Below are positions 1 to 64,000 of a stretch of DNA of 64,000 nt, piece after piece. The notes under the pieces were generated by a model. The model was not told where the DNA came from and searched no databases. It saw only the letters and a program-made list of their open reading frames with translations. Numbering within the stretch: position 1 is the first letter of the stretch; the number at the start of each line of letters is the position of its first letter. Both the position numbers and the translations under genes were made by a program. This DNA comes from Miltoncostaea marina (GTDB lineage: Bacteria > Actinomycetota > Thermoleophilia > Miltoncostaeales > Miltoncostaeaceae): assembly GCF_018141525.1 (NCBI RefSeq), contig NZ_CP064655.1:496001-560000 (forward strand). Direction: 5' to 3'.

Positions 1-392
1 CCTCGGTACTGCTGGGCCAGCGCAGGGACTACTGCTCCAGACGCACGCCGCTGAAGGGCCTGCCGTCGGACTTCACGTCCATGCGCCGACAGGTGGCGGC
101 GTCGCGCTTGACCGAGTGCCCGCTTGACGTCCGGTCTGCGACCGGCCGCGGACGACGCTGATGCGGCAGCCGTACCCGGCTGGGCATTCCTAGACATCTC
201 CATCACCTCGTTCCTGCAATGGAAGTCCCTGCTACCACGAGGGTTCCGTAACCTCACTGCAGTGCGGAGGTCGGACGGAGCGCGTTCGCGCGAGCGGGAA
301 CCGAGCCAGCAAGGCCCCGAGGCCGACCGGCCCGGTTGGTAGCCTGAGGCCCCACCTGCTGGGAGGACCCCTGGCGACTACCGGACCTGCCT
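1..392. other. No confident gene; leader of the restriction gene
   Basis: Short open frames occur on both strands but none has a convincing ribosome site, domain or length. The last in-frame stop before the restriction gene is the TGA at 345-347, so that gene cannot begin further left. A purine-rich GGGAGGA at 361-367 is the only candidate ribosome site and lies rather far (about 26 nt) from the GTG start. Confidence 0.4.
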
Positions 393-2849
393 GTGGCTGC
401 TGAGTACAACACCGAGGAAGACGTCCGGGTCAAGTTCCTCGTGCCACTTCTTCAGGCCCGGGGCTACGACACTGCCTCCATCCGCTTTGAGCAGGCGATT
501 GAGGTTCAGGAGGGTCGGAAGCGGAAGACCATTTTCGCGGATGCTGTGGTGTACGCCTCCTCGCAGCATGAGGCGCCGTTGGTCCTCTGCGAGACGAAAG
601 CGCCCTCGGAGGCGCTGACGCGACGAGCCCGAGAGCAAGCCATCTCCTACGCTCGCCTCCTGCCGCGCATCGCGCCGCTCGTCGTATTGACGAACGGTCA
701 CCAGGTTCAGGTCTTTCAGACGCTGAACAAGAACCGGCTCAGCGAGCTGCCCACCCGCGACCAGTTGACCGCTGACGTTGTCGATTTCGTCATCAGTCGA
801 GAACTGCAAGAGGCGCTCAGGATCGAGGCTCGCCACGAGCTCTTCATCATTGACGACGTTCAGAGCTTCAAGACATTGCTTGGCCGCTGCCACAACGCCA
901 TCAGGAACAACGAGGGATTCGACCCGGTCAAGGCCTTCGACGAAATGTCGAAGGTTCTCTTCTGCAAGTTGTACGAGGAAAAGAAGAACACGAACACCAA
1001 CCGGTTCCGGACCGCGGTATTCGACGACACCCTCGACCGTCTCGGCATCAACGTCGTCCGGCAGATATTTGAAGAGACCAAACGCGACCCAGCCTATGCC
1101 GGCCTGTTTCCCCCAGAGGTCGCCATCGACCTACAGGACCGCACCATCCGGAGCATCGTCGAGCTGTTCGAGGACTTCGACCTTTCACTGACGGCGTTCG
1201 ATGTCAAAGGCGAGGCGTTCGAGTACTTCCTTAGCGACACCTTCACGGGCGGCCTGGGGCAGTACTTCACGCCGCGGAACGTGGTCGAGTTCATGGTCGA
1301 TGCCATGAACCTGCGCATTGGCGAGCGCATCATTGACCCGTTCTGCGGCACCGGCGGATTTCTTATCTACGCGTTCGAGGTAGTCGGAGAGAAGATTCGC
1401 CTCCAAGAGTTCTCGGACGAAGAGAAGGCCCGCTGGCGTTTGGAGCTGTCGAATCGGTGCCTCTATGGGACCGATTGGCTGGAGCGAGCCTCGCAGGCCT
1501 GCAAGATGAACATGATGGTCCACGGCGACGGCAGTGCCGGCGTCTTTCGCCATGATGGGTTTGCCAACGTCGAGGACGTCATTACGGAAGACCAGTTCGA
1601 TGTCTGTCTGACGAATCCGCCGTTCGGTTCAGCGGAGACCTCTGGCGCCACACTCGGACGTTACGAGCTCGGCGGCGGGAGAGCGTCCCAGGACCGCATG
1701 GTCCTCGCTATTGAGCGCGTGCTTGACCTTGTGAAGGCCGACGGACGAGTGGCGATGGTCGTGGCGGATGGGCTTCTCGATAACGCATCAATGCGATACG
1801 TCCGCGAGCACCTGCGAACACGGGCGCGCATCCGTGGCGTCGTGAGCCTCAACGCCGAGACGTTCCAAGGCTACGGCGCCCGTGCCAAGACGAGCATTCT
1901 TTTCTTTGAGAAGAAGGGAGAGCACGACGGCGGCGCCCAGGGCCCAGTGTTCATGGCCATGGCCAATAACACGGGCTACGCCCCCAACGGAGCGGCGATT
2001 GCCGGCAACGAGCTGCCGGATATCCTGCTGGACTGGGAAGCGTTCCTGCGTGACGGCACCCTGAGTGAGCCGCGGGCCAACAGCTGGGTGACCACCATTG
2101 GTGACCGACTCGATGCCAAGTTCTACCGACCGGAGGTGAGACGGGCCGGCGGCGACATCGCCGCCGTCGCTGCCGAGGTCGAGGAGGCCCTGAGAGACGT
2201 CGCGGCGGAGCACAGCACGCTCGTCAAGAGACTAAGCGAACTGGCGAGCCGGGTGGATTGGCGTACCACCCTGCTTGGTGAGCTGTTCGACGAGGTTCGG
2301 GACCGCGAACGGGTCGAGCGCGACGCCGTCTACCGGCTCCTTGGCGTCCGCTGGTGGGGAGGCGGCACATTCCTGCGCGAGGAGAAGCCCGGGAGCGCCA
2401 TCAAGGGCCGATATCTGCACCGTGTGCGGGCCGGGCAGCTCATCTATAACCGCCTTTTCGCGTACCGAGGTTCGTTTGCAGTGGTGGCGCCCGAACATGA
2501 TGGCGCCCACGTGTCTAGCGAGTTCCCTACGTTTGTACCTGAGGAGAGGCGTGACACGAGCGAGCTGCTAACGCGTTTCGTTGTCCACGCGCTGAACAGC
2601 CCGCAGTATCTAGAACGCGTCGATGCGCAGTCTACGGGTTCGACCAAGCAAAGCCGCAACCGCTTCCGGCAAGAGCTGTTCGTCGATTTCCCGGTGGAGA
2701 TTCCGGCGAGCGCTACGGCGCTCGAAGAACTAGTGGGTTTGCTGGACAACGCCGCCGCTCTCCGCAGGCGCCAGCACGACCTCGCGCTGGCGGTCACGAA
2801 CCTCCGTGAGGAGGTCTCGCTTTCTCTGCCGTTACCCGGAAGCGGATAG
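393..2849 (+). CDS. Single-chain restriction-modification enzyme (HsdR_N-like nuclease, N6 DNA methylase, HsdS-like specificity domain)
   Basis: An 818-residue protein expected to methylate adenine and cut DNA at its own target. Residues 1-150 resemble the HsdR N-terminal nuclease, with a PD-(D/E)xK pattern D50, E67 and K69. Residues about 270-560 are a type I HsdM-like methylase with SAM motif DPFCGTGGF (315-323) and catalytic NPPFG (408-412). The region from about 560 reads as a target-recognition half of an HsdS subunit, including a coiled-coil stretch. There is no helicase motor, so it resembles type IIG enzymes rather than a type I HsdR. No separate hsdR or hsdS is in the window. Base composition is lower in GC than all neighbours, which suggests recent acquisition. 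The GTG start is the first usable codon after the upstream stop. Confidence 0.8.
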   Translation: MAAEYNTEEDVRVKFLVPLLQARGYDTASIRFEQAIEVQEGRKRKTIFADAVVYASSQHEAPLVLCETKAPSEALTRRAREQAISYARLLPRIAPLVVLTNGHQVQVFQTLNKNRLSELPTRDQLTADVVDFVISRELQEALRIEARHELFIIDDVQSFKTLLGRCHNAIRNNEGFDPVKAFDEMSKVLFCKLYEEKKNTNTNRFRTAVFDDTLDRLGINVVRQIFEETKRDPAYAGLFPPEVAIDLQDRTIRSIVELFEDFDLSLTAFDVKGEAFEYFLSDTFTGGLGQYFTPRNVVEFMVDAMNLRIGERIIDPFCGTGGFLIYAFEVVGEKIRLQEFSDEEKARWRLELSNRCLYGTDWLERASQACKMNMMVHGDGSAGVFRHDGFANVEDVITEDQFDVCLTNPPFGSAETSGATLGRYELGGGRASQDRMVLAIERVLDLVKADGRVAMVVADGLLDNASMRYVREHLRTRARIRGVVSLNAETFQGYGARAKTSILFFEKKGEHDGGAQGPVFMAMANNTGYAPNGAAIAGNELPDILLDWEAFLRDGTLSEPRANSWVTTIGDRLDAKFYRPEVRRAGGDIAAVAAEVEEALRDVAAEHSTLVKRLSELASRVDWRTTLLGELFDEVRDRERVERDAVYRLLGVRWWGGGTFLREEKPGSAIKGRYLHRVRAGQLIYNRLFAYRGSFAVVAPEHDGAHVSSEFPTFVPEERRDTSELLTRFVVHALNSPQYLERVDAQSTGSTKQSRNRFRQELFVDFPVEIPASATALEELVGLLDNAAALRRRQHDLALAVTNLREEVSLSLPLPGSG

Positions 2850-3234
2850 CAGCGACGGCAGCCCCGCTATGACCGCGCGCGCTCAGTAAGTAAGGACAAC
2901 TCCTAGCCGGCGGCTTCCGCCGCCCCTGGCTTCGTCAGGTCGCGCGCCTGACGTCAAGGACTGTTCGCCCACCAGGATGTCGCTGCGGCCGCCCGTGCGC
3001 GGAACTGCCAAGTCCACGGGTGGGTCATGGTTTCGAGCTGGGGACGGCCAAGAGCAACATCAGGCGGATCTCCGGAGGCTCCTCTCTGCGGGCTACGGGT
3101 CGCGAACTCCTATCGACAGCGTCTAGGTCAGCGACCACGGCTGCATCGACGGCCGGTGGGGCGGACGGCGGGGCCGCCGCTTACGCTCGGGAACGGGGGA
3201 ACAGGGCCGCCGTGCCGTTGAGCCCGCGCGGGCC
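2850..3234. other. Intergenic, convergent gene ends; one GC hairpin
   Basis: The restriction gene ends on the left strand and the CopB-like gene ends from the right, so this gap holds two 3' ends. A small hairpin with arms CGGCGG (2908-2913) and CCGCCG (2917-2922) may act as a terminator, although no T tract follows. Nothing else is supported. Confidence 0.4.
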
Positions 3235-5706
3235 TCACGCCTCGACCGGCCGCTCCGATAGGTCGGCGTGCCGGGCCGGCTCCGCCTCGTCGGCGGCGCG
3301 CGGAAGCCGCAGCCGCTTGAGTAGCAGGGCGTTGAACGCGACGAGGAAACTGGAGCCCGACATGGAGAGTGCGGCGATCTCGGGCCGCAGGACGAGGTCC
3401 AGTGACGGCTCGAAGACACCCGCGGCGATCGGCAGCGCGATCGCGTTGTACCCGATCGCCCAGCCGAGGTTCTGGCGCATCTTGCGCAGGGTGCCCCGGC
3501 CGATCTGCAGGGCGACGGGGACGTCAAGGGGGTCGGAGCGCATCAGCACGACGTCGGCCGTCTCGATGGCGACGTCGGTTCCCGCGCCGATCGCGATGCC
3601 AAGGTCCGCCTGAGCCAGCGCCGGGGCGTCGTTGACGCCGTCGCCGACCATGGCGACGCGCCTCCCCTCGCGCTGGAGTTCAGCCACCTTCGACGACTTG
3701 TCCTCGGGGAGGACCTCGGCGATCACGGTGTCGATGCCGAGCTGGTCCGCGATCCGCCGGGCGGTGGCCTCATTGTCGCCGGTCAGCATCACCACCCGCA
3801 CGCCGGACTCGTGGAGCGCCGCGACCGCCTCCGCCGCGGTCTCACGGGCCGCGTCGGCCAGAGCGATCACCGCCGCGGCGCGGCCGTCGATCGCCACCAG
3901 AACTGCGGTCCGTCCGGCGGCGGCGAGCTCGTCCCGGCGCCCGGCGAGCGAGCCGAGATCCACGCCCTCCTGTCCCATGAGCCGCCGGTTGCCGACGGCG
4001 ATGCGGCGGCCGCCGACCTCGGCGACCGCGCCGTGGCCGGGGACGTTCCGGAACGCGCTCGCCTCGAGCACGGGCACCCCGCGCTCCTCTGCGCGGCGGA
4101 CGATCGCGGCGGCGAGCGGGTGCTCCGAGTCGCGCTCGACCGCGGCGACGAGGGCCAGCAGCTCGTCCTCTGGGATGCCGTCGGTGGCGACGTCTGTCAC
4201 CTCCGGCTCGCCCTTCGTCAGGGTGCCGGTCTTGTCCATGACGACCGTGTCGATCCTGGCGGACGTCTCGATGGCCGTGGCGTTCTTGAACAGCACTCCG
4301 CGCTTGGCGCCGAGCCCGGCGCCGACCATGATCGCCGTCGGCGTCGCGAGGCCGAGTGCGTCGGGGCAGGTGATCACCACCACGGTGATCGCGAAGAGCA
4401 GCGCGACCTCCACCGACGCGCCGACAGCCAGCCAGGTGAGGAACGTGGCCGTCCCGCCCACGAGCGCGACCAGGACGAGCCAGAAGGCGGCCCGGTCCGC
4501 GAGTCGTTGACCGGGCGCCTTCGAGTTCTGGGCCTCCTGCACGAGGGCGACGATCTGGGCGAGGGCGGTGTCGGCGCCGACCTTCGTCGCGCGCGCGCGC
4601 AGCGTCCCCGTCGTGTTGACGGACCCGCCGATCACCTCGTCGCCGGGCGCCTTCGCCACGGGCAGGCTCTCGCCGGTGACGAGCGACTCGTCGATCTCGG
4701 ACTCGCCCTCCTCCACCAGTCCGTCAACGGGGACCTTGGCGCCCGGACGGATGAGCAGCAGCTCGCCGACGGCCACCTCGGCGGTCGGCACCTCGACCGC
4801 CTCGCCGTCCCGCATCACGAGGGCCATGGGCGGCGACAGCTCGAGCAGCGTGCGGATCGCGTCGTTCGCGCCGCCCCTGGCGCGCATCTCGAACCAGTGC
4901 CCCAGCAGGACGAAGGCCGTGAGGACCGTGGCGGCCTCGTAGAACACCTCACCGCCCCCGCTGAGAGTCACCCCGAGGCTGTAGAGCCAGCCCGCGCCGA
5001 CCGCCACCGCGACCAGGACCATCATGTCAAGCGTGCGTGCTCGAAGCGCGCGGTACGCGCCGTCGAAGAAGATCCACGCCGAGTAGAAGACCACCGGGAT
5101 CGACAGCAGCAGCGAGAACACGTCATCGCGCAAGCCGAACGGCGCGGCGACGTCGAAGCCGAGGACATCCCGGCCGATCGGCGACCAGAGCAGGATGGGG
5201 ATCGACAGGAGCGCGGCGACCAGGAAGCGGTTGCGCATGTCCCGGACCATCGCGTCCATCGACATGCCGGCGTGATGACCGCCGTGGCCCATGATTTCCT
5301 GCGGGCTCCGGCCGGCATGGCCGCCGTCCGTGTGCGCCATCCCGGGGGCGTGTCCGTGCCCGATCCGAGCGTGGTCGTGGTGGGCCATCGCCGGCATGTC
5401 GTTCCCAGCAGGCGCCGGCGCGCCGCCGTTCACCGCGGTCGGCTCGCCCATGGGATCGCAGACATGCGCCGGCACCGACTGGCCCGCGCAGTGGTAGCCG
5501 CAATCCCGCACCCACTCCGCGAGCTCCGCAACCGAGGTCAGGTCGGGGTCGAAGACGACGTTGGCAGTCTGCGCCACCGGATTGGCCTCGACCGAGATGA
5601 CGCCGGTGCGCCGCGACAGGACCGACTCGGCCACCGCCTTCTCGGTCGCCCAGTGCACCCCCGACACTTCGATCACGGCGGTCGTCCGCCGTCCGTCTGT
5701 GGACAT
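3235..5706 (-). CDS. CopB-like heavy-metal P1B-type ATPase with His-rich N-terminus and CPD motif
   Basis: An 823-residue membrane pump predicted to export copper or a related ion at the cost of ATP. The N-terminus has an HMA-like fold (about residues 8-72) in which the usual CxxC is replaced by a GVHWATEKA loop. A His/Met-rich stretch (about 100-150) follows, as in CopB pumps. Conserved P-type motifs are present: TGES actuator loop, phosphorylation D491 in DKTGTLT, SEHP, and GDGVNDAP hinge. The membrane metal motif is C447-P-D449, instead of CPC (CopA) or CPH (classical CopB), followed by ALGLATP. The ATG at 5706 is preceded by GAGGAGGG. The open frame runs 173 codons further upstream, but that part lies over csoR and is not coding. 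It is divergent from copZ and downstream of csoR, so CsoR control is likely. The metal is inferred. Confidence 0.85.
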   Translation of the reverse strand: MSTDGRRTTAVIEVSGVHWATEKAVAESVLSRRTGVISVEANPVAQTANVVFDPDLTSVAELAEWVRDCGYHCAGQSVPAHVCDPMGEPTAVNGGAPAPAGNDMPAMAHHDHARIGHGHAPGMAHTDGGHAGRSPQEIMGHGGHHAGMSMDAMVRDMRNRFLVAALLSIPILLWSPIGRDVLGFDVAAPFGLRDDVFSLLLSIPVVFYSAWIFFDGAYRALRARTLDMMVLVAVAVGAGWLYSLGVTLSGGGEVFYEAATVLTAFVLLGHWFEMRARGGANDAIRTLLELSPPMALVMRDGEAVEVPTAEVAVGELLLIRPGAKVPVDGLVEEGESEIDESLVTGESLPVAKAPGDEVIGGSVNTTGTLRARATKVGADTALAQIVALVQEAQNSKAPGQRLADRAAFWLVLVALVGGTATFLTWLAVGASVEVALLFAITVVVITCPDALGLATPTAIMVGAGLGAKRGVLFKNATAIETSARIDTVVMDKTGTLTKGEPEVTDVATDGIPEDELLALVAAVERDSEHPLAAAIVRRAEERGVPVLEASAFRNVPGHGAVAEVGGRRIAVGNRRLMGQEGVDLGSLAGRRDELAAAGRTAVLVAIDGRAAAVIALADAARETAAEAVAALHESGVRVVMLTGDNEATARRIADQLGIDTVIAEVLPEDKSSKVAELQREGRRVAMVGDGVNDAPALAQADLGIAIGAGTDVAIETADVVLMRSDPLDVPVALQIGRGTLRKMRQNLGWAIGYNAIALPIAAGVFEPSLDLVLRPEIAALSMSGSSFLVAFNALLLKRLRLPRAADEAEPARHADLSERPVEA

Positions 5707-5732
5707 GACGATCCCTCCTCGCTCGTTCGCGG

Positions 5733-6044
5733 CTACCGGCGGCCGACCAGGCGGACGAGCGCCTTCATCAGCTCCTCGCGTCGCGCCTCCTGGTCGTCGG
5801 GCCCCGCGTCGAGCAGGCAGTGGCGGGTGTGGTCGTCGACGAGCGCGAGGGCGACCTTGTCGAGCGCTGCCTGGGCGGCGCTGATCTGCTGGAGCACGTC
5901 GATGCAATAGCGGTCGTCCTCGACCATGCCGGCGATGCCGCGTACCTGCCCTTCGACGCGGCGCAGGCGCTTGAGCACGGCGTCCTTGCCGCCTGCTGCG
6001 GCGTAGCCGGGGACGTGCTGATGGGGCTTCCTCTGCGTCGTCAT
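5733..6044 (-). CDS. csoR: CsoR-type copper-sensing repressor (element copy)
   Basis: A 103-residue all-helical DNA-binding repressor of the CsoR/RcnR family. It should release its operator when Cu(I) is bound. The three copper ligands fit the family pattern: C47 (in RYCIDVL), H72 and C76 (in HTRHC). The VEGQVRGI signature of the family is also present. ATG at 6044 is chosen because it gives the normal family length, and an upstream extension would cross the operator palindrome. The copB-like gene follows 26 nt downstream on the same strand, and copZ is divergent. A very similar protein is encoded at 56852-57160. Confidence 0.95.
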   Translation of the reverse strand: MTTQRKPHQHVPGYAAAGGKDAVLKRLRRVEGQVRGIAGMVEDDRYCIDVLQQISAAQAALDKVALALVDDHTRHCLLDAGPDDQEARREELMKALVRLVGRR

Positions 6045-6050
6045 ACGCCC

Positions 6051-6107
6051 AGGCTTGCATACAGGGACGGGGTATGCAAGCCTGCCAGCTAGTACTCCCC
6101 CCTTGTA
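6051..6107. promoter_or_regulatory. Divergent csoR/copZ operator with two CsoR boxes
   Basis: A perfect 12-bp inverted repeat (AGGCTTGCATAC at 6051-6062, GTATGCAAGCCT at 6072-6083) encloses a 15-bp box TACAGGGACGGGGTA (6060-6074). A second 15-bp box, TACTCCCCCCTTGTA, is at 6093-6107, 33 bp further on and just before the copZ ribosome site (AGGAG, 6109-6113). Both fit the CsoR type of site (TAC, G-run, GTA) and match the boxes at the second copper cassette near 57.2 kb. Binding of the adjacent CsoR is inferred. Confidence 0.75.
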
Positions 6108-6120
6108 TAGGAGCGAGAAG

Positions 6121-6333
6121 ATGTCGATGAGCAACGAGCGGATCTACACAGTCGCGGGTATGACGTGCGGACACTGCCGCGCGGCGGTCACCGAGGAGGT
6201 CGTCGCCGTGCCTGGCGTGACCCACGTCGATGTCGATCTGTCCACCGGCCGGCTCGCGGTGGTGGGCGATGGCATCACCGACGAGGCGATCGCGGCGGCG
6301 GTGACCGAGGCGGGATACACCCTGCAGTCGTGA
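6121..6333 (+). CDS. copZ: CopZ-like copper chaperone (HMA domain)
   Basis: A 70-residue cytosolic metallochaperone consisting of one HMA ferredoxin-like domain. The Cu(I) site is GMTCGHC with C16 and C19. It should pass Cu(I) to the CopA encoded downstream. ATG at 6121 is preceded by AGGAG at 6109-6113. The stop codon overlaps the GTG of the next gene, which suggests translational coupling in a copZ-exported protein-copA operon. The paralogue is at 57277-57486. Confidence 0.93.
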   Translation: MSMSNERIYTVAGMTCGHCRAAVTEEVVAVPGVTHVDVDLSTGRLAVVGDGITDEAIAAAVTEAGYTLQS

Positions 6334-7199
6334 CCGCGCCCGCCCGCATCGCGGCGTTCGTCGCCATCCTCGCGGCCACGTTCGGCCTGGCGGCCGTCGC
6401 GGGAGGCGCGCTGGAGCCGCTCCGCGCGGATGGCGGCGAGCGCCCGGCCGGCGGCCACCCAGAGGCGCACGGCGGCGCCGAGGAGCCTGCGCCGGAGCCT
6501 GCGCGACCCCGGGGCCTGGCCGTAGCGGACGCTGGGTATCGGCTGGTGCTCGAGCCGGCCTCGCCGTCGATCGGCAGGCCGGTCGACCTCACCTTTCGCG
6601 TGCTGCGACGCGACGGACGTCCCGTGGAGGACTTCGAGCAGCAGCACGAGCGGGCGATGCACCTGATCGTCGTGCGTCGTGACCTCACCGGCTACCAGCA
6701 CGTACATCCCGTGCGCGGCACAGGCGGCCGCTGGACTGTCCGGCTCACCCTGCCGGAGGCGGGGGTCTACCGCGCATTCGCCGACTTCCGCGCCGGTGGA
6801 CGCGACGTGACGCTCGCAACGGATGTCCTGGTCTCCGGCGTGTTCCGTCCACGCGCGCTGCCTGCGCCGGTCGCTCGCGTCCGTGCGGACCGATACGAGG
6901 GCCGCCTGATCACGGGCGGGCTCTCGCCTGGCGCCGAGGCTCAGCTCACGTACGAGATCAGCCGCGCCGGCGTGCCGGCAACGGGTCTCGAGCCGTACCT
7001 CGGCGCCGACGGGCACCTCGTCGCGCTGCGGGAGGGCGACCTCGCCTTCCTGCACGTCCATCCGGAGCCGGCGTCGCGACCGGGGCGCGTGGCGTTCGGC
7101 GCGACGCTGCCGTCGGTCGGCCGCTATCGACTCTTCCTGCAGTTCAAGATCGACGGCCGCGTCCGGACCGTCGGCCACACCTTGGAGGTCGCTCCGTGA
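6330..7199 (+). CDS. Exported His-rich protein of the copper cassette (element copy)
   Basis: A 289-residue protein with an N-terminal hydrophobic helix, probably a membrane anchor, followed by a Gly/His-rich linker and two beta-rich halves. Repeated histidine motifs stand out: a [17 protein letters not shown] stretch in the first half, and DGHLVAL with FLHVHP in the second. They look like extracytoplasmic metal sites. It has no firm named family for me. Its fixed place between copZ and copA in both cassettes implies a role in periplasmic or surface copper handling. GTG at 6330 overlaps the copZ stop, and its own stop overlaps the copA start. The alternative long upstream reading frame is only the copZ shadow. 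Confidence 0.8.
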
Positions 7200-9505
7200 G
7201 CTCACCCGGCGGCGTCCCCGAGCGCCTCGAGCTCCCGATCACCGGGATGACGTGCGCCTCGTGCGCCGCTCGCGTGGAGAAGCGCCTCAACCGCCTGGAG
7301 GGCGTGGAGGCGTCGGTCAACTACGCGACCGAGACCGCGTCGGTGGCGTTCGACCCCGGCGTGGTGCCACCCGAACGCCTGGTGGAGGCCGTCGAGCAGG
7401 CGGGCTACGGCGTGCGCCCGTCCGTCGCCGCCACCACGGGCACCGAGCAGCCGGCGGACGTGGACCCGACCGCGGCGCTGAGGCGGCGGCTCGTCGTGTC
7501 CGCGGTGCTGTCGCTGCCGGTCCTGGTGCTGTCCATGGTGCCGGCGCTCCAGTTCGACTACTGGGGCTGGCTCGCGCTCCAGCTGACGACGCCGGTCGTC
7601 CTGTGGGGCGGCTGGCCGTTCCACCGAGCCGCCTGGATCAACCTCCGCCACGGCGCCGCCACGATGGACACGCTCATCTCGGTCGGCACGCTCGCCGCGC
7701 TGGGCTGGTCGGCGGTCGCGCTGTTCTTCCTCGGCGCCGGCGAGCCGGACATGCGGATGGCGTTCGACCTGATCGTCGACCCGGGCGCGGAGTCGCATCA
7801 CATCTACCTCGAGGTGGCCGCGGTCGTCACGACCTTCATCCTGGCCGGCCGATACTTCGAGGCCCGGGCGAAGCGGCGGGCGGGCGCCGCGCTCGCAGCG
7901 CTGCTCGAGCTCGGCGCGAAGGATGTGGCGCTGCTCGACGACGACGGCGGCGAGCGGCGCATACCGATCGGCGATCTCGCGGTCGGTGACCGATTCCTGG
8001 TGCGCCCCGGCGAGAAGATCGCGACGGACGGCGTCGTCGAGGAGGGTGCCTCGGCCGTCGACGCATCGATGCTGACCGGCGAGAGCGTGCCAGTAGAGGT
8101 GGGGCCTGGCGCCCCGCTGGCCGGAGCGACGATCAACGCCGGCGGGCGCCTGGTGGTCCGTGCGACCCGGGTGGGGTCGGACACCGCTCTGGCGCAGATC
8201 GCGCGGCTCGTCACCGAGGCGCAGTCGGGGAAGGCGGCGGTCCAGCGTCTCGCCGATCGCATCTCGGCAGTGTTCGTGCCCGTCGTGATGGCCCTCGCCG
8301 CCGGGACGCTCGGCTTCTGGCTCGCCAACGGCGCGGGCGCCACGTTCGCGTTCACGGCCGCGGTTGCGGTGCTGATCATCGCCTGCCCGTGCGCGCTCGG
8401 GCTCGCCACGCCGACCGCGCTGCTGGTCGGGACGGGCCGCGGCGCGCAGCTCGGCATCCTGATCAAGGGGCCCGAGGTGCTGGAGTCGACGCGCCGGGTC
8501 GACACGGTGGTGCTGGACAAGACCGGCACCGTCACCAGCGGCGAGATGGCCGTGATCGACGTCGCCGTCGCGACGGGCGGGGACCGTGCGGAGGCGCTGC
8601 GGCTGGTCGGCGCCCTCGAGGACGGCTCCGAGCACCCGATCGCGCGCGCCATCGCCCGCGCGGCTCGCACAGAGCTTGGCGCGCTGCCGGCGCCGGAGTC
8701 CTTCACCAACCGCGAAGGCCTCGGCGTGGAGGGCGTCGTGGACGGGCGGTCGATCGTGGTCGGCCGGCCGATGCTGCTCGCCGACTGGGGCCTCCGCCTG
8801 CCGACGGCGCTCGAGACGGCCCTCCACGCCGCGCAGGGTGCCGGCGCCACGGCGGTCGCCGCCGCCTGGGACGGCGAGGCCCGCGCGCTCTTCGTCGTCG
8901 CCGACACGATCAAGCCGTCGAGCGCCGAGGCGATACGGCGCCTGCGAGAGCTGGGGCTGCGACCGGTGTTGCTGACGGGCGACAACGAGGCCACCGCGCG
9001 GGCGGTGGCCGCCGAGGTCGGCATCGACGAGGTGATCGCGGAGGTGCTCCCCGCGGACAAGGTGACCGTCGTCCGTCGCCTGCAGGACGACGGGCGGGTG
9101 GTGGCGATGGTCGGCGACGGCGTGAACGACGCCCCCGCGCTGGCACAGGCGGATCTCGGCTTGGCCATCGGCACCGGCACAGATGTCGCGATCGAGTCCT
9201 CGGATCTGACGCTCATCTCGGGCGACCTGCGAGCCGCGGCGGACGCGATCCGGCTATCGCGACGCACGCTCCGAACCATCAAGGGCAACCTGTTCTGGGC
9301 CTTCGCCTACAACGTGGCCGCCCTGCCGCTCGCCGCTGCGGGCTACCTCAACCCGCTGGTCGCGGGCGCCGCGATGGGGCTCTCCAGCGTGTTCGTCGTC
9401 TCGAACAGCCTGCGCCTGCGGGCCTTCGGCCGGCTACGAGCGGACGACGATCTTCCGTCCCCTCCGGCGTCGGCCGGTCGGACGGCGGTCGCCGCCAGAA
9501 CCTGA
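7196..9505 (+). CDS. copA: CopA-type Cu(I)-exporting P1B ATPase (element copy)
   Basis: A 769-residue P1B-1 pump for cytosolic Cu(I). It has one N-terminal HMA domain (C20 and C23 in GMTCASC), eight predicted membrane helices, a TGES actuator loop, C397-P-C399 in the transport helix, phosphorylation D441 in [11 protein letters not shown] and GDGVNDAP. Conserved NxxxYN and MxxSS type residues in the last helices (AFAYN, MGLSS) support Cu(I) specificity. GTG at 7196 overlaps the upstream stop in a GTGA. The protein is closely similar along its length to the chromosomal CopA at 58358-60589, and differs most in the linker after the HMA domain and at the C-terminus. Confidence 0.95.
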
Positions 9506-9569
9506 CCTCTCGGCGCTGGCATGCAGCCAGGAGCGCGGCGGCGTGGCGCCGAGCTCCTGGCCCGAGCGC

Positions 9570-9989
9570 TCAGCGCATTGCTTCGAGCAGGTTCCGGCAC
9601 GCCTCCTCGCAGGCGCGGCAGTGCTGCGCGCAGACGGCGCAGTGCTCCATATGCTCCCCGTGGGCCTCGCACTTGTCGCCGCAGCTGCGGCACGCGGCGA
9701 TGCACGCATCGAGGGCAGCGCGCGTGAGGTTCGCGTCGTACTCGGTCTGGCGGCTCACGATGCGCCCGGTGGTGATGCACACGTCCGCGCAGTCGAGGTT
9801 GAGGCGGATGCACTTCGCGAGCTGCTGCTGCTGCTTGCCCTGCTCGCTGAGGCAGGCGTCGGCGCACTGGGTGCACGCCTGTCCGCACTCGTAGCAGGCC
9901 TCGATACAGCGCACGAGCGCGTCCTGCGACACGTTGAAGTCCCGTGGATAGGTCTCGAGCATCCGGGTGGCGACGTCGGCGATGGACAC
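9570..9989 (-). CDS. Four-helix-bundle copper storage protein (Csp/DUF326)
   Basis: A 139-residue Cys-rich protein with CxxxC and CxxC patterns spread along four helices (for example CIEACYECGQAC and CAVCAQHCRACEEAC). This is the hallmark of copper storage proteins, which fill the core of the bundle with many Cu(I) ions. No signal or Tat peptide is seen, so a cytosolic Csp3-like protein is likely. GTG at 9989 is chosen because GGAGGA lies five bases upstream. The longer frame to 10088 has no ribosome site. It converges on copA and is divergent from the DUF2892 gene. Confidence 0.9.
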   Translation of the reverse strand: MSIADVATRMLETYPRDFNVSQDALVRCIEACYECGQACTQCADACLSEQGKQQQQLAKCIRLNLDCADVCITTGRIVSRQTEYDANLTRAALDACIAACRSCGDKCEAHGEHMEHCAVCAQHCRACEEACRNLLEAMR

Positions 9990-10182
9990 GTGGCTCCTCC
10001 GATCGTTCGTGGGGTCACCGTCGCGTACCCGGGCTTCCGCTGGGACACGCCCGGCATGTGACGGACCCGTGACGACGCCGCCCGCCATCGTGGTTTCCCG
10101 TAGCGGGCTCGCACGATCGCCGGTCGATGTGTGTCAGGAGAACGGTCAGTCTGACGCCAGACACCAACGACGGGAGGTCGAC

Positions 10183-10422
10183 ATGCAACGACCCGAGGTG
10201 AACATCACGGCGCCGGAGCGCATCGGCCGGATCGTCGTCGGTCTGTCCGGGGTCGTCGGTGGCGTCCTGCTCCTTGCGGCCGCGGGCGGTGCCCTGGCCG
10301 TCGCGCTCGTGGTGCTGCTCATCGCGGCCGGGCTCGATCTCGTCGTGACCGGCGCCCTCGGGCACTGCCCGCTCTACCACCGGCTCGGCCGCTCGCCGAT
10401 CTCGCCGAGGAGGCTGACATGA
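10183..10422 (+). CDS. DUF2892 (YgaP-like) small membrane protein
   Basis: A 79-residue protein with two hydrophobic helices and the family signature GHCPLYHRLG after the second helix. Members often accompany metal or sulfur genes, but the function is unproven. ATG at 10183 follows GGGAGG at 10172-10177. Its stop overlaps the next start in an ATGA. It is the first gene of a run of tiny membrane proteins that appears to belong to the copper island. Confidence 0.8.
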   Translation: MQRPEVNITAPERIGRIVVGLSGVVGGVLLLAAAGGALAVALVVLLIAAGLDLVVTGALGHCPLYHRLGRSPISPRRLT

Positions 10423-10664
10423 ACGGACACGAACACCACGATCCGGACACTCCCGGAGAGCCCGAGCCCGGCGGCGGCCACGGTCACGGCCGCTGGATGA
10501 TGATCGCGTGCTGCGTGCCGATGCTCGCCATCGCCATCGCGCTCGTGGCGACCGGCGTCGTCGGCAGCGGGTTCATCATCGTGGCCATCGCGTGCACGCT
10601 GATGATGGCCCTCATGATGGGGGGGATGTCCCACGGCGGCGGTGGAGGGACAGGCGGCCGGTGA
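10419..10664 (+). CDS. Small His/Met-rich membrane protein
   Basis: An 81-residue protein with a His-rich N-terminus (GHEHHDPD, GGHGHGRW), two hydrophobic helices and a Met-rich end (MMALMMGGMSHGG). The composition suggests metal contact at the membrane, though this is inference. The start overlaps the DUF2892 stop by four bases, so the two are probably co-translated. No named family was recognised. Confidence 0.7.
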   Translation: MNGHEHHDPDTPGEPEPGGGHGHGRWMMIACCVPMLAIAIALVATGVVGSGFIIVAIACTLMMALMMGGMSHGGGGGTGGR

Positions 10665-10747
10665 GCGGACGTGGCGCTGCCGGAACGCCGCCCGCAGCGC
10701 CTCGCGCGTTCACCGCACCGGTCGAGATGCGAAAGGGAGTGTGAGTG

Positions 10748-11005
10748 ATGCTGGACGGACATGGAATGGGAGTGGGCGACTGGGTCTTCATGTCGCTCTT
10801 CTGGATCGCCCTGGTCGCGTTGGTCATGTTGGCGGTGGGGAGGCTCTCCCCCTCGTCGGGCGCCGGTGCGCCGGCTGACCAGGGGCCGGTGCCTGCGACC
10901 CCTGAGCGCCTGCTCGACGAGCGACTCGTCCGCGGTGAGATCGACATCGAGACCTACGAGCGCCTTCGCGACGTGTTGGCCGGCCGCGGTCGGCCGGAGA
11001 AGTGA
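10748..11005 (+). CDS. SHOCT-domain small membrane protein
   Basis: An 85-residue protein with one N-terminal transmembrane helix and a C-terminal SHOCT motif (LDERLVRGEIDIETYERLRDVL region). SHOCT tails are common on small actinobacterial membrane proteins and are thought to mediate oligomerisation. ATG at 10748 has AGGGAG (10734-10739) eight bases before it. GTG at 10745 is an equally possible start. Confidence 0.8.
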   Translation: MLDGHGMGVGDWVFMSLFWIALVALVMLAVGRLSPSSGAGAPADQGPVPATPERLLDERLVRGEIDIETYERLRDVLAGRGRPEK

Positions 11006-11402
11006 GGCCGATGGCATACGAGCGCGTCGGGTGCGCGATCGCGGGCATCGCCTCACACCCATGGGCCGTCGCCGGAGCGGAGGACGATCCGCGCGGGCGA
11101 TGCGTCCAGCACGAGACGATCGGCGGGCCGCCGCGCGCGACGCGCGCAAGCGACGACCTCTTGCGGCAGGCCGTCAGGCCGATGAGGTCACCGGCTTCGG
11201 CGGGCCGGCGTGCCAGTCCGGGCGAAGCGGTTCGGTGACCCGCCTGCGCAGGACTCGCGGGGCGGACCGTCGCTCGAGGGTCACGGGCGAGCCTCTACCG
11301 GCTCGGACGCAACTACACGCGCGTCCGGGAGCCATGAACACGAGCTCCGTACGACGCTGACCTCGAGACCGCGCCTGATCGACCTGGTGCCGCTCGGCGG
11401 CC
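11006..11402. other. Gene-poor stretch
   Basis: About 400 bp without a supported gene. An open frame at 11002-11238 overlaps the SHOCT stop, but its product is rich in Arg, Pro and Ala with no domain, so it is not called. No repeat or clear hairpin was noticed. Confidence 0.4.
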
Positions 11403-11585
11403 CTACCGCTGAGGCGACCCCAAGCGGGTGCGGAGTCCGGCGCTGCCCGCGCGGTCGCCCGACGCGTTGTCCATGTGCGGGACGTTCTGTGGGCCGGCCG
11501 GTGCGGCGCGCGCCACGACTCCGATTATCATACCGACACCGAACGCGATGATGGCGACCACTATGAGCACCACGATTCGTCGCAT
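11403..11585 (-). CDS. Possible small membrane protein
   Basis: A 60-residue candidate with one long hydrophobic helix (RRIVVLIVVAIIAFGVGMII) and a polar tail. ATG at 11585 is chosen because the product then begins right at the helix. Longer versions up to 11705 overlap the divergent lipoprotein start. The upstream G-run could serve as a weak ribosome site. It has no homologue that I recognise, and reality is uncertain. Confidence 0.4.
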   Translation of the reverse strand: MRRIVVLIVVAIIAFGVGMIIGVVARAAPAGPQNVPHMDNASGDRAGSAGLRTRLGSPQR

Positions 11586-11697
11586 CAGCCCCCCGTACGT
11601 CTTGGCTATCGGTCTACCACCAGCTTGTGACGGATTCGTAAATCGTGGAACGACTCGTCCTTTCAACGCGCCGCTCGATAGACCATCGTCCCGAGTC

Positions 11698-12582
11698 ATG
11701 ATCACTGCCGTCGGCCTGTGGACGAAGACGAACCGGCGCGCTCGAGTCCTCCTCGGCGCGGCAACAGCCGTGCTCGTGCTGCTGGCGGCCGCGTGCGGCG
11801 GCGGGACGGAGGCAGAGGCCCCGGCTGCCGAATCGGACCCGATACACGCGCACGGCCTGGGGCTAAACCCGGCCGACGGGGCGCTCTACATCGCGACCCA
11901 CACCGGCCTGTTCCGGATGGAGTCGGGATCGGACGAAGCGGCCCGGGTCGGCGACCGCCGCCAGGACACGATGGGCTTCACGGTCGCCGGAGCAGACCGC
12001 TTCCTCGGCTCCGGGCACCCGGACCTCCGCGAAGGGCTGCCGCCGCTTCTCGGCCTGGTCGAATCGCTGGACCGCGGCCGCTCCTGGGAGCCGATCTCCC
12101 TACTCGGCAAGGCAGACTTCCACGCGCTGCGCGCCACCGGCTCGTTCATCCACGGCTACGACGCGAGCGGCGGCCGCCTGATGATCAGCGACGACGGCGG
12201 CCAGACGTGGCGCGTCCGTCGGCCGCCGCCGCTCATGGACCTGGTGGTCGACCCGGACGACCCATCGCGGATCGTCGCCGCGTCAGAGGGCGGCCTGATC
12301 GTTTCGCGCAACGACGGGCGCAGCTGGCGGCCGCTCGGGGGGCAGCCCGGCCTGCTCGCCTGGCCGCGGCGGGACGCCCTCTACGCGCTGTCTCTGGACG
12401 GCGAGCTGAGCGTGAGCGGCGACGGCGGCGCCTCCTGGGCGCGCGCCGGGCGGGTCGGCGGCCGTCCCGAGGCGATGACCGCGCCGACCTCCGAGCGGCT
12501 GATCGTCGCGCTTGAGCACGGCGCCCTGCGCAGCAGCTCGGACGGGGGGCGCACATGGACGGACGGCGCATGGCCGTTGTGA
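11698..12582 (+). CDS. Lipoprotein with BNR-like beta-propeller repeats (F510_1955 type)
   Basis: A 294-residue exported protein. A lipobox ending LAAAC at the end of a hydrophobic signal implies lipid anchoring. The rest contains repeated S-x-D-x-G-x-T-W type Asp-box motifs (for example SDDGGQTWR, SRNDGRSWR, SSDGGRTWT), typical of sialidase/BNR propellers. The sequence HAHGLGLNPADGALYIATHTGLF near the start fits the F510_1955 family often found beside copper genes. The precise role is unknown; binding of metal or a surface ligand is inference. ATG 11698 is the first start giving a normal signal peptide. An upstream extension of 90 codons looks non-coding. Confidence 0.75.
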   Translation: MITAVGLWTKTNRRARVLLGAATAVLVLLAAACGGGTEAEAPAAESDPIHAHGLGLNPADGALYIATHTGLFRMESGSDEAARVGDRRQDTMGFTVAGADRFLGSGHPDLREGLPPLLGLVESLDRGRSWEPISLLGKADFHALRATGSFIHGYDASGGRLMISDDGGQTWRVRRPPPLMDLVVDPDDPSRIVAASEGGLIVSRNDGRSWRPLGGQPGLLAWPRRDALYALSLDGELSVSGDGGASWARAGRVGGRPEAMTAPTSERLIVALEHGALRSSSDGGRTWTDGAWPL

Positions 12583-12619
12583 ACAGCGGGCAGGACGCGC
12601 CGCATGGTGCGAGGAGCCG

Positions 12620-12793
12620 ATGAGGCATTCGACCAAGCGCATGTGGGTGTTCGCCGCCCTCGTCGCCGCGATCATCGCCTTGGCGGCTGTCGGAGCGGGC
12701 GGCTGGCTGTTGCTGCTCGTCGTTGGCTGCATAGCGGTGATGGGCGCGATGGTATGGATGATGCTCGGTGGAGCCGGTGATGGACGCGGCTAG
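12620..12793 (+). CDS. Small two-helix membrane protein
   Basis: A 57-residue protein with two hydrophobic segments and a short polar tail. ATG at 12620 is preceded by GAGGAG at 12611-12616, which decides against the longer frame from 12512. It probably closes the copper-island run of small membrane proteins. No family was recognised. Confidence 0.6.
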   Translation: MRHSTKRMWVFAALVAAIIALAAVGAGGWLLLLVVGCIAVMGAMVWMMLGGAGDGRG

Positions 12794-12938
12794 TCGCCCA
12801 TGATCACCATCACGCGCTGTGGTCTTGCCCCATTTCCGTTGACTCGGTTGGTCGCTAGACCGAGCATGACCTGCTGCGGTGCTCGCGATAGTTCGCCCAC
12901 GAGCGGGCGCGCTGTGCTGGCCGCGCGGCGAGAGTCGC

Positions 12939-13874
12939 TCAGCGGGTGCGCGCGGGAGCCCGGGCACGCTCGTCCGGGATCTGCGGCGCGTGGGCGACAT
13001 GGGCGTCCTCAATGACCCGCGTGAGCGGGAGCTCCTGGCGTTCGCGCTCCGTCCCGAGCGCCGCCTCCAGCGCCGCAGCGACGCGGTGTGTCGCCTCGGC
13101 GTACGAGGCGACCTCCTTCGGGGCCGCATCCGCCCATCCGGCGACGTACGGCACCGATTGGTGGCCCGTGTCGAGCCCGACGCCCGCCAAGGCGATGTGG
13201 GCGGCCGTCTCGGCGACGACCTCCGCCCCCGCGCGACCGAGCTCGGCGTAGCGCGCGCCGTGGACGTGGGCCAGCTCATGGACGAGGACGGCGACCTGTC
13301 CGTTCGGCGGGAGCGTCGACGCGAGAACGATGAGGTGCCGGCGGTGGTCGACATACCCCTGAGCTCGACCGGGGAGGACGTCGTGCCGCTCCACCCGATA
13401 GCCGGCGCGCGCCGCATCCTCCTCGAGGTGAGGGAGCAGCCGGGCGTGGGACGCTCCCGTCAGCGGCGCGATCGGCGGTGGCTCGGGCAGGGGTGGCCCC
13501 TCGGTCTGGGAGATGTCGAACACCGGCACCAGCACGAACCTGCGGACCGCGGCGGTCTCCTCGCCGGTCGCCTCGTCCCGCTCGCGCCGCACCGAGGGCG
13601 CCCAGATGCGCAGGGCCTGCTCTCCCCGGCGGACCTGGCGCCCGAGCGCGATCCAGCGGCGGTAGCTGGCGACGGTGGTTGCGTCGGGTCGCTGGGAGAG
13701 GATCAGGAGCGTGTTCGTGAGCGACTAGCCACGAAGAAGCGCCCGCGCCTTCGCGAAGCGCTGCCAGCCCTCTGAGCTTCGGAGCTCCTCGCAGGCCGCC
13801 TCGAAGCGGGCGCGGGCCTCCTCGCGGCGCGCCTCGGCCCGGCGACGGCCGGCCTCGGGGGGTGGCTCGGTCAA
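12939..13874 (-). pseudogene. ArdC-like antirestriction protein, interrupted by an amber codon
   Basis: Read through, this is a 311-residue ArdC-type protein: an N-terminal ssDNA-binding domain followed by a zincin-like metallopeptidase domain with HELAHVHG and a downstream EVVAET. ArdC proteins protect incoming plasmid or ICE DNA from restriction. The frame is open from TTG 13874, which overlaps the coupling-protein stop in a TTGA. It reads GWQRFAKARALLRG, then TAG (13725-13727), then SLTNTLLILSQRPDAT in the same frame. At this point the family normally has a YS pair before the Asn, so TAC to TAG is the likely lesion. No good start exists after the stop until GTG 13592, which would lose most of the DNA-binding domain. 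Sequencing error is possible. Confidence 0.8.
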
Positions 13875-15565
13875 CCTGTCGTCTCAGCGGTTCTCGCCGC
13901 CCGGCGCAGGGCCCGGTCGCGGTACCAGGGCCGTAGCGCCAGGCGCGCCGGCGGCAGGTGCCCGTAGACGAGGATCGCCTCGCCCGGCGGAATCCCCCGC
14001 ACGGCGTTGGCGGGTGCCAGCCGCGTCTGGCGCGTCCCCCGGGTGCGGCTTGCGGATCCGTGCTCGCCCCGGGTGTGGCTCTCGTCCGACCTCCTCCTCG
14101 CCGAGCGCCCGGCCGAGGTAGTCGAGGGTGCGTGCGTCGCTGATGCCCGACAGGAAGAGCTTGGCCCGGTGGTTGGCGAGGATCGTGTCGGCGGCCTCGC
14201 GTTAGCGTCCCCGGGCCTGGGCGAGGTCCTGGAAGACGCTCACCACCTGGATGCCTGCCCGGCGGCCGTCGCGGCGATCTGAGGCAGGTTGCGGATCGGG
14301 GCCGTGTTGGCCGCCTCGTCGAGCACGAGGAGCAGCGAGGGCTCGCACGGGCGCCCCGCGGCAGCCGGGCGTAGGCGGCGTCGACGATTGCTCGATGAGC
14401 CCGGCGAAGAGCGGGGCGAGGCGCTCCTGGTCCTTGGCGGGGGCGACCACATAGAGCGTGCTCGCTCCGTCGAGGACCGCATGCGGGTCGATCTGCGGCA
14501 GGGTGGTGCTCCGCAGGACGGCGGGATCGGAGAAGGGGGCGAGCACGGCCTCGGCGGTCGCGTAGACCGACGAGAGCGTCCGCTCCTCCCGGCGGCAGGT
14601 CGCGACAAAGGCGGCGTGCGCGTCCGGCTCGCCGAGCTCCACGAGGATGCGGCTGACTGCCGTCTGCTCGCCCGAGTCGAGCCAGCCGACCACGTCCCGC
14701 ATCGAGCCGCCGTCGCGGCCGGCGGCGGCGAGGAGTAGCGGTGCGATCAGCTTGGCCGCCAGCTGCAGCCAGAACTCCGCGTCGCGTCCGCCGGCCGCCC
14801 CCTGGGCGCTCGTCAGGTTGTGGGCGATCCGGCGGGCCTCGGGCCATTCCGCGCACGAGGCGACCGGATCCCATCCGACGAGCCCCTCGTCGTCGAGTCG
14901 CGCCGCGCCGGTCGGGTCGTAGATCAGCACCTCGCCGCGGGCGCGCCGCGCCGCCAGGGTGTGGTCGAGCAGGTCCCGCTTCACGGACACGGCCACGACC
15001 GATCGGCGGCCTCGAGGATCGCGGGGATCGCCAGTCCGGCGGTCTTGCCCGACTGGCTCGGGCCAACAACGAGCGTGCTCGCTCGTGCCTCAGTCGCCAC
15101 CAGCGCAGCCCCTATCCGCCCCAGCGTGAGCCGGCCCGGCTGGGGGCGGCTCACGATGAGACCGCGGAGGTCGCACGTCCGCGCCCAGCGCGCACCCTGG
15201 GCCTGTCGGCGAGGCACGGGCTCCAGACCGGCTCGACGGGCGAGGGACACACCCGCCATGGACAAGATCGACGCCGCTGCAGCCGCGAGGGCGAGCGCGC
15301 CGTAGAAGCCGACCGGGCCCGGCAGTCGCGCCCGGTCGGGCGCGGGCCAGGCCGAGCCGGGGTCAGCGAGGCGCTCGGGGAGGCGCGCGAGCACGCCAGG
15401 CATCTCCGAGAGCCCCGCCTCGGGGACCCCGGAACCGAAGGTCGCCCCGGCGAGACAGCCGACGCCCCACACGAGGCCGCCGGCGACGATGACGGCCCCC
15501 ACGGCGGCGAGGCCGAGGGTCACCCAGGGATCCTCGGGCACGGGCCGGGAGGGCGGGGGTGTCAC
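13871..15565 (-). pseudogene. TraG/VirD4-like coupling protein, multiply frameshifted
   Basis: Remnant of the ATPase that delivers DNA to the transfer channel, about 565 codons long. The N-terminus (from GTG 15565) is intact: two membrane helices and Walker A GPSQSGKTAG. After EAADRSW the frame shifts to VAVSVKRDLLDHT near 14990-15000. It changes again near 14385-14395 (LFAGLIEQ to AIVDAAYARLP), then to the Walker B segment LLLVLDEAAN, and then to GIQVVSVFQDLAQARGR. A TAA at about 14204 is followed in frame by REAADTILANHRAKLFLSG. A last shift near 14100 leads to LAPANAVRGIPPGEAILVYG and the true stop at 13871-13873. At least five lesions mean no functional product. Confidence 0.85.
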
Positions 15566-15983
15566 CGGCTCGCCCCGGCGCTGCCCGGCGCGCGCCGGGC
15601 GCCCGACCGGGCCGCGGGCCGGCGCTCCTGGGCCCGCTGGCGCCGCTCGGCCTCGAGCTCGGGCCGGGCGCGCTCGAGCGCCCGCTCCACCTGGCCGAGG
15701 ACCTCGGAGAGGCGCGGGGGTCGGCGTCGGCGGCGATCTCTGTGGAGAAGCCCACCGCCCGCATGCCCTCGAGTCCGACGATGGCGCGGGAGAGATCGCG
15801 GACGGCCAGGCAGAAGCGGTTGTCGAGCCGCGCGGACCCCTGGAATCCCGCGACCAGCTCCGCCGCGGCCCGGGCCCGGCGGGGAAGCTCCGCCTCCTCG
15901 GCGCGGGGAAGGAGGGGGTCGCCGATCGGGGCGGGTCGCGGTTGGGCGGGAGCGGATGCGCCGCGAGCGGTGTCGTCGCTCAT
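15562..15983 (-). pseudogene. Small coiled-coil transfer-operon protein with a frame change at a G/C run
   Basis: The gene starts at ATG 15983, overlapping the VirB4-like stop (ATGA), and would end at TGA 15562-15564, overlapping the coupling-protein GTG. To do so the frame must change at the five-base run 15716-15720, linking FSTEIAADADPR to LSEVLGQVERALERARPELE. The span is 422 nt, which is not a multiple of three. The product, about 140 residues, is helical and charged, probably a cytosolic accessory protein. No family was recognised. The unaltered frame has no stop for hundreds of bases and looks non-coding, which supports the frame change. Confidence 0.55.
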
Positions 15984-17240
15984 GCCGGGACTCCTCGGGC
16001 GTGGATCGGCGGGGCCGCGTGGGCGCGCATGCGGGCGTCGGTGTCGACCAGCGCCCACTCGGCGCGCGAGAGTCGGTGGTCGACGAGGAACGAGCGCCCG
16101 CCGACCTTCCAGAGCGCGGCGCCCCGCCACAGCCCGGCCACGTGCTCGGCCTCGGTCGCCGACAGGCCGACCAGCTCGCGCGTGGCGCCGAGGTCCGCCG
16201 GGCTCTGGCGCAGGATCACCCGCGTCTCCGAGTCCGACAACAGGCCCTCGGCGATGCGGGCCACGCGCGATCCCTCCGCACCGGCGGCGCCCAGGTCCGA
16301 GAGGCGGTGGATGACGAGCAGGAAGGCGGCGCCGTAGGCGCGGGCGAGCTTCGAGAGGCGCTGCAGGAAGGCGGAGGTCGCCGGGTCGGCGAGCACCGCC
16401 CAGCCCTCGTCGAGCACCACCAGCCGCCGGATCCCGTCGTCGCGGGCGAGACGTCCCGACAGCCAGGCGCCGACGCAGACCATCAGGATCCCCAACGCGG
16501 GCGATCCGTGGAGCGCCGACAGGTCGAAGACCACCACGGGCGTGTCGAGGTCGACGTCGGCCGAGGTGGGGCCGTCGAACATCCCGGCGAGGTCGCCCTC
16601 GCAAAGACGGCGTAGCTCGAGGGCGCAGGCCCGGCCCTCGGCGGCGAGCCCGCTCTCGTCGGTGCCGATCGCCGCCGCGGCCTCCGGGTCGGGATGAAGG
16701 AGACGCCGCTGGACCTCCGGAAGCGTCGCCTCTCCGGCCGCCGCCGCGGCGCGGTAGGCGACGTCGAGGGCCGCGTGCTCCTGCGGGCCGAGGTCGCGCC
16801 GCAGCGACGCCGAGACGAGCGCGGCCAGGAGGGCGACCCGCTCATCGCGGCCGCCGGCGGCGTCGAGCGGGTTGAGGCGCACACGCCCGCCGGGCGCGAG
16901 GCGGATCGGGCGGGCGCCGAACCACTCGGCGAGGGGCCCGTACTCGCCCTTTGGATCGATCACCACCGAGCGGCGCCCGAAGACCGCCTGGCGGGCCAGG
17001 TAGGTCTTCACCAGCGCCGACTTGCCGAGGCCCACCTGCCCGGCGACGAGCGCCGAGGGGTTGGTAATCCCCCTGCTCGTAGAGCACGAAGGGGTCGAAG
17101 CAGAAGGCGGCCCCCGAGTAGACCTCGCGGCCGATGTAGACCCCGCGTCCGCCGAGGCCGCCCTCGCCCATGAACGGGTAGGCCGCCTGCAGGTGGGCGC
17201 TGGTGGCGCGGTGGGCGCGCCGCCGCGCGCGGGTCCTCAC
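15980..17240 (-). pseudogene. VirB4/TraC-like conjugative ATPase with a one-base frameshift
   Basis: An ATPase that powers assembly of the type IV transfer channel. The GTG at 17240 overlaps the upstream stop. The first 56 codons (containing HLQAAYPFMGEGGLGG and FDPFVLYEQG) are in one frame. The remainder (ITNPSALVAGQVGLGKSALVKTY with Walker A, and RRLVVLDEGWAVL with Walker B) is in another. The switch falls at a C5 run on the plus strand (17069-17073). Removing one base restores a continuous 420-codon protein of ordinary length for this family. It could be a real mutation, phase variation or a homopolymer error. The intact part from ATG 17035 would begin inside Walker A and is unlikely to work. 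Confidence 0.8.
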
Positions 17241-18706
17241 CTGAGACCTCGGCAGAGGGGGAGCGTGTACGTGAACGCGATCGCCTGCTCGCCCCACATG
17301 GGCCGCAGCTCCAGGCGCGAGCCCTGGGCCTGGTGCTCGACGTCGGCGAGCGCCCCCTCGAGCTCCTCGGCCGAGCGGGCCGAGACGGTGACGTACCCGG
17401 AGAAGCGGCATCCCGCGTGCCCGGAGGCCGTCTCGTCCTCCTCGTCGAGCAGGGCCTCCTGACGGCGCCGGCGACGCGCCGTGGCCGAGAAGCCGAGGCG
17501 CGCGCGCAGCTCCTCGTCGGACGTCGCCCCGGTGCGGGCGTTCTCGGCCTGGCGGATGGCTCGGGCGGGATCGAGCGCCTCGATCGTGACGGCGACCGTG
17601 CGCCAGGCGGTGGTCGTGAGGATCAGCGGCATCAGGAAGTCCGCCCCGACGTCGACCCGCGGCCACTCGGCGATCCAGTAGGTCGCGTGGATCGCGCCGT
17701 CGGTGCGGTAGGAGCGCCACGCCTCGTCCGCGGCCATCGGTCCGGCCGCGGACGGCGAGACGCCCTCCCGCCCGGCGCCGTCCGCCGGGTGGGCGTCGAG
17801 CGCCGAGCGGGCGTCGGGATCGAAGCCGAGGCGGATGGCGCGGGCGACCTGCCCGGGTGAGAGCAGTCCGCGCACCGGCACCTCCGCGCCGCGCAGCCGC
17901 TCGGCCAGCCCGGCGAGTTCGCGGAGCAGCACGGCGCAGCCGCCGGCGTCCCCGCCGCCCGCGCGTCGCACCGCGCGCGCCGCACGGCGTCCGTCGACCT
18001 GTAGGCAGAGAAAGGTCTCATGACGGCGTGCCGGGGCGCCCGCGTCGGCGATCAGCTCGAGGTAGGAGTGGACGGCCGGGTCCGCCGGATCGAGGCCGAG
18101 GCCCTCGCGCAGGTGGCGGCCGAGCGCGTCCGGGGGTTCAGCGGCCGTGCGCTCGATCCACTGCAGCCGCGAGACGGGGCTCGCCGGAGTGGCGAAGCCG
18201 GCCAGCACCGATCCCCAGCGTGCGACGCGCCGCTCCTTGTCGGCGAGATCGAGCAGCGCGAATGCGCCCGGCTCGACCGCGATCACGGCCGTCCACGTCG
18301 GCCCGTCGCGCACGACCCCGACCTCGCCCCCCGCCGTCGGGGCCGAGAGGATCCGCACGTCGCTGAGGGTCTCCGGAAGGGGCGTGCCGCCGAGCGGGTG
18401 CCCGCGGCCGGGGCTGGCGGAGCGGTAGCGAAGACGCCCCGTCACGCGTCGAGCCGCGAAGCCTCCCGCGGTCGTGCCCCAGGCGATTGGCGCCCGCCCG
18501 CCGAGGGAGCCGAGCGCGGCCGCCGCGCCCGCCGCCGCCATGGCGAGGCCGATGAGCGCGCCCGCCGGGCCCGGAGCGACGTTCAGGGAGAGGACCAGGC
18601 CGAGCAGGCCGCCGGCGATGCAGGCGACCTGCGCCCAGGTGAGTCCTCCCAGAGCGCCTCCCGCCTCGAGCGGGCCGAAGCGGTAACGCTCGGGCTCACG
18701 CTCCAT
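17237..18706 (-). CDS. SCO6880-family type IV transfer protein
   Basis: A 489-residue protein with two N-terminal hydrophobic helices (about 20-70, PrgI-like) and a large mixed domain lacking Walker motifs. Its length, order and composition match the SCO6880-like proteins of actinobacterial ICEs, which sit next to the VirB4-like ATPase and probably represent the split N-terminal half of that machine. It overlaps TrbL by 11 nt and the ATPase by 4 nt. The gene is intact, unlike its downstream neighbours. Confidence 0.75.
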   Translation of the reverse strand: MEREPERYRFGPLEAGGALGGLTWAQVACIAGGLLGLVLSLNVAPGPAGALIGLAMAAAGAAAALGSLGGRAPIAWGTTAGGFAARRVTGRLRYRSASPGRGHPLGGTPLPETLSDVRILSAPTAGGEVGVVRDGPTWTAVIAVEPGAFALLDLADKERRVARWGSVLAGFATPASPVSRLQWIERTAAEPPDALGRHLREGLGLDPADPAVHSYLELIADAGAPARRHETFLCLQVDGRRAARAVRRAGGGDAGGCAVLLRELAGLAERLRGAEVPVRGLLSPGQVARAIRLGFDPDARSALDAHPADGAGREGVSPSAAGPMAADEAWRSYRTDGAIHATYWIAEWPRVDVGADFLMPLILTTTAWRTVAVTIEALDPARAIRQAENARTGATSDEELRARLGFSATARRRRRQEALLDEEDETASGHAGCRFSGYVTVSARSAEELEGALADVEHQAQGSRLELRPMWGEQAIAFTYTLPLCRGLR

Positions 18707-20072
18707 GGCCGCCCCGGGCGGGTCGAGGAGGGAGGACCGGCGGCGGGGTGCGCGGACGGTGCCGGCTCGTCGCGCTCGGCCGGGAGTCCGCGTCAGGGGC
18801 GGTCGAGGCGGCTCGCCGCTCCCCCGTCCGCGGGCTCGTCGGCGTTCCGGCGGGCACCGGGCCTGCCGTCATCGGCGACGCTCCCGCCCGGCCGGCGACG
18901 CGTGCGCCACCGGCTCCGCCGGCCAGTCCCAAAGGGCTCGGCCCCGCGAGCGCCGTCCCCCCGCCACCCCGACCGGGACCTCCATGCGGGCCGACCGGAC
19001 CCGGCCCGCCTCGGCCGATCCGCCCGCCGCCGCCGCCGGCACCGAAGGCCATCCGTGTGCGGGCGACGTTCCAGGCGAGCGTCGCGCCGGTCGCGCCAGC
19101 GAGCGCGTGTCGCGACTCGCGCTGGGGTTGGGCGGCGTCGGAGACGAGCGGAAGCAGCGAGAAGAGCACGAAGGGCGAGAACGCGGCGAGCATGAACATC
19201 CCCGCCCCCGCCAGAACGGCGCTCGGCGAGTCGCCCGAGGAGAACGCCGACAGGCCGAGCGATAGCGTCGCGACGATCACGAGCTTCGAGAGCACCGCCG
19301 CTACCAGTAGCTGCACGAGGCGGCGAATCCAGCCTGAGGTCGCCGGCCAGATCATCGCCGCGAGGAAGAGCGGCAGGAACATCACCGCGATGTAGATCGC
19401 CGCCGCCCGGAGCACGAGCTCGATCCAGACGAACACCGCGGCGATCGCCATGAAGAGGGCGAGGACGAACGAGGCGAACAGCGGGATGCCGGCACCGGGC
19501 AGGCTCACCGCCGACAGCCCCTGGGCGAGGGAGCCGGTGTCTTCCGCGATTCCGGCCGTGAGCTCAGCGGACAGGGCGTCGGTGACGGCGAGGGCCGTCT
19601 GGGTGACCGCGATCGCCAGTCCCGTCAGCAGCATCGCCGCCGGCAGATGGAGGAATGCGGCGCGCGCCAGGAGGCCCGCGTCCTGGCGAAGGAGGGCCTG
19701 GAGCACACTAAGTAAGAGGAGCGGCAGCAGCAGAATCGCCCCCACCCCGAACATGAAGCCGTAGTGCTCGGCGAACCAGGGCGCGCCCAGATCGACGCGG
19801 GTCGTGTCGTCGATCGCCTTCGCCACCTGCTTGAGGAGCCAGGAGGCGCCGTCGCCGACCCATCCGGTGAGGGTTCCGAGGATCGCCTGCCCGGCCGCAT
19901 CCGCCCCGGCGCCCGCCACCGCGCCGACGACATCCCCGACGGCGCTGCAGCCCTGATCGATGAGGGGAACGTCGCAGGGGGTCGGGATCGCCTCGGCACG
20001 CTGGGGCGGGGGCGCGAGGAGCACGAGCGCCGCGAGGGCGGCGACCAGCGCCGCGGCGACGGTCCGGCTCAT
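18696..20072 (-). CDS. VirB6/TrbL-like conjugation channel protein
   Basis: A 458-residue polytopic membrane protein with a signal peptide ending around QRAEA, five to seven hydrophobic segments, and a Gly/Pro/Ala-rich cytosolic tail. The region around SWLLKQVAKAIDDTTRVDLGAPWF is typical of actinobacterial TrbL-like channel subunits. ATG 20072 overlaps the upstream stop (ATGA). The longer frame to 20285 is the shadow of the VirB8-like gene. It is predicted to form the inner-membrane conduit with the VirB8-like protein. Confidence 0.8.
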   Translation of the reverse strand: MSRTVAAALVAALAALVLLAPPPQRAEAIPTPCDVPLIDQGCSAVGDVVGAVAGAGADAAGQAILGTLTGWVGDGASWLLKQVAKAIDDTTRVDLGAPWFAEHYGFMFGVGAILLLPLLLLSVLQALLRQDAGLLARAAFLHLPAAMLLTGLAIAVTQTALAVTDALSAELTAGIAEDTGSLAQGLSAVSLPGAGIPLFASFVLALFMAIAAVFVWIELVLRAAAIYIAVMFLPLFLAAMIWPATSGWIRRLVQLLVAAVLSKLVIVATLSLGLSAFSSGDSPSAVLAGAGMFMLAAFSPFVLFSLLPLVSDAAQPQRESRHALAGATGATLAWNVARTRMAFGAGGGGGRIGRGGPGPVGPHGGPGRGGGGTALAGPSPLGLAGGAGGARVAGRAGASPMTAGPVPAGTPTSPRTGERRAASTAPDADSRPSATSRHRPRTPPPVLPPRPARGGHGA

Positions 20073-20740
20073 CGCGTGAAAGGCGCCAGGCCGTCGAGCC
20101 GGGCGACGAACACCTCGGGCGGCGTCGCGGTGGCGGCGTTGGTCACCGTGGGCCCGGGGCCGGGCTCGTCCGAGGTGAACCCCGCGACCCGCCACCCTCC
20201 CCGCCCCCAGACCAGATCGGCCCGGCTCGTCGACCACGACGCGACGACCCGCCCACCGGGCGCCCCGATCAGGAGCACCTGCCACACGGCAACCCGCGCC
20301 CGCGCGGGCGAGAAGCTCTCGACCCGATGACCCAGGGGCACCAGCCGCAGCAGCACCTGCGAGGGATCGGAGCCGCCGAGCTCGCGGACCATGTGGTCGT
20401 AGCCCCGGTCGAAGAGGTCGGCGAGCTCGCCGGCGTAGGAGGGATCCGCGACCTGGCGGGCCACGGCGCGCCGCCGGGTGGGGTCGAAGAGCAGCTCGGG
20501 GCGCGCGAGCGCCGTCATCGCCGACGCGGCCGCCGCGATCGCGCCCGAGCGGGTGCGCTCCCCGGTGCCCGTAGCGCGCGTAGGCGGCGGAGCCGGAGGC
20601 ACGGATGCCGGAGCGAGGTCACGAGCCGCGGTCCCGTCGGGGCCCGCAGTCGAGCGGCCGACCGCGAGGCCGACGGCGAGCAGGAGCACCGCCATCCCGG
20701 CGAGCGCGAGGCGGCTCCGCGAGCGGCGCTCAGACTCCAT
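20069..20740 (-). CDS. VirB8/TcpC-like membrane-anchored transfer protein
   Basis: A 223-residue protein with a short basic N-terminus, one transmembrane helix (about 10-28) and an extracytoplasmic alpha/beta domain of NTF2-like size (LLRLVPLGHRVESF through WRVAGFTSDE). It matches VirB8-like scaffolds by position and architecture rather than by clear motif. ATG 20740 follows a basic leader. The frame further upstream lies over the pilin-like gene. Confidence 0.65.
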   Translation of the reverse strand: MESERRSRSRLALAGMAVLLLAVGLAVGRSTAGPDGTAARDLAPASVPPAPPPTRATGTGERTRSGAIAAAASAMTALARPELLFDPTRRRAVARQVADPSYAGELADLFDRGYDHMVRELGGSDPSQVLLRLVPLGHRVESFSPARARVAVWQVLLIGAPGGRVVASWSTSRADLVWGRGGWRVAGFTSDEPGPGPTVTNAATATPPEVFVARLDGLAPFTR

Positions 20741-20774
20741 CGGCGGCGGACGTAATCGCGTGCGGAGGCACGGG

Positions 20775-21089
20775 CTACCGGCGGCCGACGTTGTAGAAGA
20801 AGTTGACGAGCTGGGGCGCCATGCCGACCAGGAGTGCGGCGCCGAAGCCCAGCAGGACGCCGCGACGGCCGGCCGAGGCCGCCCCATGGTGGTTCGAGTG
20901 GCTGCCCCAGGCCCACGCGATGGCCGCGACCACGAGCGCCGCGAGCACGAGGATCAACGACCAGCTGTAGAGGCCGTTCACGAGTCCCTGCAGCTTGTCC
21001 TGGCCGGGAAGCCCCCCGGATCCGGCTGGGCAGACACCTGAAGCCTCATCCCGCTCAGCACGTCCACCGCCGCGTCCCCCGTACGTCAA
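20775..21089 (-). CDS. Pilin-like small membrane protein (DUF6112/VirB2-like), start possibly frameshifted
   Basis: A two-helix protein (QGLVNGLYSWSLILVLAAL and RRGVLLGFGAALLVGMAPQL) of the type that heads actinobacterial transfer operons. The intact frame must begin at TTG 21089, giving an odd Arg/Gly-rich leader. A more natural start is ATG 21049, reading MRLQVSAQPDPGG, which connects to LPGQDKLQGL only if the six-base run at 21012-21017 had seven bases. That is again a homopolymer indel like those downstream. It is the first gene of the transfer operon, 34 bp before the VirB8-like gene. Confidence 0.65.
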   Translation of the reverse strand: MTYGGRGGGRAERDEASGVCPAGSGGLPGQDKLQGLVNGLYSWSLILVLAALVVAAIAWAWGSHSNHHGAASAGRRGVLLGFGAALLVGMAPQLVNFFYNVGRR

Positions 21090-21379
21090 CTGAAACAGAC
21101 CGCGTATGAGTATCGGCTAAGGTGCGACGTATCGTCAAGTGAGCGAGTCGCCGTACTAGACGCATCACAGCCGCGCGCCGCCCAATCGGGCGACACAGAT
21201 CCACGGGATTGGCGCGTTCGGGGTGGTGCGCGAGGCCGACCGACCCCGCCAGCGTTCATCGCGCGGTTTGGCCGGCCTCGTCGTGTGGCCGTGATACCGA
21301 CGGTCGCATGTGGCGCGCCAGTGACCGCGCCTTCGGTAGCGGTGAGGGCGTCTCCCACCGCGCGAGTCGCCCACGCGTA

Positions 21380-21403
21380 AAGCATAAGCGAGCGGTTATG
21401 CTT
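21380..21403. promoter_or_regulatory. Operator of the ArsR/CmtR-like regulator
   Basis: An inverted repeat AAGCATAA (21380-21387) and TTATGCTT (21396-21403) with an 8-bp spacer ends seven bases before the regulator ATG. This is the usual position and size of an ArsR/SmtB operator. No ribosome site separates it from the ATG, so a leaderless transcript is possible. The rest of the 21090-21410 gap shows no gene. Confidence 0.65.
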
Positions 21404-21410
21404 CTGTGTC

Positions 21411-21743
21411 ATGCCCCCCGATCAGCTGACCGCACGCTCGGTCCTCTTCCACGGCTTCTCCGACCCATCGCGACTCGCGATCATCGAGGCGTTGCGCCGG
21501 GGCGGGCGACGTGCCACGGACCTGGCGCGGGACGCGGGGCTCTCTCAGCCGAACGCCTCCGCGCATCTCGCCTGCTTGCGCGAGTGCGGGCTCGTCACCA
21601 GTGAGCGCCGCGGCCGCGAGGTCCACTACCGCCTCCTCGAGGGTGTGGACGAGCTGCTCTCCCTCGCCGACCGCCTAGTGGAGCAGGCGGGCGGCGCCGT
21701 CGAGGCGTGCTCGCGCTACGGGCGTCGGCGGAGGGCCGCGTGA
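21411..21743 (+). CDS. ArsR/SmtB-family metal sensor, CmtR-like
   Basis: A 110-residue winged-helix repressor. Two cysteines lie in the recognition helix (C55 and C59 in LACLRECGLV) and a third near the C-terminus (C100). This three-Cys arrangement is the Cd(II)/Pb(II) site of Mycobacterium CmtR. It should repress its own operon, including the ATPase that overlaps it by four bases, through the inverted repeat just upstream. Confidence 0.88.
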   Translation: MPPDQLTARSVLFHGFSDPSRLAIIEALRRGGRRATDLARDAGLSQPNASAHLACLRECGLVTSERRGREVHYRLLEGVDELLSLADRLVEQAGGAVEACSRYGRRRRAA

Positions 21744-23689
21744 GCGACGACGACGACGACAAGACGCCGACGGGCCCGATGGGCTGGCGCGAGGCGGTCT
21801 ATCGCTTTCCGCCGCTTCGGAACGCCGCGATCGCCGCGCTGCTGACGATTGCCGGCGTCGTGATCGAGTGGCGGGTCGACTCGCAGGCGATCGCCCTGCC
21901 GCTGTTCATCGCCGCGATCGTCATCGGCGGCTACTTCTTCGCCCGCGAAGGGGTCGAGGAGTTCATCGAGGAGCGCGAGATCGGCATCGAGGCGTTGATG
22001 CTCGCTGCGGCGGCCGGGGCGATGGCGTTCGGCCTCTTCGAGGAGGCGGCCGCCTTGGTGGTGCTCTACGCGAGCGCGGAGGCGGTGGAGGAGCTGACCT
22101 TCGCCCGCACCCGGTCGGCGATCCGCGACCTGCTGGAGCTCGCCCCCAGGCAGGCCCGCGTGCTGCGCGACGGGCGCGAGGAGACGATCCCGGCGGAGGA
22201 CCTGCGCCCGGGTGACGTCTTCGTGGTCCGCCCCGGCGAGTCGCTTCCAACGGACGGCGTTATCCGCTCTGGGCGGACGACGCTGAACGAGGCGCCGGTG
22301 ACCGGGGAGGCGGTCCCCGTCGACAAGGGGCCCGGCGCGGACGTCTTCGCCGGCACCGTGAACGGCCCAAGCGCGATCGAGGTGGAGGCGACCCGCGCCT
22401 TCGCCGACAACAGCCTCTCCCGGATCGTCCACCTGGTGGAAGAGGCCCAAGCTCAGAAGTCACGGGCCCAGCGCTTCGTCGATCGTTTCAGCGATCGCTA
22501 CAGCCCGGCGGTGCTGGGTGCCGCGCTGCTGGTGGCGGTCGTGCCTCCGCTGCTCGGAGGCGACTGGTCTGAGTGGGCGCTGCGCGGGGTGACGCTTTTG
22601 GTCGCCGGCGCGCCGTGCGCGCTCGTCATGTCCGTGCCGGTGGCGGTCGCCGCGGCGATCAGCAGGGCGGGGCGGAGCGGCATTCTGATCAAGGGCGGCG
22701 CGCAGCTCGAGACCCTCGGCCGGCTCCAGGCGGTCTGCTTCGACAAGACCGGGACCCTCACCCGGGGGCACCCGCAGGTGACCGACTTCGTCACCCTCGA
22801 TGGGGCCTCCCGCGAGGAGGCGCTCCGGGTGGCGGCCGCCGTGGAGGCCCGCTCGGAGCACCCGCTGGCGCGGGCGATACTCGCCTACGTCCGCGGCGAG
22901 GGCATCGACCCCCCAGCCGTCGAGGACTTCGAGGCGGTTGTCGGTCACGGGGCGACGGCGAGGCTGAATGGGGACGAGGTCTGGGTCGGTAGCCCTCGCC
23001 TGCTCGCCCGGCTGGCTCCGCAGGCGGCGCCCCCAGCTGAGGTCGAGCGGCTCGAGCAGGAGGGCAAGACGGTGGTGTTGGTCGGCGCTGCGAGCGAGGC
23101 CGTCGCGGTCGTCGCCATGCGCGATGAGCCACGCCCGGAGGCGCGCGAGGCGCTCGGGGCGCTGCGCCGGCTCGGGCTGACGAATCTCGTGATGCTGACG
23201 GGGGACAACCGGCGCACCGCGGAGGCGATCGCCAGGGGCCTCGGGATCGACGACGTGCGCGCAGAGCTCCTGCCGGAGCAGAAGGTCGATGAGATTGAGC
23301 GAGTCCGCGCCGCGTACGGCACCGTCGCGATGGTCGGCGACGGCATCAACGACGCACCCGCCCTCGCGCGCGCGGACCTCGGGATCGCCCTCGGCACGGG
23401 AGCCACCGACGCCGCCATCGAGGCGGCCGACATCGCCCTCATGGCCGACGATCTGAAGAAGCTCCCCGAAGCACTTGCCATCGGGCGGCGCAGCCAGCGG
23501 ATCTCGCGCCAGAACCTCGTCTTCAGCATCGCCCTCCTCACGCTTCTGATCCCGAGCGCCGTGGTCGGGCTGCTGACCGTCGTCGTCGCAGTCCTCGTGC
23601 ACGAGGTGTCCGAGCTCCTCGCCGTCGCCAACGGGCTCCGCGCGGCCCGTTCCCCCGACGCGGTGACGCCGGCGGCGTCCCCGGCGTGA
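21740..23689 (+). CDS. P1B-type heavy-metal ATPase with APC motif (Cd/Pb/Zn/Co class)
   Basis: A 649-residue metal efflux pump without an N-terminal HMA domain; it begins with a short acidic stretch. There are six predicted membrane helices. The transport-helix motif is A291-P-C293, followed by ALVMSVPVA, and the last helix has HEVSELLAVANGLR, which resembles P1B-4 pumps (normally SPC). P-type motifs are complete: TGEAVP, D335 in DKTGTLT, SEHPLA and GDGINDAP. GTG 21740 overlaps the regulator stop. The partner sensor suggests Cd/Pb. The APC motif leaves Zn, Co or Fe open. Confidence 0.88.
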   Translation: MSDDDDDKTPTGPMGWREAVYRFPPLRNAAIAALLTIAGVVIEWRVDSQAIALPLFIAAIVIGGYFFAREGVEEFIEEREIGIEALMLAAAAGAMAFGLFEEAAALVVLYASAEAVEELTFARTRSAIRDLLELAPRQARVLRDGREETIPAEDLRPGDVFVVRPGESLPTDGVIRSGRTTLNEAPVTGEAVPVDKGPGADVFAGTVNGPSAIEVEATRAFADNSLSRIVHLVEEAQAQKSRAQRFVDRFSDRYSPAVLGAALLVAVVPPLLGGDWSEWALRGVTLLVAGAPCALVMSVPVAVAAAISRAGRSGILIKGGAQLETLGRLQAVCFDKTGTLTRGHPQVTDFVTLDGASREEALRVAAAVEARSEHPLARAILAYVRGEGIDPPAVEDFEAVVGHGATARLNGDEVWVGSPRLLARLAPQAAPPAEVERLEQEGKTVVLVGAASEAVAVVAMRDEPRPEAREALGALRRLGLTNLVMLTGDNRRTAEAIARGLGIDDVRAELLPEQKVDEIERVRAAYGTVAMVGDGINDAPALARADLGIALGTGATDAAIEAADIALMADDLKKLPEALAIGRRSQRISRQNLVFSIALLTLLIPSAVVGLLTVVVAVLVHEVSELLAVANGLRAARSPDAVTPAASPA

Positions 23690-24267
23690 CCCCACCGAGG
23701 CCGGCGGGACCCTCCGACCCCGCATCTGCGAGCGGGAGCCGACTCCCCCTCCAGCAGGCCGTCGCGCGCTCGGCGTGGCGGCGGCGACGCCGGACCGCCC
23801 GAAGCCGTTGGAGGGCGATGACGGCCCTCGCCGTCATGGCGCTCGCCGTCGACCAAGTCGTCAAGTGGTCGGTCCGGCAGGCGATCGATCGCGGCCAGGA
23901 CTGGGTGTCGGGGGCTGCTCTGGCCATCGGGCACAGCAGCAACGACGGCATCGCATTCGGCCTCTTCGCGGGATCCGGGCGGCTCGTCGGCGTAGCGACG
24001 GCCATCCTGCTGCCAGCGCTCGTCTTCGCCCTCGGCCTGCTCGCCCGGGGTGGCCTCCTCGCTGCGCTGGCAGGAGGGCTGCTTCTCGGCGGCAGCACGA
24101 GCAACCTCTTCGACCGCGTGGTCCGAGGCGAGGTCACCGACTACATCGAGATGAGCGCCTGGCCCGCGTTCAACCTCGCCGACGCGGCGATCGTCTGCGG
24201 AGTCCTTCTAATGCTCTGGACATATCTGCAGGATCAGGAGCCGGCGCCGCGCGAAGACGCCCGCTGA
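23686..24267 (+). CDS. lspA: Signal peptidase II-like protein of the metal operon
   Basis: An aspartic lipoprotein signal peptidase with the catalytic pair in NLFDRVV and FNLADA and four membrane helices. Extra lspA copies next to metal pumps are well known on mobile resistance islands. GTG 23686 overlaps the ATPase stop and gives 193 residues, with an unusual 45-residue Arg/Pro-rich leader. ATG 23818 gives a normal-length enzyme but has its G-rich site only two bases away. Which start is used is unclear. Confidence 0.85.
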   Translation: MTPPRPAGPSDPASASGSRLPLQQAVARSAWRRRRRTARSRWRAMTALAVMALAVDQVVKWSVRQAIDRGQDWVSGAALAIGHSSNDGIAFGLFAGSGRLVGVATAILLPALVFALGLLARGGLLAALAGGLLLGGSTSNLFDRVVRGEVTDYIEMSAWPAFNLADAAIVCGVLLMLWTYLQDQEPAPREDAR

Positions 24268-24788
24268 CCGTCTCTAGACCGCCGCTTAGCCGGTTTTCCC
24301 GTGGAGGCGGGGCACAGCCGCGTCGGTCATCGCCGCTCCGGTCATCACGGTCGGTTGTCTCCAGCATCATCGTCGCGGTCGTCGGCATCTCCGCACCCTC
24401 GACCGTGATTACCGTGATCGTCCCCGCTGCCGCGACGGTCGGTGCTCGACGCGTGCCCGGCCACCCCACGCAATCTCAGCCCCTTGGGTCGATCGTGCCG
24501 ACGTCGTCTGCGCCGCACGGGGCCGTGACCGCCCGAGCACGGGCTCACACGGCGGCTCCCGGCGCGGTAAGGGAAAGCGGCCGCCATCGCTCTCGAGCCG
24601 CCGCTGTGGGCTGGCTCGACACGCACGGCGTGGAACGGCCCCGCGGTCTTGGGCCATGACCGGACGATGGTTCGTCGAGGCCGTCTCGCCTCGCTTCGGC
24701 GCACGGAGGCTCAAGGCCGCGGCTACCGATTCTCTCGTCGTCGTCTGGCCTTTTCGGGGCGAGGCTCAGCTCGGCGCGCGGGAGGCAC
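24268..24788. other. Intergenic region without a supported gene
   Basis: About 520 bp between the end of lspA and the end of the convergent surface-protein gene. Short open frames on both strands show no domain or ribosome site. The composition is somewhat less GC-rich than the coding parts. It may be the scar where the metal block entered the transfer region. Confidence 0.35.
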
Positions 24789-26588
24789 TCACAGCACGCT
24801 CACAGAGAAGTGTTTCACGACGACGGGACTGAACGGCCAGCCCTTCTCCCTGGGGACGACCACCCTCATCCGGACCGCGTAGCCGCCGCCGGCGGCGCTC
24901 ACGCGATAGCGGAGGGCGAACCTGCCGCGGCGGTCGGCGCGCGTCGAGGCCAGCGGCCGCCATTCGGTGCCGCGACGCCACTGGAGCTCGACGGTCTTGC
25001 CGGCGACGCGAGCGCGCGGACGGATCACGCCGGCCACTCGGAGCGTCTCGCCGGGTCGCAGCTGCTGGCCGCGGACGCGGACACGGACCAGAGGACGGAC
25101 CGCGACGTCGGCGAGCCCCACCACGAGGGGGCGCCCGAGCGCGACGGCCCGCCATATGCCGGGGGCGGTGGGCCGGACGCGGAAGTGGAAGCGTCCCCGA
25201 CGGTCGGTCAGCGTCGTCGCCTGGGTGCGGCGCAGGGGGTCGAGCAGGTAGACGGTCGCGCCGCGCAGCCCTCGGCCGTTCCGGTGGAAGAAGCGCCCGG
25301 AGAGGGTCATCGGCCGGCTCCAGGTCGCGACGATGATGGGGGCGAGCTGGCCACCGGACTGGGCGTACCGGCGCGCCCGCGGTGAGCGGAGCCCCTTGCT
25401 CTGGATCGTGGCGAAGTTGGGAAGGGGGACGCCACTCGCCTCGATCAGCCCCGGCTCCCCGAGCTCAGGGCCGGCGTACGTCCCCGCGGGCGGAAGGGCG
25501 ACGACTCCGGGCGGCTGGCGGGTGATCGGCGGCGTGAGGACGGTCCGGACGTTCCCCGCCAGGTCCTCCGCCCGCAACACGAGCCGGGTCGTCTCCCCGG
25601 ACGCGAGGTAGTCGGCGAGGGCGATCTCGGTCGCGCTAGATCCCGCGGCGGTGCCGGAGGCGATCGCCGCAGCGCCGGGCTCGGGCGGCGCGAGGGACCA
25701 CCGGACGATGCCGCTCGTCGCATCGGAAACGCTCACGCCGATGCGCGCGCGGTCGCTGCCGAGGTACGCGACGGTCGCCTGAGCGGTGGGGGCGGTTCGA
25801 TCGACCCGCAGGGTCGCGCCCTGAGCGCCGGCGCCCGGGGTGCCGTCTCCGTCCACCTCGAGCCGCAGCGCGTGGTTGCCGTCGGGGACGTCTCCCAGCG
25901 GCAGGTCGACGGTGTGCGTGCCGGCGCCCGGTGCGCCCGACCAGCCGACCCGGCCATCCACCAGGAGCCGCTGCCCCCTGATGCCATCCGAGCCGAGGTT
26001 GTCGCTCGCGATCCACACGATCCGGGCGCTCGCATCGCGGATCCAACCCTCCGGCGGACCGACGAGCTGGGCGGTCGGCGCCTGCAGGTCACGGACGAGG
26101 ATGGCCGGGTCGAGGATCGCCCAGACCCTGTTCGGCTGCTTACGCGTCTCGGTCTGGAAGAGACGCAGGGAGAGGGTCTGTCCGCTCCGGGACACCAGAT
26201 AGGCCTTCGGGGCGGCCGGCGAGCGCGGGAGGTCCGCCTCGGCCACGCCCCAGGCGAGCGCCCCGTCGGCCAGCACCTGAAGGGCGATGGACGTCGCGGT
26301 TTCGTGGTAGCGAATCGCGCTGAAGGTGATCGCCTCGATCGCCGTGCCGCCGTAGGGCGTGCGCATGTCGATCTGCCACTTGGTGCCCGCGAAGACGGGA
26401 TCATGGGGCGGGCAGGTGATCCCGAAACCTGATCCCGAGAACTGGCTCGAGCACTGCCCGTCGGGGGCGACGTGCGACACGATGGTCTCCGGGCCCAGCC
26501 GGTAGAGGCTTCCCTCGGTTCCTGCGGCGGGGCCAGCGAGGCAGAGGGCCGCGAGGCCGACGCCGCCAAGAGCGAGCGGTCGCCTCAT
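24789..26588 (-). CDS. Large secreted protein with Ig-like/carboxypeptidase-regulatory-like repeats
   Basis: A 599-residue exported protein. A signal peptide (MRRPLALGGVGLAALCLAG) is preceded by GGAGGG and ATG 26588. The mature part is beta-rich. A middle region has Big/Ig-like texture (RVDRTAPTAQATV, followed by LRAEDLAGNVRTV), and two C-terminal modules of the form GRFFHRNGRGLRGATVYLL and LTDRRGRFHFRV resemble prealbumin-like/carboxypeptidase regulatory domains. No anchor motif is visible. It may be a surface or mating-contact protein of the element. The start overlaps the upstream gene by four bases. Confidence 0.7.
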   Translation of the reverse strand: MRRPLALGGVGLAALCLAGPAAGTEGSLYRLGPETIVSHVAPDGQCSSQFSGSGFGITCPPHDPVFAGTKWQIDMRTPYGGTAIEAITFSAIRYHETATSIALQVLADGALAWGVAEADLPRSPAAPKAYLVSRSGQTLSLRLFQTETRKQPNRVWAILDPAILVRDLQAPTAQLVGPPEGWIRDASARIVWIASDNLGSDGIRGQRLLVDGRVGWSGAPGAGTHTVDLPLGDVPDGNHALRLEVDGDGTPGAGAQGATLRVDRTAPTAQATVAYLGSDRARIGVSVSDATSGIVRWSLAPPEPGAAAIASGTAAGSSATEIALADYLASGETTRLVLRAEDLAGNVRTVLTPPITRQPPGVVALPPAGTYAGPELGEPGLIEASGVPLPNFATIQSKGLRSPRARRYAQSGGQLAPIIVATWSRPMTLSGRFFHRNGRGLRGATVYLLDPLRRTQATTLTDRRGRFHFRVRPTAPGIWRAVALGRPLVVGLADVAVRPLVRVRVRGQQLRPGETLRVAGVIRPRARVAGKTVELQWRRGTEWRPLASTRADRRGRFALRYRVSAAGGGYAVRMRVVVPREKGWPFSPVVVKHFSVSVL

Positions 26589-27346
26589 GAGGTCGTCCCT
26601 CCGTCGTTCCAGGGCCCGGGCTCGAACTCCCGCACTGCGCCGGGCACGCCCGCCCACGGGTCCGTCGTCGGGCTCGCCGCCCGCACGGTCGAGCTCGACA
26701 CCGGCGTCGGCGCGGGGGCGGAGGCGCGGGCGGGCGCCTCCTGTCGATGCTTCTCTCGCGCATCGTCCCGGCGCGCCGTGGACCGTCGTCGGGCAGCATC
26801 CTGACGTTCCTGGCGTCGCTGGCTCACCTTCACTGCGTGCTCGAGATCCGCGGTCCAGCTCGTATCCACGGCCAGGGCCGGCGGACGATCCCTGGGCGCT
26901 GACGTCGCCGGCTGTCCCCCGTCAGCCCCGCCGCCGCTCGGCAGCCCGATCCCCACGGCCGCCGCTGCCGCGACGAGGATCATGCTCCCGAGGACGCCCG
27001 CCCCGGCGCCGGCCCGCGAGCGAAGGGCGAGGCGAATCCGTCCGCCGGGCGCGCGGGAAGCGTCCACAGCGAGGCCGGGCCGCTCGGGCTCGGGCTCTTC
27101 GTCGCCCGCCGCCGACGGCAGGGGCACGAGGACGCTGTCCTCGTCGAGGGCGAAGCCCGGCAGCGGAAGCATGTCGACCGCCCCCGTCGGCCAGATCGCA
27201 GGGTTGCCCTGCTCCTCGTCCGGGCCCGGGGCATCGAAGAGCCAGCCGAGCCCGAGCGCCGACTCGTCGTCTATGGGGGCTGGGTCTGTCGGGGCGTCGC
27301 TCACCGGGGGGGCCTCGGCAGGGGGACGGGCGGGCCGGTCCATCAT
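26585..27346 (-). CDS. Hypothetical single-pass membrane protein
   Basis: A 253-residue protein with an acidic, Pro-rich cytosolic half (contains LGLGWLFDAPGPDEE), one transmembrane helix near residues 115-137, and a charged, probably extracytoplasmic tail with a basic helical stretch (KVSQRRQERQDAARRR). No family was recognised. Its stop overlaps the secreted-protein start, so the two form an operon running from the divergent control region at 27.4 kb. Confidence 0.65.
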   Translation of the reverse strand: MMDRPARPPAEAPPVSDAPTDPAPIDDESALGLGWLFDAPGPDEEQGNPAIWPTGAVDMLPLPGFALDEDSVLVPLPSAAGDEEPEPERPGLAVDASRAPGGRIRLALRSRAGAGAGVLGSMILVAAAAAVGIGLPSGGGADGGQPATSAPRDRPPALAVDTSWTADLEHAVKVSQRRQERQDAARRRSTARRDDAREKHRQEAPARASAPAPTPVSSSTVRAASPTTDPWAGVPGAVREFEPGPWNDGGTTS

Positions 27347-27472
27347 CGACCCTCCCCACGCTTGACGTCAAGTGTGTCAGGGACGATATTGCTATACCGA
27401 TGACGAGCATCGACATTCGAAATCGTGTCGTAGCGCCAGCGACGGCTCTCGATTTGGGAGAAGCTACGGCCG
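27347..27472. promoter_or_regulatory. Divergent control region between the exported-protein operon and the HTH/IclR/integrase operon
   Basis: The only intergenic space between two divergent operons. It contains a perfect 12-bp palindrome CTTGACGTCAAG (27361-27372) and an AT-rich stretch (CGATATTGCTATACC, 27384-27398). A further imperfect dyad CGACA to TGTCG lies around 27411-27430. The two HTH regulators encoded just to the right are candidate ligands. Confidence 0.5.
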
Positions 27473-27916
27473 ATGAGCGCGCCGCCGCCACGCGAGGTCC
27501 TGACGCTGCCCGAGGTCGCCGAGTGGCTCGGCATGCACCCCAACAGCGTCCATCGGGCCGCGCGCTCGGGTCGCCTTCCCGCGCGCCGGGTGGGGAAGGA
27601 ATGGCGGTTTCTGACCGATGCGGTCGCCGCGCGTTGGACGCCGGGGCGACGCCTTCGTGGTGCCCCGCCGGCCGCGGCGCTCCACCAGCCGGCCGTGCCC
27701 GAGGCGCCCATCGCCCTCTCGGCGCAGGAGGCGGCGGACTTCCTGCGCGTCGAACTGCACACGATCTATCACGAGGCGATGGCCGAGCGGCTGCCTGCCT
27801 GGAAGGAGGGCAAGGAGTGGCGCACCTCCGAGGGCGCCCTCCGGGAGTACCTGCGCTCGGATCCCGACTCGGCCACGCGCTACATCAAGGAGCGGGATCC
27901 CCGCCGCAAGGCGTGA
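27473..27916 (+). CDS. Protein with two tandem excisionase-type (HTH_17) domains
   Basis: A 147-residue cytosolic protein made of two MerR/Xis-like winged-helix units: residues about 8-58 (LTLPEVAEWLGMHPNSVHRA, then GRLPARRVGKEWRF) and about 80-133 (LSAQEAADFLRVELHTIYHE, then ERLPAWKEGKEWRT). Xis-like proteins usually have only one such unit. Tandem units would fit binding to two half-sites, as a directionality factor or as a repressor of the divergent promoter. It is the first gene of the operon leading to the integrase. Confidence 0.75.
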   Translation: MSAPPPREVLTLPEVAEWLGMHPNSVHRAARSGRLPARRVGKEWRFLTDAVAARWTPGRRLRGAPPAAALHQPAVPEAPIALSAQEAADFLRVELHTIYHEAMAERLPAWKEGKEWRTSEGALREYLRSDPDSATRYIKERDPRRKA

Positions 27917-27932
27917 GCGTGGGAGAGGGACA

Positions 27933-28862
27933 GTGACTGGGGCGCCCTCGGAGCCGCTTGCCGAGATGTACCGGGTCCGCGCGCTGGAGCAGGCCCTCCA
28001 GATCCTCGCCGTCCTCGAGGTCGAACCGGAGCTGACGCTGCCCGAGCTGGGTGCGCGGATCGGCACCCAGACCCCGAACGTCCACAGGCTCGTCCTCCAC
28101 TTGGTGGAGGCCGGCCTGGTCGAGGCGAGCCCGCTCACCAAGCGGTACCGGCTCGCCCCGAAGCGCCTCGGTGAGCTGTCGGCGCGGGCGCTCGCCGGCC
28201 TGAACCCCTGGGAGGCCCTGCGTCAGGTGGTTGCGGGGTTGAAGGAATCGACGGGGATGCCGGGACTGATCGCGGTCCTGTCGGGTGGGCGGGCGATCTA
28301 CGTCGAGCAGTTCCGCGGGCCGGAGCGGGCCCTTGGGCGGGCCTTTCCCGCCCACGCGACCGCTCTCGGCAAGGCGATCCTCGCCTTTCTCCCCGAGCCG
28401 ACGCGCGAGGCGGTGCTCGCGGAGCTCGTTCTCGACGCCTGGACGCCTACCACGATCACGGATCGCGAGCGCCTTCGCGAAGAGCTCGCCGTGATCGCCG
28501 AGCGCGGCTACGCGCTCGAGGAGGGTGAGCTGGATGGCCCTCGGCGCTCGGTCGGTGCGCCCGTCCGCGACCACACCGGGGCCGTGATCGCCGCGGTCGG
28601 GGTCGGCGGCGGGAAGGCGGCCCTGCCCCGGGCCAAGACGGCGGCGATCGCCAAGATCGTGGTCGCGGAGGCCGAGCGGGTGTCGGCCGCCCTCGGCGCC
28701 AGTCGCGTAGCCGCCCCGCCTCCCCGCGCACTCACGGTCGAGGTGCTCGGGGCGGTGGAGCCGCCCGTCCCCCCGCCGGCCACCGGCGGGCAGGACGAGT
28801 CGCCGGCACCTCGTGCCCGGCGTAGACCGCGCGCCAAGCGCGGCTCCGGGAAGAGCCCGTGA
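27933..28862 (+). CDS. IclR-family transcriptional regulator
   Basis: A 309-residue regulator. An N-terminal winged helix (about 15-75; ALEQALQILAVLEVEPELTL) precedes an IclR effector-binding domain (about 85-250; ATALGKAILAFLPE and GYALEEGELD). An extra 50-residue basic Pro/Lys/Arg-rich tail is unlike most members. GTG 27933 follows GAGAGGGA. IclR proteins normally sense small aromatic or organic acids. Its place inside the element's operon suggests it links transfer or excision to a metabolite, which is inference. Confidence 0.85.
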   Translation: MTGAPSEPLAEMYRVRALEQALQILAVLEVEPELTLPELGARIGTQTPNVHRLVLHLVEAGLVEASPLTKRYRLAPKRLGELSARALAGLNPWEALRQVVAGLKESTGMPGLIAVLSGGRAIYVEQFRGPERALGRAFPAHATALGKAILAFLPEPTREAVLAELVLDAWTPTTITDRERLREELAVIAERGYALEEGELDGPRRSVGAPVRDHTGAVIAAVGVGGGKAALPRAKTAAIAKIVVAEAERVSAALGASRVAAPPPRALTVEVLGAVEPPVPPPATGGQDESPAPRARRRPRAKRGSGKSP

Positions 28863-29881
28863 GCACCGCCGTCGCCCCGAGGATGCCCCTCCTTCGCCTC
28901 GGCATCGCGGCGCTGGCCGGCGTGGTGACGCTCATCGTGGCGCTTCCACTACTGGCGCTCCTGGCCCTCGCGGGGGGCTGGTCGAGCGCCGCCTGGGCGG
29001 CGACCTCGCCGGTGGACGCCGCGGCGCTCAACGAGTGGATGGCCGACGAGGTCCCGGACTCGCCGCTCATCGGCCTCGGCTCGGTGTTCGTCGCCGAGGG
29101 CCTCCGCAACGGCATCGACCCCCGCGCTCTCGTCGCGATCGCCCGCCACGAGTCGGTGCTCGGAACGCAAGGGTCAGGAGCCGGCATCCACAACGCCTTC
29201 GGCTGGGGACCGGCCATCCCCTTCGCATCCTGGCAGGACAACATCGCCACGGTCGCCCGCGGCCTGGCGACCAACTACGTCGGCCGCGGCCGCGACACCC
29301 TCGTCGAGATCCAGCCGATCTGGGCGCCGATCGGGGCGGCCAACGATCCGGGCGGTCTGAACTCGGCGTGGCTCGACGCCGTCGGCCAAACCTACTCCGA
29401 TCTCGGCGGCGACCCGGCCCTTCCGATCACGATTGATGCCCAAGGCGGCGCCATGGGTGCCGGGGCGACGATCGGATACGGCGGCCTGGCGACGCCGACC
29501 GGCGGTATCGGAACGCTCGGCGGCAGGCCGGGGGAGGGCACCCACTCCTACGCCTCGTGGCCGGACAACTGGCAGTCCGACCACGCCGTCGACATCAACC
29601 TGCCGTTCGGCTCACCCCTGTATGCGATCGACGCCGGCGTCATCGTGCGCATCGGCGGCGATCCGACGGCCTTCTCGGGTCGCTTCGGAGGCGCGCAGCT
29701 CACGGTGCAATCACGGGACGACGCGTACTACTACGCGCACCTCTCCGGGATTGTCGTCCGGGAGGGCGGGCGCGTCGCCCTCGGCCAGCTCATCGGCTTC
29801 TCCGGCTCCGCGAACGGCGCCGACCACCTTCACCTTGGCGTGATGCGGCGCGATCCCGTCGCCCTGGCGGGGGTCGAGTGA
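28859..29881 (+). CDS. Conjugation-type peptidoglycan hydrolase (lysozyme-like domain plus M23 endopeptidase)
   Basis: A 340-residue exported enzyme. A hydrophobic N-terminal signal/anchor (about 10-45) is followed by a glucosaminidase/lysozyme-like domain (with RHESVLGTQGSG and HNAFGWG, catalytic Glu in the first). A C-terminal M23 (LytM) domain carries zinc ligands in DHAVDINL and HLHLG. It should open the cell wall locally for the transfer channel, as VirB1/TcpG-type enzymes do. GTG 28859 overlaps the IclR stop. Confidence 0.85.
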   Translation: MSTAVAPRMPLLRLGIAALAGVVTLIVALPLLALLALAGGWSSAAWAATSPVDAAALNEWMADEVPDSPLIGLGSVFVAEGLRNGIDPRALVAIARHESVLGTQGSGAGIHNAFGWGPAIPFASWQDNIATVARGLATNYVGRGRDTLVEIQPIWAPIGAANDPGGLNSAWLDAVGQTYSDLGGDPALPITIDAQGGAMGAGATIGYGGLATPTGGIGTLGGRPGEGTHSYASWPDNWQSDHAVDINLPFGSPLYAIDAGVIVRIGGDPTAFSGRFGGAQLTVQSRDDAYYYAHLSGIVVREGGRVALGQLIGFSGSANGADHLHLGVMRRDPVALAGVE

Positions 29882-29883
29882 CG

Positions 29884-30102
29884 ATGGCCGACTCCCGGCC
29901 GAGCCTGCGCGTCGTGAACGGCCCACCCCGTCTCGGGCTCACCCTCGACGAAGCCGCTGCGGCGGTGGGCGTCTCGCGCGACACCTTCGATCGCCATATC
30001 CGCGATGAGCTCCGGATCGTCCGACGTGGGCGCTGCCTGATCGTCCCGGTGGCCGAGATCGAGCGGTGGCTCGAACGGGAGGCGGCGAGGTGGTCGGCGT
30101 GA
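29884..30102 (+). CDS. Xis-like excisionase / HTH_17 protein
   Basis: A 72-residue winged-helix protein (LTLDEAAAAVGVSRDTFDRH, then RRGRCLIVPVAEIERWLER). It is placed directly before the integrase, as expected for a recombination directionality factor. GTG 29878 overlapping the hydrolase stop is an alternative start two codons upstream. Confidence 0.8.
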   Translation: MADSRPSLRVVNGPPRLGLTLDEAAAAVGVSRDTFDRHIRDELRIVRRGRCLIVPVAEIERWLEREAARWSA

Positions 30103-30151
30103 ACGAGCGCGGCGCGGCGAGGGCCCGCACACCAGAGAAGCGGGGCATCCA

Positions 30152-31315
30152 GTGACGCCCCAGGGAATCGAGGTCCGACACCGGAAGGCGTGCGAGTCGC
30201 TCGCCGGCAAGCGTTGCTCGTGCAGACCGACCTACCGCGCCCGGGTGTGGAGCCCCGCGGACGGTCGCGAGATCCTGCGGTCCTTCCCGACACTCGCCGC
30301 CGCGCGTTCATGGCGCGCCGAGGCCACGACCGCCGTACGACGCGGGTCGCTCGCCGCGGGGCGCTCGATCAGCGTGCGCGAGGCGGCCGACGCGCTCATC
30401 GCCGGCATGCGCGACGGGTCCGTGCGCAACCGCTCGGGCGACCCCTACAAGCCGAGCGTCGTCCGCGCGTACCGTCGTTCGCTCGACGGGCACGTGCTGT
30501 CGGACCTCGGTGCCATGCGACTGACCACAGTCCGTCGGGCCGACGTGCAGAGGTTGTGCGACCGGATGGTCGCCGACGGCCTCTCCCCCTCGACCGTCCG
30601 CAACGCGATCCTGCCGCTGCGGGTCATCTACCGGCGGGCCCTCCGCTCAGGCGACGTACCCGTCAGCCCGCTCGATCACCTCGACCTGCCCGCGGTGCGC
30701 GGGACGCGCGAGAGGGTCGCCTCGCCCGGCGAGGCGCTCGCGCTCGTCGCCGCGCTGCAGGAGCGGGATCGTCCGATCTGGGCGACCGCGCTCTACGCCG
30801 GGCTCCGCCTCGGCGAGATGAAGGCCCTCCGCGTCGGCGACATCGACCTGGAGCGGGGCATCATCTCCGTCGAGCGCTCGTGGGACCCGGTGGAGGGTGT
30901 CGTCGAGACCAAGAGTCGCAGCGGCCGGCGGCGTGTCCCGATCGTGGACGAACTGCGCGCGCATCTGGCCGAGCACCTGCTGCGGACCGGTCGACGCGAT
31001 GGGCTCGTCTTCGGGCGGGACGCTGCTCGCCCCTTCGCCTACGAGTCGGTCCTGAAGCGGGCGAGGCGCGCGTGGGCCGAAGCCGGCCTCGACCCCATCG
31101 GCCTCCACGAGTGCCGCCACACCTTCGCCTCGATCTGCATCGCGGCGGGGGTGAACGCGCGCGGACTCATGGCCTATCTGGGCCACGCGTCGATCCAGAT
31201 GACCTTCGATCGCTACGGGCACCTCATGCCGGGCAACGAGAGCGAGGCCGCCGCGCTGCTGAACGCGTACCTCCGGCGGGCCGCGGGATCCTCGGGAACG
31301 CCGGGGGCATCGTGA
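30152..31315 (+). CDS. int: Tyrosine site-specific integrase
   Basis: A 387-residue phage-type recombinase. Catalytic residues are visible: R219 (GLRLGE), K254, H319-x-x-R322 (HECRHT), H345 (LGHAS) and nucleophile Y355 (FDRYGHL). The N-terminus contains a small Cys/His cluster (C14, C22, C24) followed by an arm-binding domain and a SAM-like core-binding domain (about 75-170). It should insert and excise the element at the adjacent tRNA-Ser. GTG 30152 is the best start, and the gene ends 139 bp before the tRNA 3' end. Confidence 0.95.
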   Translation: MTPQGIEVRHRKACESLAGKRCSCRPTYRARVWSPADGREILRSFPTLAAARSWRAEATTAVRRGSLAAGRSISVREAADALIAGMRDGSVRNRSGDPYKPSVVRAYRRSLDGHVLSDLGAMRLTTVRRADVQRLCDRMVADGLSPSTVRNAILPLRVIYRRALRSGDVPVSPLDHLDLPAVRGTRERVASPGEALALVAALQERDRPIWATALYAGLRLGEMKALRVGDIDLERGIISVERSWDPVEGVVETKSRSGRRRVPIVDELRAHLAEHLLRTGRRDGLVFGRDAARPFAYESVLKRARRAWAEAGLDPIGLHECRHTFASICIAAGVNARGLMAYLGHASIQMTFDRYGHLMPGNESEAAALLNAYLRRAAGSSGTPGAS

Positions 31316-31500
31316 TCTCGGCGCGGATCTGCGGGAGAGAGATGGGAGAGTGCGCCGCTCTCCTCAGCGGTTCTGAGCGGTCCCATGCGGTTGGAGGCCC
31401 GGGTCTCCCTAGTAGAGAAACGACCTGCTCAGAGCGGCAATCGGAGTGGAGCAGCGGAGGGGGTGGGATTCGAACCCACGGTCCGGTCTGCACCGGACAA
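31316..31500. other. Right attachment site region (attR) of the element
   Basis: The element's integrase end abuts the 3' end of tRNA-Ser at 31455. By analogy with other tRNA-integrating elements, the crossover core should be in the 3' part of the tRNA (about 31455-31500). The 139 bp before it hold small repeats that could be integrase arm sites (GCGGTT and GAGCGGT twice; dyad CTCAG/CTGAG near 31359-31375). The exact core cannot be set without the left end. Confidence 0.55.
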
Positions 31501-31543
31501 CGGTTTTCAAGACCGCCGCATTCGACCGCTCTGCCACCCCTCC
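31455..31543 (-). tRNA. tRNA-Ser(UGA)
   Basis: An 89-nt gene. Acceptor arms GGAGGGG/CCCCTCC pair exactly, the anticodon TGA is at 31507-31509 in a CTTGAAA loop, a long variable arm marks the class II tRNA, and the T arm holds GGTTCGAAT. CCA is not encoded. It is the likely integration target of the neighbouring element. Confidence 0.95.
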
Positions 31544-31661
31544 CGGGCCCGGCCCCCGGGACGATAGCCGCGGCCCGCGCGCCCGCCGCCCGGGTGACGG
31601 CCGCCGCGGCGATGTGGTTCCCTGGCGGGCGACGTCACGACGCCCCGACCGAGGAGGGCAC

Positions 31662-32072
31662 ATGGCACCGTCGAGCCCCTCCGGCGACCCGCCGGCATCC
31701 GAGCTCATCGACCGCCGAATCGCCGAGCTGGGCGACTGGCGCGGCGAGACGCTGCGCAGGGTGCGCGAGCTGATCAGGCGGGCCGACCCCGAGGTGGTGG
31801 AGGAGTGGAAGTGGCGGGGCACGCCCACCTGGTCGCACGACGGGATCGTCTGCACCGGCGAGTCGTACCGGGACAAGGTGAAGCTCACGTTCGCGAAGGG
31901 CGCGGCGCTCGACGACCCGGCGGGGCTCTTCAACGCGAGCCTCGACGGCAACGTGCGCAGGGCGATCGACATCGGCGAGGGCGACGAACTCGACGCCGCG
32001 GCGTTCACGGAGCTGATCCGCGCCGCGGTCGCGCTCAACGCCGCCGGCCGGGCGGGGCGCGGCCGGGGCTGA
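31662..32072 (+). CDS. DUF1801 domain protein
   Basis: A 136-residue protein of the DUF1801/YdhG-like fold (WKWRGTPTWSHDGIVCTGES, then DKVKLTFAKGA and a C-terminal helix). Members bind small ligands or act in iron handling in some species, but a specific role is not known. ATG 31662 is preceded by GAGGAGG at 31651-31657. The frame upstream runs through the tRNA and is not coding. Confidence 0.85.
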   Translation: MAPSSPSGDPPASELIDRRIAELGDWRGETLRRVRELIRRADPEVVEEWKWRGTPTWSHDGIVCTGESYRDKVKLTFAKGAALDDPAGLFNASLDGNVRRAIDIGEGDELDAAAFTELIRAAVALNAAGRAGRGRG

Positions 32073-32078
32073 CCCCGG

Positions 32079-32903
32079 TCAGGGCCTGCGGCCCGCCGCC
32101 ATGAAGGAGGTCATCGCCACGAGCAGCCGCCCCGCGTCGCCCGCCCGGCGCACCTCGGCGAGCCAGGCGGCGGCCGCCTCGGCGGTGACCCTGCCCTCCT
32201 CGGCCGCGGCCCGCGCCGCGGCGGCGAGGTCGAACAGCCGGTCGGCCCGGGCCGCGTCGCCGGTCGCGACGAGGGCGCGCGCCGCCACCTCCACGTCGGC
32301 CAGGCCGGCGTCGAGCAGCAGCCGCCGCAGGGCGCGGCCCACGCGGCCCTGCCGGAACCGCTCCGCCGCGGCCGCGGCGACCGCGTGGCCGGTCGCGGCG
32401 TCGCCGGCGTCGACGACGAGCGTGTGCCAGTCCGGCTCCACCAGCACCACGCGGCCGGCCGGCCGCACGACGCGGGCCATCTCGGCGACCGCCCGCGCCG
32501 GCTCGGCGAGGTGGAGCAGCGTGCGCTCGGCGCGGCAGCCGTCGACGGCGGCGTCGGGCAGGTCGAGCGCCTGGGCGTCGCCCGTCGCGAACCGGGCGCC
32601 GGCCACGCCCGCGGCGGCGGCGCGCCGGCGGGCCTCGGCCACCATCGCCGCGCTCGCGTCGACGCCCAGCGCGGACCCGTCCGGGCCGCACAGCCGCGCC
32701 AGGGCCAGCACGTCGTCGCCGGTGCCGCACCCCACGTCCAGCAGCCGGGCGCCCGGGCGCGGATCGAGGAGCGCGAAGGAGCGCTCCTTCCAGCGCGCGA
32801 CCGCGCCGAGCCCGCGCACGTCGTCGAGGTAGCCGGCGTACGCGGCGGGCGATGCGGCGGCGTCGACGTCCGTGAAGCCGCCGAGGTCCGGGGGGCCGTC
32901 CAC
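32079..32903 (-). CDS. SAM-dependent methyltransferase (class I)
   Basis: A 274-residue enzyme with a Rossmann-type methyltransferase core: motif I LLDVGCGTGDDVL, followed by GVDASAAMV, ATGDAQALDLP and the post-I region RVVRPAGRVVLVEPDW. It resembles UbiE/Methyltransf_11 enzymes. The C-terminal 90 residues are helical and may cap the substrate. The substrate is unknown. It converges with the DUF1801 gene, and a tRNA lies behind its GTG start. Confidence 0.85.
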   Translation of the reverse strand: MDGPPDLGGFTDVDAAASPAAYAGYLDDVRGLGAVARWKERSFALLDPRPGARLLDVGCGTGDDVLALARLCGPDGSALGVDASAAMVAEARRRAAAAGVAGARFATGDAQALDLPDAAVDGCRAERTLLHLAEPARAVAEMARVVRPAGRVVLVEPDWHTLVVDAGDAATGHAVAAAAAERFRQGRVGRALRRLLLDAGLADVEVAARALVATGDAARADRLFDLAAAARAAAEEGRVTAEAAAAWLAEVRRAGDAGRLLVAMTSFMAAGRRP

Positions 32904-32954
32904 CGCCCCACGCTACCCCAGGCCGGGCGGGCCGCTACCATACGGCCCGCCTCG

Positions 32955-33044
32955 GGAGAGGTGGCCGAGTGGCTGAAGGCAACCGCCTGCTAAGCGGTTA
33001 ATCGGGGTCAACCTGATTCGAGGGTTCGAATCCCTCCCTCTCCG
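32955..33044 (+). tRNA. tRNA-Ser(GCU)
   Basis: A 90-nt class II tRNA. GGAGAGG pairs with CCTCTCC, anticodon GCT is at 32989-32991 within stem ACCGC/GCGGT, a long variable arm is present, and the T-arm is GGTTCGAAT. CCA is not encoded. Confidence 0.96.
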
Positions 33045-33118
33045 TCGCCGCGCGCCGCGGGCCGGGCCCGTCCCGGCCCCGCGGCGGGGCGGCCGACCCT
33101 GGTAACCTCCCGGGTCGC

Positions 33119-33192
33119 GCGCCAGTAGCTCAGTCGGATAGAGCGTCGGTCTACGAAACCGAAGGTCACAGGTTCGAATCCTGTCTGGCGCA
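33119..33192 (+). tRNA. tRNA-Arg(ACG)
   Basis: A 74-nt tRNA. GCGCCAG pairs with CTGGCGC, anticodon ACG is at 33153-33155 in loop CTACGAA, the D-arm has AGCTCAGTCGGATAGAGC, and the T arm has GGTTCGAAT. The A34 would be converted to inosine by the TadA encoded at 49.4 kb. The 283 bp that follow hold no gene. Confidence 0.96.
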
Positions 33193-33436
33193 TGAGCGAG
33201 ACCCCGCCCGCGAGCGGGGTCTCGTCGTTTCGCGGCCGGTTCCGTGCGACGGGCCGGATGCGCGGCGGGGCGCCGGACGCCCGATCGCGCCCCCGTCTCG
33301 CCGGGCCTCGCCCCGAGGTCGTCGAGCACGAGGTCCGCCGCCTGGACGCCGAACCGAGCACCCCGGTGGTCCACCGTGCCGGCGATGGTCCGGTTCAGGC
33401 AGCGGGCGGGCCCGGCGGGCGCCCGGCGGGTAATCT

Positions 33437-33461
33437 CCGGAATCATCTGAGTGATTCCCGG
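33437..33461. promoter_or_regulatory. Inverted-repeat operator before the OsmC-like gene
   Basis: GGAATCA (33439-33445) and TGATTCC (33452-33458) are perfect arms around TCTGAG, extended by CCGG on both sides with one extra C. The repeat lies about 15-40 bp before the ATG and just upstream of the ribosome site CGGAGG. It looks like a dimeric regulator site. The cognate regulator is not identified. Confidence 0.55.
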
Positions 33462-33475
33462 ATTTCGGAGGCCCC

Positions 33476-33991
33476 ATGGCGCGTAGCTGCACCACGCTCG
33501 ATCTCTCCGCCCTCGAGGCGACCCGGTCCGCCGTGGCCGAGGACCCCGCCAGCGGGCGCGGCTCCTGGACGACGGTGACCACCTGGGAGGACGGCGCCCG
33601 GGCGCGCACGGTCGCCCGCTCGTTCACCATCCAGACCGACGAGCCGGCGCCGCTCGGCGGGACCGACGAGCACGTCGACCCGATGGAGCTGCTCCTCGCG
33701 TCGGTCGGGACGTGCCTGACGATCGGCTGGGTCACGCAGGCGGCCAAGCGCGGCGTCGACTTCCGCGATCTGCGCATCGACGTCGACGGCGACTTCGACC
33801 TGCGCGGCTACCTCGGCCTGGACGACGACGTGCGGCCGGGCTTCACGAACCTAAGCTACACGGTGCGGGTCGACTCCGACGCCACCCCCGAGCAGCTCGA
33901 GGAGATCCGCGTCGCCGCCGAGCGGACCTCGCCGATGTTCGACAACGTGCTCAACGCGTCGCCGATCACGGGCCAGGTGAACCCCGCCTGA
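33476..33991 (+). CDS. OsmC-family protein
   Basis: A 171-residue protein with the OsmC/Ohr fold (DPMELLLASVGTCLTIGWVTQAA helix). The first redox cysteine is present in VGTC. The second position, which is CP in true peroxidases, reads SP (RTSPMFDNVL), so it is probably not an Ohr-type organic peroxidase. ATG 33476 follows CGGAGG. A strong bidirectional terminator lies downstream. Confidence 0.88.
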   Translation: MARSCTTLDLSALEATRSAVAEDPASGRGSWTTVTTWEDGARARTVARSFTIQTDEPAPLGGTDEHVDPMELLLASVGTCLTIGWVTQAAKRGVDFRDLRIDVDGDFDLRGYLGLDDDVRPGFTNLSYTVRVDSDATPEQLEEIRVAAERTSPMFDNVLNASPITGQVNPA

Positions 33992-34010
33992 CCGATCGGG
34001 CCGGGCGCAC

Positions 34011-34042
34011 GGCGACGGCCCCGCCTCGGCGGGGCCGTCGCC
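34011..34042. terminator. Bidirectional hairpin between the OsmC-like and HtrA-like genes
   Basis: GGCGACGGCCCCGCC (34011-34025) and GGCGGGGCCGTCGCC (34028-34042) are perfectly complementary over 15 bp, separated by TC. It lies between two convergent genes and fits a factor-aided or intrinsic terminator of a GC-rich genome. Confidence 0.75.
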
Positions 34043-34060
34043 GTCCCGGGGCCCGCCCGC

Positions 34061-35239
34061 TCATCCGACCGGGGCGCCGGCCGCCCGCGGCTGGGCGGCG
34101 AGCGTCGCCGTCACGGTGAGGGGCTCGTCCCCGCGCGTCACCCGCAGCGCGATGCGGTCGCCGGGGTGGGCGTCGGCGATCGCCGCGACCAGGGCCGCGC
34201 TGCCGGTGATCGGCCGGCCGTCCACCGCGGTGACCACGTCGCCGGCGCGCAGGCCCGCGTCGGCCGCCGGGCCGCCGCCCGCCACGTCGCCGATGAGGGC
34301 GCCGGCGGGGTCGGACGAGTCGCTGGTGCTGATGCCGAGGTACGCGTGGCGGACCTCCCGCCCCGCCTTCAGCGCGTCGAGGTCGCCGGCGACCACGTCG
34401 ATCGGCACCGCGAAGCCCACGCCGGCGCTCTGCCGGGCCTGGCCGGTCGCGATCTGGTCGGAGATGCCGACGACGCGCCCGGCCGCGTCGAGGACCGGCC
34501 CGCCGGAGTTGCCCGGGTTGAGCGCGGCGTCGGTCTGGATCGCGTGCGCGATCGTGAAGCCGTTGGCCGCCTCGATCGTGCGATCGAGCCCCGAGACCAC
34601 GCCGGTGCTGAGGCTGGCCTCGTAGCCGAACGGGCTGCCGATCACCACGAGCTCGTCGCCCACCTCGAGCGCGGCGGACGAGCCGAGCTCGAGCGGGTGC
34701 AGCTCGAGGCCCGCCGGATCGATGCGCAGGACGGCGACGTCCGTGGCGTCGTCGGTGCCCAGCACGGTGGCGGCCCGGCTGGTGCCGTCGGAGAACCGGA
34801 CCGTCACCTCGTCGGCGCCGTCCACCACGTGGGCCGCGGTCAGGATGTGGCCCTGCCCGTCGATGACGAAGCCCGAGCCGCCCGAGGCGACCTCGCCCCC
34901 GCCCTGCCCGAACGGCCCGGGCGCGGCCGCGCCCGGGCTCGTGACCGCGATGTCGACGACCCCGGGCGCGGCGTCCGCGTAGACGGCGCCGGCGTCGAGC
35001 GCGCCCGCGGCGGTGCGGCCGGCAGCCGTCGTGGCGGCGGCCGGCACCCGCTCGATGATCGTCGTGGTGCCGCCGCCGTCGAGGGCGCCGGCGGCCGCGA
35101 GGGCGCCGGCCCCCACGCCGCCGCCGAGGATCGCCGAGCCCGCCAGGAGCAGGGCGAGCGCGCGGCGCCCCGGCCCGCCGCGCTGCGGCGCCTCGTGGGC
35201 GGGGGAGGGGCCGGCGATCGGCGGCAGGGTGGTCGACAT
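34061..35239 (-). CDS. HtrA/DegP-like S1C serine protease with PDZ domain
   Basis: A 392-residue membrane-anchored protease. One helix (about 25-52) is followed by a trypsin-like domain with catalytic His in TAAHVV, Asp in ATDVAVLRI and Ser in NPGNSGGPV. A single C-terminal PDZ domain (about 290-380; GDVAGGGPAADAGLRAGDVV) follows. It probably degrades or refolds damaged extracytoplasmic proteins under stress. ATG 35239 begins a short cytosolic Pro-rich leader. Confidence 0.92.
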   Translation of the reverse strand: MSTTLPPIAGPSPAHEAPQRGGPGRRALALLLAGSAILGGGVGAGALAAAGALDGGGTTTIIERVPAAATTAAGRTAAGALDAGAVYADAAPGVVDIAVTSPGAAAPGPFGQGGGEVASGGSGFVIDGQGHILTAAHVVDGADEVTVRFSDGTSRAATVLGTDDATDVAVLRIDPAGLELHPLELGSSAALEVGDELVVIGSPFGYEASLSTGVVSGLDRTIEAANGFTIAHAIQTDAALNPGNSGGPVLDAAGRVVGISDQIATGQARQSAGVGFAVPIDVVAGDLDALKAGREVRHAYLGISTSDSSDPAGALIGDVAGGGPAADAGLRAGDVVTAVDGRPITGSAALVAAIADAHPGDRIALRVTRGDEPLTVTATLAAQPRAAGAPVG

Positions 35240-35478
35240 GGGCGCGCTCCGTCTCGGTGGGCCGTGTCCCGAGTGTGCGGTGCCGCCCTCGCGGAACCGT
35301 GGGAGCCGCCTGTGAGTCGCCTGAGCGCCCCGGGCGCGGGCGGCCGGACGCGCCGCCCGTCGGCGGTGTCCCGGCCGTCCGGCGCCGCCCGATCGGCGAT
35401 TCCGGCGGTTCCGGGGCGTCGGAGGCCACGGCGACGGGAACGTGACGCCATCCGACCGACCGACCGAGAGGAGCGGAC

Positions 35479-35544
35479 ATGTACATCGGAGGCGGCGTGC
35501 TGCTGCTGATCCTGATCGTGGTGCTGCTGATCATCCTGCTCTGA
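35479..35544 (+). CDS. 21-residue hydrophobic membrane peptide
   Basis: The product starts MYIGGG and is otherwise almost all Leu, Ile and Val, a single transmembrane segment. ATG 35479 has a clear ribosome site (GAGAGGAG) seven bases upstream and the frame ends in TGA at 35542. I recall similar MYIGGG-type peptides in other actinobacteria, where they are annotated as hypothetical. The function is unknown. Confidence 0.6.
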   Translation: MYIGGGVLLLILIVVLLIILL

Positions 35545-35630
35545 TGCCGCACCGCCGGCGCGGCGCCCGAGCGGCGCCGCGCGCCGGCGGGGTACGGTCG
35601 GGCGACACGGCGGACGCGAGAGGGGGCGCC

Positions 35631-36569
35631 TTGCAGCTCGACGGCATCCACCACATCACCTGCATCACGCGGGACGCCCCGCGCAACGTGGACTTCTACG
35701 CGCGCGTGCTGGGGCTGCGCATGGTGAAGAAGACGGTCAACCAGGACGACCCGCGCGCCTACCACCTCTTCTACGCCGACGAGGCGGGCTCGCCCGGCGC
35801 GGACATCACCTTCTTCGAGTGGCCCGACCTGCCGCCGGGCCGCGCCGGGGCGGGGATGGTCGCCGCGATCGTGCACCGGGTCGCGTCGGAGGACGCGCTG
35901 GCGTTCTGGGAGGAGCGGCTGACCCGCGAGGGCGCGCCGGTGGAGCGCTCGCCCGGGCGGCTGCGCTTCGCGAACCCCGAGGGCCTCGCCCACGAGCTCG
36001 CGGTGGTCGAGACGGCCGACCCGCCCCTGGTGGCGCGGTCGGCCGAGGTGCCCGAGGAGCACGCCATCCAGGGGTTCGACTCCGTGCGCGCGCTGGTCGC
36101 CGACGTCGCCCACAGCGAGGCGATGGTGCGCCAGGTGCTGGGCTTCACGCCCGCGGGCGAGCGCACCTGGGAGTCGCGCGGCGAGCACCGCGGCTCGCGC
36201 ATCACCTTCGAGCGGGCCGCCGAGTGGGGCGTCCAGGGCGGCGGCACCGTGCACCACATCGCGTGGTCGGCGGCGCGCGCCGACCTCGACGGCTGGCGCG
36301 AGCGGATCATGGCCGTCGGCGGGCGCCCCACGCCGGTGATCGACCGGTTCTGGTTCGAGTCGGTCTACTTCCGGGAGCCGAGCGGCATCCTCTACGAGCT
36401 CGCCACCCGCGACGGGGCCGGCTTCGCCGCCGACGAGCCGGCCGAGCGCCTGGGCGAGCGGCTCACCCTGCCGCCCGACTTCGAGCACCTGCGGGACGAG
36501 CTCGAGCGCGAGCTGACGCCGCTGCCGGACGTGCGCCGCTGGCGCCCCGGGGCGCCGGCGGCCCCGTAG
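35631..36569 (+). CDS. VOC-family ring-cleaving dioxygenase
   Basis: A 312-residue protein with two glyoxalase/VOC modules. Likely metal ligands are in GIHHITCIT (first module), in GTVHHIAW at the start of the second, and in GILYELAT. It is close in architecture to MhqO/MhqA-type dioxygenases acting on hydroquinones or catechols. The start is TTG 35631, just after GAGAGGGGG. The frame upstream is Arg-rich and looks non-coding. Confidence 0.88.
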   Translation: MQLDGIHHITCITRDAPRNVDFYARVLGLRMVKKTVNQDDPRAYHLFYADEAGSPGADITFFEWPDLPPGRAGAGMVAAIVHRVASEDALAFWEERLTREGAPVERSPGRLRFANPEGLAHELAVVETADPPLVARSAEVPEEHAIQGFDSVRALVADVAHSEAMVRQVLGFTPAGERTWESRGEHRGSRITFERAAEWGVQGGGTVHHIAWSAARADLDGWRERIMAVGGRPTPVIDRFWFESVYFREPSGILYELATRDGAGFAADEPAERLGERLTLPPDFEHLRDELERELTPLPDVRRWRPGAPAAP

Positions 36570-36687
36570 GCCGGCCGCGCTCGGCGGTTCTGCGGGTTCG
36601 GGGCGCGCCCGGCTTGCCGCGGCGGCGCGCGCGCCAGTAGCCTCCCGCCGCGCCAACGCCGGGCGCGGTGGTCCCGGCGGCGCCGAC

Positions 36688-37047
36688 GTGAGGATGCGGT
36701 TGGCCTACCCCGAGCAGATCGGCGCGATCCTGCGCGGACGCCTGGACGAGTCGTCCGGGCGGCGCGTCTACGCCCTCGCGGGCGAGGTCGACGTCTCGGT
36801 CGCCCCCGGCCTGCGCGAGCGGCTGCTCGAGGTGGCCGGCGAGGGCCCCGCCGAGCTCGTCCTCGACCTGTCGGCGGTCGAGTTCCTCGACTCCTCGGGC
36901 GTGCGGGCCCTGGTCCAGGTGCAGGGCGCGCTCGCCGCGGCCGGCGGGCGCCTGGTGCTGCGGGCGATCCCGCGGGCGGCGATGCGCGTGCTGGAGATGG
37001 CGGCGGTGATCGACCGGTTCGACGTGGAGCCCGCCGCGGGCGCCTGA
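36688..37047 (+). CDS. STAS-domain anti-anti-sigma factor
   Basis: A 119-residue SpoIIAA/RsbV-like protein. The STAS fold is seen from YALAGEVDVSVAPGL to IDRFDVEP, with the phosphorylatable serine in VEFLDSSGVRAL. It should bind and sequester the anti-sigma kinase encoded next. The start is GTG 36688 or ATG 36694; neither has a strong ribosome site. Confidence 0.88.
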   Translation: MRMRLAYPEQIGAILRGRLDESSGRRVYALAGEVDVSVAPGLRERLLEVAGEGPAELVLDLSAVEFLDSSGVRALVQVQGALAAAGGRLVLRAIPRAAMRVLEMAAVIDRFDVEPAAGA

Positions 37048-37145
37048 CCGTCGCCGCGGACCCGGCGGGCGTGATCGCCGGGTCGATCGCGGGTACGCGG
37101 CCGGCGATCCGATGGCGGGGACCCGCCGGAGAGGAGCCAGGTCAC

Positions 37146-37526
37146 GTGCCGGCCGAGATCCTGCTGGAGCGCCGCCTCCCGCCGCTGCCGACGGCGCCCG
37201 CCGAAGCGCGCCGCTGCCTGCGCGAGCGGCTGCGTGGCGCGCTGCCGGAGGGCCGGCTCGACGACGTGCTGCTGGTGGCGTCCGAGCTCGTGGCGAACAG
37301 CGTGATGCACGCGGGGCTCGGCCCGGGCGACGCCGTGCGCCTGCGGCTGCGGCGCGTCGCCGAGGGCGTGCGCGTCGAGGTGAGCGACGCGGGCGGCGGC
37401 TACCGGCCGGACCGCGGCGGAGGGGCCGGCGGGCGCGGTCTGGGGCTCGTCGCCGGTCTCAGCTCCTGCTGGGGGCTGCGCAGCGACGGCGGGACGGCGG
37501 TCTGGGCCGAGCTGCCGGCCGCCTGA
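37146..37526 (+). CDS. RsbW-like anti-sigma factor kinase (HATPase_c)
   Basis: A 126-residue GHKL ATPase with N-box ELVANSVMHAG, G1-type VSDAGGG and the GGRGLGLV loop. It is typical of serine kinases that regulate alternative sigma factors and is paired with the STAS protein upstream. GTG 37146 follows GAGGAG. A longer start at 37071 is possible. No sigma factor gene is adjacent. Confidence 0.85.
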   Translation: MPAEILLERRLPPLPTAPAEARRCLRERLRGALPEGRLDDVLLVASELVANSVMHAGLGPGDAVRLRLRRVAEGVRVEVSDAGGGYRPDRGGGAGGRGLGLVAGLSSCWGLRSDGGTAVWAELPAA

Positions 37527-37543
37527 GGCGGCCCCCCCCGTCC

Positions 37544-38311
37544 TCAGGGGCGGGCGGCCTGGGGGGCGACGTCCGCGTCCCACACCGCGGGCGCCGCGCC
37601 GAGGTCCGGCAGGCCCACGGGGCACCGGCCGCGGTAGAGGCGCCAGCGCGCGCGGCCGTCGGCCGTCCACCGCTCGCGGCGGAGGCTGAGCGGGCCGATG
37701 CGGAGCATCGCGATCGTGCCCATCGCGGTCGCGCGGCGGCGGCGGAAGGCCCGGTAGACGCCCCGGTTGGCGACGTCGACGCCGCCGAGGATGCGGGTGA
37801 CGCCCTCCTCCGCGAGCGCCGCGCTGCCCTCGAAGCCGATCTGGCCGAGCAGGCGCCGGCCGCGGACGGTCGGGGTGACGTCGAAGTCGTAGCCCCAGGC
37901 GTCGCGGGGGCCGAGCAGGAACTCCACGCCCTCCTCGTCCCAGGCGTGGAAGCGGTACCAGGCGTACGCCAGCAGCGCGCCGGCGCCGTCGAGGCAGAGC
38001 CGCGCCCGGTCGCCCACCGCCATGCGGGCCTCGACCTCCGCCGCGGTGAGGCCGAACGCCGTCAGCAGCGCGACGTCCTCGGGCCCCGCCCACCGGTAGC
38101 GCAGGTCGTCGACCGGCGCGTCGGGGTCGATCGGGTACTCCATCACCGTGAACCACTCCACCCGCCCGACCCGCTCGGGCAGCAGGCGGGCCAGGGTGAT
38201 GTAGGCGATCACCCTGCCGCCCACCTCGCGGTGCAGGCGCCGCATCGTCCTGACGCGGCGGCGCGCGGCGTCGGCGACGGGTGCGAGCGCGGGGTGGAGA
38301 CGGGTCGGCAC
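37544..38311 (-). CDS. GNAT-like acetyltransferase-fold protein
   Basis: A 255-residue protein whose C-terminal half resembles a GNAT/FemAB-like domain: beta-strands carry GALLAYAWYRFHAWDEE and GYDFDVTPTVRGRRLLGQIG, and a helix then VANRGVYRAFRRRR before a strand. The N-terminal half is less clear. The substrate is unknown. GTG 38311 is chosen because the upstream frame turns Arg-rich. An internal ATG at MRRLHREVGG is possible. Confidence 0.6.
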   Translation of the reverse strand: MPTRLHPALAPVADAARRRVRTMRRLHREVGGRVIAYITLARLLPERVGRVEWFTVMEYPIDPDAPVDDLRYRWAGPEDVALLTAFGLTAAEVEARMAVGDRARLCLDGAGALLAYAWYRFHAWDEEGVEFLLGPRDAWGYDFDVTPTVRGRRLLGQIGFEGSAALAEEGVTRILGGVDVANRGVYRAFRRRRATAMGTIAMLRIGPLSLRRERWTADGRARWRLYRGRCPVGLPDLGAAPAVWDADVAPQAARP

Positions 38312-38400
38312 ACCGGGTAGTAGACGCGACCGGGCGCCGCCCGCCACCCCTCGTTCGTGCTGTCCGGGTGGATAGTTCACAGGTTCCGGCGCGCCCGGCC

Positions 38401-38643
38401 CTAGTCGCCCGGGGAGCCCGCGCCCGCGGCGCACAGCCCGCTCAGCTCCCGGTCGGAGGTCAGCGTCGCCCAGAGCGTCTCGAGCTGCGGCCGGGTCAGC
38501 CGCCGCTCCGCCGCGGCGATGGCGTCCTCGAGCTCCTCCCCGGACCACGCGCCGGCGGCGAGCTGCTCCTTCGCGCGCTGGCGCAGCCGGTGGGCGGCCA
38601 TCCTGCCCAGCTCGTCCTCCCACGCATCGAGCGGAAGCGTCAC
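38401..38643 (-). CDS. Small hypothetical helical protein
   Basis: An 80-residue acidic/basic helical protein (ELGRMAAHRLRQRAKEQLAAG) with Cys only near the C-terminus. GTG 38643 is chosen because GGAGGAGGG lies directly before it. The frame stays open to 38736 but lacks a ribosome site there. No family was recognised. Confidence 0.55.
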   Translation of the reverse strand: MTLPLDAWEDELGRMAAHRLRQRAKEQLAAGAWSGEELEDAIAAAERRLTRPQLETLWATLTSDRELSGLCAAGAGSPGD

Positions 38644-38780
38644 GGTCCCTCCTCCCACGTTGCTCACGAGGCCCCTCATCGGCCGGCCGGGCGGGCACTG
38701 AAGGGCCGGGGACCGGGGACGGGCGCGCGCGGACACCGGGCCCGGCGGCCCGGGGGCCGCGCGCGTGCGAACCTGGGGCC

Positions 38781-39677
38781 GTGCCGCGCGCCCGTCGCCT
38801 CATCGCCGCCCTCCTCGTGGCCGCCGCGGCGGCCCTCGCCGGCGCGTGCGGCGACGGCGGCGCGTCGGCCGCCGCCACGGCCGGGCCCGCGGCGACGGAC
38901 CGCTTCGACGCGGGGCGGGCCTGGGCCGACCTGCGCCGGCAGGTGGCGATGGGCCCCCGGCCGGCCGGCTCGCCCGCCTCGCGCCGCCTGGCCGCATACC
39001 TGCGCGCGCGGCTGCCGCGGGGCCGGTTCGAGGCCGTGCCGGGCGGCCTGCGCAACGTCGTGGGGGCGCTGCCCGGGCGCGGCCGGCCGATCCTCGTCGG
39101 CGCCCACTACGACACGAAGGACCTCCCCGGCTTCGTGGGGGCCAACGACGGCGCCGGCGGCGTGGCGGTGGTGCTGGAGGTGGCGCGCGCGCTGCGCACC
39201 GGCCAGCGCGCGTGCCAGCGGCCCATCCGCTTCGTGATGTTCGACGGCGAGGAGAGCTCGCGCGGCTCGACCGACTTCCTGCGCGACGGGATGCGCGGCA
39301 GCCGCTTCCACGCGGCCACCGCGCGGCCGCTGCCGCTCGTGGCGGTGATCGTCGACTTCGTCGCCGACCGCGACCTGTCGATCCCGCGCGAGGCCACCTC
39401 GGACCCGCGCGTCTGGGCGCGCCTGCGGCGCGCGGCGGCGGCGGTCGGCGCAGCCCGGGTCTTCCAGGGCGGCACGGGCGCCGCGGTGTACGACGACCAC
39501 ACGCCGTTCCTCGAGGCGGGCGTGCCGGCCATCGACCTGATCGACTTCGACTACCCGCACTTCCACCGGCGCAGCGACGACCTGCGCGCCGTCTCGCCGC
39601 GCAGCCTCGACGCCGTGGGGGAGACGCTCGTCGAGCTGCTGCGGCGCATGCGCGCCGACGGCTGCCGGGCGCGCTGA
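38781..39677 (+). CDS. M28-family lipoprotein peptidase / glutaminyl-cyclase-like
   Basis: A 298-residue exported zinc enzyme anchored as a lipoprotein (LAGAC lipobox at about residue 23). Zinc ligands and catalytic acids fit M28: HYDTKD, NDGAGG, DGEESS, and a late DDHTPF with FDYPHFHRRSDD. The overall length and the DYPHFH segment resemble bacterial glutaminyl-peptide cyclotransferases. Cyclase or aminopeptidase activity cannot be separated by eye. The start is GTG 38781. Confidence 0.85.
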   Translation: MPRARRLIAALLVAAAAALAGACGDGGASAAATAGPAATDRFDAGRAWADLRRQVAMGPRPAGSPASRRLAAYLRARLPRGRFEAVPGGLRNVVGALPGRGRPILVGAHYDTKDLPGFVGANDGAGGVAVVLEVARALRTGQRACQRPIRFVMFDGEESSRGSTDFLRDGMRGSRFHAATARPLPLVAVIVDFVADRDLSIPREATSDPRVWARLRRAAAAVGAARVFQGGTGAAVYDDHTPFLEAGVPAIDLIDFDYPHFHRRSDDLRAVSPRSLDAVGETLVELLRRMRADGCRAR

Positions 39678-39708
39678 CGGCCGCGCGGGGCGCGGGCGCC
39701 CGGCGCGC

Positions 39709-39903
39709 TCAGGCGGCGCGGGCGGGCGCCGGCGGCCGCGAGGCGCCGGCGGGGCGCCGCCGCCGCCCGGTCACCTCGACGCCGGCGCGGCCGCACCAGC
39801 AGACGTACGCCACCCGGATGCCCTCCCCGGTGGCGCGCATGGAGATGATCTGCCGCGGGCCGATGAGCGTGCGGCCGCAGTCGGGGCAATGGACGTCGAG
39901 CAT
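39709..39903 (-). CDS. Small zinc-ribbon-like protein
   Basis: A 64-residue protein with a zinc-ribbon pattern: CPDCG near the start and CWCG about 30 residues later. A basic Pro/Ala-rich tail follows. ATG 39903 is preceded by GGAGGACC. It is divergent from the MocR-like regulator and shares its control region. Confidence 0.6.
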   Translation of the reverse strand: MLDVHCPDCGRTLIGPRQIISMRATGEGIRVAYVCWCGRAGVEVTGRRRRPAGASRPPAPARAA

Positions 39904-39968
39904 CGCGGGTGGTCCTCCTGTCGCCGGTCCCCTCGCGCGGGGAACGCCGCCGCCGCCGCGTGGGTGAG

Positions 39969-40022
39969 GGTCCAATCGAGGTCGATTGGACCGCGAAGCG
40001 GCGCGTGGGGCGGGATTGGACC
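39969..40022. promoter_or_regulatory. Probable MocR operator with inverted and direct repeats
   Basis: GGTCCAATCGA (39969-39979) and TCGATTGGACC (39982-39992) form a perfect dyad. A third half-site ATTGGACC recurs at 40015-40022, exactly 30 bp (about three helical turns) after the second (39985-39992). MocR/GabR-type regulators bind such mixed inverted and direct sites. The array lies between the divergent zinc-ribbon gene and the MocR gene. Confidence 0.65.
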
Positions 40023-40078
40023 CATGTCACACCCCGGCACGCTTGCCATCAAGAGCCTTTACCGGGATATTGGTCTGC

Positions 40079-41536
40079 GTGAAGGTGGACGCCACCCGGC
40101 TCGCAACCCTCATCGGCTCGTGGGCCGCGGGATCCGGCCCCCTGTACGAGCGGCTCGCCGCGGCCGTGGCCGGGGCGATCGACCGCGGCGAGCTGCCGCC
40201 CGGCGCCGTGCTGCCGACCGAGCGCGAGCTGGCGGCGCGCATGGCGGTCAGCCGCACGACGGTGGTGGGCGCCTACGGGCTGCTGAAGGCGCGCGGTCGC
40301 CTCGGGAGCCGCCAGGGCAGGGGCACATGGGTGGCCGGTCCGCCGCCGGGGCGCCCCCCGGCCGAGCGCTCGTTCTCGGCGGAGCTCTACGCCGGCATCC
40401 TCGGCGGGCCGACCGACCTGATCGAGCTGACGGCCGCCTGCCCGCCGGCCACCTCGCTCGTGCGCCGGGGCATGGCCGGGCTGCCGCCGGAGCGCCTCGT
40501 CGACAGCGTGGCGGGCACCGGCTACCTGCCCGCCGGGCTGCCGGCGCTGCGCGAGGCGATCGCCGCCCACATGACCGCGACGGGCCTGCCGACGGCGCCC
40601 GACGAGGTGCTGGTGACCACCGGCGCGCAGCAGGCGATCGGGCTCGCGGCGACCCTCCTCGGGGCGGCCGGCGAGACGGTGCTCATGGAGGAGGCCACCT
40701 TCCCCGGCGCCCTCGACGTCGTGCGCGGCGCCGGCATGCGGCCGGTGGCGGTCGCGCTCGACGCCGAGGGCGTCGTGCCGGAGGCGCTGCAGGACCTGCT
40801 CGAGCGGGTGCGGCCGGCGTTCGTCTACCTCGTGCCGGCCAACCAGAATCCGACCGGCTCCGTGCTGCCCGCGGCGCGGGCGCGCGAGGTGGCCGAGCTG
40901 TCGGCGCGCTACCGGGTGCCGGTGGTCGAGGACCTGGCGCTGGAGCACCTGCGCCTGGACGAGCGCCCGCGCCCGGCGCCGATCCTCGCCGCCGGGCCGG
41001 ACGCCGCCTCGATGGTGATCGGGTCGCTGTCGAAGGTGCTGTGGGGCGGGCTGCGGGTGGGCTGGATCCGCGCCGCGAGGCCCACGGTCGAGCGGCTGAT
41101 GCGGCTGAAGATCGTCGCCGACATGGGCAGCCCGGTGCTGGCGCAGGCGCTCGCCGCCGAGCTCGTGCCGCGCTTCGGCGAGGCCGTGGCCGAGCGGCTG
41201 GCGTTCCTGCGCGAGCGCCACGCCGCGCTGACCGGCGCGCTGGCCGAGCACCTGCCGTCGTGGACCTGGGAGGAGCCGCGCGGCGGCTGCACGCTGTGGG
41301 TGCGCATCCCCTCGGGCGACGCGCGCGGGCTGGGGCAGGTGGCCCAGCGTTGCGGCGTCAACCTGGTGCCCGGGCAGGTGCTCTCGGTGGAGGGCCGCCA
41401 CGCCGACCGGCTGCGGCTGCCGTTCGTGCACGAGCCCGAGGTCATCGCCGAGGCCGTGCGCCGGCTGGCCGTCGCGTGGGAGATCCACGCCGGCTCCCCG
41501 GCGCCGGCGCGGGAGCCCGCAGGGCTGATCGTCTGA
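40079..41536 (+). CDS. MocR-type PLP-dependent transcriptional regulator (GntR HTH plus aminotransferase domain)
   Basis: A 485-residue fusion. An N-terminal GntR winged helix (about 15-85; LPTERELAARMAVSRTTVVG) precedes a class I/II aminotransferase-like domain. The PLP lysine is in GSLSKVLWGG, with supporting motifs VPANQNPTGS and VEDLALEH. Relatives (GabR, PdxR, TauR) sense amino compounds or PLP. It probably autoregulates and controls azlCD downstream, whose start overlaps its stop. The start is GTG 40079. Confidence 0.92.
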   Translation: MKVDATRLATLIGSWAAGSGPLYERLAAAVAGAIDRGELPPGAVLPTERELAARMAVSRTTVVGAYGLLKARGRLGSRQGRGTWVAGPPPGRPPAERSFSAELYAGILGGPTDLIELTAACPPATSLVRRGMAGLPPERLVDSVAGTGYLPAGLPALREAIAAHMTATGLPTAPDEVLVTTGAQQAIGLAATLLGAAGETVLMEEATFPGALDVVRGAGMRPVAVALDAEGVVPEALQDLLERVRPAFVYLVPANQNPTGSVLPAARAREVAELSARYRVPVVEDLALEHLRLDERPRPAPILAAGPDAASMVIGSLSKVLWGGLRVGWIRAARPTVERLMRLKIVADMGSPVLAQALAAELVPRFGEAVAERLAFLRERHAALTGALAEHLPSWTWEEPRGGCTLWVRIPSGDARGLGQVAQRCGVNLVPGQVLSVEGRHADRLRLPFVHEPEVIAEAVRRLAVAWEIHAGSPAPAREPAGLIV

Positions 41537-42231
41537 GCCGGCCGGCTGGGAGCGAGCGCGCGGCGGACCGCGCGATCGTCCGCCAGGCGCTGGCCATCGC
41601 GGTGGCGGTCGGCGCCTTCGGGCTCTCCTTCGGCGTGCTCGCCGCCGAGGCGGGCCTCGGCCTGCCGGAGGCCGCGGCCCTGTCCTCGCTCGTCTTCGCG
41701 GGCTCGACCCAGCTCGCGGCGGTCGGCGTGATCGCCGAGGGCGGCACCGCCGCCGCGGCGGTCCTGAGCGGCCTGCTGCTGGCCGCGCGCAGCGTGGCGT
41801 TCGGCGTCGCGCTGGCGCCGGTGCTGCGCGGCCCCCTGCGCACCCGCCTGCTGGCCTCGCACCTGCTCATCGACGAGTCGGCCGCCCTGGCCGCCGCCCA
41901 GCGCGGGCGGCGCGAGGCGCGGCGGGCCTTCGCCGCGGCCGGCGTGGCGGTGTTCCTGCTCTGGAACGCGGGCACGGTGCTCGGCTGGCTGCTCACCGAC
42001 GCGATCGATGTCGCCACGGTCGGCCTGGACGCGGCGATCCCGGCGGCCTTCGTGGCGCTGCTCGCGCCGCGGCTCGAGCGGCCGGCCGCCCGCGCGGCGG
42101 CGCTCGCCGGGGCCGCGATCGCGCTCGCGCTCACGCCGATCACCGCGGCCGGCGTGCCGATCCTGCTGGCCTCGCTCGGCGCCCTTGCGGGGCTCGCGGC
42201 CGAGCGGCGGGCGCGGCGGGCCGCCCGGTGA
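41533..42231 (+). CDS. azlC: AzlC-like branched-chain amino-acid exporter subunit
   Basis: A 232-residue polytopic membrane protein with the AzlC signature (FGLSFGVLAAEAGLGL, FAGSTQLAAVGV). With AzlD it exports branched-chain or analogue amino acids. There is no ATG, GTG or TTG near the expected N-terminus. The best start is CTG 41533, which overlaps the MocR stop as CTGA, mirroring the ATGA/GTGA overlaps seen elsewhere. A GTG about 60 bases upstream, inside mocR, is the alternative. Confidence 0.85.
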   Translation: MSRPAGSERAADRAIVRQALAIAVAVGAFGLSFGVLAAEAGLGLPEAAALSSLVFAGSTQLAAVGVIAEGGTAAAAVLSGLLLAARSVAFGVALAPVLRGPLRTRLLASHLLIDESAALAAAQRGRREARRAFAAAGVAVFLLWNAGTVLGWLLTDAIDVATVGLDAAIPAAFVALLAPRLERPAARAAALAGAAIALALTPITAAGVPILLASLGALAGLAAERRARRAAR

Positions 42232-42530
42232 GCTGGACGGCGATCCTCGCGCTGGCGGCCGGCACCTACGCGCTGAAGGCGGCCGGGCCGCTGCTGCTGG
42301 GCGGGCGCGAGCTGCCGGGCCTCGTGGCCCGCGTCGCCGACCTGCTGCCGGCGGCGCTGCTCGCGGCGCTCGTCGCGACGCAGGGCCTCACCGCCGACGG
42401 CGATTTGACGGTGGACGCGCGGGCCGCGGGGGTCGCCGCCGCGCTCGTCGTGGCCTGGCGGCGCGGCTCGTTCCTGCTCATCGTGGCCGTGGCGATGGCC
42501 GTCACCGCGCTCGTGCGCGCCCTCGCCTGA
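42228..42530 (+). CDS. azlD: AzlD-like branched-chain amino-acid exporter subunit
   Basis: A 100-residue membrane protein with three to four helices, the usual small partner of AzlC (GTYALKAAGPLLLGGRELPG and LLPAALLAALVATQGL). GTG 42228 overlaps the azlC stop. Confidence 0.9.
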   Translation: MSWTAILALAAGTYALKAAGPLLLGGRELPGLVARVADLLPAALLAALVATQGLTADGDLTVDARAAGVAAALVVAWRRGSFLLIVAVAMAVTALVRALA

Positions 42531-42657
42531 GCGGCCGCTCCGGGGACGCCCGCGACCCCGGCCGCGCTGGCCTCGTACACCGTAAGGGCATTAGGCTCGC
42601 CCGGACCGGGCCGGACCCTCCACGACGGGGCCCGCCGACCGTGTGAAAGGGGCGCAT

Positions 42658-43929
42658 ATGAGACGACGGCGCACGATGGCGTCACTCCTGATGATCGGGG
42701 CCCTCGGCCTCGGGGGCGGCCTGGTGGCCGGCTGCGGCGACGACGACGAGGGCGGCGGCGACGTCGGCGCGCTGAAGGTCGGCGTGCTCGTGCCGCTGAC
42801 CGGCGACCTCGCCGCGTTCGGCGGCCCCGGCTCGGACGCGGCCAACCTGGCCGCCGCGCAGGTCAACGCCGCCGCCGGCGACACCGGGCTCGACCTGACG
42901 CTGATCACCGAGGACACCAAGACCGACGCGCAGGGCGCCCAGGAGGCGGCGACGAAGCTCGTCGAGAGCGACGGCGTCTCGGCGATCGCCGGTCCGTGGG
43001 CCTCGCCCGAGCTCATCCCGACGGCCGAGAACGTGACGATCGCGGCCGGCGTGCCGGTCGTGACCCCGTCGGCGACCGGCCCGGACATCACCGACCTGGA
43101 CGACGACGGGCTCGTGTTCCGCACGGTGCCCTCGGACAGCCTGCAGGGCAAGGTGCTCGCGACCGTGGTCGCGGACGCCCTCGGCGCGGACGCCACCGTC
43201 GTGACCGCCAACCGCAACGACACCTACGGCACGCGCCTGGTGGAGGAGTTCACGAAGGCCTTCGAGGAGGCCGGCGGCACTGTGGCGCGCAACGTCGCCT
43301 ACAACCCCGAGGCCGCGAGCCTCAACTCCGAGGCGAGCCAGATCGTCCAGGGCGACCCCGACGGCTGGGTGATCATCGACTACCCGGAGACCTGGTCGAA
43401 GATGGGGCCGGCGCTCGTGCGCACGGGCAGCTGGGACCCGGCGAAGACCTTCACCGCCGACGGCCTGCGCTCCAGCGACCTGCCCGAGTCGGCCGGCCGC
43501 CAGACCACCGAGGGGATGCGCGGCACCACGCCGACCGCCCTCGAGGGCCCCGCGGAGCCCGCGTTCGACGCCCTCTGGAAGCAGGAGATCGGCAAGCCGC
43601 GGCAGACATACGACGCCCAGAACTTCGACGCGGTGATCCTCATCGCGCTGGCGGCGGCGGCGGCCGGCTCGAGCGATCCCGGCGACATCGCCGCGAAGCT
43701 CGGCGACGTCTCGGCGGCCCCGGGCACCAAGTACACGTTCGAGCAGCTCGACGAGGCCCTCGCGGCCGCGGCTGACGGCGAGGACATCGACTACGAGGGC
43801 GCCTCCGGCCCGATCGACCTGGACGAGAACGGCGACCCGGTCGCCGCGAACTACGCGACCTGGTCGTACACCGGCGGCAAGCTCGTGGACGACACGGACA
43901 ACGTCATCCCGGTGACGCCCGAGGACTAG
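42658..43929 (+). CDS. livK: Branched-chain amino-acid ABC transporter substrate-binding lipoprotein
   Basis: A 423-residue periplasmic-binding-type lipoprotein (lipobox LVAGC at about residues 20-24, then an acidic DDDEGGG linker). The Peripla_BP_6 fold is recognised by VGVLVPLTGDLAAFGGPGS and by IAGPWASPELIPTAENV. It should deliver Leu/Ile/Val or a related ligand to the permease encoded on the opposite strand. ATG 42658 follows AAAGGGG. A GTG at 42643 is less likely. Confidence 0.92.
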   Translation: MRRRRTMASLLMIGALGLGGGLVAGCGDDDEGGGDVGALKVGVLVPLTGDLAAFGGPGSDAANLAAAQVNAAAGDTGLDLTLITEDTKTDAQGAQEAATKLVESDGVSAIAGPWASPELIPTAENVTIAAGVPVVTPSATGPDITDLDDDGLVFRTVPSDSLQGKVLATVVADALGADATVVTANRNDTYGTRLVEEFTKAFEEAGGTVARNVAYNPEAASLNSEASQIVQGDPDGWVIIDYPETWSKMGPALVRTGSWDPAKTFTADGLRSSDLPESAGRQTTEGMRGTTPTALEGPAEPAFDALWKQEIGKPRQTYDAQNFDAVILIALAAAAAGSSDPGDIAAKLGDVSAAPGTKYTFEQLDEALAAAADGEDIDYEGASGPIDLDENGDPVAANYATWSYTGGKLVDDTDNVIPVTPED

Positions 43930-43941
43930 GGACGGGCCGGT

Positions 43942-43967
43942 GCGCGGCGCCTACGAGGGCGCCGCGC
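43942..43967. terminator. Bidirectional terminator between livK and livF
   Basis: GCGCGGCGCC (43942-43951) and GGCGCCGCGC (43958-43967) flank a TACGAG loop. The hairpin covers the livF stop codon and lies just past the livK stop, so it can serve both converging transcripts. Confidence 0.65.
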
Positions 43968-44739
43968 GCTCCCGGGGGGGCGGCTCGGGCCGCCCCCCCG
44001 AGGTCGTCCCGCCGAGGTAGAGCTCGGCCACCTGGGGGTCGGTGAGCAGCGCGTCGCCGGCGCCCTCGAAGCGGTTCTGGCCGCCCTCCAGCACGTAGCC
44101 CCGGTCGGCCAGCGCGAGCGCCCGGCGGGCGTTCTGCTCGATCATCACGATCGTGACGCCGGCCTCGTTGATCTCGGCCACGGTGTCGAAGACCTCGCCG
44201 ACCGCGCGCGGCGCGAGGCCCGCCGACGGCTCGTCGAGCAGCAGCACCGACGGGTCCGGCATCAGGGCGCGGGCCATCGCCAGCATCTGGCGCTCGCCGC
44301 CCGAGAGCGTCCCGGCCCGCTGGCGTCGGCGCTCCCGCAGGCGGGGGAACAGGGTCATCATGCGGTCCATCCGCTCGCGGATCGACCCGCGGTCGAGGAT
44401 CCCGCCCACCTCGAGGTTCTCCTGCACCGACAGCGAGCCGAACACGTTGGCGACCTGCGGCACGTAGCTCATGCCGCGGGCGGTCACCTCGTGGGGCGCC
44501 GCGCTCGTGATGTCGTGGCCACGCAGGGTGACCGTGCCCTCGCGCACGCGCACCAGGCCGAAGATGGCCTTCGCGAGCGTCGACTTGCCGGCGCCGTTGG
44601 GCCCGATCACCACCACGACCTCGCCGTCGGAGGCGGTGAGCGAGCAGCCGCGCAGGATGTCGGCCTCCTCCACGTAGCCGCCCACGAGGCCGCTGGCCAC
44701 CAGCACCGGCTCGCCGGGGGCGGTCGTCGGGTCGCTCAC
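43951..44739 (-). CDS. livF: LivF-type ABC transporter ATPase
   Basis: A 262-residue ATPase with Walker A GPNGAGKSTLA, signature LSGGERQ, Walker B LLLDEPSAGL and H-loop region VMIEQNARRAL. It is the second nucleotide-binding subunit of the branched-chain amino-acid importer. GTG 44739 overlaps the livG stop by four bases. Confidence 0.93.
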   Translation of the reverse strand: MSDPTTAPGEPVLVASGLVGGYVEEADILRGCSLTASDGEVVVVIGPNGAGKSTLAKAIFGLVRVREGTVTLRGHDITSAAPHEVTARGMSYVPQVANVFGSLSVQENLEVGGILDRGSIRERMDRMMTLFPRLRERRRQRAGTLSGGERQMLAMARALMPDPSVLLLDEPSAGLAPRAVGEVFDTVAEINEAGVTIVMIEQNARRALALADRGYVLEGGQNRFEGAGDALLTDPQVAELYLGGTTSGGRPEPPPRERAAPS

Positions 44740-45491
44740 GCGTGGGTGGGCTCGGCGCCCAGGTAGGCGTCGATGACGCGGGGGTCGGTGCGGACGTGGT
44801 CGGGGGTGCCGCGCGAGATGACGGCCCCCTCGGCCATCACGATGACGTCGTCGGAGGCGCCCATGACCGTCTCCATGTCGTGCTCGACGAACAGGATCGT
44901 GAGGCCGCGCTCCGCGCGCAGGCGCCCGAGGTAGTCGAGCAGGCGGCGCCCGAGCGTCGGGTTGACGCCGGCCATGGGCTCGTCGAGCAGCACGAGCCGC
45001 GGGCGCGTCATCAGCGCGCGGGCCAGCTCGAGCAGCTTCTTCTGCCCGCCCGAGAGGGTGGCCGCGTACGCGCCGGCGTGGGTCGCGATGCCGACCTCCT
45101 CGAGCAGCTCGAGCGCCTCGGCGCGCACCTCGTCCTCCCGCGTGCGCCACGAGCGCCGGAAGACGGCGCGGTCGAGGCGCGCGCCGGGCTGGTCCGGCGC
45201 CGCGAGCATCACGTTGTCGAGCACCGTCATCTTCGAGAGCACCTTCGTGAGCTGGAAGGTGCGCACCAGCCCCAGGCGCGCGATCCGGTCCGGGCGCTCG
45301 CGGAAGATGTCGTGGCCGGCGAAGCGCACCACGCCGGAGTCGGCCCGGATGAACCCGGTCAGCAGGTTGAAGACGGTCGTCTTGCCGGCGCCGTTGGGGC
45401 CGATGAGCGCCGTCATCGAGCCCTGCCCCACGTCGAAGGTGGCGCCGTCGACCGCCTGCAGCCCGCCGAAGCGCACGCGCAGGTCGCGCAC
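44736..45491 (-). CDS. livG: LivG-type ABC transporter ATPase
   Basis: An ATPase with Walker A GPNGAGKTTVFN, signature LSGGQKK, Walker B LVLLDEPMAGV and switch LFVEHDM. The coordinates use GTG 45491, the only standard start, but that trims the usual first strand (LLEV) and lacks a ribosome site. The frame is open further upstream, and an ATC at 45542 sits five to six bases after AAGGAGGAG inside the end of livM. It may be the true start, giving 268 residues. Confidence 0.92.
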   Translation of the reverse strand: MRDLRVRFGGLQAVDGATFDVGQGSMTALIGPNGAGKTTVFNLLTGFIRADSGVVRFAGHDIFRERPDRIARLGLVRTFQLTKVLSKMTVLDNVMLAAPDQPGARLDRAVFRRSWRTREDEVRAEALELLEEVGIATHAGAYAATLSGGQKKLLELARALMTRPRLVLLDEPMAGVNPTLGRRLLDYLGRLRAERGLTILFVEHDMETVMGASDDVIVMAEGAVISRGTPDHVRTDPRVIDAYLGAEPTHA

Positions 45492-45528
45492 CTCGAGGAG
45501 CGGCCCGTCGCCCGCGGCCGCCGGGGGC

Positions 45529-46467
45529 TCAGGCGTCGAGATGGAGCTCCTCCTTCTTGCCGAAGATGCCCTGCGGCCGGAAGGCCATCATGCCCATGAT
45601 GATGAGGCCCACGGCCACGAAGCGCAGCGCGGCGACCTTGTCGGCGTCGAGCGGGAAGTCGATGAAGCGGGTGCCCGAGACGATGAACGAGATCACGATC
45701 GAGCCCAGCACCACGCCGAAGTAGCTCCCGATGCCGCCCAGGATGAGGATCGCGAAGCCGACGAAGGTGAAGATGGGCTCGAAGTTCTCCGGGAAGAGGG
45801 TCGTCGAGAACAGCGTGTAGAAGACGCCCGCCAGGCCCGCGATCGCGCTGCCGAGGGCCAGCGACTGCAGCTTGTAGGAGAGCACCGGCGTGCCTGAGGC
45901 GGCGGCGGCGTCCTCGTCCTCGCGCACCGCGCGCAGCCGCCGGCGCCACGGCGTGCGCCCCAGGCGCACGAGCAGCAGGCCCACGAGCACGGCCACCAGC
46001 CACACGAGCACGAGCAGCGGCACGCGCCGGTCGAGCTCAAGGCCGAGCCCGTCGAACCAGTCGAGCACGTCGTTGTTGACGTCGCGCCAGGGCCCGCTGG
46101 CGCCGCGCAGCCCCTGGGTGCCCCCGGTCGTGTCCTGTTCGTTCTGGATGGTGATGCGCAGGATCTCGCCCGCGGCGATGGTGGTGATCGCGAAGTAGTC
46201 GGCGCGCAGGCGCAGCGTCGGGATGCCGAGCAGCAGCCCCGCGGCCGCCGAGGCGAGGAGCGCGACCGGGATCGCCAGCCAGATGCCGACGTCGTTGGTC
46301 AGCATGAGGCCCATCGCGTAGGCGCCGATCGCCATGAAGGCGACGTGGCCGAAGTTGATGAGGCCCGTGTCGCCGACCTCGATCTGCAGGCCCAGCACGA
46401 AGATCGCGTAGATCCCCGCGAACGTGAGGACGTACGACCAGAAGCCGAAGGCCAGCAGCGGGTCCAT
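45529..46467 (-). CDS. livM: LivM-type ABC transporter permease
   Basis: A 312-residue permease with eight to ten helices and the conserved LINFGHVAFMAIGAYAMG, GIPTLRLRADYFAITTIAAG and GGIGSYFGVVLGS segments. With LivH it forms the membrane channel. It follows livH by six bases. Confidence 0.93.
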   Translation of the reverse strand: MDPLLAFGFWSYVLTFAGIYAIFVLGLQIEVGDTGLINFGHVAFMAIGAYAMGLMLTNDVGIWLAIPVALLASAAAGLLLGIPTLRLRADYFAITTIAAGEILRITIQNEQDTTGGTQGLRGASGPWRDVNNDVLDWFDGLGLELDRRVPLLVLVWLVAVLVGLLLVRLGRTPWRRRLRAVREDEDAAAASGTPVLSYKLQSLALGSAIAGLAGVFYTLFSTTLFPENFEPIFTFVGFAILILGGIGSYFGVVLGSIVISFIVSGTRFIDFPLDADKVAALRFVAVGLIIMGMMAFRPQGIFGKKEELHLDA

Positions 46468-46473
46468 CGCCGC

Positions 46474-47349
46474 CTACACCGTCCGCGCCTGGCCGAGGAT
46501 CCCCTGGGGCCGCACCAGCAGGACGAGGATCAGCACGAGGAAGCCGATCGCCTCCTTGTACGTCGGCCGGATCAGCATCGTCGACCACTCCTGCGCGAGG
46601 CCCAGGACGATGCCCCCGAGGAGGGCCCCGTACGCGTTGCCGATCCCGCCGAGCACCACCGCCGCGAAGATCGACAGCAGCAGGAACCAGCCCGTGTTGG
46701 GCGTCAGCGTGGTGTAGACGGCCGCCAGCACGCCCGCGAGGCCGGCCAGGCTGCCGGCCAGCAGCCAGGTGTAGGCCACCACCCGCCGCGTGTTCACCCC
46801 CGAGACCTCGGCCAGGTCGAACGAGTCCGACAGCGCCCGCATCGACTTGCCGATCAGCGTGGTGCGCAGCATGAGCGCGACCGCGATCAGGACGACGCCC
46901 GCGGTGACGATCACGATCACCTGGATGCGCGTGATGATCACGTCGCCGAATGGGTTCCACGACTGGAACTGGTCGACGTCCAGCGTGCGGGTGGCGCCGG
47001 TCCACTGGAACAGGATCAGGTTGCGCAGCACGAACGCGAGGCCGATCGAGAGCAGCAGCAGCTGCATCACCCCGGCGCCCTTGCGGCGCATGGGCGCCCA
47101 CACCGAGTACTCCAGCACGAGCCCCAGCGCGGCCACCGCGGCGACGGCGGCGAGCACCGCCACGGCGAGCGGCATGCCGGCGCTGACGTTGACGGCGAAG
47201 GCCACGAAGCCGCCGAGCGTCATGAAGTCGCCGTGGGCGAAGTTGACCAGCTTGAGGATCCCGTACACCAGCGACAGGCCGATCGCGCCGAGGGCGTAGA
47301 TCGCCCCGCTCGACAGGCCGTTGATGGTCGTGTTCAGGAACTCCTGCAC
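46474..47349 (-). CDS. livH: LivH-type ABC transporter permease
   Basis: A 291-residue permease (GLSSGAIYALGAIGLSLVYG, NFAHGDFMTLGGF, VLGGIGNAYGALLGG). GTG 47349 is preceded by a G6 run that can act as ribosome site. The long frame to 47865 covers the divergent nitroreductase and is not coding. It is the first gene of livHMGF. Confidence 0.93.
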   Translation of the reverse strand: MQEFLNTTINGLSSGAIYALGAIGLSLVYGILKLVNFAHGDFMTLGGFVAFAVNVSAGMPLAVAVLAAVAAVAALGLVLEYSVWAPMRRKGAGVMQLLLLSIGLAFVLRNLILFQWTGATRTLDVDQFQSWNPFGDVIITRIQVIVIVTAGVVLIAVALMLRTTLIGKSMRALSDSFDLAEVSGVNTRRVVAYTWLLAGSLAGLAGVLAAVYTTLTPNTGWFLLLSIFAAVVLGGIGNAYGALLGGIVLGLAQEWSTMLIRPTYKEAIGFLVLILVLLVRPQGILGQARTV

Positions 47350-47436
47350 GCGCCCCCCGCCGTCCGGATGGTGGGAGAGGCTACCCGCGGGGGCGCGCGA
47401 CCGCACCTGGGGCGCGTCGTCTAGTCTCACGGCGGC

Positions 47437-47964
47437 ATGGACCTCCACCTCGCCGTGGCCTCCAAGCGGGACTCGCGCCGGTACGACGGCACGCCGGTCC
47501 CGCGCGCCGTGGCCGGGCGCATCCTCGACGCCGGCCGCCTCGCGGGCAGCGCGAGCAACCGCCAGCCGTGGCGGTTCGTCGTGGCCCGGGGCGACGCCCT
47601 GCCCGCCGTCGCCGAGGCGGTCTACGTGGCCTCGAACGTGCTCGACGCCGGGCTCGTGGTGACGATCCTGACCACGCCCGGCGGCGGCCTGGTCGACTTC
47701 GACGCCGGGCGCGCCGCCCAGAACATGATGCTCGCCGCGTGGGCCGAGGGCTTCGTCTCGTGCCCCAACGGCATCGCCGACCGCGAGGCCCTCGACCGTG
47801 TGCTCGGCGTGGAGCCGCCCGAGCGCGCCGCCATCGTGCTCTCGTTCGGCCGCGCCCCGCGGCACCGCGACCCGGCCCGCCGCAGCGCCGAGGGGTGGAG
47901 CGCGACGGCCCGACGGCTGCCGCTCGACCAGCTGGTGCGGTACGTCGGCTCGGTGGACGGGTGA
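47437..47964 (+). CDS. Nitroreductase-family FMN protein
   Basis: A 175-residue protein of the nitroreductase fold: SKRDSRRYDGTPVP at the N-terminus, SASNRQPWRFVV for FMN binding, and DAGRAAQNMMLAAWAEGF in the dimer helix. The substrate is unknown. A paralogue is at 51507-52049. Its stop overlaps the next gene (GTGA). Confidence 0.88.
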   Translation: MDLHLAVASKRDSRRYDGTPVPRAVAGRILDAGRLAGSASNRQPWRFVVARGDALPAVAEAVYVASNVLDAGLVVTILTTPGGGLVDFDAGRAAQNMMLAAWAEGFVSCPNGIADREALDRVLGVEPPERAAIVLSFGRAPRHRDPARRSAEGWSATARRLPLDQLVRYVGSVDG

Positions 47965-48695
47965 CGCTGGCGCGCAGCGGGCGGCTCGGCGCCCGGGGGC
48001 CGGCCGAGGCTACGATCGGGCACGCCGACGCGAGCCTGCTCACCCGACCGACCGACCCGGACTTCATCCACAGCGACCCGTGGCGGGCCCTGCGGATCCT
48101 GGGCGAGTTCGTCGACGGGTTCGACGCGCTGGCCCGCGTCGGCCCCGCGGTGTCGGTGTTCGGCTCGGCGCGCACGGTCCCCGACGCCCCGCACTACGCG
48201 CTGGCCCACGAGGTGGGCCGCATCCTCGCCGAGCGCGGCTACGCGGTCATCACGGGCGGCGGCCCGGGGATCATGGAGGCCGCGAACCGGGGCGCCAGCG
48301 AGGCCGGCGGCCTGTCGGTGGGGTGCACGATCGAGCTGCCGCACGAGCAGGCGGTCAACGACTGGGTCAACCTGGCGATCGCCTTCCGCTACTTCTTCGT
48401 GCGCAAGACGATGTTCGTGAAGTACTCGGAGGCGTACATCGTCTTCCCGGGCGGCTTCGGCACCATGGACGAGCTGTTCGAGGCGCTGACGCTCATCCAG
48501 ACCGGCAAGGCGCTGAGCTTCCCCGTGGTCCTGTGCGGGAGCGCCCACTGGGCCGGCCTGGTGCGCTGGATCCAGGCCCGCATGATGGAGGAGGGCCTGA
48601 TCAACCGGGCCGACATGGACCTGATCCAGATGTCGGACGACCCCGAGCAGATCGTCGACCTGGCGATCGGCCCGCCGGCGGCCGAGGGCACCTAG
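47961..48695 (+). CDS. LOG-family (TIGR00730) nucleotide phosphoribohydrolase-like protein
   Basis: A 244-residue Rossmann-like protein with the LOG signatures ITGGGPGIMEAANRGA and FPGGFGTMDELFE. Related enzymes cleave cytokinin or purine nucleoside monophosphates to base and ribose phosphate, and were once misnamed lysine decarboxylases. GTG 47961 overlaps the upstream stop. Confidence 0.9.
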   Translation: MTLARSGRLGARGPAEATIGHADASLLTRPTDPDFIHSDPWRALRILGEFVDGFDALARVGPAVSVFGSARTVPDAPHYALAHEVGRILAERGYAVITGGGPGIMEAANRGASEAGGLSVGCTIELPHEQAVNDWVNLAIAFRYFFVRKTMFVKYSEAYIVFPGGFGTMDELFEALTLIQTGKALSFPVVLCGSAHWAGLVRWIQARMMEEGLINRADMDLIQMSDDPEQIVDLAIGPPAAEGT

Positions 48696-48699
48696 CCGC

Positions 48700-49359
48700 T
48701 CAGAAGAGGCGCGGCTGCCGCCGCGCCCGGGCCGCGCGGCGGGCGAAGCGGTCCCGCCAGCCCCGCGACAGCGCCGCGACCGCGGCGCCCCGCTCCAGGT
48801 CCTCGGCCGTCGCCGAGTCGAGCAGCAGCAGCGCGACGTCGCGGACCGACATCGAGCCGGCGGCGGGCCGCTCGCGCACCATCGCGTCGCCCGCGGCGAT
48901 CCCGCCCTCGCGCAGCACCCGCAGGTAGAAGCCCACCCGGCCGCTGCCCAGGAAGGGCCCCATGAAGCCCGGCCGCTCCAGGCGCATCTCGAGCTTGAAG
49001 CACGGCATGCGCGGCTGGCTGATCTCGAACAGGGCGTCGCCGGCCCGCAGGACGTCGCCGATGGCGAGCTCGTCCTCGAGCAGGCCCTCGACGGTGAGGT
49101 TCTCGCCGAAGCACCCCGGCCCGAGGTCGTCGCGGCCGAGCTCCGCCGCCCAGTGGGCGTAGTGCTCGACGGGGTAGGCGTACACGGCCTTGTCCGGCCC
49201 CCCGTGGATGCGCGGGTCGGCCTGGCCGTCGCCCGCGAGGCCGTGCCGTCGCGCGCGCACGCGCCCCTCGACGGGCGCCTTGACGATCCCCGAGCGCGCC
49301 GTGCGGCCGCCGGAGGTCAGCGGGGCGGGCATCCCGACGTTGACGGAGCGGATGCGCAC
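48700..49359 (-). CDS. MOSC-domain protein (YiiM-like)
   Basis: A 219-residue protein with a MOSC beta-barrel (GDGQADPRIHGGPDKAVYAY, GCFGENLTVEGL) and the metal-sulfur cysteine in PRMPCFKLEMRL. The C-terminal three-helix extension resembles YiiM, which reduces N-hydroxylated bases with a molybdenum cofactor. It starts at GTG 49359, since the frame beyond belongs to the divergent tadA region. It converges with the LOG gene. Confidence 0.88.
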   Translation of the reverse strand: MRIRSVNVGMPAPLTSGGRTARSGIVKAPVEGRVRARRHGLAGDGQADPRIHGGPDKAVYAYPVEHYAHWAAELGRDDLGPGCFGENLTVEGLLEDELAIGDVLRAGDALFEISQPRMPCFKLEMRLERPGFMGPFLGSGRVGFYLRVLREGGIAAGDAMVRERPAAGSMSVRDVALLLLDSATAEDLERGAAVAALSRGWRDRFARRAARARRQPRLF

Positions 49360-49396
49360 GCCACCAGGGTACCGGCGCCTGCGTACGCTGACCGCG

Positions 49397-49858
49397 ATGA
49401 CCCGCGTCTTCCCGCGCGACGAGCACTTCATGCGGATGGCCCTGCGCGAGGCCGCCGAGGCGTCCGCCCACGGCGACGTGCCGGTGGGGTGCGTGGTGGT
49501 GCGCGACGGCGAGGTCGTCGGCGCCGCGCACAACGAGCGGGAGGCCCGGGGCGACCCGACGGCCCACGCGGAGATCCTGGCGCTGCGCGCGGCGGCGCAC
49601 ACGCTGGGCGGGTGGCGCCTGCTGCGCGCGGTGCTCTACGTCACCCTGGAGCCCTGCCCGATGTGCGCCGGGGCGATCCAGCAGGCGCGCGTCGCCCGGG
49701 TCGTCTACGGTGCCCCCGACCACAAGGTGGGCGCGGCGGGCTCGGTGGTCAACCCGCTCCAGGATCCGCGGCTGCTGCACAGGGTCGAGGTCCAGGGCGG
49801 GGTGCTCGCCCGGGACGCGCTGGCGCTGCTGCGCGCGTTCTTCGATGATCGCCGTTAG
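49397..49858 (+). CDS. tadA: tRNA-specific adenosine deaminase TadA
   Basis: A 153-residue zinc deaminase. HAEIL carries the zinc His and catalytic Glu, and PCPMC carries the two zinc Cys; N-terminal FMRMALREA is typical. It converts A34 to inosine in tRNA-Arg(ACG), whose gene is at 33.1 kb. ATG 49397 gives normal length. The frame further left is antisense to the MOSC gene. Confidence 0.94.
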   Translation: MTRVFPRDEHFMRMALREAAEASAHGDVPVGCVVVRDGEVVGAAHNEREARGDPTAHAEILALRAAAHTLGGWRLLRAVLYVTLEPCPMCAGAIQQARVARVVYGAPDHKVGAAGSVVNPLQDPRLLHRVEVQGGVLARDALALLRAFFDDRR

Positions 49859-49970
49859 GAGTCTGTGAAGGCGCCGGAATCGGCCGGCACGGGCTCTCGT
49901 GCCCCTGCGGGGGACGCCGAAGGGATTACCATCGCGCCCGCCCGAGCAACGACCGAGGAGATGCAGCACG

Positions 49971-51137
49971 GTGAGTAGCCTGGCACCCACGCCCCGACGC
50001 ACGATCCTGGGGCTCGCAATCGCCGGGGCGGCGAGCGCCGCCCTGGTGGTCCCCGCGACCGGCGTCGCAGGCGTCGCGGCCGTCCAGGACGACGTCCTGG
50101 CCGTCGCGCCCCTGGCCCAGATCCCGGAGCGCGTCGAGATGGTCAAGCAGACCCGGGCCAAGGTGACGCGCGTCGACATCCTCTGGCACCTCGTCGCCCC
50201 CACCGCGCCCGCCACGCCCCGCGACCCGGCCGACCCGGCCTACGACTGGTCGCGGCTCGACGCCATCTTCACCGGCCTCGCCGCCGTGAACGTCACACCG
50301 ATCGTCAGCACGTACAGCACCCCGGAGTGGGCGGTGCTGGGCAAGCGCACCAAGCACGGCACCGAGTACAACCCCAACGCGCCGCGCCCCGCCGCCTACG
50401 GCGACTTCCTGCGCGCGGTGGCCACCCGGTACAGCGGCAGCTACGTGCCGGCCGGCGCCGTCGCGCCGCTGCCGCGCATCCGCCACTTCGAGGTCTGGAA
50501 CGAGCCCAACCTCAAGGCGTTCTTCAGCCACAACGGCAAGGCGAACGTCACCACGTACAAGAAGCTCGTGCGGACGGCGTACACGAACATCAAGGCCGTC
50601 AACAAGCGCTCGATCGTGATCGCCGGCGTGGGCGGCCCGCGCAGCTCCACCGGCGGCGGCAACGTGGGCGCCAAGGTCTGGATGAACAAGCTGGTCAACG
50701 ACAAGCGCCTGAAGTTCGACGCCTACTCGCAGCACATCTACCCCTCGCAGGGGCCGAAGTTCCGCTCGAGATCGTACGACCGGGCGTTCCCGACCTGGAA
50801 CAGCCTCGACGAGATCTACAAGACGCTCGACAAGAAGCGCAAGGGCATGAAGCTCTACGTCACCGAGGCGGGCTACACGACGGCGAAGACGCCGTTCCGC
50901 ACGACCAAGGTGGTCTCGTTCGCCCGGCAGCGCCAGTTCCTGAACCAGCTCTTCAACCTCAAGCAGGTCAAGAGCCCGCGCCTCGCCGCGGTCGTCTGGT
51001 TCAACCTGCAGGACAACGAGCACTGGCCGGCCGGCCTCATCCGGGCCGACGGCAGGAAGAAGCCGAGCTACGCGGCCTTCCAGAAGTTCGCCCGCCGGCC
51101 GATCCCGGCCGCGCTGCGCGCCGAGCTGCGTCGCTGA
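49971..51137 (+). CDS. Secreted clan-A glycoside hydrolase-like protein (GH39/GH5 type)
   Basis: A 388-residue exported TIM-barrel enzyme. A hydrophobic signal (ILGLAIAGAASAALVV) precedes the barrel. The acid/base Glu is in FEVWNEPN and the nucleophile Glu probably in YVTEAGYTT, the usual spacing for clan A. The substrate is not predictable. The C-terminal half is unusually Lys-rich for this genome. GTG 49971 follows GAGGAG by ten bases. Confidence 0.85.
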   Translation: MSSLAPTPRRTILGLAIAGAASAALVVPATGVAGVAAVQDDVLAVAPLAQIPERVEMVKQTRAKVTRVDILWHLVAPTAPATPRDPADPAYDWSRLDAIFTGLAAVNVTPIVSTYSTPEWAVLGKRTKHGTEYNPNAPRPAAYGDFLRAVATRYSGSYVPAGAVAPLPRIRHFEVWNEPNLKAFFSHNGKANVTTYKKLVRTAYTNIKAVNKRSIVIAGVGGPRSSTGGGNVGAKVWMNKLVNDKRLKFDAYSQHIYPSQGPKFRSRSYDRAFPTWNSLDEIYKTLDKKRKGMKLYVTEAGYTTAKTPFRTTKVVSFARQRQFLNQLFNLKQVKSPRLAAVVWFNLQDNEHWPAGLIRADGRKKPSYAAFQKFARRPIPAALRAELRR

Positions 51138-51143
51138 TCACGG

Positions 51144-51181
51144 CCCGGGAGGGCGCGCCCGCCGTGGCGCGCCCTCCCGGG
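51144..51181 (+). terminator. Strong hairpin terminator after the glycoside hydrolase
   Basis: CCCGGGAGGGCGCGCC (51144-51159) pairs perfectly with GGCGCGCCCTCCCGGG (51166-51181) around a six-base loop. The stem starts six bases after the stop codon. Confidence 0.75.
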
Positions 51182-51220
51182 GCCGATCGTCGCCGGGGGC
51201 CTGGCGGAACGCCCGCGTCC

Positions 51221-51491
51221 ACCCCGTCGCTCCGCTGACGGCCAAGTGGACCCCGGGGCTCCGGCCAAGTGGACCCCGGGGCTCCGCCCGAGTGGACCCC
51301 GGGGCTCCGCCCAAGTGGACCCCGGGGCTCCGCCCAAGTGGACCCCGGGGCTCCGCCCAAGTGGACCCCGGGGCTCCGCCCGAGTGGACCCCGCGGCTCC
51401 GCCCGAGTGGACCCCGGGGCTCCGCCCAAGTGGACCCCGTCGCTCCGCTGACGGCCAAGTGGACCCCGGGGCTCCGCCCAAGTGGACCCCC
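51221..51491. repeat. Tandem array of a 23-bp GC-rich repeat (11 units)
   Basis: The core AGTGGACCCC begins at 51245, 51268, 51291, 51314, 51337, 51360, 51383, 51406, 51429, 51458 and 51481. The period is exactly 23 bp except one step of 29. Between cores the usual filler is GGGGCTCCGCCCA or its CCCGAG variant. A distinct segment, CCCCGTCGCTCCGCTGACGG, occurs just before the first unit and again at the 29-bp step, which implies duplication of a larger block. Units alternate CCCAAG, CCCGAG and GGCCAAG. The array lies between two convergent genes. Since 23 is not a multiple of three, coding is unlikely despite long open frames. Confidence 0.9.
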
Positions 51492-51506
51492 GCGACGGCG
51501 GCCCTC

Positions 51507-52049
51507 TCAAGGGCGGTCGATGCGCAGCTCCTCGAGGGGCATGCGGCCGAGGGGGATGGCCGGCCGGGCGCCCGGTGGCCGGGGGGCGGGTGGCGCGGGA
51601 CGGCCGACCGCGAGGGCGGTGCGCGCGGTCCACGGCGGCGTCAGGCGCAGCAGCTCGGCGGCCCGGCGCACGTTCGCGGCGGGGAAGAGGGTGACCGGGC
51701 AGGTGCCGAGGTTGAGCGCGTGGGCGGCAAGCATCAGGTTCTGGGCCAGGCGGCCGGCGTCGAACTCGGCGTCGGCGCCGCCGCCGTCGCGGTCGATCGC
51801 GATCGCGAGCGCGAGGGGTGCGGCGGCGAGCGGCCCCGCGTACGCGCCCAGGCGGCTCAGCGCGGCCCGCAGCGCCGGGTCCCGCACCACGACCACGCGC
51901 CACGGCTGGCGGTTGCGCGCGGAGCCGGTCCAGCGGGCGGCCGCGAGGATGCGCGTCACGGCCTCCTCGGGCACCGGCTCGCCGGTGAAGGCGCGGGTCG
52001 CGCGCAGCGACGCGAGCGCCCGCAGCGCGCTGGCGGCGGCCTTCGTCAC
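51507..52049 (-). CDS. Nitroreductase-family protein
   Basis: A 180-residue FMN-binding fold: SLRATRAFTGEPVPEEAV, SARNRQPWRVVVVRD and FDAGRLAQNLMLAAHALNLG. It is a paralogue of the protein at 47437-47964. GTG 52049 starts it. Its 3' end faces the 23-bp repeat array. Confidence 0.87.
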   Translation of the reverse strand: MTKAAASALRALASLRATRAFTGEPVPEEAVTRILAAARWTGSARNRQPWRVVVVRDPALRAALSRLGAYAGPLAAAPLALAIAIDRDGGGADAEFDAGRLAQNLMLAAHALNLGTCPVTLFPAANVRRAAELLRLTPPWTARTALAVGRPAPPAPRPPGARPAIPLGRMPLEELRIDRP

Positions 52050-52189
52050 GGCTGGAGCCTACGCCCGGGCCATCCATCGCCTGCAGCCGATCGATGACGC
52101 CGGCCGGCCGGACGGGCCCCAGCTGTGGCTAGCCTGCGTGCCGGGTCCGGCGGCAGCCGGCGTAGGGAACGGCGACGGGGAGGGGAGCA

Positions 52190-52690
52190 GTGCGACGTCC
52201 GACCGTGATCGCGGCGGCGCTCGTGGCGCTGGCCGGCGGCGTGGCCGCCGGTTGCGGGGGCGACGACGGCGCGTCGGAGGCGGCGAGCGCGGCGACGACG
52301 ACGGCCGCCGCCAGCTCCACGACGGCCGGCGGGCCGGCCGGCGGCGCGGCCGCGGGCGCCGCGGTGCGCGACCTGAAGGCCGACCTGGCCGCCGTGGTCG
52401 CCGACATGCGCGCCCGGCCCTTCGGACGGGGCGAGGCCCGCCTCGCGGCGCTCGACGAGCGGCTGGCCGCGATCTCGGCCGGCATCGCCGCGCTCGAGGC
52501 CGACGCCGGCGCGCCGGGCGCGCCGGATGCATCGGTGATCGCGAACCTGCGCGAGGCCGAGGGTCACCTGCGCCGCTACATCGCGCAGGGCCGGGCGGGC
52601 GAGGAGATCGCGATGCAGCTGTCGGTGTACCGCTACCTCTGGGCCCTCAACCGGCTGCCGGCCAGCCTGTCGGACCTCTACGGCGCCTGA
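52190..52690 (+). CDS. Hypothetical lipoprotein with helical domain
   Basis: A 166-residue exported protein with lipobox VAAGC (about residues 18-22), a Ser/Thr/Ala linker and a helical C-terminal part (RDLKADLAAVVADMRARPFG and LAALDERLAAISAGIAAL). No family was recognised. The GTG 52190 start follows GGGGAG. Its end overlaps the end of the convergent LysR gene by 13 bases. Confidence 0.7.
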   Translation: MRRPTVIAAALVALAGGVAAGCGGDDGASEAASAATTTAAASSTTAGGPAGGAAAGAAVRDLKADLAAVVADMRARPFGRGEARLAALDERLAAISAGIAALEADAGAPGAPDASVIANLREAEGHLRRYIAQGRAGEEIAMQLSVYRYLWALNRLPASLSDLYGA

Positions 52691-53700
52691 GGCCCGCCGA
52701 CGAGGGCGACCCCCGGGACGTCCTCGGCGAACTCGGCCACGAGCACCCGCACCGTCTCCACGAAGTCGCGGATGAACGGGCGCTCGTCGTCCGAGCGGAC
52801 CGCGACCGACAGCACCTCCGGCGCGAGGTCGGTCGTGCCGACGTAGCCCATCGGCGCGAGCGGGAACGAGCGCACTGCCGAGGGGTTGCCCGTGGTGAGC
52901 AGCCCGAGGTAGGCGATGGCGTTGACCGCGTCCTGCGTGCCGCAGACGCTGCCGCCGACGTTGGGCCGCTCGCCGCCGCGCAGCTCGCCGCCGTGCCAGT
53001 GCGCGCACGTGCGCGGCTGCTGGGGCACGAGCTCGACGAACGGCTCGTCGAGGAACTCGGTGGCCGACAGCCCCTCGGCCCCGGCCGCCGGGTGGCCCTC
53101 CGGCACGAGGATGCCGCGCTCCTCGGTGGCGACCGGGTGCACCGACAGGCGGTCGTCCTCGATCGGCGAGCGCAGCAGCGCGACGTCGAAGCGGCCGTCG
53201 ATGATCGCCTGGGCGTCGCCGATGGCCTCGCGCACCAGCAGCGACGCGCCCGGGTGGCGGGCGCGCAGGCCGCCGAGGATGGGCCGGGTGAGCTCGGCGA
53301 AGCCCTGGCCCTCGATGCCGACGCGCAGCATCTCGCCGGCCGAGGCGAGGTCGGGGACGATCGCGGTGCGCACGGCCTCCAGGCTGTCGAGCACCTCGCG
53401 GGCGATGGGCAGCAGCCCGGCGCCCGCCTCGGTCAGGCCGACCCGCCGCGAGGTGCGCTCGAAGAGCACCACGTCGAGCTTGGCCTCGAGGCGCCGGATG
53501 GTCTCGGAGAGCGACGACTGTGCGGTGCCGAGGCGCCGCGCCGCGCGCCCGAAGTGCAGCTCCTCGGCGAGCAGCACGAACGCGCGGAACTCCTTGGGCG
53601 TGGGCCGCTGCCCGACCGGCCGTCGCGGCTTGCCGAGCGCCTTGCCCTCTCTGTCGAAGCGCCCCTCCAACGCCTCCACACCCCCTGTCGGTCCAGGCAT
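52678..53700 (-). CDS. LysR-family transcriptional regulator
   Basis: A 340-residue regulator. The winged helix (about 35-95; RAARRLGTAQSSLSETIRRLE) lies after an unusual 30-residue charged leader. A LysR substrate-binding domain follows (MLRVGIEGQGFAELTRPILG). ATG 53700 is preferred over an earlier start at 53727. It is divergent from the CxxCH lipoprotein and may regulate it. Confidence 0.88.
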   Translation of the reverse strand: MPGPTGGVEALEGRFDREGKALGKPRRPVGQRPTPKEFRAFVLLAEELHFGRAARRLGTAQSSLSETIRRLEAKLDVVLFERTSRRVGLTEAGAGLLPIAREVLDSLEAVRTAIVPDLASAGEMLRVGIEGQGFAELTRPILGGLRARHPGASLLVREAIGDAQAIIDGRFDVALLRSPIEDDRLSVHPVATEERGILVPEGHPAAGAEGLSATEFLDEPFVELVPQQPRTCAHWHGGELRGGERPNVGGSVCGTQDAVNAIAYLGLLTTGNPSAVRSFPLAPMGYVGTTDLAPEVLSVAVRSDDERPFIRDFVETVRVLVAEFAEDVPGVALVGGPQAP

Positions 53701-53875
53701 GCAACAGGAGTCACGAAGCGCTCGCAAGGGCGCGCCGCCGGAACCGGCATGGAGGCGTGAAAACCCCGTTAACGAGCGGCGATCGGGTGCACCCGATCAA
53801 TCCCGCGGAGCCTGGTGGGCCCCGGAGCTCGTTGCATACCGTACGAGCCCTCACGCACCCGGACGGAGGGTATGG

Positions 53876-55921
53876 ATGATCGCGAAACGGTCCTTGCCAA
53901 CCATCGCGGCGACGGCGCTGGTCGCCCTCGCTGCGGTGATCGCGGCCGTCGGCTGCGGCAGCGACGACGGGTCCGGCGGCGACGCAGGCGTCATCGAGGG
54001 CACCGTCACCTCGGGTGACGGCACGCCCGAGGCGGGCGTCTGGGTCGTCGCCGAGACCGACTCCCTGCCGACGAAGTACCGCAAGATCGTCGTCACCAAC
54101 GACGACGGGAAGTTCCTGCTGCCGGAGATGCCCGAGGCCGACTACCAGGTCTGGGCGCGCGGCTACGGCCTGCTCGACACGTCCAAGGTGGACGCGCGGA
54201 CGGGCGACTCGGTGGAGCTGTCGGCGAAGGTCACGAGCCCGCAGGAGGCGGCCAAGATCTACCCCTCGAACTACTTCCTCTCGATGTTCGAGCCGCCCGA
54301 CACGTCGGCCGACTGGATGACCGACTTCAAGCTCACCTGCATGCTCTGCCACCAGTTCGGGTCGGTCGCGACCCGGGCCGGCGCCACGCCGGAGTTCTTC
54401 GAGAAGGGCCTGAAGAAGTCCAACGTCATGAACGCGGGCGTCGAGCGCCTCGGCGGCGAGAAGTTCATCCAGGCGCTCGCCGACTGGGGCAAGCGCATCA
54501 AGGACGGCGAGGTCCCCAAGGAGACCCCGCCGCGCCCGCAGGGCATCGAGCGCAACCTCGTGGTCACGCAGTGGGAGTTCGGTGACAACTTCACCTACGC
54601 CCACGACGAGATCGCCACGGACAAGCGCAACCCGACCCTCAACGGCGACGGCCCCGTCTGGGCCGTGGACCTGGCGAACGACCGCCTGTTCGGCGTCGAC
54701 CCCACCACGCACGAGGTGGAGGAGCACAAGTTCCCGACCCGGGACGGCTTCGACACGGCGTGGTGCGACCAGACGTTCCAGACGGCGGCCGCGCTCGAGG
54801 GCAGCGAGACGCCGATCAAGTCGGGCTTCGGCTCGCTGGGCTGCCCCGCCCCGGGCGGCACGACCGCGTTCGCGGGCAAGTACGACAACCCGGCCAACCC
54901 CCACAACCCGATGATGGACGACCAGGGCCGCGTCTGGGCCACGAGCCAGATCCGCCGCGAGTGGGCCGACGACGCCCCCGAGTGGTGCAAGAACGACCCG
55001 GTCATCCGCGACAACTCGCACCACCGGCAGCTCTCGGTGTTCGACCCGAAGACCGACGAGTTCCACCTGATCGACTCCTGCGTCGGCTCGCACCACCTGC
55101 AGTTCGCCGAGGACGGCGTCCTCTACTACAGCGGCGACTCCTACGCGATCGGCTGGTTCGACCCGAGCAAGTGGGACCCGGAGAAGCCCGAGACGGTCGA
55201 GCGGGCCTCCGGCTACTCCGAGGTGAAGGTCGACTCCGACGGCGACGGGAAGGCCGACATGCCGTTCCCGGGCTTCAACTACGGCATCGTCGCCAGCCCC
55301 GACGGCACGGTCTGGACCGCGTCGCCGGGCGCCCCGGGCCACATCATGCGGTTCGACCCGGAGACGAAGACGCACGAGGTCTACCAGCCGCCGGCGCCCA
55401 TCTCGGGCCCGCGCGGGGTGGACGTCGACACGGACGGCGTCATCTGGACCGCCACCGGCGGCTCCGGGCACATCGCCTCCTTCGACCGCAGGCTGTGCAA
55501 GCAGACCTGGGGCGACGGCACCCAGTGCCCCGAGGGCTGGAAGTCGTGGGAGGTGCCCGGCCCGGCCGCGCAGGTCGAGTCCGGCGCCAAGAACGTCCGC
55601 AAGGCCGACCTGCACTACTACGTCTGGGTCGACCAGCACAACACGTTCGGCCTCGGCGAGGACGTCGTCATCGCCAACGGCACGGACTCGGACTCGCTGA
55701 TCGCCTTCAACCCGGCGACCGAGGAGTTCACCCGGGTGCGCATCCCGTACCCGCTGAACACCTACACCCGCGGGCTCGACGGGCGCATCGACGACCCGGA
55801 CGCTGGCTGGAAGGGCCGCGGCCTGTGGTTCTCCAACGGCGGCGACCCGATCTTCCACTCGGAGACGGGCGTCAGCTACATGGGCCACGTGCAGCTGCGC
55901 GACGACCCGCTGAGCGACTAG
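53876..55921 (+). CDS. Lipoprotein fusing a carboxypeptidase-regulatory-like domain, a CxxCH haem site and a beta-propeller
   Basis: A 681-residue exported lipoprotein (lipobox AAVGC, then GSDDGSGGD). Residues about 40-115 form a prealbumin-like domain (GTVTSGDGTPEAGVWVVAE). A single c-type haem motif CMLCHQFG follows at about residue 155. From about 220 to the end there is a lyase/NHL-like propeller (GPVWAVDLANDRLFGVD, DGTVWTASPGAPGHIMRFD, DGVIWTATGGSGHI). It may be an electron-transfer or dehydrogenase-like surface protein. The ccm-like genes just downstream would attach its haem. ATG 53876 has GGACGGAGGG five bases upstream. The open frame before it is antisense to the LysR gene. Confidence 0.85.
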   Translation: MIAKRSLPTIAATALVALAAVIAAVGCGSDDGSGGDAGVIEGTVTSGDGTPEAGVWVVAETDSLPTKYRKIVVTNDDGKFLLPEMPEADYQVWARGYGLLDTSKVDARTGDSVELSAKVTSPQEAAKIYPSNYFLSMFEPPDTSADWMTDFKLTCMLCHQFGSVATRAGATPEFFEKGLKKSNVMNAGVERLGGEKFIQALADWGKRIKDGEVPKETPPRPQGIERNLVVTQWEFGDNFTYAHDEIATDKRNPTLNGDGPVWAVDLANDRLFGVDPTTHEVEEHKFPTRDGFDTAWCDQTFQTAAALEGSETPIKSGFGSLGCPAPGGTTAFAGKYDNPANPHNPMMDDQGRVWATSQIRREWADDAPEWCKNDPVIRDNSHHRQLSVFDPKTDEFHLIDSCVGSHHLQFAEDGVLYYSGDSYAIGWFDPSKWDPEKPETVERASGYSEVKVDSDGDGKADMPFPGFNYGIVASPDGTVWTASPGAPGHIMRFDPETKTHEVYQPPAPISGPRGVDVDTDGVIWTATGGSGHIASFDRRLCKQTWGDGTQCPEGWKSWEVPGPAAQVESGAKNVRKADLHYYVWVDQHNTFGLGEDVVIANGTDSDSLIAFNPATEEFTRVRIPYPLNTYTRGLDGRIDDPDAGWKGRGLWFSNGGDPIFHSETGVSYMGHVQLRDDPLSD

Positions 55922-55937
55922 GACGCAGCACCGCGAC

Positions 55938-55971
55938 GGCGGTCCCCGGCCGGCATCGGCCGGGGACCGCC
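55938..55971 (+). terminator. Hairpin after the CxxCH lipoprotein
   Basis: GGCGGTCCCCGGCC (55938-55951) and GGCCGGGGACCGCC (55958-55971) pair perfectly around GGCATC. It separates the lipoprotein from the ccm-like genes and may act as a terminator or a partial attenuator. Confidence 0.7.
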
Positions 55972-55994
55972 CGGCGGCGACCCACGGAGCACTC

Positions 55995-56183
55995 ATGAGC
56001 ACGACACACCAACTGCTGGCGGCCGGGTACGCGGTCGCCGTCTCGGGCCTGCTGGGGTCGGTCGTCGCGATCGGCCTGCGGGCCGCCCGCGCCGGCCGCC
56101 ACGCCGACGACCTCGCGCGGGCCGCCGGGAGCGACCCCGGTGGGGGCGCGCCCGGAGCGAGCGCCACGGACGGCGCCCGGTGA
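55995..56183 (+). CDS. CcmD-like small membrane protein
   Basis: A 62-residue protein with one helix (LLAAGYAVAVSGLLGSVVAIG) and a basic tail, the general form of CcmD, the haem-exporter accessory subunit. Its assignment rests on size and on ccmE two genes downstream. ATG 55995 follows ACGGAG. Its stop overlaps the next GTG. Confidence 0.6.
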   Translation: MSTTHQLLAAGYAVAVSGLLGSVVAIGLRAARAGRHADDLARAAGSDPGGGAPGASATDGAR

Positions 56184-56434
56184 GCCCGGCCGACCCGACG
56201 ATCGACTCCCTGCGCACGCGGGCCGAGCAGATCCGCCGCGCCGAGCTGGCCCGCATGGACGGGGCGTGGGACGGGCTGTCGGCGGCGGACCGCCGGCTGC
56301 TCGACGAGCTGACCGAGCGGCTCGTGCTCGAGCTGCTGCGCGAGCCGATCGTGCGACTGCGCGGCGGCGCCGACGGCCACGCCGACAGCCTGCGCCACCT
56401 GTTCGCCCTCGACGACGCGCGCGCCGCCGCCTGA
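56180..56434 (+). CDS. Stand-alone helical protein resembling the GluTR (HemA) dimerisation domain
   Basis: An 84-residue all-helical protein. The stretch ADRRLLDELTERLVLELLREPIVRLR followed by GHADSLRHLFAL resembles the C-terminal dimerisation domain of glutamyl-tRNA reductase, where a helix ends with a conserved LL-x-x-P-x-x-x-L-R pattern. No catalytic or NADPH domain is attached. It lies between the CcmD-like gene and ccmE, with four-base and one-base overlaps, so a role in haem supply or maturation is plausible but unproven. Confidence 0.7.
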   Translation: MSPADPTIDSLRTRAEQIRRAELARMDGAWDGLSAADRRLLDELTERLVLELLREPIVRLRGGADGHADSLRHLFALDDARAAA

Positions 56435-56847
56435 TGCGATCCCGGATGCGGTTCATCGTCGCGATCGGCCTGGCCGTGGTGCTGGGCGCCTGGCTGGCCT
56501 GGACCAGCATCGGCGGCAGCCTCGAGACCTACGCCGGCCCCGGCGAGCTGGCGGCCGCGACCACCTACCGGCTGAACGGCACCGTCGCCCCCGGCGCGCC
56601 CGCCGACGCGGCCGGGCGGGCCCAGACCGACGAGGGCCTGGTCTTCACCCTGCGCGACAAGGAGAACCCCGGCCAGACGGTCGAGGTCGTCTACCACGGC
56701 TCGGTGCCCGACCAGTTCAAGTCGGGGCGCGAGATCGTGGTCACCGGCGCCCTCGACGAGCAGGGCCGCTTCATCGCCCGCGAGGACTCCCTCGTCACCC
56801 TCTGCCCGTCGAAGTTCTCCGACGAGCCGGGCGACACGCAGACCTGA
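56434..56847 (+). CDS. ccmE: CcmE-like haem chaperone with a Cys-type haem site
   Basis: A 137-residue protein with an N-terminal membrane anchor (MRFIVAIGLAVVLGAWLAW) and the CcmE OB-fold (YRLNGTVAPG, VFTLRDKENPGQTVEVVYHG, PDQFKSGREIVVTG). The usual haem-binding His is replaced by LCPSKF, the cysteine-type (CxxxY-like) site known in archaeal and some bacterial CcmE, here with Phe in place of Tyr. It should carry haem to apocytochromes such as the CxxCH protein upstream. The ATG shares one base with the preceding stop (TGATG). Confidence 0.88.
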   Translation: MRSRMRFIVAIGLAVVLGAWLAWTSIGGSLETYAGPGELAAATTYRLNGTVAPGAPADAAGRAQTDEGLVFTLRDKENPGQTVEVVYHGSVPDQFKSGREIVVTGALDEQGRFIAREDSLVTLCPSKFSDEPGDTQT

Positions 56848-56851
56848 CGCC

Positions 56852-57160
56852 CTAGCGCCGCCCCATCAGCCGGGTGAGGGCGGTCATGAGCTCGGCCCGC
56901 TTGGCGTCCTGCGTGTCCGGGTCGGCGCCCATCACGCAGTGGCGCGTGTGCTCGTCGACCAGCGCGAGCGCCACCTTGTCGAGCGCGGCCTGGGCCGCGC
57001 TGATCTGCTGCAGCACGTCGATGCAGTAGCGGTCGTCGTCGACCATCCCGGCGATGCCGCGGACCTGCCCCTCCACGCGGCGCAGGCGCTTGAGCACGTC
57101 GTGCTTGACCCCGCCGACGACGTACCCGGGGTCGTGCGTGTGATCCTCGTTGACGGTCAT
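56852..57160 (-). CDS. csoR: CsoR-type copper-sensing repressor (chromosomal copy)
   Basis: A 102-residue CsoR protein with ligands C46, H71 and C75 and the VEGQVRGI signature. Most of its length is nearly the same as the element copy at 5733-6044; the differences cluster at both ends. ATG 57160 gives the normal length. It is divergent from copZ, and the boxes between them suggest it represses itself and the copper operon. Confidence 0.95.
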   Translation of the reverse strand: MTVNEDHTHDPGYVVGGVKHDVLKRLRRVEGQVRGIAGMVDDDRYCIDVLQQISAAQAALDKVALALVDEHTRHCVMGADPDTQDAKRAELMTALTRLMGRR

Positions 57161-57175
57161 GGCAGCAGTCTGACA

Positions 57176-57259
57176 TACCCTGGGGGAGTAATGCCAGGCC
57201 CTTGACATACCGGGGGGGAGTAGTCGACCATGCGGGTCGTCAGGTACCCCCACCCAGTA
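57176..57259. promoter_or_regulatory. Divergent csoR/copZ operator with three CsoR boxes
   Basis: Three 15-bp boxes with the same TAC-to-GTA frame: TACCCTGGGGGAGTA (57176-57190), TACCGGGGGGGAGTA (57208-57222) and TACCCCCACCCAGTA (57245-57259). The first two begin 32 bp apart, about three helical turns. A TTGACA at 57202-57207 may be the -35 of the copZ promoter, placing box two inside the promoter. The copZ ribosome site AGGAGGAG follows box three. Confidence 0.8.
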
Positions 57260-57276
57260 TCAATCAGGAGGAGCAG

Positions 57277-57486
57277 ATGCCGGTCACCGAGCGCACCTAC
57301 ACCGTCGCCGGGATGACGTGCGGTCACTGCCGCACCGCGGTCGAGCAGGAGGTCGGCGCCGTGCCGGGCGTCGCGGAGGCCCGGGTCGATCTCGAGGCCG
57401 GACGCCTCACCGTGCGCGGCGAGGACGTCGACGACGCGGCCGTGGCCGCCGCCGTCGACGAGGCCGGCTACGAGGTCGTCGCGTGA
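57277..57486 (+). CDS. copZ: CopZ-like copper chaperone (chromosomal copy)
   Basis: A 69-residue HMA protein with Cu(I) ligands C15 and C18 in GMTCGHC. ATG 57277 follows AGGAGGAG. It matches the element copy at 6121-6333 in length, motif and in the four-base overlap with the next gene. Confidence 0.94.
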   Translation: MPVTERTYTVAGMTCGHCRTAVEQEVGAVPGVAEARVDLEAGRLTVRGEDVDDAAVAAAVDEAGYEVVA

Positions 57487-58361
57487 ACACAGCCACCCGC
57501 ATGGCGCTGTTCGGCCTCGCGCTCGCCGCCGTCGGCGGCGGCGCGGCGGCGGTCGGCGCCGGCCTCGACCCCCTGCGCGACGACGGCGGGGACGCCGGCC
57601 ACGGCCACGCGTCCGCCGCGCCGGCCCACGCGGACGGCGGCCACGCGGCGCCCGCGGCCGCCGGCGCGCCCGCCGGCCTCGCCGTGGCGGAGGAGGGCCT
57701 CGCCCTGGTGCCCGAGCGCACCGTCATGGCCCTCGGCGCCGCGAGCGAGCTCGCGTTCCGGGTGGTGGGCGCGGACGGGCGGACGGTGCGCGACTTCGAC
57801 GTCGAGCACGAGCGCGAGATGCACGTGATCGTCGTGCGCCGCGACCTGACCGGCTACCAGCACCTGCACCCGCGCCGCGACGCCGCGGGACGCTGGACGG
57901 TGCCGCTGCGCCTCGACGCGGCGGGCGTCCACCGCGTCTACGCCGATTTCAGCACGGGCGGCCGCTCCGTCACCCTGGCCGCCGACCTGCACGTCGCCGG
58001 CGCCTACGCGCCGCGGCCGCTGCCCGCGCCGTCGGCGACGGCGTCCGACGCCGGCTACGAGGTGGGCCTGGACGCGGGCGAGCCGGTCGCGGGCGTGCCC
58101 GCCGACCTCGAGTTCCAGGTGCGGCGCGACGGCGCGCCGGTCGCCGGCATCGAGCCCTACCTGGGCGCCGACGGCCACCTGGTCGCGCTGCGCGAGGGCG
58201 ACCTCGCCTTCCTGCACGTGCACCCCGAGGAGGCGGAGGGCCGGGGCGTGGTGCGCTTCGCCGCCACCTTCCCCTCGGTGGGCCGCTACCGGCTCTTCCT
58301 GCAGTTCAAGCACGCCGGGGCGGTGCGGACCGTCGGGTACACGGTCGAGGTGCCGCGGTGA
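57483..58361 (+). CDS. Exported His-rich protein of the copper cassette (chromosomal copy)
   Basis: A 292-residue paralogue of the protein at 6330-7199. An N-terminal anchor helix, a His-rich linker (GHGHASAAPAHADGGHAAP) and two beta-rich halves bear the same [24 protein letters not shown] and FLHVHP motifs. The conservation of these His/Met clusters between the two copies, while linkers differ, marks them as the functional sites. GTG 57483 overlaps the copZ stop, and the copA GTG overlaps this stop. Confidence 0.82.
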   Translation: MNTATRMALFGLALAAVGGGAAAVGAGLDPLRDDGGDAGHGHASAAPAHADGGHAAPAAAGAPAGLAVAEEGLALVPERTVMALGAASELAFRVVGADGRTVRDFDVEHEREMHVIVVRRDLTGYQHLHPRRDAAGRWTVPLRLDAAGVHRVYADFSTGGRSVTLAADLHVAGAYAPRPLPAPSATASDAGYEVGLDAGEPVAGVPADLEFQVRRDGAPVAGIEPYLGADGHLVALREGDLAFLHVHPEEAEGRGVVRFAATFPSVGRYRLFLQFKHAGAVRTVGYTVEVPR

Positions 58362-60589
58362 CCGAGCGCCTCGACCTGCCGATCACCGGCATGACGTGCG
58401 CCTCCTGCGCGGCCCGCGTCGAGAAGAAGCTCAACCGCCTCGAGGGCGTCGAGGCGTCGGTCAACTACGCCACCGAGACGGCGACGGTCGCCTTCGACCC
58501 CGGGCGGGTGCCCGCCGAGCGGCTCGTGGCCGCGGTGGAGTCGGCCGGCTACGGGGCGACCCTGCCGGCCGCCCCGGGCGACGAGGCGCCGCCCGCCGCC
58601 GAGCCGGCCGACCCGGCGGCCGCCCTTCGCACGCGCCTCGTGGTGTCGGCGGCCCTGGCGCTGCCGGTGGTGCTGCTGTCCATGATCCCGCCGCTGCAGT
58701 TCGACAACTGGCAGTGGCTGGCCCTGCAGCTGGCGACGCCCGTGGTGCTGTGGGGCGCCTGGCCCTTCCACCGGGCCGCGTGGGTCAACCTGCGCCACGG
58801 CGCGGCCACGATGGACACGCTCGTGTCGATCGGCGTGGTCGCCGCGTGGATCTGGTCGCTCGTGGCCCTCTTCGGCCTCGGCGCCGGCGACCCCGGCATG
58901 CGGATGGGGTTCGACCTGGTGATCGACGCCGGCGCGGGGGCCGAGCACATCTACCTCGAGGTCGCCGCCGTGGTGACCGTCTTCATCCTGGCCGGCCGCT
59001 GGTTCGAGCAGCGCGCCAAGCGGCGCGCGGGCGCCGCCCTGACCGCCCTGCTCGAGCTCGGCGCCAAGGAGGCGGCGATCCTCGGCGACGACGGGGTCGA
59101 GCGGCGCGTGCCGGTCGCCGAGCTGGCCGCGGGCGACCGCTTCCTCGTGCGGCCCGGCGAGCGCATCGCCACCGACGGGACGGTCGAGGACGGCTCGTCG
59201 GCGGTCGATGCCTCGCTGCTGACCGGCGAGAGCGTGCCGGTCGAGGTCGGCCCGGGCGACGCCGTTGCCGGCGCCACGATCAACGCCGGCGGGCGCCTGG
59301 TGGTGCGCGCGACGCGCGTCGGCGCCGACACCGCCCTGGCGCAGATCGCCCGCCTGGTGACCGAGGCGCAGTCCGGCAAGGCACCCGTGCAGCGGCTCGC
59401 CGACCGGGTGGCCGCCGTCTTCGTGCCGGTCGTCATCGCCCTGGCCGTCGCGACGCTCGCCTTCTGGCTGGCCAACGGCGCGGGGGCGACCTACGCCTTC
59501 ACCGCGGCGGTGGCCGTGCTGATCATCGCCTGCCCGTGCGCGCTGGGCCTGGCCACCCCGACCGCGCTGCTGGTGGGCACCGGGCGCGGCGCCCAGCTCG
59601 GCATCCTCATCAAGGGCCCGGAGATCCTGGAGTCCACCCGGCGGGTCGACACGGTGGTGCTCGACAAGACCGGCACGGTCACGACGGGGCGGATGGCGCT
59701 CGTGGACGTCGCCCTCGCCCCCGGCGAGGACCGCGCCGAGACGCTGCGGATCGTGGGCGCCCTGGAGGACGGCTCCGAGCACCCGATCGCCCGCGCGATC
59801 GCCCGTGCGGCCCGCGACGAGGCCGGCCCCCTGCCGGCGCCGGAGCGGTTCGGCAACCGGGAGGGCCTCGGCGTGGAGGGCGTCGTCGACGGCCACGCGG
59901 TCGTGGTCGGCCGGCCGGCGCTGCTCGCCGACTGGGGGGTGGCGCTGGAGGGCGGGCTGGCGGCCGCGCTGGAGGCCGCGCAGGCCGCCGGGCGGACCGC
60001 GGTGGCGGCCGCCTGGGACGGCCGGGCCCGCGCGCTGCTGACGGTGGCCGACACCGTCAAGCCGTCGAGCGCCGAGGCGGTGCGCCGCCTGCGCGCCCTG
60101 GGGCTGCGGCCGGTGCTCCTGACCGGCGACACGGCCGCGACGGCGCGGGCGGTGGCGGCGGATGTGGGCATCGACGAGGTGATCGCCGACGTGCTGCCGG
60201 GCGAGAAGGCCGACGTGGTGCGCCGTCTGCAGGCCGAGGGCCGCGTCGTGGCGATGGTGGGCGACGGGGTCAACGACGCGCCGGCGCTCGCCCAGGCGGA
60301 CCTGGGCCTCGCGATCGGCACGGGCACCGACGTGGCGATCGAGTCGTCCGATCTGACCCTCGTCTCGGGCGACCTGCGCGCCGCGGGGGACGCCATCCGC
60401 CTGTCGCGCCGCACGCTCGCCACGATCAAGGGCAACCTGTTCTGGGCGTTCGCGTACAACGTCGCGGCGCTGCCGCTGGCGGCGCTCGGCTACCTCAACC
60501 CGCTCGTCGCCGGCGCAGCGATGGCGCTGTCGAGCGTGTTCGTGGTCTCCAACAGCCTGCGCCTGCGGCGCTTCCGGGCGGCCGGGTGA
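58358..60589 (+). CDS. copA: CopA-type Cu(I)-exporting P1B ATPase (chromosomal copy)
   Basis: A 743-residue pump with one HMA domain (C14 and C17), eight membrane helices, C392-P-C394, phosphorylation D436 (DKTGTVT), TGES, SEHP and GDGVNDAP. It is very similar to the element CopA throughout the membrane and catalytic domains. It probably provides baseline copper export, while the element copy adds capacity. The complete antisense open frame is a GC-skew shadow. Confidence 0.95.
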   Translation: MTERLDLPITGMTCASCAARVEKKLNRLEGVEASVNYATETATVAFDPGRVPAERLVAAVESAGYGATLPAAPGDEAPPAAEPADPAAALRTRLVVSAALALPVVLLSMIPPLQFDNWQWLALQLATPVVLWGAWPFHRAAWVNLRHGAATMDTLVSIGVVAAWIWSLVALFGLGAGDPGMRMGFDLVIDAGAGAEHIYLEVAAVVTVFILAGRWFEQRAKRRAGAALTALLELGAKEAAILGDDGVERRVPVAELAAGDRFLVRPGERIATDGTVEDGSSAVDASLLTGESVPVEVGPGDAVAGATINAGGRLVVRATRVGADTALAQIARLVTEAQSGKAPVQRLADRVAAVFVPVVIALAVATLAFWLANGAGATYAFTAAVAVLIIACPCALGLATPTALLVGTGRGAQLGILIKGPEILESTRRVDTVVLDKTGTVTTGRMALVDVALAPGEDRAETLRIVGALEDGSEHPIARAIARAARDEAGPLPAPERFGNREGLGVEGVVDGHAVVVGRPALLADWGVALEGGLAAALEAAQAAGRTAVAAAWDGRARALLTVADTVKPSSAEAVRRLRALGLRPVLLTGDTAATARAVAADVGIDEVIADVLPGEKADVVRRLQAEGRVVAMVGDGVNDAPALAQADLGLAIGTGTDVAIESSDLTLVSGDLRAAGDAIRLSRRTLATIKGNLFWAFAYNVAALPLAALGYLNPLVAGAAMALSSVFVVSNSLRLRRFRAAG

Positions 60590-60676
60590 GCGCGTGAAAT
60601 AGTCCATAGGTGTGCGTTGTAAACCGGACCCGGTCGGCTACGATCGCCCTCTCCGCATCGGATTCGAGGAGGCGTC

Positions 60677-61414
60677 ATGGGCAGCGGACCGACAGCGCAC
60701 GAGGAGGGGCGCGGGCCGGCGGGCGTGCGGGTCACCGGCCCCGCCGACGCCTTCGCCCGAGCGGCGCCGGGGCTCCCGGGCGTGCGGGTGCGGGTGCTGG
60801 CCGGCCCGCCGCCGGACCTGGCCGCCGCGGTCGGGCTCATCGAGATGGAGCTCGATCCCGGCGCCGCCCTGCCGCCGCACACGCACGGCGACGCCGAGCT
60901 GGTGCTGCACGTGCTGAGCGGCACGGCGCTCGTCGCCTCGGGCGCCGCCCAGGAGGAGCTCGCGGGCGGCGCCGTCCTGCGCGTGCCCCCGGGCGCGCCG
61001 GTGGCGGTGGCCAACCCGGGCGGCGAGACGCTGCGCCTGGCGCTCGTGTTCGCGCCCGAGGGCTTCGAGCGGCGCTTCACCGCCTGGGCGCCCGCGCCCG
61101 ACCGCGCCGAGGGCGCCGAGGCACGCCTGGACCTCACCAGCCTGCCGCGCCCGCAGCGCCACCGCACGGTCATCGCGACGCTGGAGGCCCTCGACCCGCT
61201 GACACCGCTCGTGGTGGTGACCGACCACGAGCCGGCGCCCCTGCGGGCCCAGCTCGAGCGGCGCTACGGCCCGCGCCTGCGCTGGGACGTGCGCAGGCGC
61301 ACGCCCGAGCGGGTCGAGGTGGCGATCCGCCTGGGTCCCGCCGAGGACGTCGGCGCCGAGGCGCTCGTGGCGGAGGCGGGGCTCGTCGTGGAGCCCGCGC
61401 CGGCGCGGGGATGA
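60677..61414 (+). CDS. Cupin fused to a DUF2249 domain
   Basis: A 245-residue cytosolic protein. An N-terminal cupin barrel has the metal-type motif LPPHTHGDAELVLHVLSG (about 72-95). The C-terminal 75 residues (IATLEALDPLTPLVVVTDHEPAPL, then RWDVRRRTPERVEVAI) are a DUF2249/TusA-like domain, often linked to nitrogen-oxide or haem-copper oxidase genes. The function is unproven. ATG 60677 follows GAGGAGG. Its stop overlaps the CopD-like start in an ATGA. Confidence 0.82.
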   Translation: MGSGPTAHEEGRGPAGVRVTGPADAFARAAPGLPGVRVRVLAGPPPDLAAAVGLIEMELDPGAALPPHTHGDAELVLHVLSGTALVASGAAQEELAGGAVLRVPPGAPVAVANPGGETLRLALVFAPEGFERRFTAWAPAPDRAEGAEARLDLTSLPRPQRHRTVIATLEALDPLTPLVVVTDHEPAPLRAQLERRYGPRLRWDVRRRTPERVEVAIRLGPAEDVGAEALVAEAGLVVEPAPARG

Positions 61415-61893
61415 GGGACGACCTCTGGACGCTCGTCCGCTTCGTCCACGTGCTCGGCGCGGCGGCCTGGGTGGGCGGGATGATCGCGCTCGGGGCCGTC
61501 GCGGTGCCGGCGTCGCGCGCGGCCGGCGACCGCGCCGCGGGCCGCCGCGTGCTGCGTACCGCCGGCCGGCGCTTCGGCGCCGTCGGCGTCGCGGCCTGGG
61601 TGGCGCTGATCGCGAGCGGGTGGGCGCTGCTCGACCACCGGGGGGTCGGCGCGGGCGACCTCGCGGACTCGGACTACGGCCGCCGGGTGCTCGCGAAGAT
61701 CGTGCTGCTGGCCCTGATGATGGGCGTGACGGTGCTCCACGCGCTGTGGCAGGGCCCGCGCGTGCACCGCGCCGAGGCCGCCGGCGACGAGGCGGAGGCG
61801 CGGCGCTGGCGCCGCCTGGGGGCGCTCCTCGACGGCACCCTGCTGCTGCTCGCGCTCGCCACGCTCTGGCTGGCCGTGTCGCTCGTGCCGTAG
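61411..61893 (+). CDS. CopD-like membrane protein
   Basis: A 160-residue protein with four helices, resembling the CopD/DUF2269 group (LVRFVHVLGAAAWVGGMIALG at the start). The conserved His in helix 1 and HALWQGPRVH near helix 3-4 could bind haem or copper. Translationally coupled to the cupin-DUF2249 gene and downstream of copA, it may take part in copper or cytochrome handling. Confidence 0.75.
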   Translation: MRDDLWTLVRFVHVLGAAAWVGGMIALGAVAVPASRAAGDRAAGRRVLRTAGRRFGAVGVAAWVALIASGWALLDHRGVGAGDLADSDYGRRVLAKIVLLALMMGVTVLHALWQGPRVHRAEAAGDEAEARRWRRLGALLDGTLLLLALATLWLAVSLVP

Positions 61894-61905
61894 GGTCGGC
61901 GGGGC

Positions 61906-64000
61906 ATGGCCCGACCGCGCCCCGGGAACCTCGCCCCCATGACCATCACCACGCCCTCAGCCCCGCTCACCCACGAGGAGCTGCGCGGCATCGACGCCTT
62001 CTGGCGCGCGGCGAACTACCTGTCGGTGGGCCAGATCTACCTCCTCGACAACCCGCTCCTGCGCGAGCCGCTGCGACTGGAGCACATCAAGCCCCGCCTG
62101 CTGGGCCACTGGGGCACCTCGCCGGGCCTCAACCTGATCTACGCCCACATGAACCGGGTCATCCGGGCGCGCGACCTGGAGGCCATGTACGTGATCGGCC
62201 CGGGCCACGGCGGCCCGTCGATCGTCGCCAACGCCTGGCTCGAGGGCACCTACAGCGAGGTCTACCCCGAGATCGCGATGGACGAGGACGGCATGCGGCG
62301 GCTGTTCCGCCAGTTCTCGTTCCCCGGCGGCGTGCCGAGCCACGTCGCGCCCGAGACCCCCGGCTCGATCCACGAGGGCGGCGAGCTGGGCTACGCGCTG
62401 GCCCACGCCTACGGCGCCGCGTTCGACAACCCGGACCTGATCGTGTGCTGCATCGTGGGCGACGGCGAGGCCGAGACCGGGCCGCTGGCGGCGAGCTGGC
62501 ACTCCAACAAGTTCCTCGACCCGGTGGGCGACGGCGCGGTGCTGCCGATCCTCCACCTGAACGGGTTCAAGATCGCCAACCCCACGCTGCTCGCCCGCAT
62601 GCCGTCCGACGAGCTCGTGCGCCTGATGGAGGGCTACGGGCACCACCCGATCCTCGTGGAGGGCGACCAGCCCGACGCCGTGCACGCGCGGATGGCCGAG
62701 GCGATGGACCAGGCCGTCGACGAGATCGCGGCGATCCGGCGCGCCGCCCGCACCGGCGGCCGGTCGGGCCGGCCCGTCTGGCCGATGATCGTGCTGCGCA
62801 CGCCGAAGGGCTGGACCGGCCCCCACGAGGGCACGGCGACCTCCCACCAGGTGCCGCTCACCGGCTTCCGGGAGCACCCCGGACGGGTGGCCGAGCTCGA
62901 GGCGTGGATGCGCTCGTACGGGCCCGAGGAGCTGTTCGACGCCCGGGGCGCGCCGCTGCCCGAGCTGCGCGCGCTGACGCCGGCCGGCGAGCGGCGCATG
63001 AGCGCGAGCCCCCACGCCGACGGCGGCCGGCTGCTGCGCCCGCTGGTCATGCCCGACTTCCGCGACCACGCGGTGGACGTGCGCGAGCCCGGCGGCGTCG
63101 CGGCCGAGGCCACGCGGGTGATGGGCGAGTTCCTGCGCGACGTGATGCGGGCGAACCTCGAGCACCGCAACTTCCGGGTGTTCGGCCCGGACGAGACGGC
63201 CTCCAACCGGCTGAGCCCCGTCTTCGAGGTCACCGGGCGGGCGTGGCAGGAGCAGATCCTCGCCGTCGACGACGACCTCGCCCCCGACGGCCGTGTGATG
63301 GAGGTGCTGAGCGAGCACATGTGCCAGGGCTGGCTGGAGGGCTACCTGCTCACCGGCCGGCACGGTCTGTTCAGCTGCTACGAGGCCTTCATCCACATCG
63401 TCGACTCGATGGTCAACCAGCACGCCAAGTGGCTGAAGGTCACCCGCGAGATGGATTGGCGCCGGCCGATCGGCTCGCTCAACGTCCTGCTCACCTCCCA
63501 CGTGTGGCGGCAGGACCACAACGGCTTCTCGCACCAGGACCCGGGCTTCATCGACCACGTGGTCAACAAGAAGGCCGAGGTGGTGCGCGTCTACCTGCCG
63601 CCGGACGCGAACACCCTGCTGTCGGTGACCGACCACGTCCTGCGCAGCCGCCAGTACATCAACGTGATCGTGGCCGGCAAGCAGCCGGCGCCGCAGTGGC
63701 TGCCGATGGACGAGGCCGCCCTGCACTGCGCGCGCGGCATCGGCATCTGGGAGTGGGCGAGCACCGACCACGGCGACACGCCCGACGTCGTGCTCGCGTG
63801 CGCCGGCGACGTGCCGACGCTCGAGGCCGTCGCGGCGGTCGACCTGCTGCGCCGCCACGTGCCCGACCTGCGCGTGCGGCTGGTGAACGTCGTGGACCTG
63901 ATGCGCCTGCAGACCGAGGACGAGCACCCGCACGGCCTGCGCGACGCGGAGTTCGACGCCCTGTTCACCTGCGACCGGCCGGTGATCTTCGCCTACCACG
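61906..64000 (+). CDS. xfp: Phosphoketolase (Xfp), 3' end outside the window
   Basis: The first 698 codons of a TPP-dependent enzyme that splits xylulose-5-phosphate or fructose-6-phosphate with phosphate to acetyl phosphate and an aldose phosphate. Recognisable parts are [13 protein letters not shown] at the N-terminus, [12 protein letters not shown], the TPP site GDGEAETG, and [18 protein letters not shown] in the second domain. ATG 61906 has a G-rich site just upstream; ATG 61939, eleven codons in, is an alternative without one. The family is usually about 790-800 residues, so roughly 100 are missing at the window edge. Confidence 0.95.

Follow-up and report, generated by a model that had tools for sequence, protein, structure and literature searches.

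A free-standing HemA dimerisation domain encoded behind a c-type-haem beta-propeller gene in the Miltoncostaeaceae

The genome of Miltoncostaea marina encodes, as a gene of its own, the C-terminal dimerisation domain of glutamyl-tRNA reductase (GluTR, HemA) without the rest of the enzyme. The gene, here called the orphan, is real, and its constant partner is the gene directly upstream, which codes for a secreted or lipoprotein-like beta-propeller with a c-type haem motif. It is this pair, propeller plus orphan domain, that is the real unit, while the ccmE gene that follows the orphan in the window (the whole stretch of 64,000 nucleotides that was analysed) is a recent and local neighbour. The explanations most likely to apply are those in which the orphan product is a HemA-derived cytoplasmic partner that ties haem supply or assembly to the propeller cytochrome. 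The features of the window that are discussed are the following:

52678 to 53679, minus strand: LysR-type regulator gene, divergent, upstream of the propeller gene (gene prediction, sequence reading)
53876 to 55921, plus strand: secreted/lipoprotein-like beta-propeller of 681 amino acids with one CxxCH motif, CMLCH (Pfam, alignment)
55938 to 55971, plus strand: terminator-like hairpin with a 15-bp stem, a 4-nt loop and no T run (ViennaRNA fold)
55995 to 56183, plus strand: ccmD-like ORF of 62 amino acids with one predicted membrane segment (tblastn to the genome's ccmD)
56180 to 56434, plus strand: orphan GlutR_dimer (HemA dimerisation domain) gene (PF00745 match, AlphaFold2 fold match, tree)
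56434 to 56847, plus strand: ccmE of the cysteine type, second copy (Pfam CcmE, E-value 3.2e-13)

Identity and predicted fold of the orphan

The orphan ORF has a GTG start and codes for 84 amino acids. A search with the GlutR_dimer profile, which an earlier note on this DNA had proposed, gave a clear match (Pfam-A PF00745, E-value 1.2e-13) that covers profile positions 22-99 of 99, its 51.7 bits being more than twice the curated cut-off of 22.9. The NCBIfam matches are glutamyl-tRNA reductase models, aligned over their C-terminal part only, and a phmmer search against the PDB returned Arabidopsis GluTR alone, with 4yvq as the best entry. The catalytic and NADPH-binding domains of glutamyl-tRNA reductase are absent from the product, in which Pfam detects PF00745 only.

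The AlphaFold2 model (mean pLDDT 87.3) has helices at residues 4-25, 35-61 and 67-74 and takes the helical fold of the GluTR C-terminal domain. Its top fold match is 4yvq_A (TM 0.82 over 84 columns, the whole length), which is the isolated C-terminal region of Arabidopsis GluTR1, crystallised without the enzyme. Full-length plant GluTR came second in this search, with nothing above noise thereafter. As the Pfam, NCBIfam, phmmer and fold matches agree, the observation of a stand-alone HemA end is correct; the note had described a helical segment like the end of HemA from which the enzyme is absent, and the profile match, the fold match and the missing domains all bear this out. No signal or membrane segment is evident in the orphan. 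A search of the open-access literature found no publication on a stand-alone GluTR dimerisation domain, which does not in itself prove novelty, and an orphan gene of this kind is probably undescribed.

There are three PF00745 places in the M. marina genome (G000; one contig of 3.37 Mb), namely the full HemA, the window orphan and a second orphan at C1:2532.7 kb. The hemA gene lies in a cluster of the order ccmA-ccmB-ccmC-ccmD-sirohaem synthase-like-hemA-hemC (L005:5118-9323), and the same order is found in G001 and G006 (L151, L152), the gene names beyond hemA being taken from sequence reading. In this lineage the ccmABCD-hemA cluster thus already brings haem synthesis together with cytochrome c maturation. 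The two genomes of genus g7 also share a second, divergent HemA-like gene at a conserved position (L039:6262-7482, L040:6897-7937).

Distribution and the propeller partner

The family Miltoncostaeaceae was searched whole and has the orphan in five of its 42 genomes, in six copies. It is absent from the rest of the class (399 genomes searched), from 396 genomes of the phylum outside the family (at a threshold of 1e-18, which a more distant orphan could escape) and from the plasmids searched. On these phylum and plasmid searches a wide distribution was rejected.

All six copies, in five genomes, lie directly downstream of a gene for a propeller of about 680 amino acids with a CxxCH motif, on the same strand and at a distance of about 60-275 bases, while the flanks beyond the propeller module vary between genomes. 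The propeller gene itself occurs in six of the 399 class genomes (seven copies); five of these six have the orphan, and no other genome has it. The orphan is therefore specific to the Miltoncostaeaceae and to the propeller gene.

This dependence does not run in the other direction. One class genome, G006, has the propeller and lacks the orphan. A collection of named genomes yielded 79 propeller loci, the majority from Acidobacteria and Gammaproteobacteria. The orphan is present at one of them, L044, which is the same contig as that of G009, and at none of the 78 loci from other organisms, so that a role as general companion of the propeller family is ruled out. Given G006 and the 78 other loci, the propeller needs no orphan in general, and both observations count against the explanation that is preferred below.

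The 681-residue propeller shows weak matches to CarboxypepD_reg (at its start), SGL and Vgb_lyase, and the CxxCH c-type haem motif is present in 22 of 22 homologues inspected. The nearest members of the group of secreted propellers known from Acidobacteria, Gammaproteobacteria and others are 49-57% identical to it. Within the family the window propeller represents a lineage distinct from the other six copies, which form a clade (100/100). The association of the orphan with two distinct propeller lineages suggests a functional tie that outlived the replacement of its partner; alternatively, there may have been two separate recruitments of the orphan. A two-domain multicopper oxidase and an amicyanin-like cupredoxin are encoded divergently beside the propeller in G001, G003, G009 and G006 and at the second M. 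marina copy; the locus of G002 is cut by the contig end. A LysR gene is also found near the propeller locus of G006, where the LysR domains were confirmed.

Other features of the window include a copper cluster which is present twice (6109-9434 and 57266-60582, 77% identical in DNA) and consists of a CsoR-like repressor, an HMA domain protein and a P-type ATPase. There is also a short direct-repeat array at 51221-51490 with a period of about 23 bases, giving repeated peptide units in several frames.

The neighbouring ccm genes

The earlier note had placed the orphan between CcmD-like and CcmE genes, and this gene order is confirmed by ccmD similarity on one side and a CcmE match on the other. 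The frames overlap at both junctions (GTGA for ccmD/orphan, TGATG for orphan/ccmE). The 62-residue product is 44-46% identical to the ccmD of the ccmABCD-hemA operon (tblastn, E-value about 5e-8), which suggests that it is a ccmD paralogue; it has no Pfam match, the reference ORF in the ccmD position itself matching PF04995 at an E-value of 0.024. The CcmE has, as read from its sequence, CPSKF in place of HxxxY, at the position of the CxxxY motif of cysteine-type CcmE described in Desulfovibrio and archaea (PMC9084895).

Block 56433-56850 is 99.0% identical to the other ccmE of the genome (blastn, four mismatches in 418 nt), which adjoins ccmF at C1:2177.7 kb (L149:9669-10086). Such identity would fit either a precise recent duplication or arrival of the window ccmE, or a recent gene conversion. 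The ends of the block fall exactly at the ORF ends. The genome has two copies of ccmF (L149:7658-9647 and L150:7133-9122, 91% identical in DNA), one of them adjoining ccmE and the other located elsewhere, about 26 kb before the window.

It was asked whether the orphan always precedes ccmE. This is so for one of the six copies, that of the window; G001, G006, G009 and G017 have a single ccmE each, which never follows an orphan, and a general ccmE link is ruled out by this count and by the recent, near-identical nature of the window ccmE. The earlier interpretation is thus partly supported: a coupling to haem handling is backed by six of six copies behind a CxxCH propeller, and a coupling to ccmE is not. 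The note had named lack of conservation next to ccmE as grounds for dropping the idea, and such a lack is what the survey shows; the conserved neighbour is the propeller gene instead. That the orphan is a partner of CcmE or, an alternative raised in the note, a part of the Ccm machine is accordingly very improbable. Its position between ccmD and ccmE with overlapping frames would suit such a role, as would a truncated ccmE start located past the cupredoxin gene in the G003 cluster, but ccmE directly follows a single copy, as a 99% recent duplicate, and the other ccmE of M. marina has no orphan beside it. A conserved linkage with ccm genes, as a System I component would show, is not seen for the orphan. 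This G003 sequence (L037:5591-5662) follows the cupredoxin gene immediately and is cut by the contig end. Having its own ccmD-like gene and ccmE, the window operon does fit a dedicated haem-supply and maturation set for one cytochrome.

Origin, conserved residues and selection

A tree of 39 domains places the six orphans in a single clade (96/94) beside the family's HemA domains, which points to one origin of the orphan, from the HemA of this family. The free tree groups the window copy with the other orphans, but an AU test did not reject its independent descent from the HemA of its own genome (p 0.074). From gene order, it is suggested that ccmD and orphan in the window are one partial copy of the ccmD...hemA segment, although the ccmD-like gene is found beside the window copy only and the other five orphans are without ccmD.

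Residues A15, E16, L23 and L74 are kept in all six orphans, and I18, E22, L53, P56, T57, R72 and F75 in five of six. N50, K51 and H54 (orphan numbering; the N-K-x-x-H of HemA) rank highest in conservation among the polar positions of the HemA domain, being kept in 13, 15 and 16 of 16 HemAs respectively, and are changed in all six orphans. Since the orphan sequences are related, this counts as one inherited pattern and not as six separate events. The altered face may once have lain against the portion of HemA that the orphan lacks, or may be a surface that the enzyme uses for its own work.

The loss means that the HemA surface has not been faithfully kept, which is mildly against a faithful HemA mimic and makes a homodimer independent of HemA nearly as likely as HemA contact. 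The orphan product would then be a small homodimeric helical protein that serves the propeller, multicopper oxidase and cupredoxin set without contacting HemA, and may be, for example, an assembly or regulatory protein. This is a serious possibility, if on balance a doubtful one. It would account for a core that is kept while N-K-x-x-H is lost in all copies, for the strict linkage to the propeller with divergent oxidase and cupredoxin genes usually present, and for the faster evolution of the orphan, in which pN is about 0.12-0.43 as against 0.10-0.18 for the propeller at the same five loci. Nevertheless, there is no positive evidence for another partner, and the residues in question may simply have faced the part of HemA that is missing here.

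The same fast evolution could be expected of a HemA fragment that landed once behind a propeller gene and has been carried along with little or no function. The absence of the orphan from G006 and the non-significant constraint in most distant pairs would also agree with such a passenger. However, the closest pair of orphans, those of G002 and G003, differs at 19/70 synonymous and 23/191 non-synonymous sites (p 0.004), which indicates purifying selection, and the same was seen in some other pairs, most of the wider pairs being saturated and uninformative. All six divergent copies have intact frames, though stop codons are rare at such G+C, at least four copies other than that of the window have a clear ribosome site of the GGAGGTG type before the start, and the orphan accompanies both propeller lineages. 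A silent passenger is therefore considered unlikely, and less likely than a role with or without HemA contact.

In the window the hairpin at 55938-55971 separates the propeller gene from the gene that follows it, and a terminator-like structure in this place counts against the preferred explanation. The region folds at -46.5 kcal/mol for 78 nt (ViennaRNA), compared with a mean of -36.9 (sd 10.5) for gene ends of the window; since gene ends fold strongly in any case in this G+C-rich DNA, the hairpin is only moderately unusual. Visual inspection showed inverted repeats at the corresponding position in the five remaining orphan loci.

Possible function

Little is understood of the way in which bacteria adjust haem synthesis to what particular cytochromes require. 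The explanation we lean towards, tentatively and as somewhat short of an even chance, is that a HemA-derived domain was recruited to the haem-c propeller as a companion, probably adjusting haem supply through HemA. A free-standing HemA dimerisation domain would thereby have become the companion gene of a secreted c-type-haem beta-propeller. Its product is likely to be a cytoplasmic helical dimer, in view of the parent domain, which is a cytoplasmic dimeriser, and of the lack of an evident signal or membrane segment. When the propeller is made, the orphan would bind a protein that takes part in supplying or delivering haem, HemA's own dimerisation domain being the likeliest target, and haem supply would in this way be adjusted to that cytochrome. 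Docking on GluTR had been considered in the earlier note. The plant regulator FLU, which acts on GluTR at its dimerisation domain, offers a precedent and supports a form of this explanation with HemA contact. A more specific version, in which the free domain either enters mixed dimers with HemA or occludes HemA's docking surface upon propeller production and so acts as the operon's handle on haem synthesis, is possible but rather unlikely.

If a free HemA dimerisation domain does travel with a cytochrome gene, it would provide a direct and testable link to haem synthesis, comparable in effect to plant FLU but made from the enzyme itself. If there is no contact with HemA, the orphan is still a clear case of a domain that left an essential enzyme to become a separate gene.

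Comparison with known systems

The orphan is homologous to the C-terminal dimerisation domain of HemA/GluTR (PF00745), has the same predicted fold and appears to derive from the HemA of the same family, its product starting where the plant construct crystallised alone (4yvq) starts. Unlike GluTR, it has no catalytic domain, NADPH domain or spinal-helix start and has lost N-K-x-x-H, and unlike hemA it is encoded behind a cytochrome gene.

The protein encoded upstream belongs to the secreted CarboxypepD_reg/CxxCH/Vgb-lyase-like propellers found in Acidobacteria, Gammaproteobacteria and others, differing from those loci outside the Miltoncostaeaceae, of which 0/78 adjoin a GlutR_dimer gene. With the probable ccmD paralogue and the ccmE that flank the orphan, the window resembles System I cytochrome c maturation (PMC9084895). 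GlutR_dimer proteins are part of no System I described in the literature surveyed, and the ccmE beside the orphan, unlike that of System I, is a recent arrival or has lately been homogenised by gene conversion.

The closest functional parallel is with FLU and GluTR in plants, where the regulator FLU docks on the dimerisation domain alone and haem/chlorophyll supply is tuned through this domain (PMC4726326). No TPR protein is encoded in the cluster of the orphan; in plants the domain is bound by FLU, a membrane TPR protein, while in the orphan it is the domain itself that is free-standing.
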